This document shows positions 1 to 51,548 of a stretch of DNA of 51,548 bases, piece by piece. Source of the DNA: Phycisphaerae bacterium. GTDB lineage: Bacteria > Planctomycetota > Phycisphaerae > Sedimentisphaerales > Anaerohalosphaeraceae. The DNA is taken from positions 1 through 51,548 of the forward strand of contig JAGPMT010000020.1 in the NCBI GenBank assembly GCA_018052735.1. The letters run 5' to 3'. The notes under the pieces were generated by a model. The model was not told where the DNA came from and ran no database searches. It saw only the letters and a list, made by a program, of their open reading frames with translations. Every line of letters begins with the position of its first letter. Positions within the stretch are counted from its first letter, which is position 1. The position numbers and the translations under genes were made by a program.

Positions 1-1640
1 TGCCGTAAGCAAGCGTCAATACCCCGTTGGGGTCGACAGAACCGTGATCGCCGGCCGAAGCGGTCACCATTACATTTACAGGATGGAATGTTACCAAAAC
101 CGCATGGTCGGCGGTGATGTTTTCCAGTGTATACGTCAGGCCGCCGGATTGAACCTCTGTCCCGTCTACTGTCCAGACGTCTACCGTGTATTCGGCATCA
201 GGAACGGCTGTAAATAATTGGCTGCTGCCGTAAGCAAGCGTCAATACCCCGTTGGGGTCGACAGAACCGTGATCGCCGGCCGAAGCGGTCACCATTACAT
301 TTACAGGATGGAATGTTACCAAAACCGCATGGTCGGCGGTGATGTTTTCCAGCGTATACGTCAGGCCGCCGGATTGAACCTCTGTTCCGTCTACTGTCCA
401 GACGTCTACCGTGTATCCGGCATCAGGAACGGCTGTAAATAATTGGCTGCTGCCGTAAGCAAGCGTCAATACCCCATTGGGGTCGACAGAACCGTGACCG
501 CCGGCCGAAGCAGTCACCGTAAAAGACAGAAGCTTGAAGGACACCAAAACCGCATGGTCGGCACGAATATCAGTCATCTCATAGGTAGTCCCGCCGGATT
601 GAACGATTTCGCCGTCTACCGTCCAGGAATCGACCGTGTATCCTTCATCGGGTGCCGCCGTAAACAATTGACTGGAACCGTAAGCAAGCGTCAATACCCC
701 GTTGGGGTCAACAGAACCGTGACCGCCGGCGGAAGCGGTCACCATTACATTTACAGGATGGAATGTTACTAAAACTACATGGTCGGCGGTGATGTTTTCC
801 AGCGTATACGTCAGGCCGCCGGATTGAACCTCTGTCCCGTCTACGCTCCAGGAATCGACCGTGTATCCAGTATCAGGAACGGCTGTAAATAATTGACTGC
901 TGCCGTAAGCAAGCGTCAATACCCCGTTGGGGTCGACAGAACCGTAATCGCCGGCGGAAGCGGTCACCGTAAAGGACAAAAGCTTGAATGTCACCAAAAC
1001 AGTATGGTCAGCGGTGATGTTTTCCAGCGTATATGTCTGGCCGCCGGATTGAACGATTTCGCCATCTATGCTCCAGGAATCGACTGTGTACCCTTCATCC
1101 GGTGCCGCCGTAAACAATTGACTGGAACCGAAAGCAAGCGTCAATACCCCGTTGGGGTCAACAGAACCGTGATCGCCGGCCGAAGCAGTCACCGTAAAAG
1201 ACAGAAGCTTGAAGGACACCAAAACCGCATGGTCGGCACGAATATCAGTCATCTCATAGGTAGTCCCGCCGGACTGAACCTCTGTTCCGTCAACTGTCCA
1301 GACGTCTACCGTGTATCCTTCATCGGGTGCCGCCGTAAACAATTGACTGGAACCGAAAGCAAGCGTCAATACCCCGTTGGGGTCAACAGAACCGTGATCG
1401 CCGGCTGAAGCGGACACCGTCACATTTACAGGATGGAATGTTACCAAAACCGTGTGGTCAGAACGAATATCAGTCATCTCATAGGTAGTCCCGCCGGACT
1501 GAACCTCTGTTCCGTCAACTGTCCAGACGTCTACCGTGTATCCTTCATCGGGTGCCGCCGTAAACAATTGACTGGAACCGTAAGCAAGCGTCAATACCCC
1601 GTTAGGATCGACAGAACCGTGATCGCCGGCAGTAACAGTA
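1..1640 (-). repeat. 225-bp tandem repeat array (75-aa InlB-type units) inside the subtilase gene
   Basis: The same landmark (gtcaataccccgttgg or a one-base variant) occurs at 15, 240, 465, 690, 915, 1140, 1365 and 1590, an exact 225-bp period with no indels. Seven full units and one divergent leading unit (about 1575-1640) are visible and the array continues off the left edge. Because 225 is a multiple of three, unit gain or loss keeps the protein in frame. Units differ in discrete sub-blocks rather than scattered substitutions. Short plus-strand open frames across the array are by-products of the repeat. Confidence 0.95.
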
Positions 1641-4192
1641 AGTGTATATATATTTACCGCAAAATTGGCTATGGCTGTATAGTTGTCATCGACTGTGATA
1701 GTTGTACTGGCTGAATAGGGATTCTGCACCTTGCCCGCATCTGCAGCGCTGCCTGTCCACTCAACAAAATGGTATCCCCCATCTGCAACCGCAGTAACAT
1801 CGACTGAATCGCCCTTGTTGTATCTAAATACACCGATGCCGGGATCCATTATTGTTCCGCCATTTGTTGAAGACAGAGTAAGAGTCTTTTGGGGTGTTAG
1901 AATAAATTCACCCGCCCCTGATACTCTTTTTACCGCTAACAGCCCAACAAAGTCGGTCTGGGGCTGGTAAATGAATGATTCTATGAATCCCTGGCCGACA
2001 TTGGTGCTGGATGCGGCAATAACCGGTCTGCCGTACAGGCCGGGCTGAAAACTGTAAAGATATAAATCGTAATCGCCGCCGCTGGGCACAAGTAAAGTAG
2101 GTTCAAACATCAGGCCGGCAGGAATAAAAATACGGCGTGCCCACACACGCTTGTCATAAGGACCGCTGCCCAATGTTTCGGACTCTATTGAATTCACGAT
2201 ATATTGGCAGGTTAAACCCTCGACAGCAGCATCGGCATTGATCAGGCCATAGCCCTCGTTGAGGTCTTTGCCTGCAGGAAATCCGCCCGGTCCCTGCGCT
2301 GCCCTTTCCAAGGTTGGAGAATAAAGACCATTTTCCCGCTGGCTATTGGTTTCCGAAGCTGTCGCACACAGAATCATCTTGACAAAAAACGGGTCCGCCG
2401 GGGAGTTAAAATCCCAAACCTTCCCATTCTGCTCAAGTGCATCAATCACCAAAGCCGCGCAGCCGGCAGCAAAGGGGCTGGCCATTGATGTGCCGCGCAT
2501 TTGCATGTAATCATTCGGCTGCTGGTCAACAAAACTCCCGCCGTCGCCGGAACCGCTGTCAACAGACATGATGTAGGTATAATAAATAGAACCGCCCGGA
2601 GCTGTAATATCCGGCTTATAATCTTCCTCCTGTCCCGGTGTTGTATTGGGATCTAAAAAGCCTTGACTGGAATAATCGGTTAATTGATTTTCATCGTTGG
2701 AAGCGGCAACTGTCAAGGCATAAGCCGCTCTGCCGGGGTCATCGACAACACGTTCCGCTGCCGTAGCCCCCTCGCCGCCGTTGCCTGCCGAAATAACAAC
2801 AAGAATGCCGTTGGCAACAGCCGTATTGATTTTCTGCCGCAAACTGGGAGAAAGGCCGGGGTCACCGATGATGCCCAGACTTAAGTTTATCACCTTTATA
2901 TTTTGTTCGATGCGATTGGCTACAAGGTCATCTATTGCCGATTCCAGCCAATTGGTATAACCGGAACCGCTGTTGGTAAACACCTTCGAAGCCGCCAATC
3001 TGCATTCGGGAGCAATGCCTGATAATCTGTTAAATCCATCACCGCTGCCGGGGTAATTTGTTATGGAATTAACCATCGCAAAACGGCCCACTACATGCTG
3101 GGCGTCAACATAATTGGCAGCCAAAGCCGGTGTATAAATCAAATCGCTGGATGCCGTAAATGTGTTGCTCTCCTGCAAAGGTGAGTAGCCGGTTGCAGGC
3201 GCTGATAGTGCTGTCCACAAGCTGTTATTAACATTCGAATCCAGTCTTACTCCCTTGGGTTTAGAAAACAGGTAAAGCGAGGTCGGAGCGCCGCCGTACC
3301 AGCTTGCAGTAGAGGAAAAGACCACCTGTCCATCGGGCAGACTGATGGGGCTGGGGATAAAGTAGCCTTTTGGCATATATGTGAGGAAGGTGATGCTCCG
3401 ATCTGTATAGTAAAGCGTACCGGTCTGCGAACCTGCCGAAACCCCCGTGCCGGCTGCAATACCAGCTACGTGGGTGCCATGGTGAAATTTATCAACAGGA
3501 ACCGATGAATTATCCGTTGTATAGTCGTGCCAAAACACACACCGTCCGGCCATATCCGGATGATCTGCATCAATGCCTGAATCAACAATAGCAATGGTAA
3601 TATTGTCCGAGCCCTTAAAACCGCTTGTGCTGCCTGCAAAACCGGGCGCCCAGACCGGCCGGACACGTCCGTTGCGTGTTGCTATATCAAGGTGGGCTTC
3701 AATCTCACGGGTTTGCTGGACCAAAACAAATTCCGAACCCATAACCTCCGGAAGCAGACGGACCTTTTGCAGAGGGATTCTCCCGTTCCAGCCATAGGAT
3801 ACGGCTTTATAGATGTAATCTACCTGCCCCCCCAGAAGCTCAAATTTCTTGAGGTGAGTATTGGCAATAGGTTCTTTAAATATCAGCTCGACTTCTATTA
3901 TCTCATCCAGCTGCCTGCGTATTTTCTCTTTGTCTGCCGGCAAAACCGCCTTTTCTGCATCCCGCATGGTCTTTTCAAGACGTCTTTCCAACTGGTCTTC
4001 AACGCCATTGGCATCGCGGTCATTCGAATATCTTTCTCCTATCAGCGGTTTGGAGGAGGAATGCGGGTGATGGGAGAACCCATTGCTGCCGGCGGCAATT
4101 CCGCAGGGAGATAGACACAATAGAAGCGCAAGGATAATATACCCTTTCTCAAACCACCCTCTGCTCCGATCGTGTTTCACACAATGCCCCAT
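1..4192 (-). CDS. Secreted subtilisin-like (S8) serine protease with C-terminal InlB-type repeats, 3' end cut by window
   Basis: The minus-strand frame is open from an ATG at 4192 to the window edge, so the C-terminus is missing. A basic N-terminus and hydrophobic stretch (about residues 17-32) form a signal peptide. The S8 triad is readable: Asp204 in IVDSGID, His238 in HGTHVAG and Ser569 in GTSMASP, with the oxyanion Asn in ISAGN. About 110 extra residues lie between the His motif and the conserved GIAPE segment, so the catalytic domain is larger than a classical subtilase. After residue about 770 come 75-residue units of the divergent InlB B-repeat type (TVTAGDHGSVDPNG start, TAAPDEGY, W.VDG). 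It probably digests extracellular or cell-surface protein. A surface anchor or sorting signal would lie off the left edge. No clear Shine-Dalgarno precedes the start. The family call is firm; the substrate is unknown. Confidence 0.9.
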   Translation of the reverse strand, partial: MGHCVKHDRSRGWFEKGYIILALLLCLSPCGIAAGSNGFSHHPHSSSKPLIGERYSNDRDANGVEDQLERRLEKTMRDAEKAVLPADKEKIRRQLDEIIEVELIFKEPIANTHLKKFELLGGQVDYIYKAVSYGWNGRIPLQKVRLLPEVMGSEFVLVQQTREIEAHLDIATRNGRVRPVWAPGFAGSTSGFKGSDNITIAIVDSGIDADHPDMAGRCVFWHDYTTDNSSVPVDKFHHGTHVAGIAAGTGVSAGSQTGTLYYTDRSITFLTYMPKGYFIPSPISLPDGQVVFSSTASWYGGAPTSLYLFSKPKGVRLDSNVNNSLWTALSAPATGYSPLQESNTFTASSDLIYTPALAANYVDAQHVVGRFAMVNSITNYPGSGDGFNRLSGIAPECRLAASKVFTNSGSGYTNWLESAIDDLVANRIEQNIKVINLSLGIIGDPGLSPSLRQKINTAVANGILVVISAGNGGEGATAAERVVDDPGRAAYALTVAASNDENQLTDYSSQGFLDPNTTPGQEEDYKPDITAPGGSIYYTYIMSVDSGSGDGGSFVDQQPNDYMQMRGTSMASPFAAGCAALVIDALEQNGKVWDFNSPADPFFVKMILCATASETNSQRENGLYSPTLERAAQGPGGFPAGKDLNEGYGLINADAAVEGLTCQYIVNSIESETLGSGPYDKRVWARRIFIPAGLMFEPTLLVPSGGDYDLYLYSFQPGLYGRPVIAASSTNVGQGFIESFIYQPQTDFVGLLAVKRVSGAGEFILTPQKTLTLSSTNGGTIMDPGIGVFRYNKGDSVDVTAVADGGYHFVEWTGSAADAGKVQNPYSASTTITVDDNYTAIANFAVNIYTLTVTAGDHGSVDPNGVLTLAYGSSQLFTAAPDEGYTVDVWTVDGTEVQSGGTTYEMTDIRSDHTVLVTFHPVNVTVSASAGDHGSVDPNGVLTLAFGSSQLFTAAPDEGYTVDVWTVDGTEVQSGGTTYEMTDIRADHAVLVSFKLLSFTVTASAGDHGSVDPNGVLTLAFGSSQLFTAAPDEGYTVDSWSIDGEIVQSGGQTYTLENITADHTVLVTFKLLSFTVTASAGDYGSVDPNGVLTLAYGSSQLFTAVPDTGYTVDSWSVDGTEVQSGGLTYTLENITADHVVLVTFHPVNVMVTASAGGHGSVDPNGVLTLAYGSSQLFTAAPDEGYTVDSWTVDGEIVQSGGTTYEMTDIRADHAVLVSFKLLSFTVTASAGGHGSVDPNGVLTLAYGSSQLFTAVPDAGYTVDVWTVDGTEVQSGGLTYTLENITADHAVLVTFHPVNVMVTASAGDHGSVDPNGVLTLAYGSSQLFTAVPDAEYTVDVWTVDGTEVQSGGLTYTLENITADHAVLVTFHPVNVMVTASAGDHGSVDPNGVLTLAYG

Positions 4193-4332
4193 ATTTATTA
4201 AAAACTGCCCAAAAGACAGCGTACTGCCTGCTGTTTTACCCCTCTTTCTATGTCATGTTTCAAAACCTTCTTGACCCTGCTGGTCAATATGGTACCGATC
4301 AGCCTTGACATCCTGATCGTTTTTTCCAACCT

Positions 4333-7212
4333 TCATTCAGGATACCATTGAGCTTTCCATAGCCATCCAGAAGCAAAACGGACAAAATCCGCTGCATTTA
4401 TAATACTATCCTTGTTCAGATCCATCATTGGATCATTCTGAAGCCACGAATCGGCAAACAGAAGCAAATCCGCCGTATCCACAGTGCCGTCGCTATTAAA
4501 ATCGGCCGGATCCATATACACTTCATCCGCTCCTATATCGACGCTGCTGCCGCATATGCGAGCTTCTCCGTCAATGTCCGCCGTTGACTGCCAGGGAACA
4601 GAAAGATTATCGCCGGCATCAAGACATGGGGATTCAGGCACAATATGATAGTTTCCGCTGACGAACCAGTCATCGTGCGGATTTGCAGGCGTATTCGGGT
4701 CAATCCACATTCCGGGATTAAGAAACAGAGGTTCACTGTCTATATTGCCGCTGCCCCAATTGAGCAGACAGGATGCATCGACTGTTATTTCGCCGGTGCC
4801 GGTTTTGATGTTGCTGTAGGAAACGGTCATTGCTGTCGGTTTGCTTGCCGGCCAGACGCGCGATGTGTTAATCAGTGCCAGCTGATTGCCGTCGGGAGAG
4901 CGATTGTCCCGGACGATGCAGTTTATAACCGAAGGATTGCTTTCCCGAAAAGAGGCTATTCCTCCGCCTTCCAGCGCCCGATTTCCGACGACGGTGCAGT
5001 TTATAAATGTCGGCTGGGACCAGTAGGCATAGAATCCCCCGCCCCTGTGATCTGCTGAATTACCCGTCACACTACAATTGATGACAAGCGGGTTGCTGGG
5101 AAGGAGATTGCCGGCAGCATCATTTCCGCCCCAGCAGCAGATGCCCCCTCCATGATGATCGGCACCGACGGCTTTATTGCCGGTAATAATACAATTGGCA
5201 ATAAGCGGCGAGGCATAGGTACAAGCGATAGCGCCGCCATACCCATCGCTGGCCATATTGCTGATAAATACACAGTCGGCAATGACAGGATTGGAACTGT
5301 AAACATAAATCGCACCGCCGTAACCAGTGGCCGCATTATTCTTAAATACGCATCGGCGGATTGTAGGATTGCTGTTTTTTTGAGATTCAATAAGACCGCC
5401 GCATTTAATGGCCCCGCCATCATACCTGCCGCCGCCGTTTATAATCGTAATGCCCTGCAAAACAGCATCATTGTCTTCTTGCCCGCGAAACCAGAAGGCC
5501 CGATGCGGACTGCTGCCTGAACCCTGACAGTCAATAATGGTGGCATTCACAATATCCGGATTTTCGGGATTTAAGCTCTGCAGAACAATCGATTTGCCTC
5601 TGAATTCGATATCGCGATTGCCGTCTCCTCGGTAAATTCCGGGAATCATCGCCAGCCGATCGCCGCTGATGGAATCATCGATTGCCTGCTGAATAACAAG
5701 GTATTGACTGCCGCTTGTTAGATTCCAAACCGGCAGGGCTTCCAATGCTCCCATATCCGCGGCGGACCCGAGAATGCGGTTCTGCCCGGCATAATCGGTC
5801 AAGCCCAGCGGATTCGAAAATGCCGGATCAGCAGCATTAATGCATGGGCTGGTTATATTCAGATGGTAATTTCCCCCGGCAGAATCTGCAAACTGCGGAT
5901 CGGCAGAGATATTCCCATCCCGGCCGGTTTGATCCGATGCATCCGGATAGTATTGGCCCTTGCTGTTGCCCCAGACATTGTTATAAGAAACAGTTGGGGA
6001 ATTGCCCGGGGCCATATAAATCCCCCAGCCGCTGCCGTTGGACGCAATAATATTGTTTTCTATGGCCGGACTGCTTCCTTCACTTTTTAGATAAATACCC
6101 GTACTGTCGTTATCGGCAATAGTATTAAATAAAATCTGAGGCCAGCTGCTGGTCATAACAATACCGGAACCATCGGTATTTTTTACAATCAAATTATTCC
6201 TAATAACGGGTGAACTCTGATAGAAAACCGCTATCCCGGCTCCATTAGTCGAGGAATTCTGCTTTATGAGATTTCTTTCAATAACGGGGGCTGACTGGTA
6301 ATAGACATATATACCGCCGCCGCCCAGACTGGATGCATTATTCTGCGTGATGGTATTTGACCTGACGGTCGGGTTGGAAAAATAGGTGATATGCACTCCG
6401 CCGCCCAGCAAGGAGCTATTCGATTCAATCGTATTTCCCTCGATCAGACTATTGCTCCACTGGCGGCAATGGATGCCGCCGCCGTAATAGTCGGCTCGGT
6501 TATTCCCGATCCGATTATCTGTAATCTCAGCATCGACGCCCTGAAATGCGACAATCGCCCCTCCATCGCCATGGTCATTAGCCGGATACTGATTGTCCGG
6601 CGGCGCATATCCATGGCTGATCAGTGCGGTATTGCTGATAAAGGTATTGCGCCGAATGACCGGGCGAATATGAACCGCCGGATTCACCGGATCAGAGGGA
6701 TTGACTGGATTGCCATACAGATAAATGGCTCCGCCTTGACCGGCAGAATTTTGGATAAATACGTTCTTTTCAATAGTGGGGGCTGACAGATTATAGCATA
6801 CCACACCCCCGCCGCATCGATTCCACCGCAGGCCCTGATATTTCCACGCAACCGCAATCCATGAACCGGTCCCTCCCCGAATCGTAAAACCCGTCAGAAT
6901 CGATTCATTATCTTCGCCGCTGCTGAAGGTAACAACAGATGCCTGTGCTGGATCATCTGGGGCTGAACCGTCAATAATCGTAGCGGCAACAACATTGGGA
7001 TCGTCCGGATCAGCAGATTGAACAGTTATTTTTTTCCCCAAAAAATTGATGTTCTCTACATACGTCCCCGGCTGAACAATAATCACATCTTTTTCTGCGG
7101 CGGCATTGATAGCGGACTGGATAGAACCATATTGGGTCGGGACATACAAAGTCCCCCCGACTAATCTTGCTGAAAAAAGAACAGACAGTAAGAAGTAAAG
7201 CTCCCTTTTCAT
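4333..7212 (-). CDS. Secreted two-lobed right-handed beta-helix protein with C-terminal dockerin
   Basis: A 959-residue protein with a short signal peptide (MKRELYFLLS to about residue 20). Two homologous lobes follow, about 22-490 and 495-895. Each opens with a Q.AI.....D.I.V.PG.Y motif followed by KSI/KITVQS..P..P..V.ATIID, typical of pectin-lyase-fold carbohydrate proteins, and then by many NNTI, GGGI and NNL-type coils. Each lobe ends with a SPC.(N/D)A.D and DIGA(D/L)E closure. Residues about 903-955 are a type I dockerin: two DxNxDGxxDxxD-like calcium loops (DFNSDGTVDTAD and DLNKDSIINAAD). No catalytic residues of a known lyase could be assigned, so it may be a binding or scaffold protein rather than an enzyme. 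No cohesin is encoded in the window. It sits 140 bp upstream of the subtilase gene on the same strand. Confidence 0.85.
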   Translation of the reverse strand: MKRELYFLLSVLFSARLVGGTLYVPTQYGSIQSAINAAAEKDVIIVQPGTYVENINFLGKKITVQSADPDDPNVVAATIIDGSAPDDPAQASVVTFSSGEDNESILTGFTIRGGTGSWIAVAWKYQGLRWNRCGGGVVCYNLSAPTIEKNVFIQNSAGQGGAIYLYGNPVNPSDPVNPAVHIRPVIRRNTFISNTALISHGYAPPDNQYPANDHGDGGAIVAFQGVDAEITDNRIGNNRADYYGGGIHCRQWSNSLIEGNTIESNSSLLGGGVHITYFSNPTVRSNTITQNNASSLGGGGIYVYYQSAPVIERNLIKQNSSTNGAGIAVFYQSSPVIRNNLIVKNTDGSGIVMTSSWPQILFNTIADNDSTGIYLKSEGSSPAIENNIIASNGSGWGIYMAPGNSPTVSYNNVWGNSKGQYYPDASDQTGRDGNISADPQFADSAGGNYHLNITSPCINAADPAFSNPLGLTDYAGQNRILGSAADMGALEALPVWNLTSGSQYLVIQQAIDDSISGDRLAMIPGIYRGDGNRDIEFRGKSIVLQSLNPENPDIVNATIIDCQGSGSSPHRAFWFRGQEDNDAVLQGITIINGGGRYDGGAIKCGGLIESQKNSNPTIRRCVFKNNAATGYGGAIYVYSSNPVIADCVFISNMASDGYGGAIACTYASPLIANCIITGNKAVGADHHGGGICCWGGNDAAGNLLPSNPLVINCSVTGNSADHRGGGFYAYWSQPTFINCTVVGNRALEGGGIASFRESNPSVINCIVRDNRSPDGNQLALINTSRVWPASKPTAMTVSYSNIKTGTGEITVDASCLLNWGSGNIDSEPLFLNPGMWIDPNTPANPHDDWFVSGNYHIVPESPCLDAGDNLSVPWQSTADIDGEARICGSSVDIGADEVYMDPADFNSDGTVDTADLLLFADSWLQNDPMMDLNKDSIINAADFVRFASGWLWKAQWYPE

Positions 7213-7355
7213 AACCCGCCTGCCGATATAATTAATTTTTTAAGATGCCCTAAAACAGAAACAATATCTCACAACCGCGGTGTTCCTGGTCTCCTCAAAA
7301 TGACAATTCTTTTCCCTGTCAGCAAAACAAAATAAACCTCATTCTAATTTGCGTT

Positions 7356-7384
7356 ATTATAGCAGAAAAAACAAACTAAGTCAA
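7356..7384 (-). promoter_or_regulatory. Sigma70-type promoter for the beta-helix gene
   Basis: On the minus strand, TTGACT (complement of 7379-7384) is followed by exactly 17 bases and a perfect TATAAT (complement of 7356-7361). This predicts transcription from about 7349 and a leader of about 135 nt before the ATG at 7212. It is the best consensus promoter seen in the window. The rest of the 7213-7530 gap is AT-rich and holds nothing else I can identify. Confidence 0.7.
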
Positions 7385-7530
7385 AGATAATGGATGGGAA
7401 ATTAAAGTCAGGAATATATCCCGGGCACCGCTATTCTTTCAAAAAACAAATCCTGCGGCAAAGTCTTATAATCCTTCCGTTTCTTCTATGTTTATCGAGA
7501 ACAATGTTTTCTGTAAATTAAAACCAAAAT

Positions 7531-7562
7531 AAAAAGGGACTCCCCTTTTAAGGGAAGTCCCT
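7531..7562 (-). terminator. Rho-independent terminator after the PEP-CTERM gene
   Basis: The arms 7535-7547 and 7550-7562 (agggactcccctt / aagggaagtccct) pair along about 13 bp with one mismatch. Read on the minus strand the hairpin is followed by TTTTTATTTT, the classic intrinsic terminator layout. It lies about 40 bp beyond the stop codon at 7605 and separates the PEP-CTERM pair from the beta-helix gene. Confidence 0.85.
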
Positions 7563-7604
7563 GTATATCAACCACTAATTTTTCAATAAAAACCGCGTCG
7601 TGTA

Positions 7605-8108
7605 TTAGGCAATCCTGCGTCTCAGCAGTAAGCTGCCAAGCGCCAGCGTTGCCAATGTAAACGGTTCGGGAACCTGATGGATAACTTGTGTGTCAACGAC
7701 GATTCCGTTGTCATCCACTAATGCGATTGTTACATCGCCCGGGCCATCACAGTGGAACAGCACTTCACTGATAAGAGTGCCCGGCTGGATCTGCCCTATC
7801 TCCATTGCGATAAATGGACTTTGAAGACCCAGATCGCCGGCCTTGCCTGCATCATCTGATACCGCAGCCAAAACACCGGCCTGAACCGACATCTTGCTTG
7901 CGTCTAAACTGCCGGGCCCCATTGTAAGCCCCATTGCAAGCAAGCCGGGAGCTGTCTGACCATCATCCCAAATACCTATCCACAGGGTATCACTCGGTTT
8001 AATAGTAACAGTACTATCGGGGGGATTGATTACACCATTGACTGTGATATACAACGACGCATTCGCCAAGCCGCAAAGAAGCAACATCATTAGTATTCTT
8101 TTCATCAT
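7605..8108 (-). CDS. Small PEP-CTERM secreted protein (paralogue 1)
   Basis: A 167-residue protein with an N-terminal signal peptide (MMKRILMMLLLCGLANA) and a PEP-CTERM sorting tail: VPEP, a hydrophobic helix and a terminal RRR cluster. Such tails are recognised by exosortase, which is not encoded in this window. The mature domain, rich in MGPGSLDAS and HCDGPGDV motifs, is shared with the next gene upstream and resembles the cohesin-like beta-sandwich domains often found on PEP-CTERM proteins, but I cannot assign a function. A strong Shine-Dalgarno (GGGAGG) precedes the ATG pair; either Met could start. It is likely co-transcribed from the 8278-8829 gene. Confidence 0.85.
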   Translation of the reverse strand: MMKRILMMLLLCGLANASLYITVNGVINPPDSTVTIKPSDTLWIGIWDDGQTAPGLLAMGLTMGPGSLDASKMSVQAGVLAAVSDDAGKAGDLGLQSPFIAMEIGQIQPGTLISEVLFHCDGPGDVTIALVDDNGIVVDTQVIHQVPEPFTLATLALGSLLLRRRIA

Positions 8109-8210
8109 AACGCCTACCTCCCAAAAAAAATCATCTCAGTTCACCATACTCCCAACACACTTCAACTACCACACTTCAGCACTCGAAACAATTCTAAAAA
8201 CTCCTACTCT

Positions 8211-8239
8211 TTCCAGATTTCTTATCCAACAATCTGGAA
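8211..8239 (-). repeat. Perfect 9-bp inverted repeat between the two PEP-CTERM genes
   Basis: TTCCAGATT (8211-8219) and AATCTGGAA (8231-8239) are exact inverses around an 11-base loop. No T-run follows on either strand, so it is not a standard terminator. Between two co-directional genes it could be an mRNA processing or stability hairpin, or a weak attenuator. This is inference from position only. Confidence 0.4.
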
Positions 8240-8277
8240 TAACTGCACAAAAACCACTCTCAGCGAGCTTATGTTTA

Positions 8278-8829
8278 TTAAGCTGCCCGGCGCTTCCGAG
8301 ACATCACAAGCGACAGTCCGCCTAAGCCCAACAGGCCAAGGGTCATGGGTTCGGGCTGATGGATTACATGGATTACTTGGCTGTCTACAATCATCCCGTT
8401 CTCATCGACCAACACGATTGTTACATCGCCCGGTCCATCGCAATGGAACAGAAGGTCTCTAATCAGCATTCCGGTCATGTTGGGCCCAATTTCAAGGGCT
8501 ACATATGGACTGAGCAAACCATACTGGGCCGCGCTATCCGGATCATTTGTCAATGCTGCCGATACACCCGCCAAGGGCTTCATTCCGCTGGCATCGAGAC
8601 TGCCGGGTCCCATTGAAATTCCCAAAGCCAAAGCACCCGGTTGTGTTTGCCCGAGGATATCCATTATCCCTATAGTAATCACATCGCTGGGGTTAATGGT
8701 TAACTTGCTGTCCGGGTAATCAATGTACATACTCCCGTACGGTCCCTCATCCCATTTCACATAAATTTTCAAACTCGCCTGTGCAGTCACCACTGAAATT
8801 AATAACATCAGTACCGCAAACTTCTTCAT
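8278..8829 (-). CDS. Small PEP-CTERM secreted protein (paralogue 2)
   Basis: A 183-residue paralogue of the downstream 167-residue protein. Both carry TI.PSD...IGI.D..GQT.PG.LA.G..MGPGSLDAS, LFHCDGPGDVTI.LVD and DSQVIH-type segments. It has an N-terminal signal peptide ending in AQA and a C-terminal PEPMTLGLLGLGGLSL helix followed by RKRR. The start is supported by AGGAGAGG just upstream. The tandem arrangement points to a local gene duplication. Function is unknown; exported and exosortase-processed by family knowledge. Confidence 0.85.
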   Translation of the reverse strand: MKKFAVLMLLISVVTAQASLKIYVKWDEGPYGSMYIDYPDSKLTINPSDVITIGIMDILGQTQPGALALGISMGPGSLDASGMKPLAGVSAALTNDPDSAAQYGLLSPYVALEIGPNMTGMLIRDLLFHCDGPGDVTIVLVDENGMIVDSQVIHVIHQPEPMTLGLLGLGGLSLVMSRKRRAA

Positions 8830-8949
8830 CTTTCCTCTCCTTTCTGATCCTTATAAACATACTCTATTCCATCCTTTTTTAGAGGAGCTGGTCAGATAGG
8901 CGCATCCTTCTCTTTCCATCTCTTCTCCGCACACACTAATTCATCCGAC

Positions 8950-8979
8950 AATTTACCCTATCTGGTCTATCCGTGTCAA
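8950..8979 (-). promoter_or_regulatory. Candidate promoter for the PEP-CTERM gene pair
   Basis: The minus strand shows a perfect TTGACA (complement of 8974-8979), an 18-base spacer and TAAATT (complement of 8950-8955). Transcription would begin near 8942, giving a leader of about 110 nt. The remaining gap to alaS (8980-9234) is T-rich on the plus strand and has no gene I can support. Confidence 0.45.
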
Positions 8980-9234
8980 CCACATTTTTACAGAATTTCA
9001 ATGGATACCATCTATCTTGTTTATATCCTATTTCAATTAAAGAACTTAAAATCAAAAACAAACTGTATTTTTTTTATATTTTCTTCCTTTTTTATTTTCC
9101 GCAAAAGTCGGTTCTGCTGATTTTGAAATATCTTCCAATTCATAGCCGGCCAATCGAATTAGTAACAGATTAATCGTCAAAAAAGACCACGATAGAGACT
9201 TTTCCAATCCAATATGCACTGCTTGTTTAACAAA

Positions 9235-11949
9235 TCAGCCCAGATGTGCTGTTATAATCTGTTTTGCCCGTTCCAGAGCTTGGTCAAGTTTGTCTGGTTC
9301 TTTGCCCCCGGCTTGAGCCATATTAGGCTTTCCGCCGCCGCCGCCGCCGACAATCGGGGCGATTTCCTTGACAATATCACCGGCTTTTAGTCCCTTTTGA
9401 ATAAGATCTTCCGTAACACCTGCCAGAAGCATTACCTTGTTGTCGCCGGTTACCATGCCAAATACAATTGCAGCGCAGCGGGCTTTTTTCTTAATGCTGT
9501 CAACAGCCGCTCTGGCCTGTTCCACATCCACCGAAGGCAATTGCCCCACTACAACAAAAGCTTCCCCCGCTTTTTGAGCAGATTCGAGCAGCTTATCGGC
9601 GGCGCCAAAGGCATCCGATGCTGATTTTCCGACGCCGGATTTAAGTTCCTTTTTGAGCGTTTTGTTCTCATCCACGAGTTTCCCAATGCGCTGAACAATC
9701 TGGTCGGCAGGGACTTTGAGCAATTCGACAAGCTCATCTGCAATCCGGCTGCGGTCCAGCAGATAACGCATCAGACCCGGCCCCGTCAACGCGGTAATAC
9801 GGCGTACGCCGGCCGAAATGCTTTCTTCTTTTTGAATGGCAAAACCGCCGATTTCAGCCGTATTGGATACATGGGTTCCGCCGCAGAATTCTTTGCTGAA
9901 GGCATCCTTGATATGGTCCTTATCAGAGGCACCGATTGCCAAGACACGCACCTGCTGGCCGTATTTTTCGCCGAAAAGAGCCATTGCACCAAGCTGACGG
10001 GCCCGGTCGATATCCATAACGGCTGTTGTGACCGGCAGTGCGGCTTCTATCTTGTCCTGCACCAGCGCTTCGACCTGCTGAATCTGTTCTTTGGTCAGTG
10101 CCTTGGGCCACGTAAAATCAAACCGCAGATAGTCAGGACAAACCAGCGATCCCTGCTGCTTAACCGTTTGGCCCAGTACTGTCTGGAGTGCCCATTGCAG
10201 GATGTGCGTTGCCGTATGGTTCTTGCGGCTGGCTAGCCGGCTTTTATCCACACACGCCTGAACCTGATCCCCCACCCACAGCGAACCGGACAGGAGTCTT
10301 CCGCGATGGAGCACGCAATCGGCAATCTTATCTGTTGTTTCAACGCAGAATTCCGCATCCTCAGTTTTAATTATTCCGCAATCGCCAACCTGCCCGCCCG
10401 ATTCGGCATAGAAGCAGGTTTTATCCAAAACAAGGGCTGCCGGATGTTCTGTATCCGTTAACTCTCCCTTCGTGGTAAAGCCGTCGTCATTTATCCAGCC
10501 CAGCAGCTTGGCTCTGCAGGTTTCCGTTTCATATTTGAGCGAATCATCGGTTTCCGGCAGTTCTACGCCGGTTAAAGTTGCCGCCAGAGAGCCGGTCTTC
10601 TGGGCAGCCCGTGCTCTCTGACGCTGCTGGGTCATCAGCCGTTCAAACTCATCGATATCCACTGTAAGTCCCTGTTCCCGCGCCATCAGCTGGGTTAAGT
10701 CCAGCGGAAAGCCATAGGTATCGTATAACTGGAAAGCATCCTGACCAGAGATAATCCCGTTTTTTGCATCTTTTGCGGCGTTGGCGAAAATTTCCAGACC
10801 GCGGTCCAGCGTGCGTCCAAACGAGGCCTCTTCGGCCTGAATGACCGATGCCACAAACTCCCGCCGCTCGCGGATTTCCGGAAAGGCCTGCCCCATATTA
10901 TCTACCACCACATCCACCAGTTTATACATAAACGGCTCGTGAAGATTCAGCGACCGCCCGAAGCGGCAGGCCCTCCGCAGCAGCCGGCGCATTACATAGC
11001 CGCGTCCTTCATTGCTGGGATTGACGCCGTCAGCAATTGCAAATGTAAGCGTGCGGATATGGTCTGCGATAACCCGAAAGGCGTTGTCGGTTTTATTGCC
11101 CAGCTGCGATGTATAGTGTCGGCCGGCAATTTGCTCAACCGATTGAATTATCGGCAAAAACAAATCCGTGTCATAGTTGCTGCGTTTGTTCTGTAAAACA
11201 GCCGTAATGCGTTCCAGACCTGCGCCGGTATCGACATAATTGGCACTAAGGCGCTCAAGCCTGCCGTCAGGCTTGCGGTTGAATTGGATGAAAACCAGAT
11301 TCCATAATTCAATAAACCGGCTGCATCCAGCATTGACGGCGCATCGATGGCCGGGAATATGCTTCATATCGCAGCGGTCAGGGCCTAAATCAATATGTAT
11401 CTCGCTGCAGGGACCGCAGGGACCGGTATTGCCCATTTCCCAGAAATTGTCTTTGCGTCCGCAGAACAAAACACGCTCCTTGGGCAGAGGCGTCAGCTTG
11501 GTCCAGAGTTCAGCGGCTTCGGTATCCGCAGCAGCATTATCCTCTTTATCGCCGGCAAACACAGTCGCCCACAGCCGGTCCGGGGCAATGCCATACACCC
11601 CCGTCAGCAGCTGCCAAGCCCATTCAATCGATTCGGCCTTGAAATAATCATCAAACGACCAGTTGCCCAGCATCTCGAAGAATGTATGGTGATAGGTATC
11701 CAGCCCGACTTCCTCGAGGTCGTTGTGCTTGCCGGAAACACGAATGCACTTCTGGCTGTTGACGGCCCGCTTGAATGAGGGGGTTCGATGGCCCAGAAAG
11801 TATTCCTTGAACTGGTTCATGCCGGCATTGGTAAACAGCAGTGTTTCGTCGCCAATCGGCACCACCGGCCAGCTGGGAATAAACAAGTGGTTGTGTCCCT
11901 TGAAAAATTCTATAAATCCGCTGCGAATGTCTTTTGAACTTAACACCAT
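9235..11949 (-). CDS. alaS: Alanine--tRNA ligase
   Basis: Charges tRNA-Ala with alanine in the cytoplasm and edits Ser/Gly mischarging. The 904-residue length is normal. The class II catalytic core is at the N-terminus (FTNAGMNQFK, RVSGKHNDLEEVG, HHTFFEMLGNWSF). The editing domain carries the zinc motif as HTATH (about 578) and CGGTH (about 690). The C-Ala domain ends with the glycine-rich GGGGGGKPNMAQAGG signature. It lies 68 bp downstream of recA on the same strand and probably shares its transcript. The recA-alaS neighbourhood is known from other bacteria, where recX often intervenes; no recX is present here. Confidence 0.97.
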   Translation of the reverse strand: MVLSSKDIRSGFIEFFKGHNHLFIPSWPVVPIGDETLLFTNAGMNQFKEYFLGHRTPSFKRAVNSQKCIRVSGKHNDLEEVGLDTYHHTFFEMLGNWSFDDYFKAESIEWAWQLLTGVYGIAPDRLWATVFAGDKEDNAAADTEAAELWTKLTPLPKERVLFCGRKDNFWEMGNTGPCGPCSEIHIDLGPDRCDMKHIPGHRCAVNAGCSRFIELWNLVFIQFNRKPDGRLERLSANYVDTGAGLERITAVLQNKRSNYDTDLFLPIIQSVEQIAGRHYTSQLGNKTDNAFRVIADHIRTLTFAIADGVNPSNEGRGYVMRRLLRRACRFGRSLNLHEPFMYKLVDVVVDNMGQAFPEIRERREFVASVIQAEEASFGRTLDRGLEIFANAAKDAKNGIISGQDAFQLYDTYGFPLDLTQLMAREQGLTVDIDEFERLMTQQRQRARAAQKTGSLAATLTGVELPETDDSLKYETETCRAKLLGWINDDGFTTKGELTDTEHPAALVLDKTCFYAESGGQVGDCGIIKTEDAEFCVETTDKIADCVLHRGRLLSGSLWVGDQVQACVDKSRLASRKNHTATHILQWALQTVLGQTVKQQGSLVCPDYLRFDFTWPKALTKEQIQQVEALVQDKIEAALPVTTAVMDIDRARQLGAMALFGEKYGQQVRVLAIGASDKDHIKDAFSKEFCGGTHVSNTAEIGGFAIQKEESISAGVRRITALTGPGLMRYLLDRSRIADELVELLKVPADQIVQRIGKLVDENKTLKKELKSGVGKSASDAFGAADKLLESAQKAGEAFVVVGQLPSVDVEQARAAVDSIKKKARCAAIVFGMVTGDNKVMLLAGVTEDLIQKGLKAGDIVKEIAPIVGGGGGGKPNMAQAGGKEPDKLDQALERAKQIITAHLG

Positions 11950-12017
11950 GGACCTATCCGAAAAAAAAGTTTAGCGCGGCATCTGCCGCATTTGTTTTGA
12001 CTGATTATTCCTGTTGG

Positions 12018-13100
12018 TTATTCGCTGGTCTCGTCGGACGCTTCCTTCCCGCTGTCCCTGCACTGAATCAGACCGCGGTTGGCCAGCACCTTATCCTTCA
12101 GTTCACAAAGCAGCGCGGGATTGTCTTTGAGATACTGCATTGCCTTATCCCGTCCCTGCCCCAGCTTAAGGTCGCCGCAGGTAAACCACGCCCCGCTCTT
12201 GTTGACAAGGCCGCATTCAACAGCCAAATCCAGCAGATCGCCAACATAATTGATGCCGCTGTCAAACATAATATCGAATTCAGCAGCCCGGAAAGGCGGA
12301 GCAACCTTGTTTTTAACCACACGGGCCCGAACACGGTTGCCAATCGCTTCATCATTGGCAGCTTTGATGGTGGATATCCGCCGCACATCCACCCGCACCG
12401 ATGCATAAAACTTCAGGGCATTGCCGCCGGTTGTAGTTTCGGGATTTCCGAACATCACTCCAATCTTCATACGGATTTGGTTAATGAAAATCAGACAGCA
12501 TTTGCTTTTGGCGATAACACCGGTCAATTTCCGCAGTGCCTGGCTCATCAGCCGCGCCTGCAGACCGACATGGCTTTGGCCCATTTCGCCCTGCAATTCG
12601 GCTGCCGGAACCAATGCCGCCACCGAATCAATCACGATGATATCGACCGCATTGGACTTTACCAGCATCTCGGCGATGTCGAGGGCCTGCTCGCCGGTAT
12701 CCGGCTGGCTGATAAGCAGACCGCTGATATCTACACCGAGTTTTTTGGCCCATGTTGTGTCCAATGCATGCTCGGCATCAATAAAGGCCGCCACACCGCC
12801 GGCTTTCTGGGCATTGGCTATCACGTGAAGAGCCAAGGTCGTTTTGCCGGACGATTCAGGGCCGTAAAATTCTACAATACGGCCGCGCGGGATGCCGGCA
12901 CCTCCCAAGGCAATATCCAGCGACAGAGCGCCGGTGGAAATACCTTCTATTTTCGGATGCTGGGATTCATCCATTTTCATAATAGAGCCGACACCATACT
13001 GCTTTTCAATCTGGGCAATCGCACGGTCGAGGGCATCGCTTCTGGCGGAATCGACAGTTTTCGTTTCTTTGTCGGCGGTTTTCTGCTTTGCTTTGGCCAT
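12018..13100 (-). CDS. recA: Recombinase RecA
   Basis: An ATP-dependent DNA strand-exchange protein that also acts as co-protease for LexA. Walker A is GPESSGKT (80-87), with the usual N-terminal helix and core ([39 protein letters not shown]). I chose the ATG at 13100 (360 residues) because AGGAG sits 8 bases upstream. The in-frame GTG at 13109 overlaps that Shine-Dalgarno and is less likely. The C-terminus ends in an acidic stretch, as usual. Upstream is thpR (60-bp gap) and downstream alaS. No convincing SOS operator was found just upstream, so regulation by the LexA encoded in this window is not shown. Confidence 0.97.
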
Positions 13101-13159
13101 ATTCAACACTCCTGTTTGATTATTGTCATCCTCAATGACACGCTGTGTGTTTTATTGTA

Positions 13160-13720
13160 CTATTTCAGTGCCCCCGTACAAACAACGCTGTACTGGGGCC
13201 CTGCCGAATCCAGCTGGCTGTGATACAGCACTATGCTGCTGACGCTCACGGAACCGAACGGTTCATCCCGATAAGCCTCGATTGCCTCGGCCAGTCTGTA
13301 TCCGGCCGCAGCGCTTTTAACGCGGCACAGAGTCAGATGGCAGGTAAAAGGACGGCTTTCCTTCTGCCATCCGAGGCGGCTGAATTCGTCTTCCAGTGCC
13401 GCCTGAAGGTCCATCAGAGGCGGACACGGCGCCCCGCCTGCCCACACAATCCGTGCCGGCCGGCCGAATACACCCGTGCCGCGGACTTCAAAATCGAAGC
13501 CGCTGAAGCGGCCGGCCGTTCGTATAACCGCATCGCAAACCTGCCCTACCGCCGCATCCCGCACCTCGCCAAGAAATTTCAGCGTCAGATGTATCTGGTC
13601 GGGCCGCACCCATTTGACATCCCGGCCGGTCAGGTTCAGCTGGCGGGCCAGCTGTTTTTGAACCGCTTCAATCCGCCCACGCACCTGCGGATCAATATCT
13701 ATCGCTGCAAACAGCCGCAT
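13160..13720 (-). CDS. thpR: RNA 2',3'-cyclic phosphodiesterase (LigT/ThpR family)
   Basis: A 186-residue member of the 2H phosphoesterase family, which opens 2',3'-cyclic phosphate ends on RNA. The two diagnostic HxTx motifs are present as HLTL at 44-47 and HLTL at 128-131, with the family start RLFAAI.ID. The usual length is about 180 residues. It starts 18 bp after the pfkB-type gene and precedes recA; thpR next to recA is a common arrangement in bacteria. The biological substrate in such bacteria is not well defined. Confidence 0.9.
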   Translation of the reverse strand: MRLFAAIDIDPQVRGRIEAVQKQLARQLNLTGRDVKWVRPDQIHLTLKFLGEVRDAAVGQVCDAVIRTAGRFSGFDFEVRGTGVFGRPARIVWAGGAPCPPLMDLQAALEDEFSRLGWQKESRPFTCHLTLCRVKSAAAGYRLAEAIEAYRDEPFGSVSVSSIVLYHSQLDSAGPQYSVVCTGALK

Positions 13721-13738
13721 TCCGTTTCCTCACCTGCC

Positions 13739-14644
13739 TCAGAACTGTGTAACCTTGCGAAGCATATCAAACCGCTGCTCGATTTTTTCCTGCGTGGCCG
13801 AACGAATGCCGTAGATGGAAAAATCGCCGATGGTAAACGAAGCCATTACTGTCCCGTAGGCCATCGCATTCTGAAGACTGGTCAAATCGACCGTCTGAAC
13901 TTGAGCCAGATAGCCCATCAAACCGCCGGCAAATGCATCACCGGCCCCTGTAGGGTCAATGACCACTTCCGTCGGATAGGCCGGCAGCAGGAAAATACTG
14001 CCGTTTTTTTCATACATCATTGAACCGTATTGGCCTTTTTTGATAATCACAATCCGCGGTCCCATTGCAGCAATAGCCTTGGCGGCGCTGATTAAATTGT
14101 GATAGCCGGTCAGCAGCTTGGCCTCATTTTCATTGAGCACCAGCATGTCAATCTGCTCCAGCAGCCGCCGCAGGTCCTGATTGGCCGTCTCAATCCACAG
14201 ATTCATCGTATCAGCCGCTACAAATTCCGGATTTCCAAGTTGAGCCAGCAGCTCCATCTGAAGCAATGGCGCGGTATTGGCCAAAAACACATATTCGCAA
14301 TCCCGGTAACTATCTGGAACAGCCGGCGGACGTTCGGCCAGAACATTCAGTTCAACAGCATCTGTCCGGGCCTGATTCATATCGCCTTCATAGGTACCGT
14401 GCCAGCGGAATGTCCGGCTGCCGCGGCGAACTTCCAGCCCTGTCAAGTCCACTTTCTTGCCGCTGAACAGCTCCTCCAGATTAAAAGGGCAATCGTCGCC
14501 GACCACACCAATAAACTTGACATCCGTAAAGAAGCCGGCGGCCATCGTAAAATAGACCGCAGATCCTCCGATGCAATCCCGATTCAATCCAAAAGGGGTC
14601 TGAACCGTATCAATTCCAACCGAACCCGTTACCAGCAGAGACAT
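13739..14644 (-). CDS. PfkB-family sugar/nucleoside kinase
   Basis: A 301-residue ribokinase-fold kinase. It opens with a GSVGIDT segment and GG.A.YF, contains the family motif NENEAKLLTG (171-180), and ends with the anion-hole/catalytic motif DPTGAGDAFAGG, where Asp236 is the predicted base. It phosphorylates a hydroxyl of a sugar, nucleoside or similar molecule with ATP; the substrate cannot be read from sequence. It sits 11 bp downstream of gltX and 18 bp upstream of thpR, so co-transcription is likely, but the neighbours give no clue to substrate. Confidence 0.85.
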   Translation of the reverse strand: MSLLVTGSVGIDTVQTPFGLNRDCIGGSAVYFTMAAGFFTDVKFIGVVGDDCPFNLEELFSGKKVDLTGLEVRRGSRTFRWHGTYEGDMNQARTDAVELNVLAERPPAVPDSYRDCEYVFLANTAPLLQMELLAQLGNPEFVAADTMNLWIETANQDLRRLLEQIDMLVLNENEAKLLTGYHNLISAAKAIAAMGPRIVIIKKGQYGSMMYEKNGSIFLLPAYPTEVVIDPTGAGDAFAGGLMGYLAQVQTVDLTSLQNAMAYGTVMASFTIGDFSIYGIRSATQEKIEQRFDMLRKVTQF

Positions 14645-14655
14645 CCGATTACCTC

Positions 14656-16290
14656 TTATCCTTCCTTAGCAGAACCAAACTTGCTTACTGTCTGTTTAAT
14701 CCGCTTGAGTGTATTGGCGATGCCGAGCATCTGGACTGCATCAAAAATCGGCAGACTGACGGTTGTGCCGCACAGCGCCACACGCAGCGGCTGCGCAACC
14801 TTGCCCAGCCCGACCTGCCGGCGGGCCGCCAGATCCCTCAGCAGTGTTTCCACATTCTCTGCCGTCAGCTCCGTCAGAGCCCCCAGTTCCTGCCCTATTT
14901 CCTGCAGAATCGCCAAGCCGTCGCCTTTGAGCAGCACCTTTTTGACCGACTCCGGGTCATAGACAACTTCTTCGTTGGGGATGAACGCAAACCTTGATTT
15001 CATCTCCATTTGCGCCAGCGTCCGGGCGCCTTCATTGAGACGGATAATCCGAGCCAGCATCGCATCGTCGGCCTTTGCCACCGGGGACTTCACCGCTTCG
15101 AGGTAGCTGCGGAAATGGCCGACCAGAGTATCTATCGGCGTCAGTTTGATGTGCTCGGTATTAAACGACAGCAGTTTGCTGCGGTCAAATAAGCTGTTGG
15201 CCTTGGTCACGCGCGTCAGGTCAAAAGATTCTATCAGCTGCCGGCGGGTCATTATTTCCCGCCCGTCACCCGGATTCCAGCCCAGCAGGGCCAGAAAATT
15301 AACCATTGTTTCCGGCAGGTAGCCGCTGCGGAAGAAGTCGACAACATTGATTTCCGGCAGATGAACGCCAAGGTACTGCGCCATCGCATCAATAGCCGGC
15401 ATATCCGGTGTGGAATCGCCATTTAAAAAGCTTTCCAGCTGGTCAAGAGAAATGCCGCCGGCCTTGGCCGCTGCTGCCTTGTCCAGATGCTTCATGCCTG
15501 CCATTGCGTTGCGCAAAGCCTGCGGACGTTCGCGCTTGCTGAGCTTGCCGCCGGTATCGCTGACGGTTACAGACATATGGGCATACTTGGGAATACGAAA
15601 TCCCAGCGCCTTCTGCAAAAGCTGGTGATTGGGAGTATTCATCAAATGTTCCTGCCCGCGGATGACATGCGTCACCCCCATCAGCTCATCGTCCACAACC
15701 ACCGCAAAGTGATAGGTTGGAAAGCCGTCACTTTTGAGGATGATAAAATCGCCGATTTCAGCCGGATTAAAGGTAACCTGCCCGCGGATTTCATCATCTA
15801 TCACAATCGGCTCTGTCTGCGTCACAGCAAACCGCACGGTTACCGGCCGCCCTTCTCGGCGGGCTTTTTGTGCATCGGCTTCGGTGGGAAATTGTTCCGG
15901 CCGGGGATATAGATTATGCCGTTTTTCTGCTTCGGCACGGCTTCGCATTTCTTCCAGCTCTTGGGGCGTATCAAAACAATAATAAGCCTTCTGCTCATCC
16001 AAGAGCTTGCGGATGTAATGGTCATAAATGGCGCGCCGCTGCGACTGCAGATACGGTCCGTTTGGCCCCCCCACATCGGGGCCTTCGTCCCAATCTAAGC
16101 CCAGCCAGTGCAGGTCTTTAAGAACTTGGGCAGTCGCCGTAGGCGTATTCCGTTTTAAGTCGGTATCTTCAATTCGCAGCAGGAATTTCCCGCCAAGGCG
16201 CCGGGCCAGCAGCCAATTGAATAAAGCCGTTCTGGCTCCGCCGACATGCAGGTATCCAGTCGGGGAAGGTGCAAACCGCGTTACTATCAT
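14656..16290 (-). CDS. gltX: Glutamate--tRNA ligase with insertion after the KMSKS motif
   Basis: A class I aminoacyl-tRNA synthetase attaching Glu to tRNA-Glu (possibly also tRNA-Gln if the organism uses the amidotransferase route). The HIGH motif is HVGG (15-18), the catalytic core includes RIEDTD, and the KMSKS motif is KLSKR (249-253). Total length is 544, longer than the usual 470-490, largely because of about 55-60 residues (about 255-313) inserted between KLSKRE and the conserved NVVDF..SGYLPE segment. GATGAGG about 6 bases upstream supports the ATG at 16290. First gene of the probable gltX-pfkB-thpR-recA-alaS unit. Confidence 0.95.
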   Translation of the reverse strand: MIVTRFAPSPTGYLHVGGARTALFNWLLARRLGGKFLLRIEDTDLKRNTPTATAQVLKDLHWLGLDWDEGPDVGGPNGPYLQSQRRAIYDHYIRKLLDEQKAYYCFDTPQELEEMRSRAEAEKRHNLYPRPEQFPTEADAQKARREGRPVTVRFAVTQTEPIVIDDEIRGQVTFNPAEIGDFIILKSDGFPTYHFAVVVDDELMGVTHVIRGQEHLMNTPNHQLLQKALGFRIPKYAHMSVTVSDTGGKLSKRERPQALRNAMAGMKHLDKAAAAKAGGISLDQLESFLNGDSTPDMPAIDAMAQYLGVHLPEINVVDFFRSGYLPETMVNFLALLGWNPGDGREIMTRRQLIESFDLTRVTKANSLFDRSKLLSFNTEHIKLTPIDTLVGHFRSYLEAVKSPVAKADDAMLARIIRLNEGARTLAQMEMKSRFAFIPNEEVVYDPESVKKVLLKGDGLAILQEIGQELGALTELTAENVETLLRDLAARRQVGLGKVAQPLRVALCGTTVSLPIFDAVQMLGIANTLKRIKQTVSKFGSAKEG

Positions 16291-16328
16291 AACAACCTCA
16301 TCTTTTGTCAGTTAAATGGAAAGAAAGG

Positions 16329-16357
16329 AGTGTACTTGACCCATCCTGCAAAGTCAA
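16329..16357 (-). promoter_or_regulatory. Sigma70-type promoter for the gltX-alaS gene train
   Basis: On the minus strand TTGACT (complement of 16352-16357), exactly 17 bases, then TACACT (complement of 16329-16334). Predicted transcription starts near 16322, giving a leader of about 30 nt before the gltX ATG. Confidence 0.55.
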
Positions 16358-16790
16358 GAACAACACAAATTACATTTCCCTGTACTTGGATCGAGATTGG
16401 ATTCAGAAATTACAGGGCTTGGTTTTGCCGACAAATAACGCTAATCTGTATCGTATTTAATGCTATTTTCAGCCTTTTTTGTCCTTTATTTACGCAGTTT
16501 ACAAGAGGATTATACTTTTTGACATGGTTTTAATTAAACGAAAAATATTCCAAATATAGGAGTTTCTGGCTCTATATAATTGCTTTGTACAATTACAATT
16601 GCTGTTGGCAGCTGCTGGCAGAAACCAAATCATAGTCGTCTTTGGTCATACTATTTCCCGAAAAAATTGGATATTTTTTATATAATTTTGAAGATTTTAA
16701 TCTTAATATGCAGCAGGATATGCTGTTGCAATCATTGGCTTATTGAATAGAATATCGCCCAATCTGGATAGGCGTAAAAATTCTCAAAAT
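16358..16790. other. AT-rich divergent intergenic region
   Basis: Between the gltX promoter and the GT9 start lies about 430 bp with no supported gene. It holds an isolated TTGACA at 16519-16524 and a TATAAT at 16681-16686, both in plus orientation, but neither has a good partner at proper spacing. Promoters for the plus-strand GT9/DUF2062 pair must be here, but I cannot place one. Confidence 0.4.
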
Positions 16791-17846
16791 ATGAATAGAG
16801 CAGACTATCACAATATTCTTATTATTAAACCCAGTGCTCTGGGGGATATTGTCCATGCACTGCCTGTTTTAAGTTCGCTGCGTGCTTCATTTCCGAAAAG
16901 CCGTCTAAGCTGGCTTGTGCGGAAGGAATTTGCTCCTCTGCTGGAGTGTGCGGAGGGACTTGACAATATCATTACCTTTGACCGGAAAGAAATGGGGCGA
17001 TGGTATCGCAATAGGCGGGCGTTGATGTCTCTGTTGGAGCTTCGAAACCAGCTGCGAGCAGCCAGATTTGATCTTGTATTGGACCTGCAAGGTCTGCTTC
17101 GAAGCGCTATATTTGCGTGGATGACCGGCTGTCCTGACCGGATCGGGATGCGGGAGGCCCGTGAAGGGGCTCATTTGTTCCATACTCGGATTATAGACCG
17201 GCCCGCCGGAACTGTACACTTGCTGGATTACTATCACAGCATTCTGCAGGCCATCGGCGCATCTGTACGATTGACAGAATGTCCTTTAACCGTCCCGCCG
17301 GCGGCGGAAAATTCAATCTTGCAGAAAATGCAGCTGTATGGTCTGCGCCCCAAGCAATTTCTCGTTCTGATTGCCAGTTCTGCCCATGCTTCTAAATGTT
17401 GGCCGCCGCAGCATTTTGCCGCCGCCGCGGAATCACTTCATAAGCGTTTCGGCTGGGATACTGCTGCCGTTGGTACTGCCGGCGATAAAACGGCAATAGA
17501 AGCCATTCAGAGCTGCTGCAGGATACCGGTGGCAAATTTAGCCGGTCAAACCAGTATCCCGGAATTAATTGCCCTATTTCGGCATTCTGCGGCGGTTATC
17601 TCCAATGACACCGGTCCCGGACATATTGCCTTGGCAGTTAAAAGTCCGGCTGTACTGGTCTTTGGGCCAACCAATCCCCTTCGGTTAGGCCCCTACCGCC
17701 GACCCGAGTGCATCGCCGCTATTGATCCTGACAAACGCGGCTGTGCCGTGAAAAGTTCCAATCCCGCGTATCGGATTGAGCATGTGCCGGCGGAGATGGT
17801 CATTGAAAAAATTCTCGAACAAATACCTGCCGTTCAGTGTTTGTGA
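16791..17846 (+). CDS. Glycosyltransferase family 9 (heptosyltransferase-like)
   Basis: A cytoplasmic, membrane-associated GT-B enzyme of the ADP-heptose:LPS heptosyltransferase family. The N-terminus has the family start ILIIKPSALGDIVHALPVL (9-27). The C-terminal donor site is SNDTGPGH (271-278) followed by FGPTNPLRLGPY. The length of 351 residues is typical. I prefer the ATG at 16791; an upstream TTG at 16743 would add 16 residues outside the conserved fold. Probable role is a sugar transfer in lipopolysaccharide or another envelope glycolipid. The stop overlaps the spacer to the DUF2062 gene by only 4 nt, suggesting translational coupling. Confidence 0.85.
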   Translation: MNRADYHNILIIKPSALGDIVHALPVLSSLRASFPKSRLSWLVRKEFAPLLECAEGLDNIITFDRKEMGRWYRNRRALMSLLELRNQLRAARFDLVLDLQGLLRSAIFAWMTGCPDRIGMREAREGAHLFHTRIIDRPAGTVHLLDYYHSILQAIGASVRLTECPLTVPPAAENSILQKMQLYGLRPKQFLVLIASSAHASKCWPPQHFAAAAESLHKRFGWDTAAVGTAGDKTAIEAIQSCCRIPVANLAGQTSIPELIALFRHSAAVISNDTGPGHIALAVKSPAVLVFGPTNPLRLGPYRRPECIAAIDPDKRGCAVKSSNPAYRIEHVPAEMVIEKILEQIPAVQCL

Positions 17847-17850
17847 ATGA

Positions 17851-18444
17851 ATGAAGACTCTGCGATACCGACTATTGATACGGCTGCGTCCGGCGTTGCG
17901 ATTTGTCAAATTTCGCATCTTTCACCTTGAAGATTCCCCGGAGCGAATCGCCCGCGGGGCTGCAATCGGACTATTTTTCGCCTATCTGCCTCTGCTGGGT
18001 CTGCAAATGATTCTTGCCTTTCTGACGGCCAAGTGGACAAAAGCCAACAAAGCTGTCGCCGTGATGACCACATGGGTCAGCAATCCACTGACAGCTATGG
18101 CCGTATTTTACCCCTGCTACCGCATTGGCAGAGTCGTGCTGTCGCTGTTTCACAAAAAGGCCGAAGTCGATGCTGAACAATTGGAATTTATCTTAGAAGA
18201 GCATCTTTCCTTCTGGGAGATGATTTGGCATTTGTTTTCCTATGACTACTGGAAGCATTTGGCAGCTATCCTTGCCAAGATTGGATTAGAAATATTCATC
18301 GGCGGTGTGATTCTCGGAATTTTTATTGCAGCAGCAGGGTATTGGCTGACCTATAAGATAATTATCAGCTATCGCCGGCGGAAGAAAAAACGCCTCTTGC
18401 CATCAGCAGGAATAAACTCAGGCACCCCGGATGCACTTCAATGA
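17851..18444 (+). CDS. DUF2062 membrane protein
   Basis: A 197-residue protein with the DUF2062 signature: R...G.AIGLFFAYLPLLGLQM near residues 32-50, followed by a hydrophobic helix, a VSNPLTA segment and a C-terminal transmembrane helix (about 148-172) with a basic tail (RRRKKKR). The family is unresolved biochemically but often sits with envelope glycosyltransferases. Starting 4 nt after the GT9 stop, it may act in the same envelope-glycan step. Confidence 0.75.
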   Translation: MKTLRYRLLIRLRPALRFVKFRIFHLEDSPERIARGAAIGLFFAYLPLLGLQMILAFLTAKWTKANKAVAVMTTWVSNPLTAMAVFYPCYRIGRVVLSLFHKKAEVDAEQLEFILEEHLSFWEMIWHLFSYDYWKHLAAILAKIGLEIFIGGVILGIFIAAAGYWLTYKIIISYRRRKKKRLLPSAGINSGTPDALQ

Positions 18445-18563
18445 AATAGGATAGTAGTCACTTTAAAAATAGAAATATCCTGCAAACAAGACCATTGATT
18501 CCGCCCATTCATTTCGTCTCAACAGTGCTTTTGCTGTTTCAGTCGGCCAAACAGCAGATAACA

Positions 18564-18600
18564 GCAAACGGCAGGGTGCACATAACACCCTGCCGTTTGC
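18564..18600. terminator. Perfect 15-bp hairpin between convergent genes
   Basis: GCAAACGGCAGGGTG (18564-18578) and its exact complement (18586-18600) flank a 7-base loop. It sits between the ends of DUF2062 (plus) and the isomerase gene (minus), so it probably acts as a bidirectional terminator or 3'-end stabiliser. Neither side has a strong T-run (minus side only TGTTATCTGCTGTTT), so Rho-independent activity is uncertain. A short imperfect palindrome (gaatacagctgtatattc) abuts it at 18601-18618. Confidence 0.55.
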
Positions 18601-18659
18601 GAATACAGCTGTATATTCCGGCTGCTTACAAGCGCTGCTGCCGAAAGAGCCGTATTGCA

Positions 18660-20372
18660 TCAGCGGTTTTTGTAGGCCGCCTCGCCGCCGTTGAGATGAT
18701 AAATCAAAGGCAGCGGCCGGTCTTTGCCTTCGATGAAGGCCGGTCGGGCCGCCCACGGCGAGGCGTTCAGCACACCTGTCAAGTCCATCCAGTACTGCAG
18801 CCGGCTGACCGGCAGATTCCATGTCATATGGAAGTGGTTGGCCGGCGCATACTGCTTGTATTCGACCATGCTGGCATAGCGCGGCACCACGAACGTGTGC
18901 GGCCATGTCGGATTGGTCAGATTGCACATAGCCTGCCCCAGCTTGGCTGGAACACTGGTGGTATAGGCCTCATCCCAGATCAGACTGAATTTGTTGTTCA
19001 AGGCGCTGTAGGCCATACGTCCGGCGATGCCTTCGATGCCTGCCGGCGTCATAAATGTGACGGAATTGCCACCGCCGGGGAAGTAGCCTTCATCGGCCAG
19101 AGGCATCGACACCTGCTTCAGAATCTCCTTGACCGATGCGCCGGGCTTGGCGGCCCAGTCAAACGCCGCACTGCCGGAGTTGTCGCCGTCCACAAGGCCC
19201 TTGACAATATAATCGGCCTTGGGATTGACCTTCACGCCCAGCTTGGCGGCTAAGGCCTTGATTTCCCACCCTTCCCAGACCTTGCGGAAGTCCATAAACA
19301 GAGGCGGATTGCCGCCGCTGAGCCACGTCATAAACAGCATGGTCAGCAATCCCTGCACATCGGCCTCCGTTGCGTACGGCAGCGGAGCCTTGGGGCCGTT
19401 GTGGTCAAAGGTGCTGTTAAACAGCGACTCCATTACATCTGCCACCGGCATGGGAATGCCCCGCCGGTCGCTGCCCCATTCCAGCTGGCTCATAAAGCCG
19501 CCGCCGACCGCATTCAGGTCAGCGATAAGGTCGCGGTTTATCAAATACATCGCCAAGCTCTGGTTGAAGCGCTGGCTGTCGGCCTGGCTTTTCAGCTCCA
19601 GCCGCTTGCCGATAGACGCATCAATCCAGCCGCGAAGCTCGCTGAGCTCCTTCTGATTGTAGGCGCCTTTGTTTATCATATCCGCCAGCAGTTTCATATC
19701 CAGACGGGTAATTTCCAGTCCAAACGTATTTCGTGTCGGCAGAATATGCGCCAGCGCCGTCTCCATCCCCATCGAATCATGGCCGAAAACAACCACGCGT
19801 CTGCCTTTCAGCGCCGCTGCCGTTACAGCCGCATAGCACCAGTCAATCAGCGCTTCGGCCGTGGCTTTGGTCATCACCGGATTCATTCCGGTATCCGGCC
19901 AGTTGCCCACATTCAGATGCACCAGCTTGCCGTATTGGCTGATAGCACCTGCCGCCGCATGAGCATAGACCACACCGGGCTTGGGGCCGCTGTTGCCGCA
20001 GGTAATATTCAGCGGCGTATCTTTGGGAAACTGCTGCAAAAGCGAAATAATCGTCAGCTGCGGAAACGACCATGTATCGGGGGCACAGACCAGAATATTC
20101 ACGCCGGCGGTGCGGAACTGCTGGGCGACGATATCGGCTTGGGCCTCGCTGTCGATTAGGACAGTTGAATAGACTACCGGCACCGGCGTTTTATCGGGCA
20201 ATACCACCTGACCGCTGACAGAATCAGCAACCATCCCGATAATATTCTGGGCACGTTTCCGGCTGTCGGCATCGATGCGCGGATCGCAGGGCGCAAAAAC
20301 ACCGATGACTGGGATTCGGGGAGATGCTTTCTTGATTTCGGGTAAACATTCCGCTTTCTGCGCTTTTGCCAT
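18660..20372 (-). CDS. L-fucose isomerase-like aldose-ketose isomerase (FucI family)
   Basis: A 570-residue protein with the FucI fold along its length: VFAPCDPRID near the start, a central GGGFMSQLEW segment, TEADVQGLLTM and FMDFR, and C-terminal NHFHMTW. Glu336 and Asp361 fall where E. coli FucI has its metal-binding Glu337 and Asp361 (from memory), and His513 would match the third ligand. The family isomerises L-fucose or D-arabinose to the 2-ketose using Mn2+. Divergence from FucI leaves the substrate open. Start ATG at 20372 is supported by GGAAAGGA; longer forms run into the upstream gene. Last gene of the six-gene minus-strand unit; no fuculokinase or fuculose-phosphate aldolase gene accompanies it. 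Confidence 0.75.
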   Translation of the reverse strand: MAKAQKAECLPEIKKASPRIPVIGVFAPCDPRIDADSRKRAQNIIGMVADSVSGQVVLPDKTPVPVVYSTVLIDSEAQADIVAQQFRTAGVNILVCAPDTWSFPQLTIISLLQQFPKDTPLNITCGNSGPKPGVVYAHAAAGAISQYGKLVHLNVGNWPDTGMNPVMTKATAEALIDWCYAAVTAAALKGRRVVVFGHDSMGMETALAHILPTRNTFGLEITRLDMKLLADMINKGAYNQKELSELRGWIDASIGKRLELKSQADSQRFNQSLAMYLINRDLIADLNAVGGGFMSQLEWGSDRRGIPMPVADVMESLFNSTFDHNGPKAPLPYATEADVQGLLTMLFMTWLSGGNPPLFMDFRKVWEGWEIKALAAKLGVKVNPKADYIVKGLVDGDNSGSAAFDWAAKPGASVKEILKQVSMPLADEGYFPGGGNSVTFMTPAGIEGIAGRMAYSALNNKFSLIWDEAYTTSVPAKLGQAMCNLTNPTWPHTFVVPRYASMVEYKQYAPANHFHMTWNLPVSRLQYWMDLTGVLNASPWAARPAFIEGKDRPLPLIYHLNGGEAAYKNR

Positions 20373-20425
20373 ACCTGTTTCCTTTCCAAAAATCGGTTTA
20401 TCCTGCACCATTATTATATACCGCA

Positions 20426-22111
20426 TCAGACCTTGCGTCCAACACGAAAAAGCTCCTCTTCGGCGCTTTTGGTCCAAATTCCGTTGTCCAGCTTTCGGGC
20501 AACAGAAGGATAGACCTGCTCAAGCTGCGGCAGCGTGATTAAAGGCATCGCTTCAAGGGCGGGGTAAACGAGGATTTTACCTGCAATGGTGCGGTTTTCA
20601 ACCGCCCGCATCCCTTCAATCGCACCGGCCAAGCCGCTGACAGCGCCGACGGAACTGTTGGTATCCAGCTGCCCTGACAGGACTTTTTGGAGCACAGCCT
20701 TCATATCGGACAAACGCGAGCCGCTGGTTCCAAAAATAAAGCATCGATTGGCAATATAAGTATCCAGATCCACACCCTGCCGGACAGAGGCGGGAATGCC
20801 CGCAAAGACATTGATCAGCGTCCCTTCGGTGCTGTCTCTGATGGCCTGCGCCACCAGCGCTCCTGCCGGCGCCATAATCGCAAAATAACTGAATTTGCCC
20901 TGCGGGGGCTGTTTGTTCGGATTGACCAGCTCGAGATGCACGCTGCGCTGCTGAGCCAGCGGTGCAGACTTATGAGCCAGTTCCTCCAGCCGTTGATCAT
21001 CAAAATCTGTCCCTGTAATCGACAGGTTTTCAATGCCCGAACAAATGAGGCGAATGGTATGCATCTGTCCCATGGGGCCTGCAGCTCCCGCAATCAGCAC
21101 CCGGTCCCCCCGCCGGACTTCCCCAACAGAGGGAATATGCTTGTAGCTTTCGGCTGCATTGGCCCCCGTTGTGCCGATCCACCGGGTCAATCCATAATGT
21201 ATCCGGCCGACGCCGACCGATACATCCTGCCCAATCGGCCGGCCGGCCAGCACAATATTGATAATCCCCCGGGCCGCCAGCTTGTCGTTGAGAATTTCAA
21301 TCGTCGCCGGTGATGAGCCGAAATAGACAATATCATCAAATGCCTCATCAGGCAGCAGCGACACAGCATTGGCACGCGTCAGTTTGACGCCCAGTCCTTT
21401 GAGCAGTTCGTATTGGCTCTCGTCAGCACAGACGGCGGTAATCGCAGCAGGTCTGCCCTGCGGCAAAAAACTTTCCAAGAGCCCTTCAATCTTTCTGCCC
21501 GCTTCGGCAGCAACCAGCAGTTTGCCTGCCGCCAGTACGGCATTTCGCTCTTCCGTGGCATACGAACTTTCCACGCACGCCCACGGCTCCACCAGTGCGA
21601 TAGCAGAAGCACTGAGGTCTTTCTCAACCGGAATCAAAAAACTTTCGCCGGTTTGGGGATCAACAATAATCCGTTCATCCATCAGAACATACTGCTGCAG
21701 CGCCCCTTCAAAGTTATACCCGAATGCCGAGTTGGATTCGGCAGTTTTAAGCCAGCGGTAATCGGTCTGCACCAGAACACGCTGCCCGACCCAATGCCGC
21801 CGGACCTTGCGGCCAACAGCCGCAATCGTACAAAAGGCCTCATGTCCGGGCACTGTGGGCTCTGTGCCGGGGCGGTAGCTGGGGATATCGGTTAGAACAG
21901 CCGGATCGATGCCGGCAATAATCTCGCTCTTGCGGGCGTGTTTGTCAAACTGCTTGAGCAGCTTCAAATCGGAAAAACACAAACCCACGGCCTCCACCCG
22001 AGCCAGAATCTGATAGGGCCCCGGCTTATCGACCGGTTTGGCTGAATTCAGCATCAGCTTGTCAGGCCCGATTAATTGGACTGCCGTCTGTTTTTCGGGA
22101 ATGCCATTCAT
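20426..22111 (-). CDS. Zinc-dependent MDR dehydrogenase, L-sorbose-1-phosphate reductase (SorE)-like
   Basis: A medium-chain dehydrogenase with catalytic zinc ligands visible as Cys45 (VGLCFSDLK) and GHE (89-91), a VEPWACVESSY segment and a Rossmann motif (GDRVLIAGAAGPMG). The four-cysteine structural zinc loop of classical ADH is absent. Pattern of GPMG, VEP..CV and GQRV.VQ resembles SorE, which reduces L-sorbose-1-phosphate to glucitol-6-phosphate, but this protein is much longer (561 residues versus about 410). Start ATG 22111 chosen because homology begins just after it; a TTG at 22201 would overlap the preceding stop. Paired with an SrlD-like SDR, it suggests ketose-polyol-ketose interconversion. 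Confidence 0.7.
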   Translation of the reverse strand: MNGIPEKQTAVQLIGPDKLMLNSAKPVDKPGPYQILARVEAVGLCFSDLKLLKQFDKHARKSEIIAGIDPAVLTDIPSYRPGTEPTVPGHEAFCTIAAVGRKVRRHWVGQRVLVQTDYRWLKTAESNSAFGYNFEGALQQYVLMDERIIVDPQTGESFLIPVEKDLSASAIALVEPWACVESSYATEERNAVLAAGKLLVAAEAGRKIEGLLESFLPQGRPAAITAVCADESQYELLKGLGVKLTRANAVSLLPDEAFDDIVYFGSSPATIEILNDKLAARGIINIVLAGRPIGQDVSVGVGRIHYGLTRWIGTTGANAAESYKHIPSVGEVRRGDRVLIAGAAGPMGQMHTIRLICSGIENLSITGTDFDDQRLEELAHKSAPLAQQRSVHLELVNPNKQPPQGKFSYFAIMAPAGALVAQAIRDSTEGTLINVFAGIPASVRQGVDLDTYIANRCFIFGTSGSRLSDMKAVLQKVLSGQLDTNSSVGAVSGLAGAIEGMRAVENRTIAGKILVYPALEAMPLITLPQLEQVYPSVARKLDNGIWTKSAEEELFRVGRKV

Positions 22112-22197
22112 CTTCTTCCATTCTTTCTTTTTCTGCAGCAGATAGTTCTGCACTTTATATAATGAATCAACACGATTGCTTCCGCCCATCGAGCTTG

Positions 22198-23292
22198 TCA
22201 ATGCAGCATGACCTGCCCGCCGGTAACAGGCAAGGCCTGGCCGGTTTCATACTTCTGCTCTATCAGATAATAGATCGCCGCCATCACATCGGCTGTTGTA
22301 CAGCCCCGCTTCATCGGCACCTTTTCCTCATAGGCCCGACGCACATCGGCGATGGTCTTAGCGCCGGGGATTTTGCCGGCTCGCAGATACTGAACAAACA
22401 GTCCGTTTTCCGGATTGGACCACAGCGGCCCATCAAAGAAATTGCCCGGACAGATAGAATTCACTTTGATGCCGTCCTCCACCAGCTCAAGGGCAAACGA
22501 CTGTGTCAGCCCGATGCCGCCGAATTTGCTGCCGGCATATGCCCCGTTGCGGTTGGAGCCAACCAGCCCCGACTTGGAATTGATTTGAATGATATCGCTG
22601 GTATAATCGGGACAGACCTGATGCTGCACTGCCAGCAGAGGCGATACCACCTGTACACAGTAGAAATAACCCTTGTAATTGACATCGGTTACAAAATCAA
22701 AATCCTTCTTCGGCTGGGTTTTGACGCTGCCGGCCTTCAACACACCGGCATTGGAGATAAACACATCCAATCCGCCCCATGCTGCAACAACTTCGCTGAG
22801 TGCATGTTGGATGGACTCCGGATTGGTCACATCCATAGCCACCGCCATCGCCCGGTCCGGTCCGTAGGCATCGGTCAGCAGGCGGGCTTCTTCTTGGGCT
22901 GCCGGCAGATTAATATCGGCCAATACCACCCGGGCGCCCTGCTGAACCATATGCTGCGAAATCTCCAGTCCGAAGCCCTGCGCTGCTCCTGTCACTACAG
23001 CCGCCAGCCCCGCCGCCCGTCCAGCAGGCGGCACTTCTTCCCAAACAATTTCAAAACAGCCGACACCTTCAATCTGCACGGCTCCGACCGGTCTCGGCTG
23101 GCCGCAAACTGCCGTCCGAAGCTGTTCAATCACAGCGGCTGTATCAGCATCTGGGGCAATTGCAGTCTTTAAGAGCGGGCCGGCTGCCGGGGATTTTGCA
23201 TATCGGACCACCGGACAGCGTCCTTGTCGGCGGAGAAGCATCCGCAGCACCGGTGCTATTATATTTATTTTTTTCGTCATCTCCTGATCCAT
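22198..23292 (-). CDS. SDR dehydrogenase related to sorbitol-6-phosphate 2-dehydrogenase (SrlD/SorD)
   Basis: A short-chain dehydrogenase with cofactor motif TGAAQGFG (101-108), NAG (181-183), and catalytic YxxxK as Y252-K256 preceded by INSKSG. The C-terminal half closely follows E. coli SrlD as I remember it: QINSKSG.VGS, KFGG.GLTQS.AL.L, VP.KRGC..ADV and TGQ...TGGQVM. About 95 N-terminal residues before the Rossmann fold have no match I know. Substrate is likely a (phospho)polyol or its ketose. The ATG at 23292 is used; a TTG at 23301 and an ATG at 23280 are alternatives. It lies 23-32 bp after the PHP gene. Confidence 0.75.
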   Translation of the reverse strand: MDQEMTKKINIIAPVLRMLLRRQGRCPVVRYAKSPAAGPLLKTAIAPDADTAAVIEQLRTAVCGQPRPVGAVQIEGVGCFEIVWEEVPPAGRAAGLAAVVTGAAQGFGLEISQHMVQQGARVVLADINLPAAQEEARLLTDAYGPDRAMAVAMDVTNPESIQHALSEVVAAWGGLDVFISNAGVLKAGSVKTQPKKDFDFVTDVNYKGYFYCVQVVSPLLAVQHQVCPDYTSDIIQINSKSGLVGSNRNGAYAGSKFGGIGLTQSFALELVEDGIKVNSICPGNFFDGPLWSNPENGLFVQYLRAGKIPGAKTIADVRRAYEEKVPMKRGCTTADVMAAIYYLIEQKYETGQALPVTGGQVMLH

Positions 23293-23324
23293 CACTACCA
23301 AAACCTCATATCCAATCTGCTGTC

Positions 23325-24590
23325 TTACCGGAAATACCGGTTCAGAACAGCTATTCCTATTTTTCGAAATGTCTCGATGCGCTGCTGAGGGGATCCCCCC
23401 GCCGTGTCAAAACCTGCCTGGCGATGAGCACTTAAAAACTGATGTGCAGCCAGCACACAGATGCCCTCTTGGAAAATTGCTTTGACCGTTTCGGGAATCG
23501 GCTGGCCATTGACGCAGGCCGGTTCCATCGACAGCAGATCCAGCGTATTATGCTCTGTGCCGGCTACCACGGCAATGCCGGCTTGGCGAATCGCTGTAAC
23601 ATATTCGATTAAAACATCAGGGTGATTTCGAATCGGAATCAATTCAACCATCCTGTAATTTTCGGCCTTGAGCGTTTCAACCAGCGTTTCAACCGGAGTT
23701 TCGTATTCGCACCGCTGTTTAGCTCCGTCTGCCAGAACCGGATAACAGGCTATTCCGCCCAGCTGGGCTATCAGCTCTTTGGCTTCAGCCAGACTGACAA
23801 AGGCCTCCGGCACAAAACAGGACTTGCCGGCCTTCATCAAATGCGAACGGATTTCGTTCTGAATGCCTACGGCATCTTCCGGCTGGGCCTTGGGTGCAGT
23901 CCCAAAAAGGGCGCTCAACACCGTCGTCCGCTGTGCTGCGGGCACCTTCTCAAAAAAACGCTCCTGAAACGCCTGACAGAGATGCCGTTCCTGCAAAACC
24001 ACTGTTTCGGGACGGCACTGATGGCGACGGACAACACGGGCGATAATTGCCTGCTCATCGAGGCCGGTATCCACTCCCTGACGGCTGAATGCCTCTGCCA
24101 GCTTGGCTGTCATCTGCCGCATCCGCAGGGCATCGTTCCTGCGAATAATGCTTAGCAGCTCCGCAGCTCTGTCCGAAAGCTGTTCAAACCGGCTGATGCC
24201 TTTGCCGCAGATATAATATTTGCCGGGATTGCCGGGATCATTGACGCGAATGCCCTTCTTCTGTAGGCCGGTTTCAAGGGCGATAATTTCTGTCCCAAAC
24301 AACGGGAAAATCCCTCTGCGTCGGGCAGCCTGCATAAACTCCTGATAGACAGAAAAATCATAATAATTCCCGACGCCCAAAATCCGCACCTCCTGCTGGG
24401 CTGCAAGGTCAACGGCCTGCTGGACTGTTTCAAATGCCGAAAAATTCGGGGGCAAGTGAATATGGCTGTTGAAGGCAATAGGCCGATTAAGCTGGGGATC
24501 GCTGCCTGCTGCGGCTTTGATTTCATCCGATAAGCCCAGTTCCAGAAAAAAATCCGTTACTCCCATCGGTTCTGACTTGTGCTTATTCAT
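23325..24590 (-). CDS. PHP-domain-like metal-dependent hydrolase of unknown substrate
   Basis: A 421-residue protein with a PHP-type HxH pair (NSHIHLPP, His43 and His45), a following FGTEIIALETG acidic motif and a late GTEHNT segment, all typical metal ligand positions of the polymerase/histidinol phosphatase superfamily. A helical insertion of about 150 residues (about 130-280) separates the early and late motifs. Known PHP enzymes are phosphoesterases, but other chemistries exist. Start ATG 24590 avoids overlap with lpd; an ATG at 24644 would overlap it by 20 nt. Embedded between the dehydrogenase-complex genes and the sugar dehydrogenases, it likely acts on an intermediate of the same pathway. 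Confidence 0.6.
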   Translation of the reverse strand: MNKHKSEPMGVTDFFLELGLSDEIKAAAGSDPQLNRPIAFNSHIHLPPNFSAFETVQQAVDLAAQQEVRILGVGNYYDFSVYQEFMQAARRRGIFPLFGTEIIALETGLQKKGIRVNDPGNPGKYYICGKGISRFEQLSDRAAELLSIIRRNDALRMRQMTAKLAEAFSRQGVDTGLDEQAIIARVVRRHQCRPETVVLQERHLCQAFQERFFEKVPAAQRTTVLSALFGTAPKAQPEDAVGIQNEIRSHLMKAGKSCFVPEAFVSLAEAKELIAQLGGIACYPVLADGAKQRCEYETPVETLVETLKAENYRMVELIPIRNHPDVLIEYVTAIRQAGIAVVAGTEHNTLDLLSMEPACVNGQPIPETVKAIFQEGICVLAAHQFLSAHRQAGFDTAGGSPQQRIETFRKIGIAVLNRYFR

Positions 24591-24624
24591 CTTCACTCTT
24601 GACCAATCATTCTTCTTGGCTTGA

Positions 24625-26055
24625 TTACCGTATCTCGTGAACATCCGCGGCGGCCTGCATCATCTTGCGGGGCGGCAGATGCAGAGCCGACTGAAATGCA
24701 TCGCCGGCAGCTTCCTTGACCGCTTCCGATAATGTCGGATGTGCAAAAATCATTTCCGCCAAATCCGCGGCGCTGCCTTTTTCCATCAGCACAGCCGCAG
24801 CCGCCTCAATGATTTCGGTGGCATTGTGGCCGAGCATATGCACGCCCAGCAGCCGGCCGCTGTCAAAATGGCGAATCACCCGAACAAAACCTGTCTCTTC
24901 ACCAACCGCCATCGCCTTGCCCAGATGGCCAACAGGAAATTCGCCGATGCGAACCGGAATGCCCTGCCGGCGGGCCTGTCGAGTCGTCAGGCCGACAGAG
25001 GCAATTTCAGGAAAGGTATAAACAGCACTTGGAATCGGCAGCGTCAGTTCTTTGCGGTGTCCCAAGGCGTTTTCTACAGCTGTCTCGCCCTGCGCACTGG
25101 CAGCATGAGCCAGCAGGCATCGCCCGTTGGCATCACCGATGCAGTAATAATTCTTTGCCTTCGTCTGCATTCGGTCATCCACACGGACAAAGCCCCTTTC
25201 GGTCTCCAGTCCGACTGTTTCCAATCCCAAATCCTGCACCGCCGGCTTTCGTCCGGCAGCTGTAAGCACCCGATCTGCTTTAATGACCTGACCGCCTGAC
25301 AAGACCGCCTCCACAGAGCCGTCTTTGACAGACAGATTGTCAACCTTGCTGCCTGTATACACAGCAATTCCGCGCCGGATAAAAATATCTTTAAGAGCCG
25401 CCCCCAGCGCTGTCTCCATCTCCGGCAGCAGGGAATCCAGCATTTCCACTATGGCCACCTCGACGCCGTACTCCTGCATCATACAGGCAAACTCGCAGCC
25501 GATAACGCCGCCTCCGACAATCAGCAGCCGTTGGGGTAAATCTTTCCAGTGCAGGGCTTCATCGGATGTACAGACAAGATGCGTATCTGTCGGCCAGCCG
25601 GGAATACGAGCCGGTATCGAGCCCGGCGCCAAAATAACGCTGTCTGCTGTAAAAGAAACCGCTGAACCTTGCTCATCCAGAACAGCAATCCTGCCCGGCC
25701 CGTCAAGAACTGCCCGTCCGCTATGCAGGGTGACTCCAGCGGCCGCGAAAAGCCCCTTAATTCCGCCCCGCAGCTTCATCAGGACTTTGTCTTTCCGCTT
25801 CTGGATAGACGGCCAGTCAAAACTGACCGCCCCGTTTACCCGAATGCCCAATGAATCTGCTTTGCGTATGCGGTGAAGCAGTTCTGCCGAAGCCAGCAGT
25901 GCTTTGGAAGGGATACAGCCGTAATTCAGACAGGTCCCGCCCACATGATGCTTTTCCACAATCGCCGTTTTGGCCCCCATCCGAGCGGCTTTAAGTGCGG
26001 CGATATACCCGCCGGGTCCTGCTCCGATAACGGCTATTTGATAATGCTCAGTCAT
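24625..26055 (-). CDS. lpdA: Dihydrolipoyl dehydrogenase (E3)
   Basis: A 476-residue FAD-dependent disulfide oxidoreductase that reoxidises dihydrolipoamide on E2 with NAD+. FAD site GAGPGGY (11-17), redox disulfide GGTCLNYGC with Cys42 and Cys47, NAD motif GGGVIGCE, FAD motif CIGDANG, and the catalytic HPTLSEAVKEAA with His about 439. All key residues are present. It follows E2 by 23 bp and precedes the PHP gene, so it serves the E1/E2 of this locus. Confidence 0.93.
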   Translation of the reverse strand: MTEHYQIAVIGAGPGGYIAALKAARMGAKTAIVEKHHVGGTCLNYGCIPSKALLASAELLHRIRKADSLGIRVNGAVSFDWPSIQKRKDKVLMKLRGGIKGLFAAAGVTLHSGRAVLDGPGRIAVLDEQGSAVSFTADSVILAPGSIPARIPGWPTDTHLVCTSDEALHWKDLPQRLLIVGGGVIGCEFACMMQEYGVEVAIVEMLDSLLPEMETALGAALKDIFIRRGIAVYTGSKVDNLSVKDGSVEAVLSGGQVIKADRVLTAAGRKPAVQDLGLETVGLETERGFVRVDDRMQTKAKNYYCIGDANGRCLLAHAASAQGETAVENALGHRKELTLPIPSAVYTFPEIASVGLTTRQARRQGIPVRIGEFPVGHLGKAMAVGEETGFVRVIRHFDSGRLLGVHMLGHNATEIIEAAAAVLMEKGSAADLAEMIFAHPTLSEAVKEAAGDAFQSALHLPPRKMMQAAADVHEIR

Positions 26056-26078
26056 AACGTTATCCTTGCCGTGCGATA

Positions 26079-27686
26079 TTAAATCAATTGTTCCGGTTTT
26101 TCCAGGAGCTCTTTGACAGTTTTAAGAAACTCAGCTGCCAAAACCCCATCTATTACACGATGATCCACACTCAGGGTAATCGTCATCAGCCGAGTTGCAC
26201 GGATGGCTCCGTTTTCAACAGCTGTTCCCTCGCGAAGAGCTCCCACAGCCAGAATCGCCGATTCAGGCGGATTTATAATGGCTGCAAATTCCTCCACTCC
26301 AAACATCCCCAAATTGGTGATGGTAAATACGCCTTGTCCAACCCCTATGAGCTTGCCGCTGCGGGCAGCTTCTACGACTTGACGGCTGCTGGATGCCAAT
26401 TGTTCCAAATTCATCCGGTCGGCATTCAGCACAACCGGTACAGTCAGTCCATTTTCCGTTCCTACAGCAATGCCGATATTGACGGCCGGATTTTCAACAA
26501 TCTGCCCATCCCTATATTGGCTCCGAAAAGCCGGATACTGACGGATTGCCCTTGCACACGCGGCAGTTATGAAATCATTGATACTGCACTTGAACTGCTC
26601 CTTTGTCTTGCGATAGACGGCATACAAGCTGCCGGCATCAAGAGTCAATTTGGCATAAAAATGCGGGATATTCTGTTTGGAATACAATAGATTGTTGGCA
26701 ATGGCCTGCCGCATTTTGTCGACCGCATATGTCTGTACTTGAGAAGGAACCGCTTGTACCGCCTGCACATCGGCGGAAAGAATGCGTCCGCCGGGCCCTG
26801 AGCCGGCGGTCAGGCCGGCAAGGTCAATGCCCTTATCCCGTGCCATTTTGCGGGCAGCCGGCGAGGCCTTAACTCGCCCGGTTTCACTGACAGAAGCCGG
26901 CTGTCGGGATGACTCTGTATCTCTGGACTGAGCTGGTGCCGCCATCGTGTCGGCAGACTGTACCGAAGGCACTGAAGCATCCGCTCCTGAGGCAAGAAAA
27001 GCATCAATATCGATCCCTTCCTCTGCCAGATAAGCAACCGGGGTCTTTACCGGCACAACTGTACCCTCAGGAGCAATGATTTTTGCAATTCGGCCAGCAT
27101 CGACCGCTTCAACTTCCATGGCCGCCTTGTCCGTCTCAATCTCCATTATTACCTGACCAACCGCAATTCTATCGCCTTCCTTAACCTTCCACGACAAAAT
27201 CGTGCCTTCCTCCATCGTCTGGCCGGCCTGCGGCATTAAAACAGGAATAATGCCCCCTGAATTGGCGGCAGGCTGGATCGGCTTGGCAGGTGTCATATTT
27301 TCTTCCTTCTTTAATATATTTGGTTGTCTTTTGTCGTCTTTTTGGCTTTCCACCGAAAAGCCCGCAGAAGTTTCGGGCTTTGCATCTTTTGGTTCATCGA
27401 CAGCAGGCAACGGCGGAGTGATTTTTGAAAGAATACTCGAAATGTCTTCTTCTGGACGGCCCACAAGTGCCAAAGCATCTCCCACCTTTACCGGTGTGCC
27501 GGCGGGAGCCATTATTTTCCTCAATGTGCCACTTATGGAACTTTCTAATGCTATGACGGCACTCGAAATCTCAATTTTAGCCAGAATTTCGCCCTTTTTA
27601 ACAAGTTTTCCCTCACTGGCTGTCCAAGCCGCCACTACACCTTCTGATGCAGGAATCCCTTTTGAGGGATATTTTATAACAAACAT
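26079..27686 (-). CDS. pdhC: Dihydrolipoamide acyltransferase (E2) with one degenerate and one intact lipoyl domain
   Basis: A 535-residue E2. Residues 1-78 form a lipoyl-like domain, but the lipoylation site reads EISSA (Ser42) where ETDKA is expected. A linker follows, then an intact lipoyl domain (about 147-223, ETDKA with Lys187). The peripheral-subunit-binding domain (about 273-309, KASPAARKMARDKGIDL) and the catalytic domain with DHRVIDG (His509, Asp513) complete it. It transfers an acyl group from lipoyl to CoA in a pyruvate, branched-chain or acetoin dehydrogenase complex; the acyl specificity is unknown. An internal ATG at 27296 with a good Shine-Dalgarno could make a single-lipoyl form. 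First gene of the minus-strand unit, divergent from the DeoR regulator. Confidence 0.88.
   Translation of the reverse strand: MFVIKYPSKGIPASEGVVAAWTASEGKLVKKGEILAKIEISSAVIALESSISGTLRKIMAPAGTPVKVGDALALVGRPEEDISSILSKITPPLPAVDEPKDAKPETSAGFSVESQKDDKRQPNILKKEENMTPAKPIQPAANSGGIIPVLMPQAGQTMEEGTILSWKVKEGDRIAVGQVIMEIETDKAAMEVEAVDAGRIAKIIAPEGTVVPVKTPVAYLAEEGIDIDAFLASGADASVPSVQSADTMAAPAQSRDTESSRQPASVSETGRVKASPAARKMARDKGIDLAGLTAGSGPGGRILSADVQAVQAVPSQVQTYAVDKMRQAIANNLLYSKQNIPHFYAKLTLDAGSLYAVYRKTKEQFKCSINDFITAACARAIRQYPAFRSQYRDGQIVENPAVNIGIAVGTENGLTVPVVLNADRMNLEQLASSSRQVVEAARSGKLIGVGQGVFTITNLGMFGVEEFAAIINPPESAILAVGALREGTAVENGAIRATRLMTITLSVDHRVIDGVLAAEFLKTVKELLEKPEQLI
27294..27308 (-). promoter_or_regulatory. 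Possible internal ribosome binding site and start inside E2
   Basis: On the minus strand AAGGAAGA (complement of 27301-27308) stands a few bases before an in-frame ATG (27294-27296, Met131). The start falls in the linker exactly between the degenerate and intact lipoyl domains. Initiation here would yield a standard single-lipoyl E2 of 405 residues. Confidence 0.4.
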
Positions 27687-27701
27687 AGGGCTCTCCGTTT
27701 A

Positions 27702-27767
27702 TGCAATATTCATTATAATATTTCAAAAATACACCAAATTATTTCACAAATCAAGCATAATATTGCA
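27702..27767. promoter_or_regulatory. Candidate operator region between divergent E2 and DeoR genes
   Basis: TGCAATATT (27702-27710) and its inverse AATATTGCA (27759-27767) flank 48 bp, and a related ATATTGTTGC lies at 27770-27779. A minus-strand TATAAT (complement of 27712-27717) falls inside, plausibly the E2 -10 box, although no good -35 is visible. Widely spaced inverted half-sites suit DeoR-family looping repression. Assignment is from position and symmetry only. Confidence 0.4.
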
Positions 27768-27775
27768 AAATATTG

Positions 27776-27804
27776 TTGCGTTTTTGTTTTTTATGCTTTA
27801 TTAT
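27776..27804 (+). promoter_or_regulatory. Candidate promoter for the DeoR-E1 genes
   Basis: TTGCGT (27776-27781), 17 bases, then TATTAT (27799-27804). Transcription would start near 27811, about 35 nt before the regulator ATG. It abuts the proposed operator half-sites. Confidence 0.4.
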
Positions 27805-27845
27805 AACAACTTAAGATTTATCAAAAAAATCAAAGCCCGATAATT

Positions 27846-28643
27846 ATGACATACACAATCCAGCAAAGACGACAAGCTGTTATGAACTGGGTTTACCAGC
27901 TCGGCCATGTTTCTGTCCGCCGGCTGGCTGAGGAACTTCAAGTCTCCGAAGCCACGGTTCGGCGGGATTTGCAGGGATTAGCCGCCGAAGGTCTGCTGGA
28001 GCTGACTCACGGGGGTGCATCTGTTGTCCGCAATTCCGATTATTCGTTTATTTCCAAATCGATGCGCAACGTTGAAGCCAAACGAACAATTGCCAAAATG
28101 GCCAGCCAGATGATTGCTGACGGTGAACAGATATTTCTCGACTCCGGAACTACCTGTTTTGAAATGACCCCTTTCTTGCGAAACAAACGCAGTTTGTCGG
28201 TCATTGTCAATTCGATACGCACGGCTCAGGAGCTTTTCACTCCGACACTGAAAGTCCTGATGCTCGGAGGGCAGTACCGTCCGGAGCGAATGGACACGGT
28301 CGGCCCGCTGGCAGCTGAAACATTAGGCCGGCTGCGCGGCTATTGTGCGTTTCTGGGCACCGATGGACTGGGAATGGACTTTGGGCTGACTTCTATCGAT
28401 ATAGAAAGTGCCCACCTGTTTGGGCTGGCCGCCCGCAATGCCCGTCAAGTTGTTCTGCTGGCCGACCACAGCAAGTTCGGAAGTCCATCCCTGTACAAAA
28501 TCGCCGACTTTGACTGCCTCAGCACCATTATAACCGACCGTCGGCCCTCCGAACAATGGTGTGCCTATCTGGAGAAAAAAAACATTGCCGTGCTCTTCCC
28601 AGACGCCGGCGTCTCACAATCACTCTTAACAACAGGTTCTTAA
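27846..28643 (+). CDS. DeoR/GlpR-family transcriptional regulator
   Basis: A 265-residue regulator. The N-terminal winged helix carries the family signature QRRQAVMNWV, VSVRRLAEELQVSEATVRRDLQGL and LLELTHGGA (about 7-58). The C-terminal sugar-phosphate-sensing domain shows IFLDSGTT (about 97-104), VIVNS and LLADHSKFG. Members usually repress sugar catabolic genes and are released by a phosphorylated sugar. It is divergent from the E2 gene across about 160 bp and 22 bp upstream of the E1 gene, so it is the likely local regulator of both units. Confidence 0.9.
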   Translation: MTYTIQQRRQAVMNWVYQLGHVSVRRLAEELQVSEATVRRDLQGLAAEGLLELTHGGASVVRNSDYSFISKSMRNVEAKRTIAKMASQMIADGEQIFLDSGTTCFEMTPFLRNKRSLSVIVNSIRTAQELFTPTLKVLMLGGQYRPERMDTVGPLAAETLGRLRGYCAFLGTDGLGMDFGLTSIDIESAHLFGLAARNARQVVLLADHSKFGSPSLYKIADFDCLSTIITDRRPSEQWCAYLEKKNIAVLFPDAGVSQSLLTTGS

Positions 28644-28665
28644 TAGATAATCAGGAGCAGCACAA

Positions 28666-31137
28666 ATGCCGAAATGTTTAATGGTCGATCCCAACGAAAA
28701 ACGCAAAGCCACATTTATTCAATTTACGCCGATTCCGGTTAATCAATACAGCAAAACCGTCAGGGATGAACTCAGCCGCTACACCAAAGAAGACTTGGTA
28801 CGCATTCAGCGGGATATGCTGATTCTGCGCACCTTTGAAACGATGCTCAATGAAATCAAGCTCCGCGGCTCCTACATGGGTATCGAGTATATGCACAATG
28901 GACCGGCACATCTGTCTATCGGACAGGAAGCCGCCGCTGTCGGTCAGGCATTTCATCTGGGTATCGATGACCATATTTACGGCAGCCACCGCAGTCACGG
29001 CGAGATTTTGGCCAAAGGGCTGTCCGCTATTCAAAAGCTGGATGATGCGGCATTGATGCAGATAATGAAAAACTATTTTGACGGGCAGTGTCTCAAAATT
29101 GTCGAAAAAGACGCTGCCGGCTCGGTGAAGGATCTGGCGATTGATTTCCTCATTTACGGCACGCTGGCCGAGATATTCGGCCGGGAAGCCGGCTTCAACA
29201 AGGGAATGGGCGGCTCCATGCATGCCTTTTTCCCGCCGTTTGGCATCTATCCCAACAATGCGATTGTCGGCGGCTCAGGCGATATCGCAGTGGGGGCAGC
29301 CCTCTACAAAAAAGTGAATAAAAAAAGCGGCATAGTCATTGCCAACATCGGCGACGCATCGTCTTCCTGCGGGCCTGTCTGGGAAGGGCTGTGCTTTGCG
29401 ACAATGGAGCAATTTAAAACACTCTGGGACGAAGCACACCGCGGCGGGCTGCCGCTGATTGTCAATTTCAACAACAATTTCTACGGCATGGGCGGCCAGC
29501 CGGAAGGCGAGACGATGGGCTTTGGGATGCTGGCACGGCTCGGAGCCGGCCTGAATCCGCAGCAGATGTATGCCGAACGCATCGACGGCTATAATCCGCT
29601 GGCGGTTGCCGATGCTGTCCTGCGCAAGCGTCAGATTCTTGAACAGGGAGACGGCCCCGTGCTGCTGGACACCATCACCTACCGCTACAGCGGCCATTCA
29701 CCTTCCGACCAAAGCAGCTACCGCGAGAAAACCGAAGTGGAGGCATGGCAGCAGCATGACCCAATTGTTCATTTTGCCAAAGAACTTGCTGCCGCCGGCA
29801 TCTGCGAGGATCAAGCCATTGACGCAATCAGACAGCATGTCGAGCAGCTTATCATCAAGGCCTGCCGCAAAGCAGTAGATAAAACCATCTCCCCCCGTGC
29901 AGACCTGAAAAAAGCCAACTGTCTGCTCGACCAGACAATGTATTCCAATCAGAAATTTGATTCCATGGAACCGGGCAGAAAGCCGGAAGTGCTTCTGAGC
30001 AAAGACCAAAATCCCCGCGTTCAGGCGCTGACCGCCCGAAGCCGGTCGGCATTTGATGAAACCGGCCAGCGGCTTAAGGACAGCCGCTGCGTCGTTCTGC
30101 GCGATGCTTTGTTTGAGGCCATTCTCGACCGCTTCTATGCGGACCCCACTTTGGTGGCTTACGGGGAAGAAAACAGGGATTGGGGCGGGGCCTTTGCGGT
30201 GTACCGCGGCCTGACGGAAGCCCTGCCTTACCATCGGCTGTTTAATGCTCCTATTGCCGAAGGCGCCATCGTGGGCACCGCTGTCGGCTATGCTCTGGAA
30301 GGCGGTCGGGCACTGGTCGAGCTGATGTACTGCGATTTTCTGGGACGGGCCGGGGACGAAATATTCAACCAATTGTGCAAATGGCAATCGATGAGCGGTG
30401 GTCTGCTGAAAATGCCGGTGGTCGTACGCGTGTCCGTCGGCAGCAAATACGGCGCCCAGCACAGTCAGGACTGGACCTCGCTGTGTGCCCATATTCCCGG
30501 GTTGAAAGTCGTTTTTCCGGCCACGCCCTATGATGCCAAAGGACTGATGTATGCGGCTCTAACGGGCACAGATCCGGTTATTTTCTTTGAAAGCCAGCGG
30601 CTTTACGGCATAGCCGAGGAATTCGTCCAAGGCGGGGTTCCGCTGGATTATTATGAAGTGCCGTTCGGCCAGCCGGCTGTCCGCCGGGAAGGCAGGGACC
30701 TGACTATTCTCACTATCGGTGCAACGCTGTATCGGGCACTGGAAGCTGCCAAGCAATTAGAGCAAAACTGGGGCTTAACCTGTGAGGTCATCGATGCCCG
30801 CTCCCTGGTCCCGTTCAATTATGAACCAGTCATCGAATCGGTTAAAAAGACCCGCAAGATACTTCTGGCTTCCGATGCCTGTCAGCGGGGTTCGTTTCTG
30901 CATACGATGGCTTCGACCATCGGTCTGCTGGCATTCGATGAATTGGATGCTCCGCCGGTTGTCCTCGGCGCACGCAACTGGATCACTCCGCCCGATGAGG
31001 TCGAAGATGCTTTCTTCCCGTATCCGTCTGATTTTCTGGATATGATTCACGAGCACATTCTTCCGCTGAAAGGGTATCAGGTTAAGCGTCCCTGCTCGGC
31101 AGCAGAACTGATACGCCGAAGCAAGGCTGCTTTATAA
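28666..31137 (+). CDS. Thiamine-diphosphate 2-oxo-acid dehydrogenase E1, alpha-beta fusion
   Basis: An 823-residue fusion of E1 alpha (about 40-420) and E1 beta (about 485-823). Alpha shows [22 protein letters not shown] (179-186), the TPP motif as GDAS (229-232) to NNN (269-271) and FYGMGG. Two departures from the family stand out: about 40 extra residues between HGEILAKG and GMGGSMH, and GDA in place of GDG, with wider spacing to NN. Beta shows VYGEE-like [27 protein letters not shown] and [12 protein letters not shown]. It decarboxylates a 2-oxo acid or cleaves an acetoin-like compound and passes the acyl group to E2. AGGAG lies 8 bases before the ATG. Co-directional with the DeoR regulator. 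Confidence 0.88.
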
Positions 31138-31296
31138 GGCCATCAGACGGATTAACCAGCGCTGTATCGGGCAACAATCTATCCAAGGTGCGGGGCGATT
31201 GCTGCACGGGGGGCCTATTAATCTTAAATCCTTGAAATCAATCGGTTTTATGCCTACAATAGCCGTCTGGTGGATGCAGCAGACGAGGTCTTTGAT

Positions 31297-32244
31297 GTGA
31301 AACGGCATTTGAAAATCGCAACCCGTGCCAGTAAATTGGCGATGGCTCAGGCCGAATCGGTTGGCCGGATGCTCCAGCAGCTTTTGCCGGATTGCTTCAT
31401 TACTTTTGAAGCAGTTTCAACCAAAGGCGACCGAGATCCTTCGGATTTTCTGTACAAGTCCGAATCCGTCGGCTATTTCACATCGGAGGTCGAACAAGCC
31501 CTCTTAGACGGCAGAGCCGATCTGGCTGTGCATTCGCTGAAAGACCTGCCTACTGCCCCAACCAAAGGACTGACCATCGCGGCTGTTCCGCCGCGCGAGT
31601 CGGCCTGCGATGTCATCGCTGCACAAAAGAATCTGGACTCGCTGGATGATTTGCCTGTTGGGGCAGTTGTCGGGACATCCAGTCTTCGCCGAATCGCCCA
31701 GCTTAAAGCAATGCGTCCGGATGTGGACTGCCGGCCCCTGCGGGGCAATATCGAAACCCGTTTGAAGAAGGTCCTGTCAGGACAAATGACGGCTGCCGTC
31801 GTGGCACAGGCAGGGCTGAACCGGCTGGGTTTGGAGAAAGCCGTTTCGTATATCCTGCCGGCCGACAGGTTTCTGCCTGCACCGGGACAGGGGGCTTTGG
31901 CAATACAAGTGCGCGATGACAACCGCCGGCTGATGGATGCCGTATCGGTGCTGGATGACGCCCGGACTCGGATTGCAACCCAGACCGAGCGGCGGATTCT
32001 GGCCGGTCTGCACGGCGGATGCAGCATCCCGCTGGGGGCTTATTGTTCAATTGAGAACGGACAGGCATGCATCCGGGCCGTTCTGTTGAATCCGGACGGA
32101 ACAGGCCTGATTCGAAAAGAGCAGATCTGTCCGGCCGAGACGGCTTTGCATGCCGCTGATATGATAGTCGCCCAGATTCTGCAGGCAGGCGGAAAAGAGA
32201 TACTCGACCGGCTGAGCAGACAAAACCAGAATGATTGCCGATAA
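31297..32244 (+). CDS. hemC: Hydroxymethylbilane synthase (porphobilinogen deaminase)
   Basis: Condenses four porphobilinogens into hydroxymethylbilane in tetrapyrrole synthesis. Signatures include IATRASKLAMAQAE, STKGDRD, VHSLKDLPT, the arginine-rich GTSSLRR and RPLRGNIETR, PAPGQGALAIQ, and the dipyrromethane cofactor Cys in LHGGCSIPLGAY (about 241). I chose GTG at 31297 (315 residues) because GAGG stands 8 bases upstream and the product length fits; a GTG at 31270 would add nine residues. hemB follows by 24 bp. The hemA and hemD genes are not in the window. Confidence 0.95.
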   Translation: MKRHLKIATRASKLAMAQAESVGRMLQQLLPDCFITFEAVSTKGDRDPSDFLYKSESVGYFTSEVEQALLDGRADLAVHSLKDLPTAPTKGLTIAAVPPRESACDVIAAQKNLDSLDDLPVGAVVGTSSLRRIAQLKAMRPDVDCRPLRGNIETRLKKVLSGQMTAAVVAQAGLNRLGLEKAVSYILPADRFLPAPGQGALAIQVRDDNRRLMDAVSVLDDARTRIATQTERRILAGLHGGCSIPLGAYCSIENGQACIRAVLLNPDGTGLIRKEQICPAETALHAADMIVAQILQAGGKEILDRLSRQNQNDCR

Positions 32245-32268
32245 TGGCATAGAAAGGACAAAACAAAA

Positions 32269-33246
32269 ATGAGTTATCCTGCAGCACGGCTTCGGCGGCT
32301 TCGGACAAGCCCCTCGATGAGGCGGCTCGTTCGCGAAACATCGCTTTGTACAGACAATTTCATTTATCCGCTGTTTGTACGCAGGGGCAGCAAGATCAAG
32401 GAACCGATTGATTCCATGAAAGACTGTTTTCATCTGTCTCCTGACACTGCGGCCCACGAAGCAGTGCAGGCCGCCGCCGTCGGCATCGGTGCTGTTCTGC
32501 TGTTCGGGTTGGCAGACAAGAAAGATTCTGCCGGCTCCGAGGCATACCGGGCCGACAGCGCTGTCTGCGAATCAATCAAACGCATCAAAGACGCTGTACC
32601 GGATATGGTTGTCTGCACCGATGTCTGCCTGTGCGCCTATACCGACCACGGACACTGCGGTCTGATTGAAGACGGTAGAATCGCCAATGACAAGACCTGC
32701 CAGCTTTTAGGCCGAATGGCTCTTGCTCACGCCAAGGCGGGAGCGGATATGGTGGCTCCTTCGGATATGATGGACGGCCGCGTCAGCGTCATCCGTCAAA
32801 TGCTCGATGCCGACGGCTTTACAGACACGGCTATTATGGCCTATTCGGCCAAATATGCATCGGCCTTCTACGGACCGTTTCGCCAAGCAGCCGACAGCGC
32901 ACCGGCATTCGGCGACCGCAAAACATACCAGATGGATCCGGCCGACAGCCGACAGGCTCTGCGGGAAATCGAGATGGATATCCAAGAGGGAGCCGATATC
33001 GTAATGGTCAAACCGGCATTGGCCTATTTGGATGTGATACGAATCGCCAAAGACCGCTTCGATGTACCCCTTGCGGCTTATAATGTCTCCGGCGAATATA
33101 TGATGCTGAATGCCGCCGCCGAAGCCGGCCTGCTCGACAGAACACAAGCAATGCTCGAAACACTTATTTCCATAAAACGCGCCGGAGCGGATATTATCAT
33201 TACCTATTTTGCCAAAGAGGCCGCGCGAATCCTTCACAATGCATAA
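32269..33246 (+). CDS. hemB: Delta-aminolevulinic acid dehydratase (porphobilinogen synthase)
   Basis: Condenses two 5-aminolevulinates to porphobilinogen, the substrate of HemC encoded just upstream. The zinc site is present as Cys120, Cys122 and Cys130 (VCTDVCLC...HGHC), so this is a zinc-type enzyme. Schiff-base lysines are K195 (YSAKYAS) and K248 (MVKPALAYLD). Length 325 is standard. AAGGAC precedes the start. Forms a two-gene heme/corrinoid unit with hemC. Confidence 0.96.
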   Translation: MSYPAARLRRLRTSPSMRRLVRETSLCTDNFIYPLFVRRGSKIKEPIDSMKDCFHLSPDTAAHEAVQAAAVGIGAVLLFGLADKKDSAGSEAYRADSAVCESIKRIKDAVPDMVVCTDVCLCAYTDHGHCGLIEDGRIANDKTCQLLGRMALAHAKAGADMVAPSDMMDGRVSVIRQMLDADGFTDTAIMAYSAKYASAFYGPFRQAADSAPAFGDRKTYQMDPADSRQALREIEMDIQEGADIVMVKPALAYLDVIRIAKDRFDVPLAAYNVSGEYMMLNAAAEAGLLDRTQAMLETLISIKRAGADIIITYFAKEAARILHNA

Positions 33247-33599
33247 GCGGATTTTCGGTGCTGTTTACACAAACCTGAAGCCGCATCTTTTGCCATTTAT
33301 GCTATAACTACATCCGCATTATCGCCATTACGGTTAATGATAGTCTTCCGGAATAATTTTCCTCCCGAAACAATATGCTCTGGCCATAACTTATTATTAA
33401 AACAGCGGTTATATTTTGTCCGAAAAAATACTGGTCTTGTATTGAAAAATTTGTTCGGTTTTTGTTTGGGTTTTTAAGCCCTCTTTGCCGATATATCCTA
33501 ACGCGGAAGTTGCAGAGACAATCAAACATTTGCAGATAAAAAAAGTTTGAAGATGCTCTTTTGCAGAAATAAAAATAAATTACAGCAAGGAACGCAGGA
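33247..33599. other. AT-rich intergenic region after hemB
   Basis: About 350 bp without a supported gene. It must contain the hemB 3' end signal and a promoter for lexA. I found no convincing terminator hairpin and no palindromic SOS box; TTGTCCG and TGTTCGG-like fragments near 33416 and 33450 are not symmetrical. Confidence 0.4.
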
Positions 33600-34106
33600 A
33601 TGAATCGGTTTGAAAAAACAAAACAGGATATCCCTTTATGCAAATTTGGGCCGGGCGGCGATTATGTCAATTCCTGGTCTGCCCCGGAATCGCCGATGCC
33701 GCAGGAAAGGCATTCGCCGCTGGGAAAAGTTCTGAATCTTATCGCGGAAATCCTCGGCGCCGCTGTACAGCCGGAAATTTTGACGGAAATTGCATGCGCC
33801 CTGCCGACGGAACCGCTGAATCTGCAAACTGCATCTCGGGAGAAAACAGAGAATGAGCCCGCATATTCCCATCACACCCCGCCAGCTTCATACGCTGCGG
33901 CAGGTAAAACATCTTGCACAGAAGCAATGTTATTCGGCGACGATTGGGGAACTGGCTGCGGCCCTGCACATCAGCCGGACCACCGCGTTCGAGCACGTCG
34001 CCGCACTTCGCGAAAAAGGCCTTCTGGAACATTCAACAGGCAGGGCACGCTGTTTGACACTTACGCCGGCCGGCGAAACCCTGCTCGAGCGGGCTCAGCG
34101 GCCTAA
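33600..34106 (+). CDS. Possible small ORF upstream of and overlapping lexA
   Basis: A 168-codon frame beginning with an ATG that has AAGGA 8 bases upstream. The first 85 residues look protein-like (a helical SPLGKVLNLIAEILGAAVQ stretch around 41-59). From 33853 on it reads the lexA coding sequence in another frame, where its residues become Arg/Gly-rich and shadow-like. It may be a real short leader gene whose true end is unclear, or chance. I recognise no family. Confidence 0.22.
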   Translation: MNRFEKTKQDIPLCKFGPGGDYVNSWSAPESPMPQERHSPLGKVLNLIAEILGAAVQPEILTEIACALPTEPLNLQTASREKTENEPAYSHHTPPASYAAAGKTSCTEAMLFGDDWGTGCGPAHQPDHRVRARRRTSRKRPSGTFNRQGTLFDTYAGRRNPARAGSAA

Positions 34107-34527
34107 AACTCCTAAACAAAAACCAACCCTTCAGCCCTATGCCGCTAAGACACACAGCGAAAGTATTTTTCTTTGCGGTCGCGTATCCGCCGGATATGGG
34201 ATAGATGCCATTGAAGAAAAAGAACCTTTTTCGCTGGATGATGTGTTCGGCAGCCGCCAACAGTTATTTGTGCTTCGGGTTTGCGGCCAGAGCATGATTG
34301 GAGCCGGCATTCACGATGGGGATTATATCATTTGCCGAAGCGCCCAAACAGCTGAAAACGGCCAAATTGTCGTAGCTATGCTGGACGGACAGAATGCCAC
34401 CCTTAAACGCTTTTACAAGGACAGAAAAACTGCTCGCCTCCTGCCGGCCAATGACGCTTTTGAGCCGATTTATTCGGATTCGTGCCAAATTCAGGCTGTC
34501 GCTGTCGGGATTATCCGCCGGTTTTAA
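33853..34527 (+). CDS. lexA: LexA repressor (S24 family)
   Basis: SOS-response repressor with self-cleavage. The N-terminal winged helix (about 7-75) shows ITPRQ, TIGELAAALHISRTTAFEHV and LREKGLL. The cleavage site is Ala113-Gly114 (VSAGYG), the nucleophile Ser147 (CGQSMIGAGI) and general base Lys185 (ATLKRFY). Length 224 is normal. Self-cleavage is stimulated by RecA filaments; recA is encoded 20 kb away in the window. Its stop shares bases with the convergent DUF2617 stop. Confidence 0.93.
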   Translation: MSPHIPITPRQLHTLRQVKHLAQKQCYSATIGELAAALHISRTTAFEHVAALREKGLLEHSTGRARCLTLTPAGETLLERAQRPKTPKQKPTLQPYAAKTHSESIFLCGRVSAGYGIDAIEEKEPFSLDDVFGSRQQLFVLRVCGQSMIGAGIHDGDYIICRSAQTAENGQIVVAMLDGQNATLKRFYKDRKTARLLPANDAFEPIYSDSCQIQAVAVGIIRRF

Positions 34528-35069
34528 TGCAGGTCAAAAAGAGACTGGGTTTTAATAATCGTCACCTGATCGGGAAAAGCATGAAATGCATGGATATGCA
34601 GCTCGTCCCGACGGGCCTCAAAATCAATATAGGTAAACGGCTCCAGGCCGCCGACAGCCAATTCCGGGTGCGGGACAAAAATCCCCCGATTGCGGGCAAA
34701 CCGTTCAAGGTCATAATGACTCTGCCGATAGAGATTGGCACTCATCTTTTCAACTTGAAAATCGGTCATGTAGCTGAGCCCGCGGCTTAGTGTGCATTTG
34801 TGACTGCGCTGACCGCGAAACTGAAACCGCTCAATCAAACCCCGCTTGGGCAGACACTGATCCGGTGTGCATATCAGTTCTGTCAGGCAGGCATCTTTGG
34901 TTATCAGGGTTACCACGTGGGAGCCGCCTGTGGCCCAAATCAACGTCTCATAATTTTCTGTTTTTATGCGCCGCTGGGCATAAATCGTAAAAAGTTCCGG
35001 GTGAAGCGGGCGCTGAAAAAGGGAGAAGTTTAATTCGCTGACGGCTAAATGGCTTTTGGGTGTTTCCAT
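34524..35069 (-). CDS. DUF2617 family protein
   Basis: A 181-residue protein resembling DUF2617 members as I remember them: GGSHVVT (GASH.V), a TELIC segment (ET.AC), a KRGLIERFQFRG stretch, and a terminal HAFHAFPDQVTIIKTQS (WHAYP....V.T.S). Function is unknown for the family; the residue pattern suggests a compact beta-rich soluble fold. ATG 35069 chosen with GAGAG upstream; a GTG at 35081 would add four residues. Convergent with lexA, overlapping by 4 nt at the stop codons. Confidence 0.6.
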   Translation of the reverse strand: METPKSHLAVSELNFSLFQRPLHPELFTIYAQRRIKTENYETLIWATGGSHVVTLITKDACLTELICTPDQCLPKRGLIERFQFRGQRSHKCTLSRGLSYMTDFQVEKMSANLYRQSHYDLERFARNRGIFVPHPELAVGGLEPFTYIDFEARRDELHIHAFHAFPDQVTIIKTQSLFDLH

Positions 35070-35241
35070 TGGTTCTCTCACACATAGACATCATTGCTGT
35101 CGTATTACAGCTGTTATTATATGAAAATAGACTGTCTGAATCAAGGCCATTTTCAGTATTGATAGGCAAGTTTGTGCGGCTTATCGGACGGTGATTTTGC
35201 AAGTATAAGAAGTCAAAGACATTAGCAAATAAAAAAATTTT

Positions 35242-36093
35242 TTATGAATCGGGCTGAATCATAAAAATCAGTGTGCGGACTAGTGCCGCCAAAACATTGT
35301 AGAAAACATGTGTGCCGGCCGTTATGCCGAACCCCCGCACAGCATAAAGAACGGCAAAATAGACCCCCGCCATGGCCCGAAAGACAAATTTGCCAACGGT
35401 AAATGTATCGCCCTGATAAAAATGGCCGTTGGCAAAAAAGAAATGGTGATGCATGCTGAAAAGAACAGCAGAAATGGCCACCGACAGTATAATGGAAGGC
35501 GTTTTTTCCAATCCGAATATGTCCTGAAATACCAGCATCAGCAGGCAAATCAGTACCAGTCGGAAAATGAACTCTTCAAAAACACCGGCTCCGATGCCGG
35601 TGATCATATCCACCAGAATCTGGTTCTGTACAGGAGTCGGCAAAGCATTCACCGCAGCCCCGGCAGGCGGATTGCTGCGATTGAGCAGCAGACTTAGAAC
35701 AATCAGCGGAATCGACAGCAGAATGCATTCGCCGCCCATCAGCAGAAAATCCCCCCACTGAATCCGCCATGGAGCTTTCGAGGTTATCTGAAGTATCAGC
35801 AGAATAAATACCACCACCAGCGGCGTTGCAATCAGCGCCGTACGCGGCGGAAAGCCGAGATACTCCATAATGTTTTGAATCCAGACAAAAGCAACAACGC
35901 GCACCTGCGGCTCTGCCAGCGACTGCGAGAGCACAGCCGGCTGAATTAAAAATGTGCCGACCAGAAACAGACACAAAAAGCCCAGCAGATACACCAGCCC
36001 ATAAATCGGCCGGCTGGTTCGCTCCGCATACGAATTGGGAACGAATGCTACCAGCTGTCCGGATACTGCCCGGCGGTCATAATAACGTGCCAC
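35242..36093 (-). CDS. CPBP-family intramembrane metalloprotease
   Basis: A 283-residue polytopic membrane protein with about seven hydrophobic segments. The CPBP (CAAX protease/Abi) motifs are EExxxR as E173 E174 and R178, His215 in SMHHHF, and His262 in GTHVFYNVL. These are glutamate/histidine intramembrane proteases; bacterial substrates are mostly unknown. Start is a GTG at 36093 with AGGAG 5 bases upstream. Divergent from the DNA glycosylase gene across 100 bp. Confidence 0.85.
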   Translation of the reverse strand: MARYYDRRAVSGQLVAFVPNSYAERTSRPIYGLVYLLGFLCLFLVGTFLIQPAVLSQSLAEPQVRVVAFVWIQNIMEYLGFPPRTALIATPLVVVFILLILQITSKAPWRIQWGDFLLMGGECILLSIPLIVLSLLLNRSNPPAGAAVNALPTPVQNQILVDMITGIGAGVFEEFIFRLVLICLLMLVFQDIFGLEKTPSIILSVAISAVLFSMHHHFFFANGHFYQGDTFTVGKFVFRAMAGVYFAVLYAVRGFGITAGTHVFYNVLAALVRTLIFMIQPDS

Positions 36094-36193
36094 AAAAACT
36101 CCTGAATCTCTGCATTGATTTCAACTCCGCCATCAGTATAATCAAACTGGCCGAAAGTCAAATGGAAATTGGCGATAAAAAACAGGAACCGCA

Positions 36194-36862
36194 ATGGCAT
36201 ATACGAAGCTTCTGGATATTTATAACCGGCTTTACCAACGGTATGGTCCGCAGCACTGGTGGCCGGGACAAACGCCTTTTGAAATCATTGTCGGAGCGAT
36301 TTTAACCCAGAATACGAACTGGTCGAACGTCGAAAAAGCCATTGAAAATCTCAAAAAAGCCGGCTGTCTGACGCCCGAACAACTGCATCGGCTTCCGACA
36401 GAACAGCTGGCATCTTACATCAGACCCGCTGGATATTTCAATATAAAGGCAAGCCGTCTGAAGCATTTTTTAGACTGGCTGTTCGAAAAACACGATGGTT
36501 GTCTGGAAAAGCTGGCTGCAATGTCGCCGCTGACATTGCGCAAACAGCTTCTGGGCATTAAAGGCATCGGTCCGGAAACCGCCGATTCGATATGTCTTTA
36601 TGCATTTGGAAAACCAATTTTTGTCGTAGATGCCTATACTGCCCGTATGCTGGGACGACATCGGTTGATTGAAGACGGCAGCGGATATGATCAAATACAG
36701 GAACTGTTTCACAGCGGCCTTGAAAAAGATGTTTCACTTTTTAACGAGTTTCATGCCCTGATTGTCCGCCTTGGAAAGGAACACTGCAAAAAACAACCTG
36801 TCTGCAAGGGCTGTCCGCTGGAAGACCTGCCGCATCAAATCGAAATGGACCCTTATGATTAG
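36194..36862 (+). CDS. Endonuclease III-like HhH-GPD DNA glycosylase lacking the catalytic Lys
   Basis: A 222-residue HhH-GPD protein. The hairpin-helix-hairpin is LLGIKGIGPETADSI (119-133) and the catalytic Asp is D146 in VVDAYTARMLGR. Where endonuclease III has GRKTA, this has GPETA, so the AP-lyase lysine is replaced by Glu128. The iron-sulfur motif is incomplete: Cys198, Cys204 and Cys207 are present but the fourth Cys is not. This pattern resembles the MagIII-type 3-methyladenine glycosylases, so it is probably a monofunctional base-excision enzyme for alkylated bases rather than Nth. Its stop overlaps that of the convergent secretin-like gene. Confidence 0.8.
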   Translation: MAYTKLLDIYNRLYQRYGPQHWWPGQTPFEIIVGAILTQNTNWSNVEKAIENLKKAGCLTPEQLHRLPTEQLASYIRPAGYFNIKASRLKHFLDWLFEKHDGCLEKLAAMSPLTLRKQLLGIKGIGPETADSICLYAFGKPIFVVDAYTARMLGRHRLIEDGSGYDQIQELFHSGLEKDVSLFNEFHALIVRLGKEHCKKQPVCKGCPLEDLPHQIEMDPYD

Positions 36863-38652
36863 GGCTGGGGCTGTGCAGGTGCAGGCGCTTCCTCTTTAGG
36901 GGATTCCGGCGTCTGCTCATCGGGCGGTGTCGGCTGCTGGTCTGCAGGTTCGGCAGGGTTGGTCTGCTCTTCGGCTTGCTGAAGCTGTTGGCGTGCTTCC
37001 TGTGCCTGCTGTTCGGCTTGTGCGGCTTTTTGTCGGGCATCTTCCGCTTCCTGCTGCAGCCGCTGGGCTTCCTGAAGTGTTTCCTGAATTTGGGCATTCA
37101 GCTGGAGACGCTGCGCCTCCAGTTCTTCAACTTTCTGCATACTCGTCTGAATCTGGCTTCGGGTGTTTTGAGCTTGTTCTGCAGCGGCTTGCGCTTGGGC
37201 CTGCACTTCTTGGGCCTGCTGCTGGAGCTGTAATGCCTTTTGGCGGAGTATCTGCGTTTCCGCTTCCGCTCGGTCTGCACGCTCCTTTTCCGCCTTGGCA
37301 CGCTGCAGGGCCTGCTCCAAATCCACTTCGGCCTGAACACGCGCCATTTCTGCTTCGGTAGCTCTTTTTTCGGCTACCTTCAGATAGGCATCTGTGAAGG
37401 GACCGGCTACCGTGCCGGTCAGTCCCTTCTGGTACTGCGGCGCTGCATATTTCCGCCGGATATCCTCTACCACCTTGGTGTTATCCTGACCGCCGGAGGA
37501 AATGCTGGGGGTAAGAATAAAAATAATTTCTGTCCCTTTTTCTTCAAAATCCTTGCTGGAAAACAGAATGCCCAGAAGAGGCAAATCCTTAAAGAATGGA
37601 ATGCCGCGCACCACCGACCTTCGTTCACTCTTGCGCATCCCGCCGATAATTAAGCTTTTACCCGGCTCAATGCGGTTTTCCTCAACATTAATCGACCGCT
37701 CCGTAATAATCGGCGACTGAACAACCCCTTCGGGTTTGGACCGCGAACCTATTTTGATATCCGTTTTCAGGCCAATCGAACCGTCCGAATAAACATAGGG
37801 CGTTACGCTTAAGGTATTTTCCACCCACACATACTTGGTGATGTTATAAACACCGCTGGCGCCGGCAGCACCGGTCCGGACTTCTTCTATCGGAGAATAA
37901 TCCTTTATTGTAACTGTTGCCGGCTGGCCGTTGACGGTTTCCAGCTGCGGATTCAAAAGAATCTTCAGATAGCCCCGTGAAATCAGCACATCCACAATCG
38001 CCCGCACCTGATGGCCGTCAATGCCCTTGTTTCGCCAATACCCGAAATCCAATCCGAAATTGGCTCGCTTTTTCTCTCGCAGCGAAGCACCCGGAAAAAC
38101 CGGTTTGGGATATTTTGATTCACCCAGCGTAATCTGCTCCCCCATCAGATTTTCTATCAGAAGAGTGGTTTCCCAATCCGTTGTAACATCCCCGAACCGC
38201 TCCAGAATCAGACAATCCACATTGACTTGCACAGGAGCAACATCAATCAGCTCCAAGTATTGCTGGACTGCATCGGCTTGTGCCTGATCCTTGCAGTAGG
38301 CCACAATCTGATTGGTACTGGCATTCACCGTCGATGACACATCCAGCTGCTGCTGCAGCAGGGCTGCCAGATTGCCGGCCGGATGGTGCTTGGTAAAATA
38401 GAACAGCTTGACGCCGTCCTTGATGGCCAGCCGCGAAGGCGGCTGACGATAAACCTCCGGGGGCAGATTGTCGGTCTGTACATTTTCGCGAACGGCGCTG
38501 AGCTCACGCAGGGTTTCTATGGACTCGGCTTCCGTCGGCTTTTGGGCAAAAAAATCCCCGCACCCGCCGAGCATTCCGGCTATGGCATACAGGCAAATGG
38601 CCTTTATCCAAATTATACGGTTATTGACTTTGAGCACCTTGAACACCTTCAT
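36859..38652 (-). CDS. Secretin-like lipoprotein with C-terminal coiled coil (paralogue B)
   Basis: A 597-residue lipoprotein: signal peptide with lipobox ending at Cys31 (GMLGGCGD). An N1-like segment (about 95-135) is followed by VDCLILERFGDVT and the secretin core, ending in KSLIIGGMRKSE, GIPFFKDLPLLGILF and TEIIFILTPSI (about 335-390), the GspD/PilQ-type signature. The last 180 residues are Ala/Gln/Glu-rich heptad coiled coil (about 415-560), then a Pro-rich acidic tail. Secretins form outer-membrane channels; a long coiled coil after the secretin domain is not the usual layout. The ATG at 38652 overlaps the upstream gene by 32 nt and no Shine-Dalgarno is visible, implying coupled translation. 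Confidence 0.75.
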   Translation of the reverse strand: MKVFKVLKVNNRIIWIKAICLYAIAGMLGGCGDFFAQKPTEAESIETLRELSAVRENVQTDNLPPEVYRQPPSRLAIKDGVKLFYFTKHHPAGNLAALLQQQLDVSSTVNASTNQIVAYCKDQAQADAVQQYLELIDVAPVQVNVDCLILERFGDVTTDWETTLLIENLMGEQITLGESKYPKPVFPGASLREKKRANFGLDFGYWRNKGIDGHQVRAIVDVLISRGYLKILLNPQLETVNGQPATVTIKDYSPIEEVRTGAAGASGVYNITKYVWVENTLSVTPYVYSDGSIGLKTDIKIGSRSKPEGVVQSPIITERSINVEENRIEPGKSLIIGGMRKSERRSVVRGIPFFKDLPLLGILFSSKDFEEKGTEIIFILTPSISSGGQDNTKVVEDIRRKYAAPQYQKGLTGTVAGPFTDAYLKVAEKRATEAEMARVQAEVDLEQALQRAKAEKERADRAEAETQILRQKALQLQQQAQEVQAQAQAAAEQAQNTRSQIQTSMQKVEELEAQRLQLNAQIQETLQEAQRLQQEAEDARQKAAQAEQQAQEARQQLQQAEEQTNPAEPADQQPTPPDEQTPESPKEEAPAPAQPQP

Positions 38653-40465
38653 TGGGAACTGACGGCTGCGGTTCTGCCGCCGGCGATTCTGTTTCCGGCA
38701 AGCCGGCCTCTGAAGATGGCGGGACTTCGGCAGCGTTCTGCCGTTCCAGTTCATCCAGCTGCTGCTGAATGCGCTGGGCTTCTTCGTGGGCTTTCTGGGC
38801 TTCCTGTGAGAACTGCTGAACTTTCAGGCGTATCTGTTCCAGCGCCGCCTGAGCTTCCTGCGCTGCCTGACGCGCACGCTGGGCCTCGGCCTGGACCTGC
38901 TCGACTGCCGCCTGCGTCTCTGTCAGCCGGCTCTGCTGGGCAGCGGCTTCTTTAAGGGCCGCTTCCTGTTCGGCCTCCGCAGCTGCCTTCTGCGCCTTGG
39001 CATGCTCTATCTGGGCAGCGGATTCCTTGGCCACGCTTTCCATTTCCCGGGCAAGAGCCGCTGCCTTTTGTGCCTGCAGCCGGGCGGCCTGTGCCTGCCG
39101 CTCGGCACGTGCGGTTTGAACCTGAAGCCGAATCATCTCCGACTCGGCCTGTTCGGCCTGCTGCTCAAGAACCTGTGAGTAGGCCGTGGTCCCCAGCGGA
39201 TCGGTTACAATCGCATCAAAATCAGAGCCGTAATCCGGCGTTTGAAACTTCTGACGAACCATATCCGCCATTTCCTTGTATTCCGTGCCGCCGGAAGAGA
39301 TGGTAGGCGTTAAAATAAAAATGACCTCTGTGGCATTTTCTTCAAAATCCTTGCTGGAAAAAAGTATCCCGATAATTGGTATATCCTTCAAAAACGGCAC
39401 ACCCCGTACAACAGAGCGGTTTTCGCTTTTGCGCATCCCGCCAATAATCAGCGATTTGCCCGGCTGGATTCGATTCTCGGCAACCTGAACCGACCGTTCG
39501 GTGATAATCGGCGCCTGCACAACCCCTTCCGGCTTGGACTTGGAACCGAAGGTAATATCGGTCTTCAATCCAATAGAACCATCCGCATAAACATACGGCG
39601 TTACGGACAAGGTATCCGCCACCCATCGATAATCGGTCACCGAATAAGGGGCTCTGCCGCCTTCGGTAACCGTCAATTCGATAGGAGCATTGTCGCGAAT
39701 CTGCACCTGAGCCGTTTTGCCATTGACTGTCTCAATGGTCGGGTTCATCAAAATTTTCAGGTAGCCGCGCGATTCAAGCACATCCACCAGCAGGCGAACC
39801 TGATGTCCCGGCACGCCTTCGTTTTTCCAGTAGCCGAAATCCAATCCAAATGTGGACCGTTTCGCTTCCCGCAGCGAGGCCCCCGGAAAAGCCGGCTTGG
39901 GATACTTATCCGCTCCCAGTGTAATTCCCTCGCCCAGCAGATTTTCAATCAGCAGCGTCGTCTCCCAGTCTTTTGTAACATCACCGAACCGCTCCAGAAT
40001 CAGGCAGTCAATATGCACCTGTATCGGCGGCACATCGGTCTTTTCCAAATATGCCAGTACTTGGTCGCATTCTTCATCTGTCGCACAATGCACAATCAGC
40101 TGATTGGTTACCGGATTCGTACTGACCTTAAAGCCCAAATCCCGGATGGTGCCGCCGTATCCGTGAACCTGTTTGACGCGGGCAGGGTCTTTATCTGAAA
40201 AAGTCAAATCACCCACCGGCTGGTATTTTGTAAAGTAAAACAGCTTCACCCCGTCTTCCACTTTGAGCCGTTTGGGACCTTCCCGATAGACCTGAGGCAA
40301 GGGATTGCCGATATGGGGATTTTCCCGTACCCGCGCTATATCCCGTATGACCGCTTTGGATTCCAACTCGGTGGGCTTTTCAGCAAAAAAATCCCCGCAG
40401 CCGGCCAAAACAATAGCCAGCCCGAGAAGGAAAAAGCAAATTTTTAAACGGGACATTCCGGACAT
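38621..40465 (-). CDS. Secretin-like lipoprotein with C-terminal coiled coil (paralogue A)
   Basis: A 614-residue paralogue of the following gene with the same order: lipobox Cys23 (VLAGCGD), FFAEKPTE motif, N1-like region (residues about 105-145), HIDCLILERFGDVT, secretin core with SLIIGGMRKSE, GVPFLKDIPIIGILF and TEVIFILTPTI (about 365-420), then an Ala/Gln/Glu coiled coil (about 450-590) and a Pro/Glu tail. The cores are very similar while the coiled coils differ, so the tail evolves faster. No ATPase, pseudopilin or inner-membrane partner gene is nearby. The 292 bp upstream to rimO hold no gene; I could not place a promoter with confidence. Confidence 0.78.
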   Translation of the reverse strand: MSGMSRLKICFFLLGLAIVLAGCGDFFAEKPTELESKAVIRDIARVRENPHIGNPLPQVYREGPKRLKVEDGVKLFYFTKYQPVGDLTFSDKDPARVKQVHGYGGTIRDLGFKVSTNPVTNQLIVHCATDEECDQVLAYLEKTDVPPIQVHIDCLILERFGDVTKDWETTLLIENLLGEGITLGADKYPKPAFPGASLREAKRSTFGLDFGYWKNEGVPGHQVRLLVDVLESRGYLKILMNPTIETVNGKTAQVQIRDNAPIELTVTEGGRAPYSVTDYRWVADTLSVTPYVYADGSIGLKTDITFGSKSKPEGVVQAPIITERSVQVAENRIQPGKSLIIGGMRKSENRSVVRGVPFLKDIPIIGILFSSKDFEENATEVIFILTPTISSGGTEYKEMADMVRQKFQTPDYGSDFDAIVTDPLGTTAYSQVLEQQAEQAESEMIRLQVQTARAERQAQAARLQAQKAAALAREMESVAKESAAQIEHAKAQKAAAEAEQEAALKEAAAQQSRLTETQAAVEQVQAEAQRARQAAQEAQAALEQIRLKVQQFSQEAQKAHEEAQRIQQQLDELERQNAAEVPPSSEAGLPETESPAAEPQPSVPNEGVQGAQSQ

Positions 40466-40757
40466 TAATCAATCCAAAAACATAATAAACACCCTTTTTT
40501 CATCCGCCCCTTCATCAGGTACGCTTTTCAATATTGTTTCTTCGGCTCATGAAACGTTTTTTCTAAAATCAAACAGCAGTGAAAATACAGATAACCAATC
40601 TTTTTGCCCCTGGTATCTATAATCATCCTTTTTATTGCCTAAAACGAATGATTCGGGCAGTCTATTGCAGACCAACAGGCAAATTTCTCCACACAATGCG
40701 TCGTGTTTTATAAAGTGATGGATTTTTGAGTCCGTTTATGTTATTTTTCTTTGTCTA

Positions 40758-42107
40758 ATGGTCCAAAAAAATAAAAAATCTATTTCCGTGGCTTTTGTCG
40801 CTCTGGGGTGTCCCAAAAACATGGTCGACAGCGAGGTTATGCTCGCCCAGATTGGACAGGCCGGCTTTGTGCTTAGTTCTGATACGGATGCCTCCGATGT
40901 GGTCGTTATCAATACCTGCGGTTTTATTGAGCCGGCCAAACAGGAAGCGCTGGAGGCCATCCGGCATGCCGTGCGGCAAAAGAAAAAAGGCCGGATTCGC
41001 AAAGTCATTGTGGCCGGCTGCCTTTCTGAGCGTATGGGGCAGGCGCTGGCCGACGAAGTCAACGGCATCGATGCTGTTGTCGGTCTTTCGCAGCGGGACC
41101 AAATCGCCTCAATCATTCAAAACTGCTTTAGTCCTAAACATTCTCCGGCCACAAAACTTTTTATTGAGCCGTCTGGCAGCGGGATTCACGATGACCGGGG
41201 ACGCCTGCTGATAACTCCGGGACATTGGGCGTATCTGCGCATCAGTGAAGGATGCAGCCGAAAATGCTCCTTCTGTACTATTCCCTCGATTCGCGGAAAA
41301 TTTCGCAGTAAACCCATGGAAATGATCCTCGATGAGGCCCGTGAACTGGTTTCCAGCGGTGCTGTGGAACTGAGCATTATCGCACAGGACAGCAGTTTCT
41401 ATGGTCGGGATATTGGACTTAAAAACGGATTAATACAGCTGATTGGCCGGCTTGAAACAATCGAGCCCCTTCAATGGCTGCGGCTGATGTATCTCTATCC
41501 GGCAGCTGTGGATGATACTCTGATTGAAGCCGTTGCTGAAAGCAGGAAAGTGGTCCGCTACATCGATATGCCGATTCAGCATATCAGCAATCCCATCCTT
41601 TCTTCCATGCGTCGAGCCGATACCAAAGAACACACTATAGAGCTGGTGGAAAAACTGCGAAAGGCAATGCCGGATATTGTGCTGCGAACCACCGTTATCG
41701 TCGGCTATCCCGGTGAAACCGAGGCCCAATTCGAAGAACTGCTGGATTTTATCCGGTGGGCTGGATTTGATGCGCTGGGCTGTTTTCCCTTTTATCCTGA
41801 GGCAGGAACCCCTGCTGCGGATCTGCCCGGTCAGCTGCCGGATGCCGTCAAACAGGAGCGTCTGGATACCCTGATGCAAACCCAGCAAGAGCTTGTATTT
41901 AGAAAAATGGACGCCCAGCTCGGACGCCCGCTGACCGTTTTGGTTGATGAGGCCTTCGACAATCAAGCGGTCGGACGCTTTTACGGCCAAGCCCCCCACA
42001 TTGACAGCTTCTGCAAAATCCAGAATGCCGCCGTCGAACCGGGGCAATTCATCCAAACCCGCGTTATCGGCCGTGACGGTTATGATTTTATTGTCCACCC
42101 GCTATAG
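40758..42107 (+). CDS. rimO: Ribosomal protein uS12 methylthiotransferase
   Basis: A radical SAM enzyme adding a methylthio group to an Asp of ribosomal protein uS12. The N-terminal MTTase domain has Cys18 (ALGCPKN), Cys54 (NTCGFIE) and Cys88 (AGCLSE) for the auxiliary cluster. The radical SAM motif is C166xxxC170xxC173 (GCSRKCSFC). A C-terminal TRAM-like domain follows (about 375-449). ALGCPKNMVDSE separates RimO from MiaB. Length 449 is typical. Precedes pgsA by 65 bp. Confidence 0.95.
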   Translation: MVQKNKKSISVAFVALGCPKNMVDSEVMLAQIGQAGFVLSSDTDASDVVVINTCGFIEPAKQEALEAIRHAVRQKKKGRIRKVIVAGCLSERMGQALADEVNGIDAVVGLSQRDQIASIIQNCFSPKHSPATKLFIEPSGSGIHDDRGRLLITPGHWAYLRISEGCSRKCSFCTIPSIRGKFRSKPMEMILDEARELVSSGAVELSIIAQDSSFYGRDIGLKNGLIQLIGRLETIEPLQWLRLMYLYPAAVDDTLIEAVAESRKVVRYIDMPIQHISNPILSSMRRADTKEHTIELVEKLRKAMPDIVLRTTVIVGYPGETEAQFEELLDFIRWAGFDALGCFPFYPEAGTPAADLPGQLPDAVKQERLDTLMQTQQELVFRKMDAQLGRPLTVLVDEAFDNQAVGRFYGQAPHIDSFCKIQNAAVEPGQFIQTRVIGRDGYDFIVHPL

Positions 42108-42172
42108 TTTGGCTTCTTGAGCTTTGGATTTACCCTTGCTCTGACAGTGCAATACCGCTATAATTCCGCCCG

Positions 42173-42796
42173 ATGAAGGAAAAACAGAAAAAAGGATTGA
42201 TTCGTTATATTCCCAACGCACTGACGGTTGGACGGCTGGTTCTGACGGTGGTATTTCTGGGGCTGATTGTCTATGCGCCAAAGACCAGTCAGCCCAAACC
42301 GGCCGGCCTGCTGATGGGGGCGTTTGTCCTGTTTGTCATCACAGGCCTGACAGATATTATCGACGGATATCTGGCGCGCCGATTTGAGGTAACCAGCCGT
42401 TTTGGACGGGTGGTGGACCCGTTAGCTGACAAATTTCTTGTCTGCGGGGCATTCTTTTGCTTTGCTTGGGTCAATCAGCCCCTGATGGCCGGCTTGGGCC
42501 TTTCAGAATGGACTCTCGACTTTATCCGCTGGGGGACAGCCGTTGTTATTTTTGCCCGGGAGGTTGTTGTTCAAACACTGCGTCATATCGCCGAAAGCCG
42601 CGGCGTGCAGTTCGGAGCTATCTGGTCGGGCAAACTGAAGATGTTTCTTCAGTCCTTCGGAATCGGGACTGTTTTAATCGGCTGGGCGTATGTCTCCCGC
42701 CCATGGGGCGATTGGTTTACCATAATCACCTATGTTCTGATGGTGCTTGTTACAATCCTGTCGGGTATTCAGTCCCTAACCCGACGGATTAAATAG
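42173..42796 (+). CDS. pgsA: CDP-diacylglycerol--glycerol-3-phosphate 3-phosphatidyltransferase
   Basis: Makes phosphatidylglycerol-phosphate, committing lipid to phosphatidylglycerol. The CDP-alcohol phosphotransferase motif is complete: D61..D64G..AR........G...D82...D86 (TDIIDGYLARR to GRVVDPLAD). Several hydrophobic helices span the 207 residues, and NALTVGR near the start is typical of PgsA. It lies between rimO and ettA, 29 bp before the latter, likely one unit; the rimO-pgsA neighbourhood is common. Confidence 0.92.
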   Translation: MKEKQKKGLIRYIPNALTVGRLVLTVVFLGLIVYAPKTSQPKPAGLLMGAFVLFVITGLTDIIDGYLARRFEVTSRFGRVVDPLADKFLVCGAFFCFAWVNQPLMAGLGLSEWTLDFIRWGTAVVIFAREVVVQTLRHIAESRGVQFGAIWSGKLKMFLQSFGIGTVLIGWAYVSRPWGDWFTIITYVLMVLVTILSGIQSLTRRIK

Positions 42797-42825
42797 CAAA
42801 TCATCCTCTTGTCCAAGGAAATACT

Positions 42826-44499
42826 ATGCCTCCCCAATTTGTTTTTGAAATGACCAATGTATCCAAACGCTACGGCGACAAGGTCGTTCTGCGGGATATT
42901 TCGCTGTCGTTCTATTACGGCGCCAAAATCGGCGTTGTGGGCGAAAATGGAGCCGGCAAAAGCACCCTGCTGAAAATTATGGCCGGGCTTGACAATGATT
43001 TTCACGGCCAGACCAAACTGGCTGCCAAAATGAAAGTCCGCTACGTGGCCCAGGAACCGCAGCTGGAACTGGATAAAACCGTACGGGACCATCTCCAGAC
43101 GGCGATTAAACCCATTCTGGACATGGTCCAGCGGTTTGATGCGGTTTCAGAAAAACTCGGCAATCCCGGCCCCGAGGACGATATGGACAAGCTGCTGGAA
43201 GAGATGGGGCGGCTGCAGGATCAAATTGACGCCTGCGGGGGCTGGGAAACCGACCGGTTAATAGAGATCGTTTCCGATGCCATGGTTCTGCCCCCGGATG
43301 ATGCGGTTATCCGCCAGCTTTCCGGCGGCGAGCGCCGCCGCGTGGCCTTGTGTATGGCGCTGCTGGAAAAGCCGGATTTGCTGCTTCTGGACGAACCAAC
43401 CAATCACTTGGATGCTGAAACAATTCAATGGCTCGAAAATGCCCTGCGGGACTATCCCGGCACCGTGATTATTGTTACGCACGACCGCTATTTTCTGGAC
43501 AACATTACCAAATGGATACTCGAGCTGGAAAACGGATATGGTCTGCCGTTTGAAGGCAATTATTCCTCGTGGCTGGCCCAGAAGGCCGAACTGCTGCGCA
43601 TTGCCGAAAAGAAGGAAAGCCAGCGGCAGAAAACCCTGCTGCGCGAACTGGAATGGATTAATACTTCGGTCAAGGGACGCAACCAGAAAAATCAGGCACG
43701 CATCCATGCCTATGAAGAATTGGCCGCCCGCGCTGAAGAAGCCGCCCGCAGCGAGGTTTTAATACAAATTCCGTCGGGGCCGCGATTGGGGCAGAAGGTG
43801 CTGGCGTTTCATCATGTCAGCAAGTCGTTCGGCTCGGAACCGCTGATTGAGGATTGTTCGTTTGAGCTGCCGCCCAATGCCATCGTCGGCGTTATCGGTC
43901 CAAACGGCATCGGCAAGACAACCCTGTTTCGCCTGATTACCGGCGAAATTGCCCCCGACAGCGGCACCATTGAAATCGGACCGTCCGTGTCAATCGGCTA
44001 TGTGGACCAGCACCGTGATGCTCTGGACGGCAACCGAACGATCTTTGAGGAGATATCCGACGGCAAAGATGTCATCACTGTCGGCGGCAGAGATGTCAAC
44101 GCGCGGGCGTATGCAGCCAAGTTCAACTTTCGCGGAAGCCAGCAGCAGAAGAAAGTATCCGAATGCTCCGGCGGCGAGCGAAACCGCATCCATCTGGCTA
44201 AAATGCTCCGCCGCGGAGGAAACCTGCTTCTGCTGGACGAGCCAACCAACGATCTGGATGTAAACACCATGCGGGTATTGGAGCAGTCTATTATCGACTT
44301 TCAGGGCTCCGCAATGGTCATCAGCCACGACCGGTTTTTCTTAGACCGCATCTGCACCCATCTTTTAATCTTTGAAGGCGCCGGCAAGATACAGTGGTTT
44401 GTAGGCAATTTTGCAGCTTACGAAGAAAAGGTTCTGGCCGAAAACCCCGAACGCATCACCCACCGCCGCAGCAAATACAAGAAACTCAAACTGCGGTGA
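42826..44499 (+). CDS. ettA: ABC-F ATPase, energy-dependent translational throttle EttA
   Basis: A soluble ABC-F protein of 557 residues binding the ribosomal E site. Two ATPase domains: Walker A GENGAGKST (39-47) and GPNGIGKTT (about 358-366); signatures LSGGERRRVAL and CSGGERNRIHL; Walker B LLLLDEPTNHLD and LLLLDEPTNDLD. The start PQFVF.M..VSK and SL.FY.GAKIG match EttA rather than Uup or resistance-type ABC-F members. The linker (about 240-320) carries the P-site tRNA interaction region. No membrane domains. Confidence 0.9.
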   Translation: MPPQFVFEMTNVSKRYGDKVVLRDISLSFYYGAKIGVVGENGAGKSTLLKIMAGLDNDFHGQTKLAAKMKVRYVAQEPQLELDKTVRDHLQTAIKPILDMVQRFDAVSEKLGNPGPEDDMDKLLEEMGRLQDQIDACGGWETDRLIEIVSDAMVLPPDDAVIRQLSGGERRRVALCMALLEKPDLLLLDEPTNHLDAETIQWLENALRDYPGTVIIVTHDRYFLDNITKWILELENGYGLPFEGNYSSWLAQKAELLRIAEKKESQRQKTLLRELEWINTSVKGRNQKNQARIHAYEELAARAEEAARSEVLIQIPSGPRLGQKVLAFHHVSKSFGSEPLIEDCSFELPPNAIVGVIGPNGIGKTTLFRLITGEIAPDSGTIEIGPSVSIGYVDQHRDALDGNRTIFEEISDGKDVITVGGRDVNARAYAAKFNFRGSQQQKKVSECSGGERNRIHLAKMLRRGGNLLLLDEPTNDLDVNTMRVLEQSIIDFQGSAMVISHDRFFLDRICTHLLIFEGAGKIQWFVGNFAAYEEKVLAENPERITHRRSKYKKLKLR

Positions 44500-44586
44500 T
44501 TGCTTATAGGCACTCGCTTAAGCCAAGCAGCGCCGCCGGCAAAATGGAGATACATTAGCGCAAACGCTTTTACAGCGATGTCCCTT

Positions 44587-44614
44587 GGAAGGCTTGTTTG
44601 TTTTCAAGCGTTCC
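44587..44614. repeat. Imperfect inverted repeat downstream of ettA
   Basis: GGAAGGCTTG (44587-44596) and CAAGCGTTCC (44605-44614) pair with one mismatch around a T-rich loop. It lies about 90 bp past the ettA stop with no T-run following, so it is at best a weak plus-strand terminator. Confidence 0.3.
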
Positions 44615-44659
44615 GCCGATGGTATTTATGCGCCTTTTACTGGATACGATTTGGACGAT

Positions 44660-44706
44660 AAAAAAAGCAAAACGGCAGATTGCCCCGTCAGAAACATCTG
44701 CTTTGC
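44660..44706 (-). terminator. Rho-independent-type terminator after the secreted unknown gene
   Basis: On the minus strand GCAAA-GCAGAT pairs with ATCTGC-(CGT)-TTTGC around a 15-base loop, and the hairpin is followed by seven or more T. It lies just after the stop at 44728. The bulge makes the stem imperfect. Confidence 0.55.
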
Positions 44707-44727
44707 CGGGATACACTGTACGGGGGC

Positions 44728-45723
44728 TTATTGACCGGTTGAATCATTTGCCTTGGACTCCGGCTGCAGGAGGCGCGGCAGCAGGTCGCCCAGCAGAAAC
44801 CAAGCCACACCCAGCTGGGAGTCCGGCTGGTCTTCCCGTCCGACACGGTTGGGCCAATCCGGCCCGGCGGCGGGATTGTAGTTCTCCACAGAGAATGCGT
44901 CAGGCACAGCATCATGCTCACAAAGATATCGCACAAAACGTTCGGCGTCCTCGCTGTATTGGTCGGCTGAGGTATGCGGCGAGACGATGACAAGAGCGTA
45001 AAGCTGCTGGCTGTGCGACCACCGAATGGCATCCACCACCCAGTCGCGGTAGGCCTGCTCGCGGGAAAAGAAATAGCCCGCCGGGGAATCGATGACAATG
45101 CCCCCTGCCGCACGCAGCAGATTTTGAAAGTCGGCCGATAAAGTGATCCTGTTTTGAGCCAGTTGGTCGGCGAGGTGATAATTCTGATACTCAAATGTCG
45201 GCAGCAATTTCGTCGTTTCAGCAAGCCCTGCCTGGCGAAGGCCTTGGGCGAAAGCAAGCCACTGTTCAAGGGTAGGACGGGTATTGCTGTCAAAGGCGTT
45301 GGAGGCGATGACAACGGGTCGGACGCCCAAGTCCAAATAGTCTTTCTTCAAAACTTCGGCCCATGCCTTCACCTGCCCGGCGTCGCGGCCAAATCCCAGT
45401 TCCAGCATGACCGGGCAATCGGAGAAGTTTTCGAGGATTTTTTTCCGCTGGTCCGCCCGGAGTGTCTGCCAGCCGCTGTTGTGCAGATACAGCCCCCCGC
45501 CTGCCGCGCGAAATTGACGCGAGCCGGCGGCATCAAGCATATCGGTCAGACCCGCAACCCCGCCGGCGTAAACACGCAGGGGCGGAATCGGGGCGGTATG
45601 TTCGGCATAGAGTGCAGCAGCCAGCGCGGCAAGGGCGATAAGAATCCGGCAGACTGACTGCCGGCCTGTCTGTATAGGTGCCCACAGGTCAGCAGCCATC
45701 GACATGTGAATGTTTTTTCCCAT
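44728..45723 (-). CDS. Secreted protein of unknown function
   Basis: A 331-residue protein with a signal anchor or signal peptide (about residues 25-45, RILIALAALAAALYAEH). The mature part alternates predicted strands and helices: PVMLELGFG, PVVIASNAF, GGIVIDSPAGYFF, LYALVIVSPHTSADQYSEDAERF and DAFSVENYNP. This suggests a TIM-barrel-like fold of the glycoside-hydrolase kind, but I recognise no family and can name no catalytic pair. Start ATG 45723 is the best candidate, though without a Shine-Dalgarno; ATGs at 45705 and 45699 are possible. It is about 105 bp downstream of murG and has its own terminator. Confidence 0.6.
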   Translation of the reverse strand: MGKNIHMSMAADLWAPIQTGRQSVCRILIALAALAAALYAEHTAPIPPLRVYAGGVAGLTDMLDAAGSRQFRAAGGGLYLHNSGWQTLRADQRKKILENFSDCPVMLELGFGRDAGQVKAWAEVLKKDYLDLGVRPVVIASNAFDSNTRPTLEQWLAFAQGLRQAGLAETTKLLPTFEYQNYHLADQLAQNRITLSADFQNLLRAAGGIVIDSPAGYFFSREQAYRDWVVDAIRWSHSQQLYALVIVSPHTSADQYSEDAERFVRYLCEHDAVPDAFSVENYNPAAGPDWPNRVGREDQPDSQLGVAWFLLGDLLPRLLQPESKANDSTGQ

Positions 45724-45828
45724 TTTGCCGTCCGCAGAAGGGCAGAAGAACGGTTGCAAACCGGAGCATATCAATACGCAGCCTGCTTGTCAACAGCACA
45801 AGACGCTTAAGAAACGCAAAGTCATTGT

Positions 45829-46935
45829 TTAGAGAGCCGCCAGAATGCGTTCGGCGGCATCGGTAATGCCGATTTTCCGTGCAGCGGCAGCCATTTGTCC
45901 GCGTTTGGCATCATCTGCCAGCAGGTCTTTAAGCACCGTTAGCAAATCGTGTGCCGTTTGCGAAGGATTGCTGATGTTGTCATCCACGATAACCGCCGCA
46001 CCGGCATCTGCAAGAACGTGGGCGTTTTTGTACTGGTGGCGGTCCTTATGATACGGGTACGGCAGGCACACAGCCGGTACCCCCGCGGCGGCATACTCGG
46101 CCACGCTGACCGCACCGGCCCTGCCGACGACCACATCCGCAGCAGCCAGCAGGTTGGGCATATCATCATAGTAATCGACCGCATGGTAGGCGATATCCAG
46201 CCCCTTGACGGCCTCTTTGACCTTCTCAATATGCAGCAGACCCGTCAGATGCACGACCTGCCAAGCAGCAGCAAAGGCATTTAATTCGGGCAGAATAGAA
46301 ATCATTGTATTGTTGATGCTGGCTGAACCGCTCGATGCACCGGTTATCAGCAGGATTTTTTTGTTCTCCTCCAGCGCAAGGTCCGAAAAGGGTTTGTGCC
46401 GGTCGGGATTTTGAAAGCCCGACCTCAGGGGACATCCCAACACCTCAGCATGGCTGGCCTTGAAACAAGCCGCTGTTTCTGCAAACTGCACAAACACCTT
46501 ATTGGCAAATCGGGCAAGGAATCGGTTGGCCTTGCCGGGAACGCTGTCGACGTTTATTAAATAAATCGGGATTTTCAGCGTCTTTGCCGCCAGCACTACT
46601 GGGGCTGTTACAAACCCGCCGGTACCGATAACGACTGCTTCCCTGCGGATAGGAGTTAAAATCTGTTTGACAAAATAATAGCTCTTTACAAATTGAGCAA
46701 AAAACAGGAGACATTTTCGCAGACTAAAACCAATTGCCGGCAGCGGCAGAAAGTCATATCCGCTGGGAGCCAGAATGCGGGCATCAATATCCCGGCTGCT
46801 GCAAAAAAAAATGATCTGGGCATCTCTGCATTGACGACTTAACGCATCAGAAACAGCCAAATTAGGATAAATATGGCCGCCGGTTCCGCCGCCTGCAAAA
46901 ATAAAATACCGCATTTTAGCCAATGAGACGGTCAT
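45829..46935 (-). CDS. murG: UDP-GlcNAc transferase MurG
   Basis: Transfers GlcNAc to lipid I to make lipid II on the inner face of the membrane. GGGTGGH (15-21), a GTGGFVTAPV segment, S-G-(S)-INN after the strand LLITGASSGS, and the donor site GRAGAVSVAEYAAAGVPAVCLPYP are all present. The ATG at 46935 overlaps the ftsW stop as ATGA and has a strong AGGAGG 6-7 bases upstream, so it is preferred over upstream and downstream Met codons. Length 368. The gene makes peptidoglycan synthesis explicit for this organism. Confidence 0.93.
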   Translation of the reverse strand: MTVSLAKMRYFIFAGGGTGGHIYPNLAVSDALSRQCRDAQIIFFCSSRDIDARILAPSGYDFLPLPAIGFSLRKCLLFFAQFVKSYYFVKQILTPIRREAVVIGTGGFVTAPVVLAAKTLKIPIYLINVDSVPGKANRFLARFANKVFVQFAETAACFKASHAEVLGCPLRSGFQNPDRHKPFSDLALEENKKILLITGASSGSASINNTMISILPELNAFAAAWQVVHLTGLLHIEKVKEAVKGLDIAYHAVDYYDDMPNLLAAADVVVGRAGAVSVAEYAAAGVPAVCLPYPYHKDRHQYKNAHVLADAGAAVIVDDNISNPSQTAHDLLTVLKDLLADDAKRGQMAAAARKIGITDAAERILAAL

Positions 46936-48113
46936 CTGATACCCTCCTGCCGTCCCATAACAGCATTCCATTCAGCATCGATTTGCGGCTGTTCTGTCTG
47001 GCGAATCATATTGAGCAAAACTCCCACTGCTGCCGAAGTCAAAAGCATACTTGTCCCGCCGGCACTGATAAACGGCAGCGGAATGCCCTTTGTAGGCAGT
47101 ACTACGGTAACAACTCCTATATTGACGGCGGCCTGAATCGTTACAGCCATCACAATTCCAGCACCAATCAGCCGCCCGAACCGGTCGCGGCAGCGCAAGA
47201 CCGCTGCAATGCCTACAATCGCAAAAATCACAAACAGCATTATCACCACCACGCAAGCGGCCAGCCCCATCTCTTCAGCAATGATGGCAAAAATAAAGTC
47301 GGTCGTGTCCTCCGGCAGATGCCCATATTTGATGATTCCCCTGCCCAGCCCCTTGCCGAACAGACCGCCGGTGCTGATGGCAATCAGGGACTGTTTGGCC
47401 TGATACTGCATATTGTCTGGATCAAGAAACGCCTTAATGCGGTTGATGCGGGTCGGGCTTGCCAAAACAGCTGCAATAAAAGCCGGAATAACAACCGGCA
47501 GAGGCGACAGCAGATGCAGGATCTTTGCTCCGCCGATGAAAAGCATCAGAAAAGTCATCATTACAATGAAAGCGGCTGTTCCGAAATCTTCAATAACAAT
47601 CAGTCCAACCACCAAACCGGCAGCAAGGCAGACGGGGATAAACCTCCGCCAAAACAGATGCATTTGGTCGGAAAACCGCTCCAAATACGCCCCCAAAAAG
47701 AGAATCATAACCCATTTTGCAAGTTCGGACGGCTGAAAACTGATATACAGCGGCCCGGGCGCCAAATCCAGCCAGCGTTTGGAATAATTGCGCTCGACCC
47801 CCCAAAACAGCACTGCAACCAGCAGTCCTACTGTCAGCGCCGACAGCCAAGGTGTCAGCGAATAACCGAGCGGACGGTCGGTGATGCTGAACCTGCGGTA
47901 ATCGATCAGGGATACCGCATACATCACCCCCACAGCCAGAGGGAAAAAAATCAGCTGCTTAAGTGTCGTAACATTGTAAAACTGGCTTAAATCGTAGCCG
48001 CCGCTGACCGTCGCTCCGGCGGAAAATACAAAAACCGTCCCGATGGCCATCAGCAGCAGCACAACAGTTTCAATAATGCGGTCGTATGGTATTCTCGACT
48101 GTGTAATTGACAT
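46932..48113 (-). CDS. ftsW: SEDS-family cell division protein FtsW (lipid II polymerase)
   Basis: A 393-residue SEDS membrane protein with about ten transmembrane helices. Recognisable segments include SAGA near the start, QPSELAKW (family FQPSELAK), VVIPAFIAA, GGLFGKGLGRG, LPEDTTDFIFAIIAEEMG and LPFISAGGTSMLLTSAAVG. SEDS proteins polymerise glycan strands with a class b PBP. Linkage with murG by an ATGA overlap favours FtsW over RodA. ATG 48113 chosen, no Shine-Dalgarno visible. It is divergent from the small lipoprotein gene. Confidence 0.92.
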   Translation of the reverse strand: MSITQSRIPYDRIIETVVLLLMAIGTVFVFSAGATVSGGYDLSQFYNVTTLKQLIFFPLAVGVMYAVSLIDYRRFSITDRPLGYSLTPWLSALTVGLLVAVLFWGVERNYSKRWLDLAPGPLYISFQPSELAKWVMILFLGAYLERFSDQMHLFWRRFIPVCLAAGLVVGLIVIEDFGTAAFIVMMTFLMLFIGGAKILHLLSPLPVVIPAFIAAVLASPTRINRIKAFLDPDNMQYQAKQSLIAISTGGLFGKGLGRGIIKYGHLPEDTTDFIFAIIAEEMGLAACVVVIMLFVIFAIVGIAAVLRCRDRFGRLIGAGIVMAVTIQAAVNIGVVTVVLPTKGIPLPFISAGGTSMLLTSAAVGVLLNMIRQTEQPQIDAEWNAVMGRQEGIR

Positions 48114-48265
48114 AGGAATAATGTCGGCACAACTGCCGACTTTACAACAAAAAAACACATTTCACGCAGGCAAGCTTTTCTTGCCTGCTGAGGAAAAGGT
48201 GTTGATTCTATCGCTTTTTTCCTTAAAATCAATTTGTAAAAGATCAATTACCAATGGAGGCCTAT

Positions 48266-48610
48266 ATGAAAAAACGCATTGTGGCTGTTCTGCTTGCAGG
48301 GATGTGCATCTGGGGATTTTGCGGGTGTCAGGAGTCCGATTCCGTAATGGTTCGCCGGGCACGGCTGGTTGCCAATGAAAATCTCAAGCTTCAAAAGCAA
48401 TTGGAAGAAAAAGAACGCCAGATTGAGCAGTTAAAAAAAGAAACCGAAACGCTTAAAAATGAGCGGGAACAGGCAATTGCCAGCTGCGGGGAAGTGCATC
48501 TCAAACTGCTGGAAATGGTCTCCGAATCAGAAAAACGCAATGAGACCCTGACAGTCGAAAATGAGCAGCTCAAAGAGGAGCTTGCCAAGTACAAGCCGGC
48601 CCAGCCTTAA
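48266..48610 (+). CDS. Small coiled-coil lipoprotein
   Basis: A 114-residue protein with a signal peptide and a probable lipobox (GFCGC, Cys near residue 20). Residues about 38-108 are a heptad-rich coiled coil (LKLQKQLEEKERQIEQLKKE and ENEQLKEELAKY). GGAGG stands 5-8 bases before the ATG at 48266. It may be an envelope spacer or scaffold lipoprotein, but no family is recognised. The GH2 gene follows by about 50 bp in the same direction. Confidence 0.65.
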   Translation: MKKRIVAVLLAGMCIWGFCGCQESDSVMVRRARLVANENLKLQKQLEEKERQIEQLKKETETLKNEREQAIASCGEVHLKLLEMVSESEKRNETLTVENEQLKEELAKYKPAQP

Positions 48611-48662
48611 AAACAGTCCGCACAGTTTAAAAAGCGGGTGAATCTTGCAGGAGATATAGATT

Positions 48663-51221
48663 ATGAAGAACTCATCTGTCTTGTTATCAGTTCTGCTGTC
48701 TGTTATTGCAGGATGTGCCAATTTTCACTCCGCTCAGGTCCGTGAAAAAGTGGAGCTTGATAAATGGCAATTCTGCCCGGATACAACCCCTGAAGGAACA
48801 ACGCCGATTCCTCCTGCAGCAGCAGAATGGGCAGAGGTTCGCATCCCCCATGTCTTCCGCCTGTCTGGTCTGCATGAGCAATCGGCCGGCTGGTACCGGT
48901 GCATGGTGCCGGCAGCAGCATCCGAACAGGACAAGCGTTTTTATCTGTTTCTCGAAGGCGCCGGTTCCGTAGCCGATGTCTTTGTCAACGGCCGGCATAT
49001 CGGACAGCATCGCGGGGCTTTTACCGCCGCAGCGTTTGACCTGACAGATGCGCTGGATTTGACTGGGGATAATGTCCTGACCATTCGCGTTACCAATCGG
49101 GATTCAGAAGCAGGCAATTGTCTGTCGCAATCCAATCTCTATTATACAAACGGGGGGCTGTATCGCCCTGTATGGCTGATTAAGACCAGCCAAGTCCATA
49201 TCTATCCCGATATGGGTTCTACCGGCGTATATCTGACGGCCAAAAATATTACGCCGCAGCATGCAGACCTCGAAGTCAGGACCTATGTAAAAAACTGCAA
49301 AAGCGAAACGGCCGATGTTGTTGTGCGGCACACGCTGATTGGCCCGAATGGAAAAACCTGCGGTATCTTTGAAGTCCAAGCCACTGTCGCCGCCGGTGCC
49401 GTCCAGCCGATAACCGCCGTCCAGCCGGTTAAAGACCCCCAGTTGTGGGATATTCATCAGCCCAATCTGTACACAGTGCAGACGGAAATTCTGGCCGATC
49501 AGAAGCTGTCCGATATGCTGACAGAACGGACGGGCTTTCGCACGATTGCGATGGATGGCGACCGCTTTATGCTCAACGGCAAAGAACTGCTGGCGCGCGG
49601 CGTCTGCAAGCACCATCAGGGCGAACATCAGTGGAATGCGATGACCGATGCGGATTTGCTCGAAGAATGGAAAGGAATAATCGATCTGGGATGCAATACC
49701 GTACGGCTGGCACATTATCCGCACCGCCGGCTGGAGTACCATCTGGCCGATGAAAACGGCATTGCCGTCTGGGCGGAAAACGGCTTGGCCGGTCAAAAAT
49801 GGGATCAGGGCATCAAGCGTGAAACAACCCCCAATGCCGACGGCGAACGCATCACCCGCGAAATGGTCCGTCAGAACTGGAACCATCCGAGCATTCTTTT
49901 CTGGAGCAGCGGCAATGAAACCTATCAGGAGGTGGCTTCGCATTATGCCGATATTATTCGTCAGGAAGACCGCTCCCGTCTGATTACCTATGCGTCAGCA
50001 GGAGAAAAACCGGCCAATGTGGATTTCGTGGCCGGCAATACCTATCAAGGGTGGTATTATGCCCATTACACCGACTTTGCCAAACTGCCGGACAATGCGT
50101 TTATATCTGAAACCGGCTCCGGTTCGTGGATAACCCACCATGTGCCGTACGGAACAGTCCGGTGGGAAGTCGACAAGTTCGAGCCGGAAGAATACAATGA
50201 GCTGTTTGCGGAGTTTCGCTTCCAAACCATCTTCCGGAATAACCCGTCGGGTCATAAGATGTTTTTATGGTGGAACTTCCGGGAGTTCTACAACAAGAAA
50301 TTCAAAAACAACCGCAATACCAAAGGCATTTTGACGCTGGCCGGAATGCCAAAAGATTACTATTATCTCTATCAGGCCTTCCTCCAGCCGGATAAACCCG
50401 TCCTGCATCTGTGCGGACGGCATCATTTCTGCCGGCAGTTTGCACCGGACAACGGCATCAAGGCTTATTCCAATGCCGCATCGGCGGAGCTGTTTGTCAA
50501 CGGCCTATCACAGGGTATCCGCCGAAACGGCCAGTATGTTCAGCCCGACTCCGTCAAGCGCAGCGGCAGCGGAACCGAAACAGTCAAGGGAATAGCCGTG
50601 AATAATGTCTTTTTCTGGAATACTGCTCTTCAGCCCGGCAAAAACCTCATTGAAGTACGCGACAACCGGGGCGGCCGGGAATCGATGGTTATTTATCAAA
50701 AGTCTGCCGAAGGAACCATGCCCGAATCCCTGGACAGTCTGGTAGTCAATCTGACAAGCTCCAATCCGGACAATCCGGCCTTCTTTATCGACAGACCGGC
50801 AGAAGCGCAGGGACCGTTCTACACCGATGTTGACGGCTCTTCCGACAATACGTTTGACCTCTTGCCCGCACCGCTCGAAGGCGCACGCTGGATTGCCACC
50901 AGACGGCTGAGCGAGCCAAAGAATAAAACGGCGCTATCTTTCAGTCTGAGGCGGCCGGCAACAGTGTATGTTATGTATGCGACGGGGACCTTCCCGGCAC
51001 ACACGCTTCGAAAGCCCGATGCATCGATTCAGAATGCGGCAGCTCAGCTGGAAGAAGCCCTCCAAAAAGCCGGTTTCGACGATGCAGGCATCCGGGGCAT
51101 CTGGCGGGGACACGACCTCTGGCTGGCAGATTATAAAGCCGCAAGCCGCCGCGTCGAACCGGGGCAAACCATCTCTATTCCCGCCCAGACGCTCGATTAT
51201 GTTGTCTTGGTAAAAGAATAA
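48663..51221 (+). CDS. GH2-family beta-galactosidase-like lipoprotein
   Basis: An 852-residue glycoside hydrolase family 2 enzyme with a lipoprotein signal (VIAGC, Cys18). The order is a jelly-roll sugar-binding domain (WYRC.....F.LFLEGAGSVADVFVNG), an Ig-like domain, and a TIM barrel with RGVCKHH and RLAHYPH. The acid/base Glu is in SSGNE (about 419) and the predicted nucleophile in FISETGSG (about 483). Further Ig-like domains and a C-terminal extension follow. It probably removes terminal beta-galactose or a related sugar outside the cytoplasm. AGGAG lies 9 bases before the ATG. The substrate cannot be fixed from sequence. Confidence 0.85.
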   Translation: MKNSSVLLSVLLSVIAGCANFHSAQVREKVELDKWQFCPDTTPEGTTPIPPAAAEWAEVRIPHVFRLSGLHEQSAGWYRCMVPAAASEQDKRFYLFLEGAGSVADVFVNGRHIGQHRGAFTAAAFDLTDALDLTGDNVLTIRVTNRDSEAGNCLSQSNLYYTNGGLYRPVWLIKTSQVHIYPDMGSTGVYLTAKNITPQHADLEVRTYVKNCKSETADVVVRHTLIGPNGKTCGIFEVQATVAAGAVQPITAVQPVKDPQLWDIHQPNLYTVQTEILADQKLSDMLTERTGFRTIAMDGDRFMLNGKELLARGVCKHHQGEHQWNAMTDADLLEEWKGIIDLGCNTVRLAHYPHRRLEYHLADENGIAVWAENGLAGQKWDQGIKRETTPNADGERITREMVRQNWNHPSILFWSSGNETYQEVASHYADIIRQEDRSRLITYASAGEKPANVDFVAGNTYQGWYYAHYTDFAKLPDNAFISETGSGSWITHHVPYGTVRWEVDKFEPEEYNELFAEFRFQTIFRNNPSGHKMFLWWNFREFYNKKFKNNRNTKGILTLAGMPKDYYYLYQAFLQPDKPVLHLCGRHHFCRQFAPDNGIKAYSNAASAELFVNGLSQGIRRNGQYVQPDSVKRSGSGTETVKGIAVNNVFFWNTALQPGKNLIEVRDNRGGRESMVIYQKSAEGTMPESLDSLVVNLTSSNPDNPAFFIDRPAEAQGPFYTDVDGSSDNTFDLLPAPLEGARWIATRRLSEPKNKTALSFSLRRPATVYVMYATGTFPAHTLRKPDASIQNAAAQLEEALQKAGFDDAGIRGIWRGHDLWLADYKAASRRVEPGQTISIPAQTLDYVVLVKE

Positions 51222-51223
51222 AC

Positions 51224-51548
51224 TCAATAACCGATGTTTTGAAGAGCCTGCGGCCCCAGCCGCTCGGCCAACTGGGCCAGATACAAACTCTGCGGCACGA
51301 CGGGCGTGGCATGTGCATCGACTATAGCTGCCGGCAGGTCTGGACGGCTGGCAAACGGACGGGCTGCTGTTTTGAGCTGACCGACGCTGCCGATGACCCA
51401 GTTGACGGCACCGGGCGGATTCTGAACGATGTAGTCTTTGGCCGTGCAGTTCCAGATCACTGCCCAGCCCATTGCCCAGCCGTGGCCGGAGCCCATCGAC
51501 CCGCGGTTCCGCAATTCCAGACTGCCGTCCGGAGCTGTTACATTGTCA
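51224..51548 (-). CDS. C-terminal fragment of an unidentified (probably secreted) protein
   Basis: The minus-strand frame is open from the window edge to a TGA at 51224, giving the last 107 residues. It contains SGHGWAMGWAVIWNC (SGHGW.MGW), VQNPPGAVNWVIG and ends SLYLAQLAERLGPQALQNIGY. I associate this tail with bacterial secreted proteins of pectate-lyase-like beta-helix type but cannot confirm. The stop lies 2 nt from the convergent GH2 stop. The start is beyond the window. Confidence 0.5.
   Translation of the reverse strand, partial: DNVTAPDGSLELRNRGSMGSGHGWAMGWAVIWNCTAKDYIVQNPPGAVNWVIGSVGQLKTAARPFASRPDLPAAIVDAHATPVVPQSLYLAQLAERLGPQALQNIGY

Follow-up and report, generated by a model that had tools for sequence, protein, structure and literature searches.

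A conserved secretin variant of the Sedimentisphaerales with a lipobox, a single N domain and a C-terminal coiled coil

Introduction

Secretins form outer-membrane rings of 12-17 subunits, and the best known among them provide the outer-membrane terminus of large machines for secretion or pili, where separate pilotins and scaffolds put them in place. The S-domain at the C-terminus of such proteins sits on the periplasmic side of the secretin barrel. In solved secretins, this S-domain is the chain that follows the secretin domain, and it is here that pilotins bind (PMC6532946). The N0 domain, in turn, docks the inner-membrane and scaffold proteins of the type II secretion system (T2SS), as when the HR of OutB binds the N0 of OutD, and the example of OutB/GspB demonstrates that anchoring a secretin to the inner membrane and peptidoglycan can require a separate protein (PMC9239104). 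A different solution is found in BfpB, a lipoprotein secretin that is lipidated at Cys18 and does not need a pilotin, and whose N-terminal helix occupies the place taken by the C-terminal S-domain of other secretins (PMC12114550).

Here we examine two neighbouring genes, S1 and S2, in a 51,548-nucleotide stretch of a Phycisphaerae genome of the order Sedimentisphaerales (contig JAGPMT010000020.1; hereafter the window). The original prediction for this locus described a pair of orphan secretin lipoproteins with reduced N-terminal domains and C-terminal coiled coils, which could build a hetero-oligomeric pore.

Results

S1 and S2 are adjacent paralogous open reading frames (ORFs) on the minus strand with about 50% sequence identity (Table 1). 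Because the signal peptide of S2, MKVFKVLKVNNRIIWIKAICLYAIAGMLGGC, begins at the ATG at 38652, we set the start of the gene there and not at 38754, where the mechanically called ORF begins; with this corrected start, the 5' end of S2 overlaps the S1 stop by 32 nt. A promoter and terminator scan that included the intergenic region upstream of S1 returned matches near the level of shuffled sequence.

Table 1. Features of the S1-S2 locus, with positions in the window (AF2, AlphaFold2).
Feature	Position	Strand	Basis
S1, secretin lipoprotein, 614 aa	38621..40465	-	ORF; PF00263 E 8.6e-30; AF2 model
S1 signal peptide and lipobox, residues 1-23, VLAGC23	40397..40465	-	Sequence; Cys column 91% conserved
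S1 conserved N-terminal helix behind the lipobox Cys, residues 32-44	40334..40372	-	AF2; motif KPTExES..ILREL
S1 single KH-like N domain, residues 65-147	40025..40273	-	AF2; VIA Z 7.9, rmsd 1.5, XcpQ N domain
S1 secretin domain, residues 230-389	39299..39778	-	PF00263; Foldseek E 2e-15 to GspD 5w68
S1 C-terminal coiled coil, residues 427-577, 151 aa	38735..39187	-	AF2 single helix; 3.5-residue periodicity
S2, secretin lipoprotein, 597 aa	36859..38652	-	PF00263 E 2.9e-27; AF2 model
S2 signal peptide and lipobox, residues 1-31, MLGGC31	38560..38652	-	Sequence
S2 single KH-like N domain, residues 73-141	38230..38436	-	AF2 pLDDT ~90; VIA Z 9.0, XcpQ N domains
S2 secretin domain, residues 223-384	37501..37986	-	PF00263; VIA Z 13.3 to GspD 5wq9
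S2 C-terminal coiled coil, residues 421-561, 141 aa	36970..37392	-	AF2 single helix; 3.5-residue periodicity
Divergent intergenic region, 292 bp, S1 to rimO-like gene	40466..40757	.	ORF positions
rimO-like and pgsA-like genes, conserved divergent neighbours	40758..42796	+	Pfam; locus comparison
HhH-GPD base-excision repair gene (+), Rce1-like CAAX protease (-), DUF2617 (-); conserved downstream neighbours	34524..36862	.	Pfam; locus comparison

In sequence and predicted fold, both proteins are secretins. Against the PF00263 profile S1 scores 104 bits and S2 95.8 bits (curated cut-off, 27.5), and the two are among the nine secretins detected above cut-off in a scan of their own genome. Structure prediction, proposed as a check on the secretin assignment, was run on each protein and gave models of moderate confidence (mean pLDDT 63 for S1 and 69 for S2) in which the parts follow in identical order: signal peptide and lipobox Cys, a short helix, a KH-like N domain, the secretin beta sheet, a short S-like helix (residues 396-406 in S1 and 391-402 in S2), a long helix and a tail. 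A secretin fold preceded by a KH-like N domain is therefore predicted for both. The best structural matches identified by VIA were to GspD (Z ~13 for both models), and Foldseek matched GspD and InvG at E ~2e-15, with filamentous phage pIV giving the highest TM of its list (0.62 on target). By sequence, the solved relatives are pIV, which is the top phmmer match, PilQ and GspD. Scores against the profiles of named secretin families fall far below their cut-offs, however, with 81.5 (S1) and 99.8 bits (S2) against 351 for the GspD equivalog TIGR02517, 66-83 bits against 284 for PilQ, and 64-65 bits against 250 for MshL. Within the protein, conservation across relatives is highest in the secretin domain.

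Ahead of this domain, the lipobox and the reduced N-terminal region that had been noticed in both sequences were borne out. The lipobox Cys column is conserved in 91% of 64 relatives (the single-copy member L110 lacks the lipobox), and the +2 residue is Gly, not Asp, in both S1 and S2. The helix that follows the Cys has its S2 counterpart at residues 40-52. Each protein then has one KH-like N domain, superposing on the N domains of XcpQ with an rmsd of 1.5-1.9 (VIA). The N0 profile PF21305 gave no match in S1 or S2, and the models have no room for such a domain before residue 65; the same profile found N0 in four other secretins of this genome. A T2SS-T3SS_pil_N domain is likewise absent from S1 and S2, and present in the CpaC of the same genome.

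These features relate S1 and S2 to several described systems without matching any one of them. With GspD, XcpQ and PulD they share the secretin domain and the KH-like N domain, but in GspD the N domains run from N0 to N3, and a short S-domain binds the pilotin. As in the liposecretins BfpB and HxcQ, a lipobox Cys is followed by a helix near the barrel and no pilotin would be expected, and both models match BfpB (9u5s; VIA Z 9.4-9.8) in an alignment that starts within the N-terminal region. BfpB, however, has an N0 domain, belongs to a pilus operon and carries no long coil, whereas S1 and S2 have neither N0 nor operon and end in a coil of 141-151 residues.

This coil is predicted as a single helix (pLDDT ~73-87) and is followed in both proteins by a disordered Pro-rich tail of 36-37 residues; in all, 225 (S1) and 213 (S2) residues lie past the secretin domain. 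Its 3.5-residue heptad periodicity was matched by 1 of 2000 composition-preserving shuffles for S1 and by 0 of 2000 for S2, and the spectrum averaged over 45 family members peaks near 3.5. The coil first described as 140-180 residues long is thus present at 140-150 residues; the upper length had counted in part of the tail. If straight, it would measure about 20-22 nm (141-151 residues at 0.15 nm per residue). The arrangement is as unusual for a secretin as had been supposed: the other seven secretins of the genome have tails of 28-105 residues, none with such a coil, and a comparable coil was found in none of the 36 other secretins of the class that we examined (these seven and 29 more). It is not universal within the family, however, since two members have lost it nearly or wholly (L106:4289-5734 and L116:7266-8693), and these could be used as natural controls. 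At the other extreme, the 951-residue member L053:7891-10746 has a coil of about 300 residues within a 464-residue tail, which finishes with a strong transmembrane segment, VIVAPTVMLIIGIVLGVCW; the C-terminal end of L054, a close relative, is different. The transmembrane end of L053, a single case, would fit a coil that terminates in the inner membrane.

The claim that no T2SS or type IV pilus (T4P) gene is adjacent holds for the larger ORFs of the window, as we found no secretion, pilus or phage gene among the 20 that were scanned, and no gsp or pil genes; the neighbours of relatives are housekeeping genes as well. Elsewhere in the genome, a Tad locus includes a CpaC, one T2SS locus includes GspD, GspE and GspF, a second locus has GspF and GspD, and two PilM loci have secretins of their own; two further secretins have no clear system. 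Judged by gene location, other loci thus do use other secretins, which marks the pair as orphans and does not overturn the original prediction. Other genes were also seen in this survey. One of them, L061:2-1273 on contig C12, which is truncated at its start by the edge of the contig, encodes another orphan secretin of this genome and has a PknB-like Ser/Thr kinase gene nearby. L055:3008-5110 encodes a secretin that resembles GspD and has N0 and Secretin_N domains; no other gsp genes are in view on its 6-kb contig. L059:15702-17417, in a PilM locus, encodes an ATPase of the PilB/GspE type whose N-terminal domain is of the MshE-like, cyclic-di-GMP-binding kind.

The suggested search for this architecture across Planctomycetota, carried out with a profile of the N-terminal 200 residues (cut-off E 1e-8) on sampled sets of genomes, showed the family to be conserved. 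It is present in 60 of 88 Sedimentisphaerales genomes, and when 298 genomes sampled from the class and 392 from the phylum were searched, all matches lay within this order; some of the relatives with named records are Sedimentisphaerales MAGs. Two adjacent copies occur in 21 of the 60 family-bearing genomes, and many members are single-copy. A plasmid search returned distant secretins only, none of them spanning 80% of the query, and a search of the open-access literature found no paper on such a secretin family. We conclude that this is a real, conserved secretin variant with a new domain arrangement, restricted to one order among the genomes sampled.

The genes also keep their place. The site is bounded on one side by the divergent rimO-like and pgsA-like genes, which are next to a family member at 22 (rimO-like) and 13 (pgsA-like) of the compared loci, and on the other by the HhH-GPD, CAAX-protease and DUF2617 genes. 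Part of one family differs in that the gene is found near rpsB-tsf-pyrH-frr, which are not envelope genes. No conserved partner gene was found, as the neighbours are housekeeping genes that differ between families, and the rimO-like and pgsA-like genes are conserved neighbours, not functional partners. This conserved genomic position points to vertical inheritance and away from a mobile or phage origin. Although S1 and S2 resemble the pIV of filamentous phages in being short secretins, they differ from it in their lipobox, their C-terminal coil and their vertical synteny with housekeeping genes; this chromosomal synteny, together with the lack of phage genes in the scanned ORFs, speaks against their being part of a phage or prophage.

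Both genes, their coils included, are under strong purifying selection as judged from substitution rates. Between the window and L035, for which dS is near saturation, dN/dS is 0.056 (S1) and 0.060 (S2) in the core and 0.10 (S1) and 0.11 (S2) in the coil, and for the closer pair L117/L119 it is 0.08 for the core of both genes and 0.06 (S1) and 0.12 (S2) for the coil. The Pro-rich tail is less constrained than the coil. High expression, as of an abundant structural protein, is unsupported: the codon bias of S1 and S2 lies near the middle of their genomes, with percentiles of 0.35-0.71 in G010 and G021, and of 0.76-0.94 in the window genome, for which the reference set is poor.

In a tree of the core, the S1 and S2 copies of the window and its relatives form two clades, those of L048, L049, L052, L063 and L067 form a further S1 clade and a further S2 clade, and in L047, L050 and L051 each copy groups with its own partner. 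Since a constraint that places all second copies in one clade is rejected (p-AU 1.7e-43), the tandem pairs do not all go back to a single duplication. Either they appear to have arisen more than once, or gene conversion may have homogenised some lineages; in the window's clade, gene conversion is disfavoured because the copies are about 50% identical. In four of the five second copies of the further S2 clade (L048, L049, L052 and L067), the lipobox Cys before the conserved motif has been lost, while their S1 partners retain it; the S2 of L063 retains the Cys as well.

Discussion

We tentatively propose, at somewhat less than even confidence, that S1 and S2 are subunits of self-piloting outer-membrane secretin channels that act apart from the T2SS, T4P and Tad machines. 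A lipid on the N-terminal Cys, along with the conserved helix behind it, would take the monomers to the outer membrane and so replace a separate pilotin; BfpB is the nearest precedent for this N-terminal part. The single N domain and the secretin domain would then form a short ring with a gated, double-walled barrel, serving as a conduit or anchored pore, and helices of 140-150 residues would emerge on the periplasmic side of this barrel, where they would pair as coiled coils in a stalk or skirt. The stalk would brace the pore on the peptidoglycan or inner membrane, which elsewhere is the job of scaffolds such as GspB; we suggest this as an analogy, GspB/OutB being, unlike the S1/S2 coil, a separate protein that binds N0.

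In genomes with two copies, S1 and S2 would most likely co-assemble. Such a hetero-oligomer, as first envisaged, is plausible on indirect grounds: a single duplication does not account for the pairs, their genes overlap translationally, both copies are strongly constrained and, in one clade, the lipobox loss affects S2 and not S1. Loss of the Cys from S2 alone would be expected of a subunit that shares its ring with lipidated S1, but does not prove such a ring, since the single-copy L110 also lacks the Cys; nor would a mixed ring be obligatory, given that many members are single-copy. It is quite possible that S1 and S2 instead form separate homo-oligomers, retained for dosage or for separate cargo, as their identity of only about 50%, the single copies of many genomes and the loosely matched lengths of S1 and S2 coils within genomes would all allow. 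Against this stand the translational overlap, the one-sided loss of the lipobox and the repeated retention of tandem pairs. The most complete form of the channel model, in which S1 and S2 share a ring, only part of the subunits carry lipid, and this ring works with no T2SS, T4P or Tad platform and sends its coils across the periplasm to the wall or inner membrane, is a doubtful but possible one.

Alternatively, a T2SS or type IV pilus whose inner-membrane platform is encoded elsewhere in the genome might use S1 and S2 as its dispersed secretin. The genome does contain GspE, GspF and PilM proteins, PilM-type platforms occur in all 88 genomes of the order that were searched, and S1 and S2 score best against GspD among the NCBIfam secretins. 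The joint presence of PilM and a TolC-type OEP in 88 of 88 genomes is, however, non-discriminating, and the 28 genomes that have PilM but not the family argue that PilM machines can do without it. Nor is a link to Tad supported, as CpaB occurs in 10 of the 88 genomes and the family in 60; the family thus does not follow the distribution of Tad genes, as would be expected of a Tad secretin of the RcpA/CpaC type. With every T2SS, PilM and Tad locus that we saw carrying a secretin of its own, and with the N0 docking domain missing from S1 and S2, we consider the dispersed arrangement rather unlikely.

A role as structural tether from the outer membrane to the peptidoglycan or inner membrane, with the ring acting mainly as an anchor and the coil doing the work in the manner of Lpp or SlpA, appears improbable. 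The long Ala-rich coil is in keeping with it, as are the transmembrane end of L053 and, for S2, a weak match to the alanine zipper of Lpp (E 0.034; E 0.0014 to NF040598). Yet a Pfam scan found no known peptidoglycan-binding domain in S1 or S2, it is the secretin domain itself that is best conserved, and codon usage bears no sign of an abundant structural protein.

Because the S-domain lies on the periplasmic side of the secretin barrel, we place the coils of the proposed channel in the periplasm; of the two locations initially allowed for them, this is the probable one, and the outside of the cell is unlikely. That they should point outward as a surface fibre or adhesin is very improbable, since the general likeness of long coiled coils with Pro-rich ends to stalks is outweighed by the chain after the secretin domain being the S-domain that pilotins bind (PMC6532946), and by the transmembrane end of one relative, which better fits the inner membrane.

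If the channel model is true, secretins with a lipid anchor and coil of their own, encoded standalone and in pairs of multiple origin, can act as independent or mixed envelope pores, which bears on the poorly understood organisation of the planctomycete outer membrane. With single-copy and paired versions both available in sister families, the idea of a mixed ring is open to direct test.

A different group of secretins, seen in Phycisphaerae outside the window's order, may be a stronger lead than the S1/S2 family. These are giant secretins with intact frames of up to 6,165 residues, on which a literature search found no paper. L174:441-18938 (minus strand) encodes about 62 Secretin_N domains, an N0 and a C-terminal secretin domain, and L175:1308-16529 (plus strand) a protein of 5,073 residues with about 40 Secretin_N domains; others occur in G042, G068, G073, G041, G081, G087 and G049. 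If each N domain forms a ring, we estimate that such a protein would build a tube of about 100 nm or longer.
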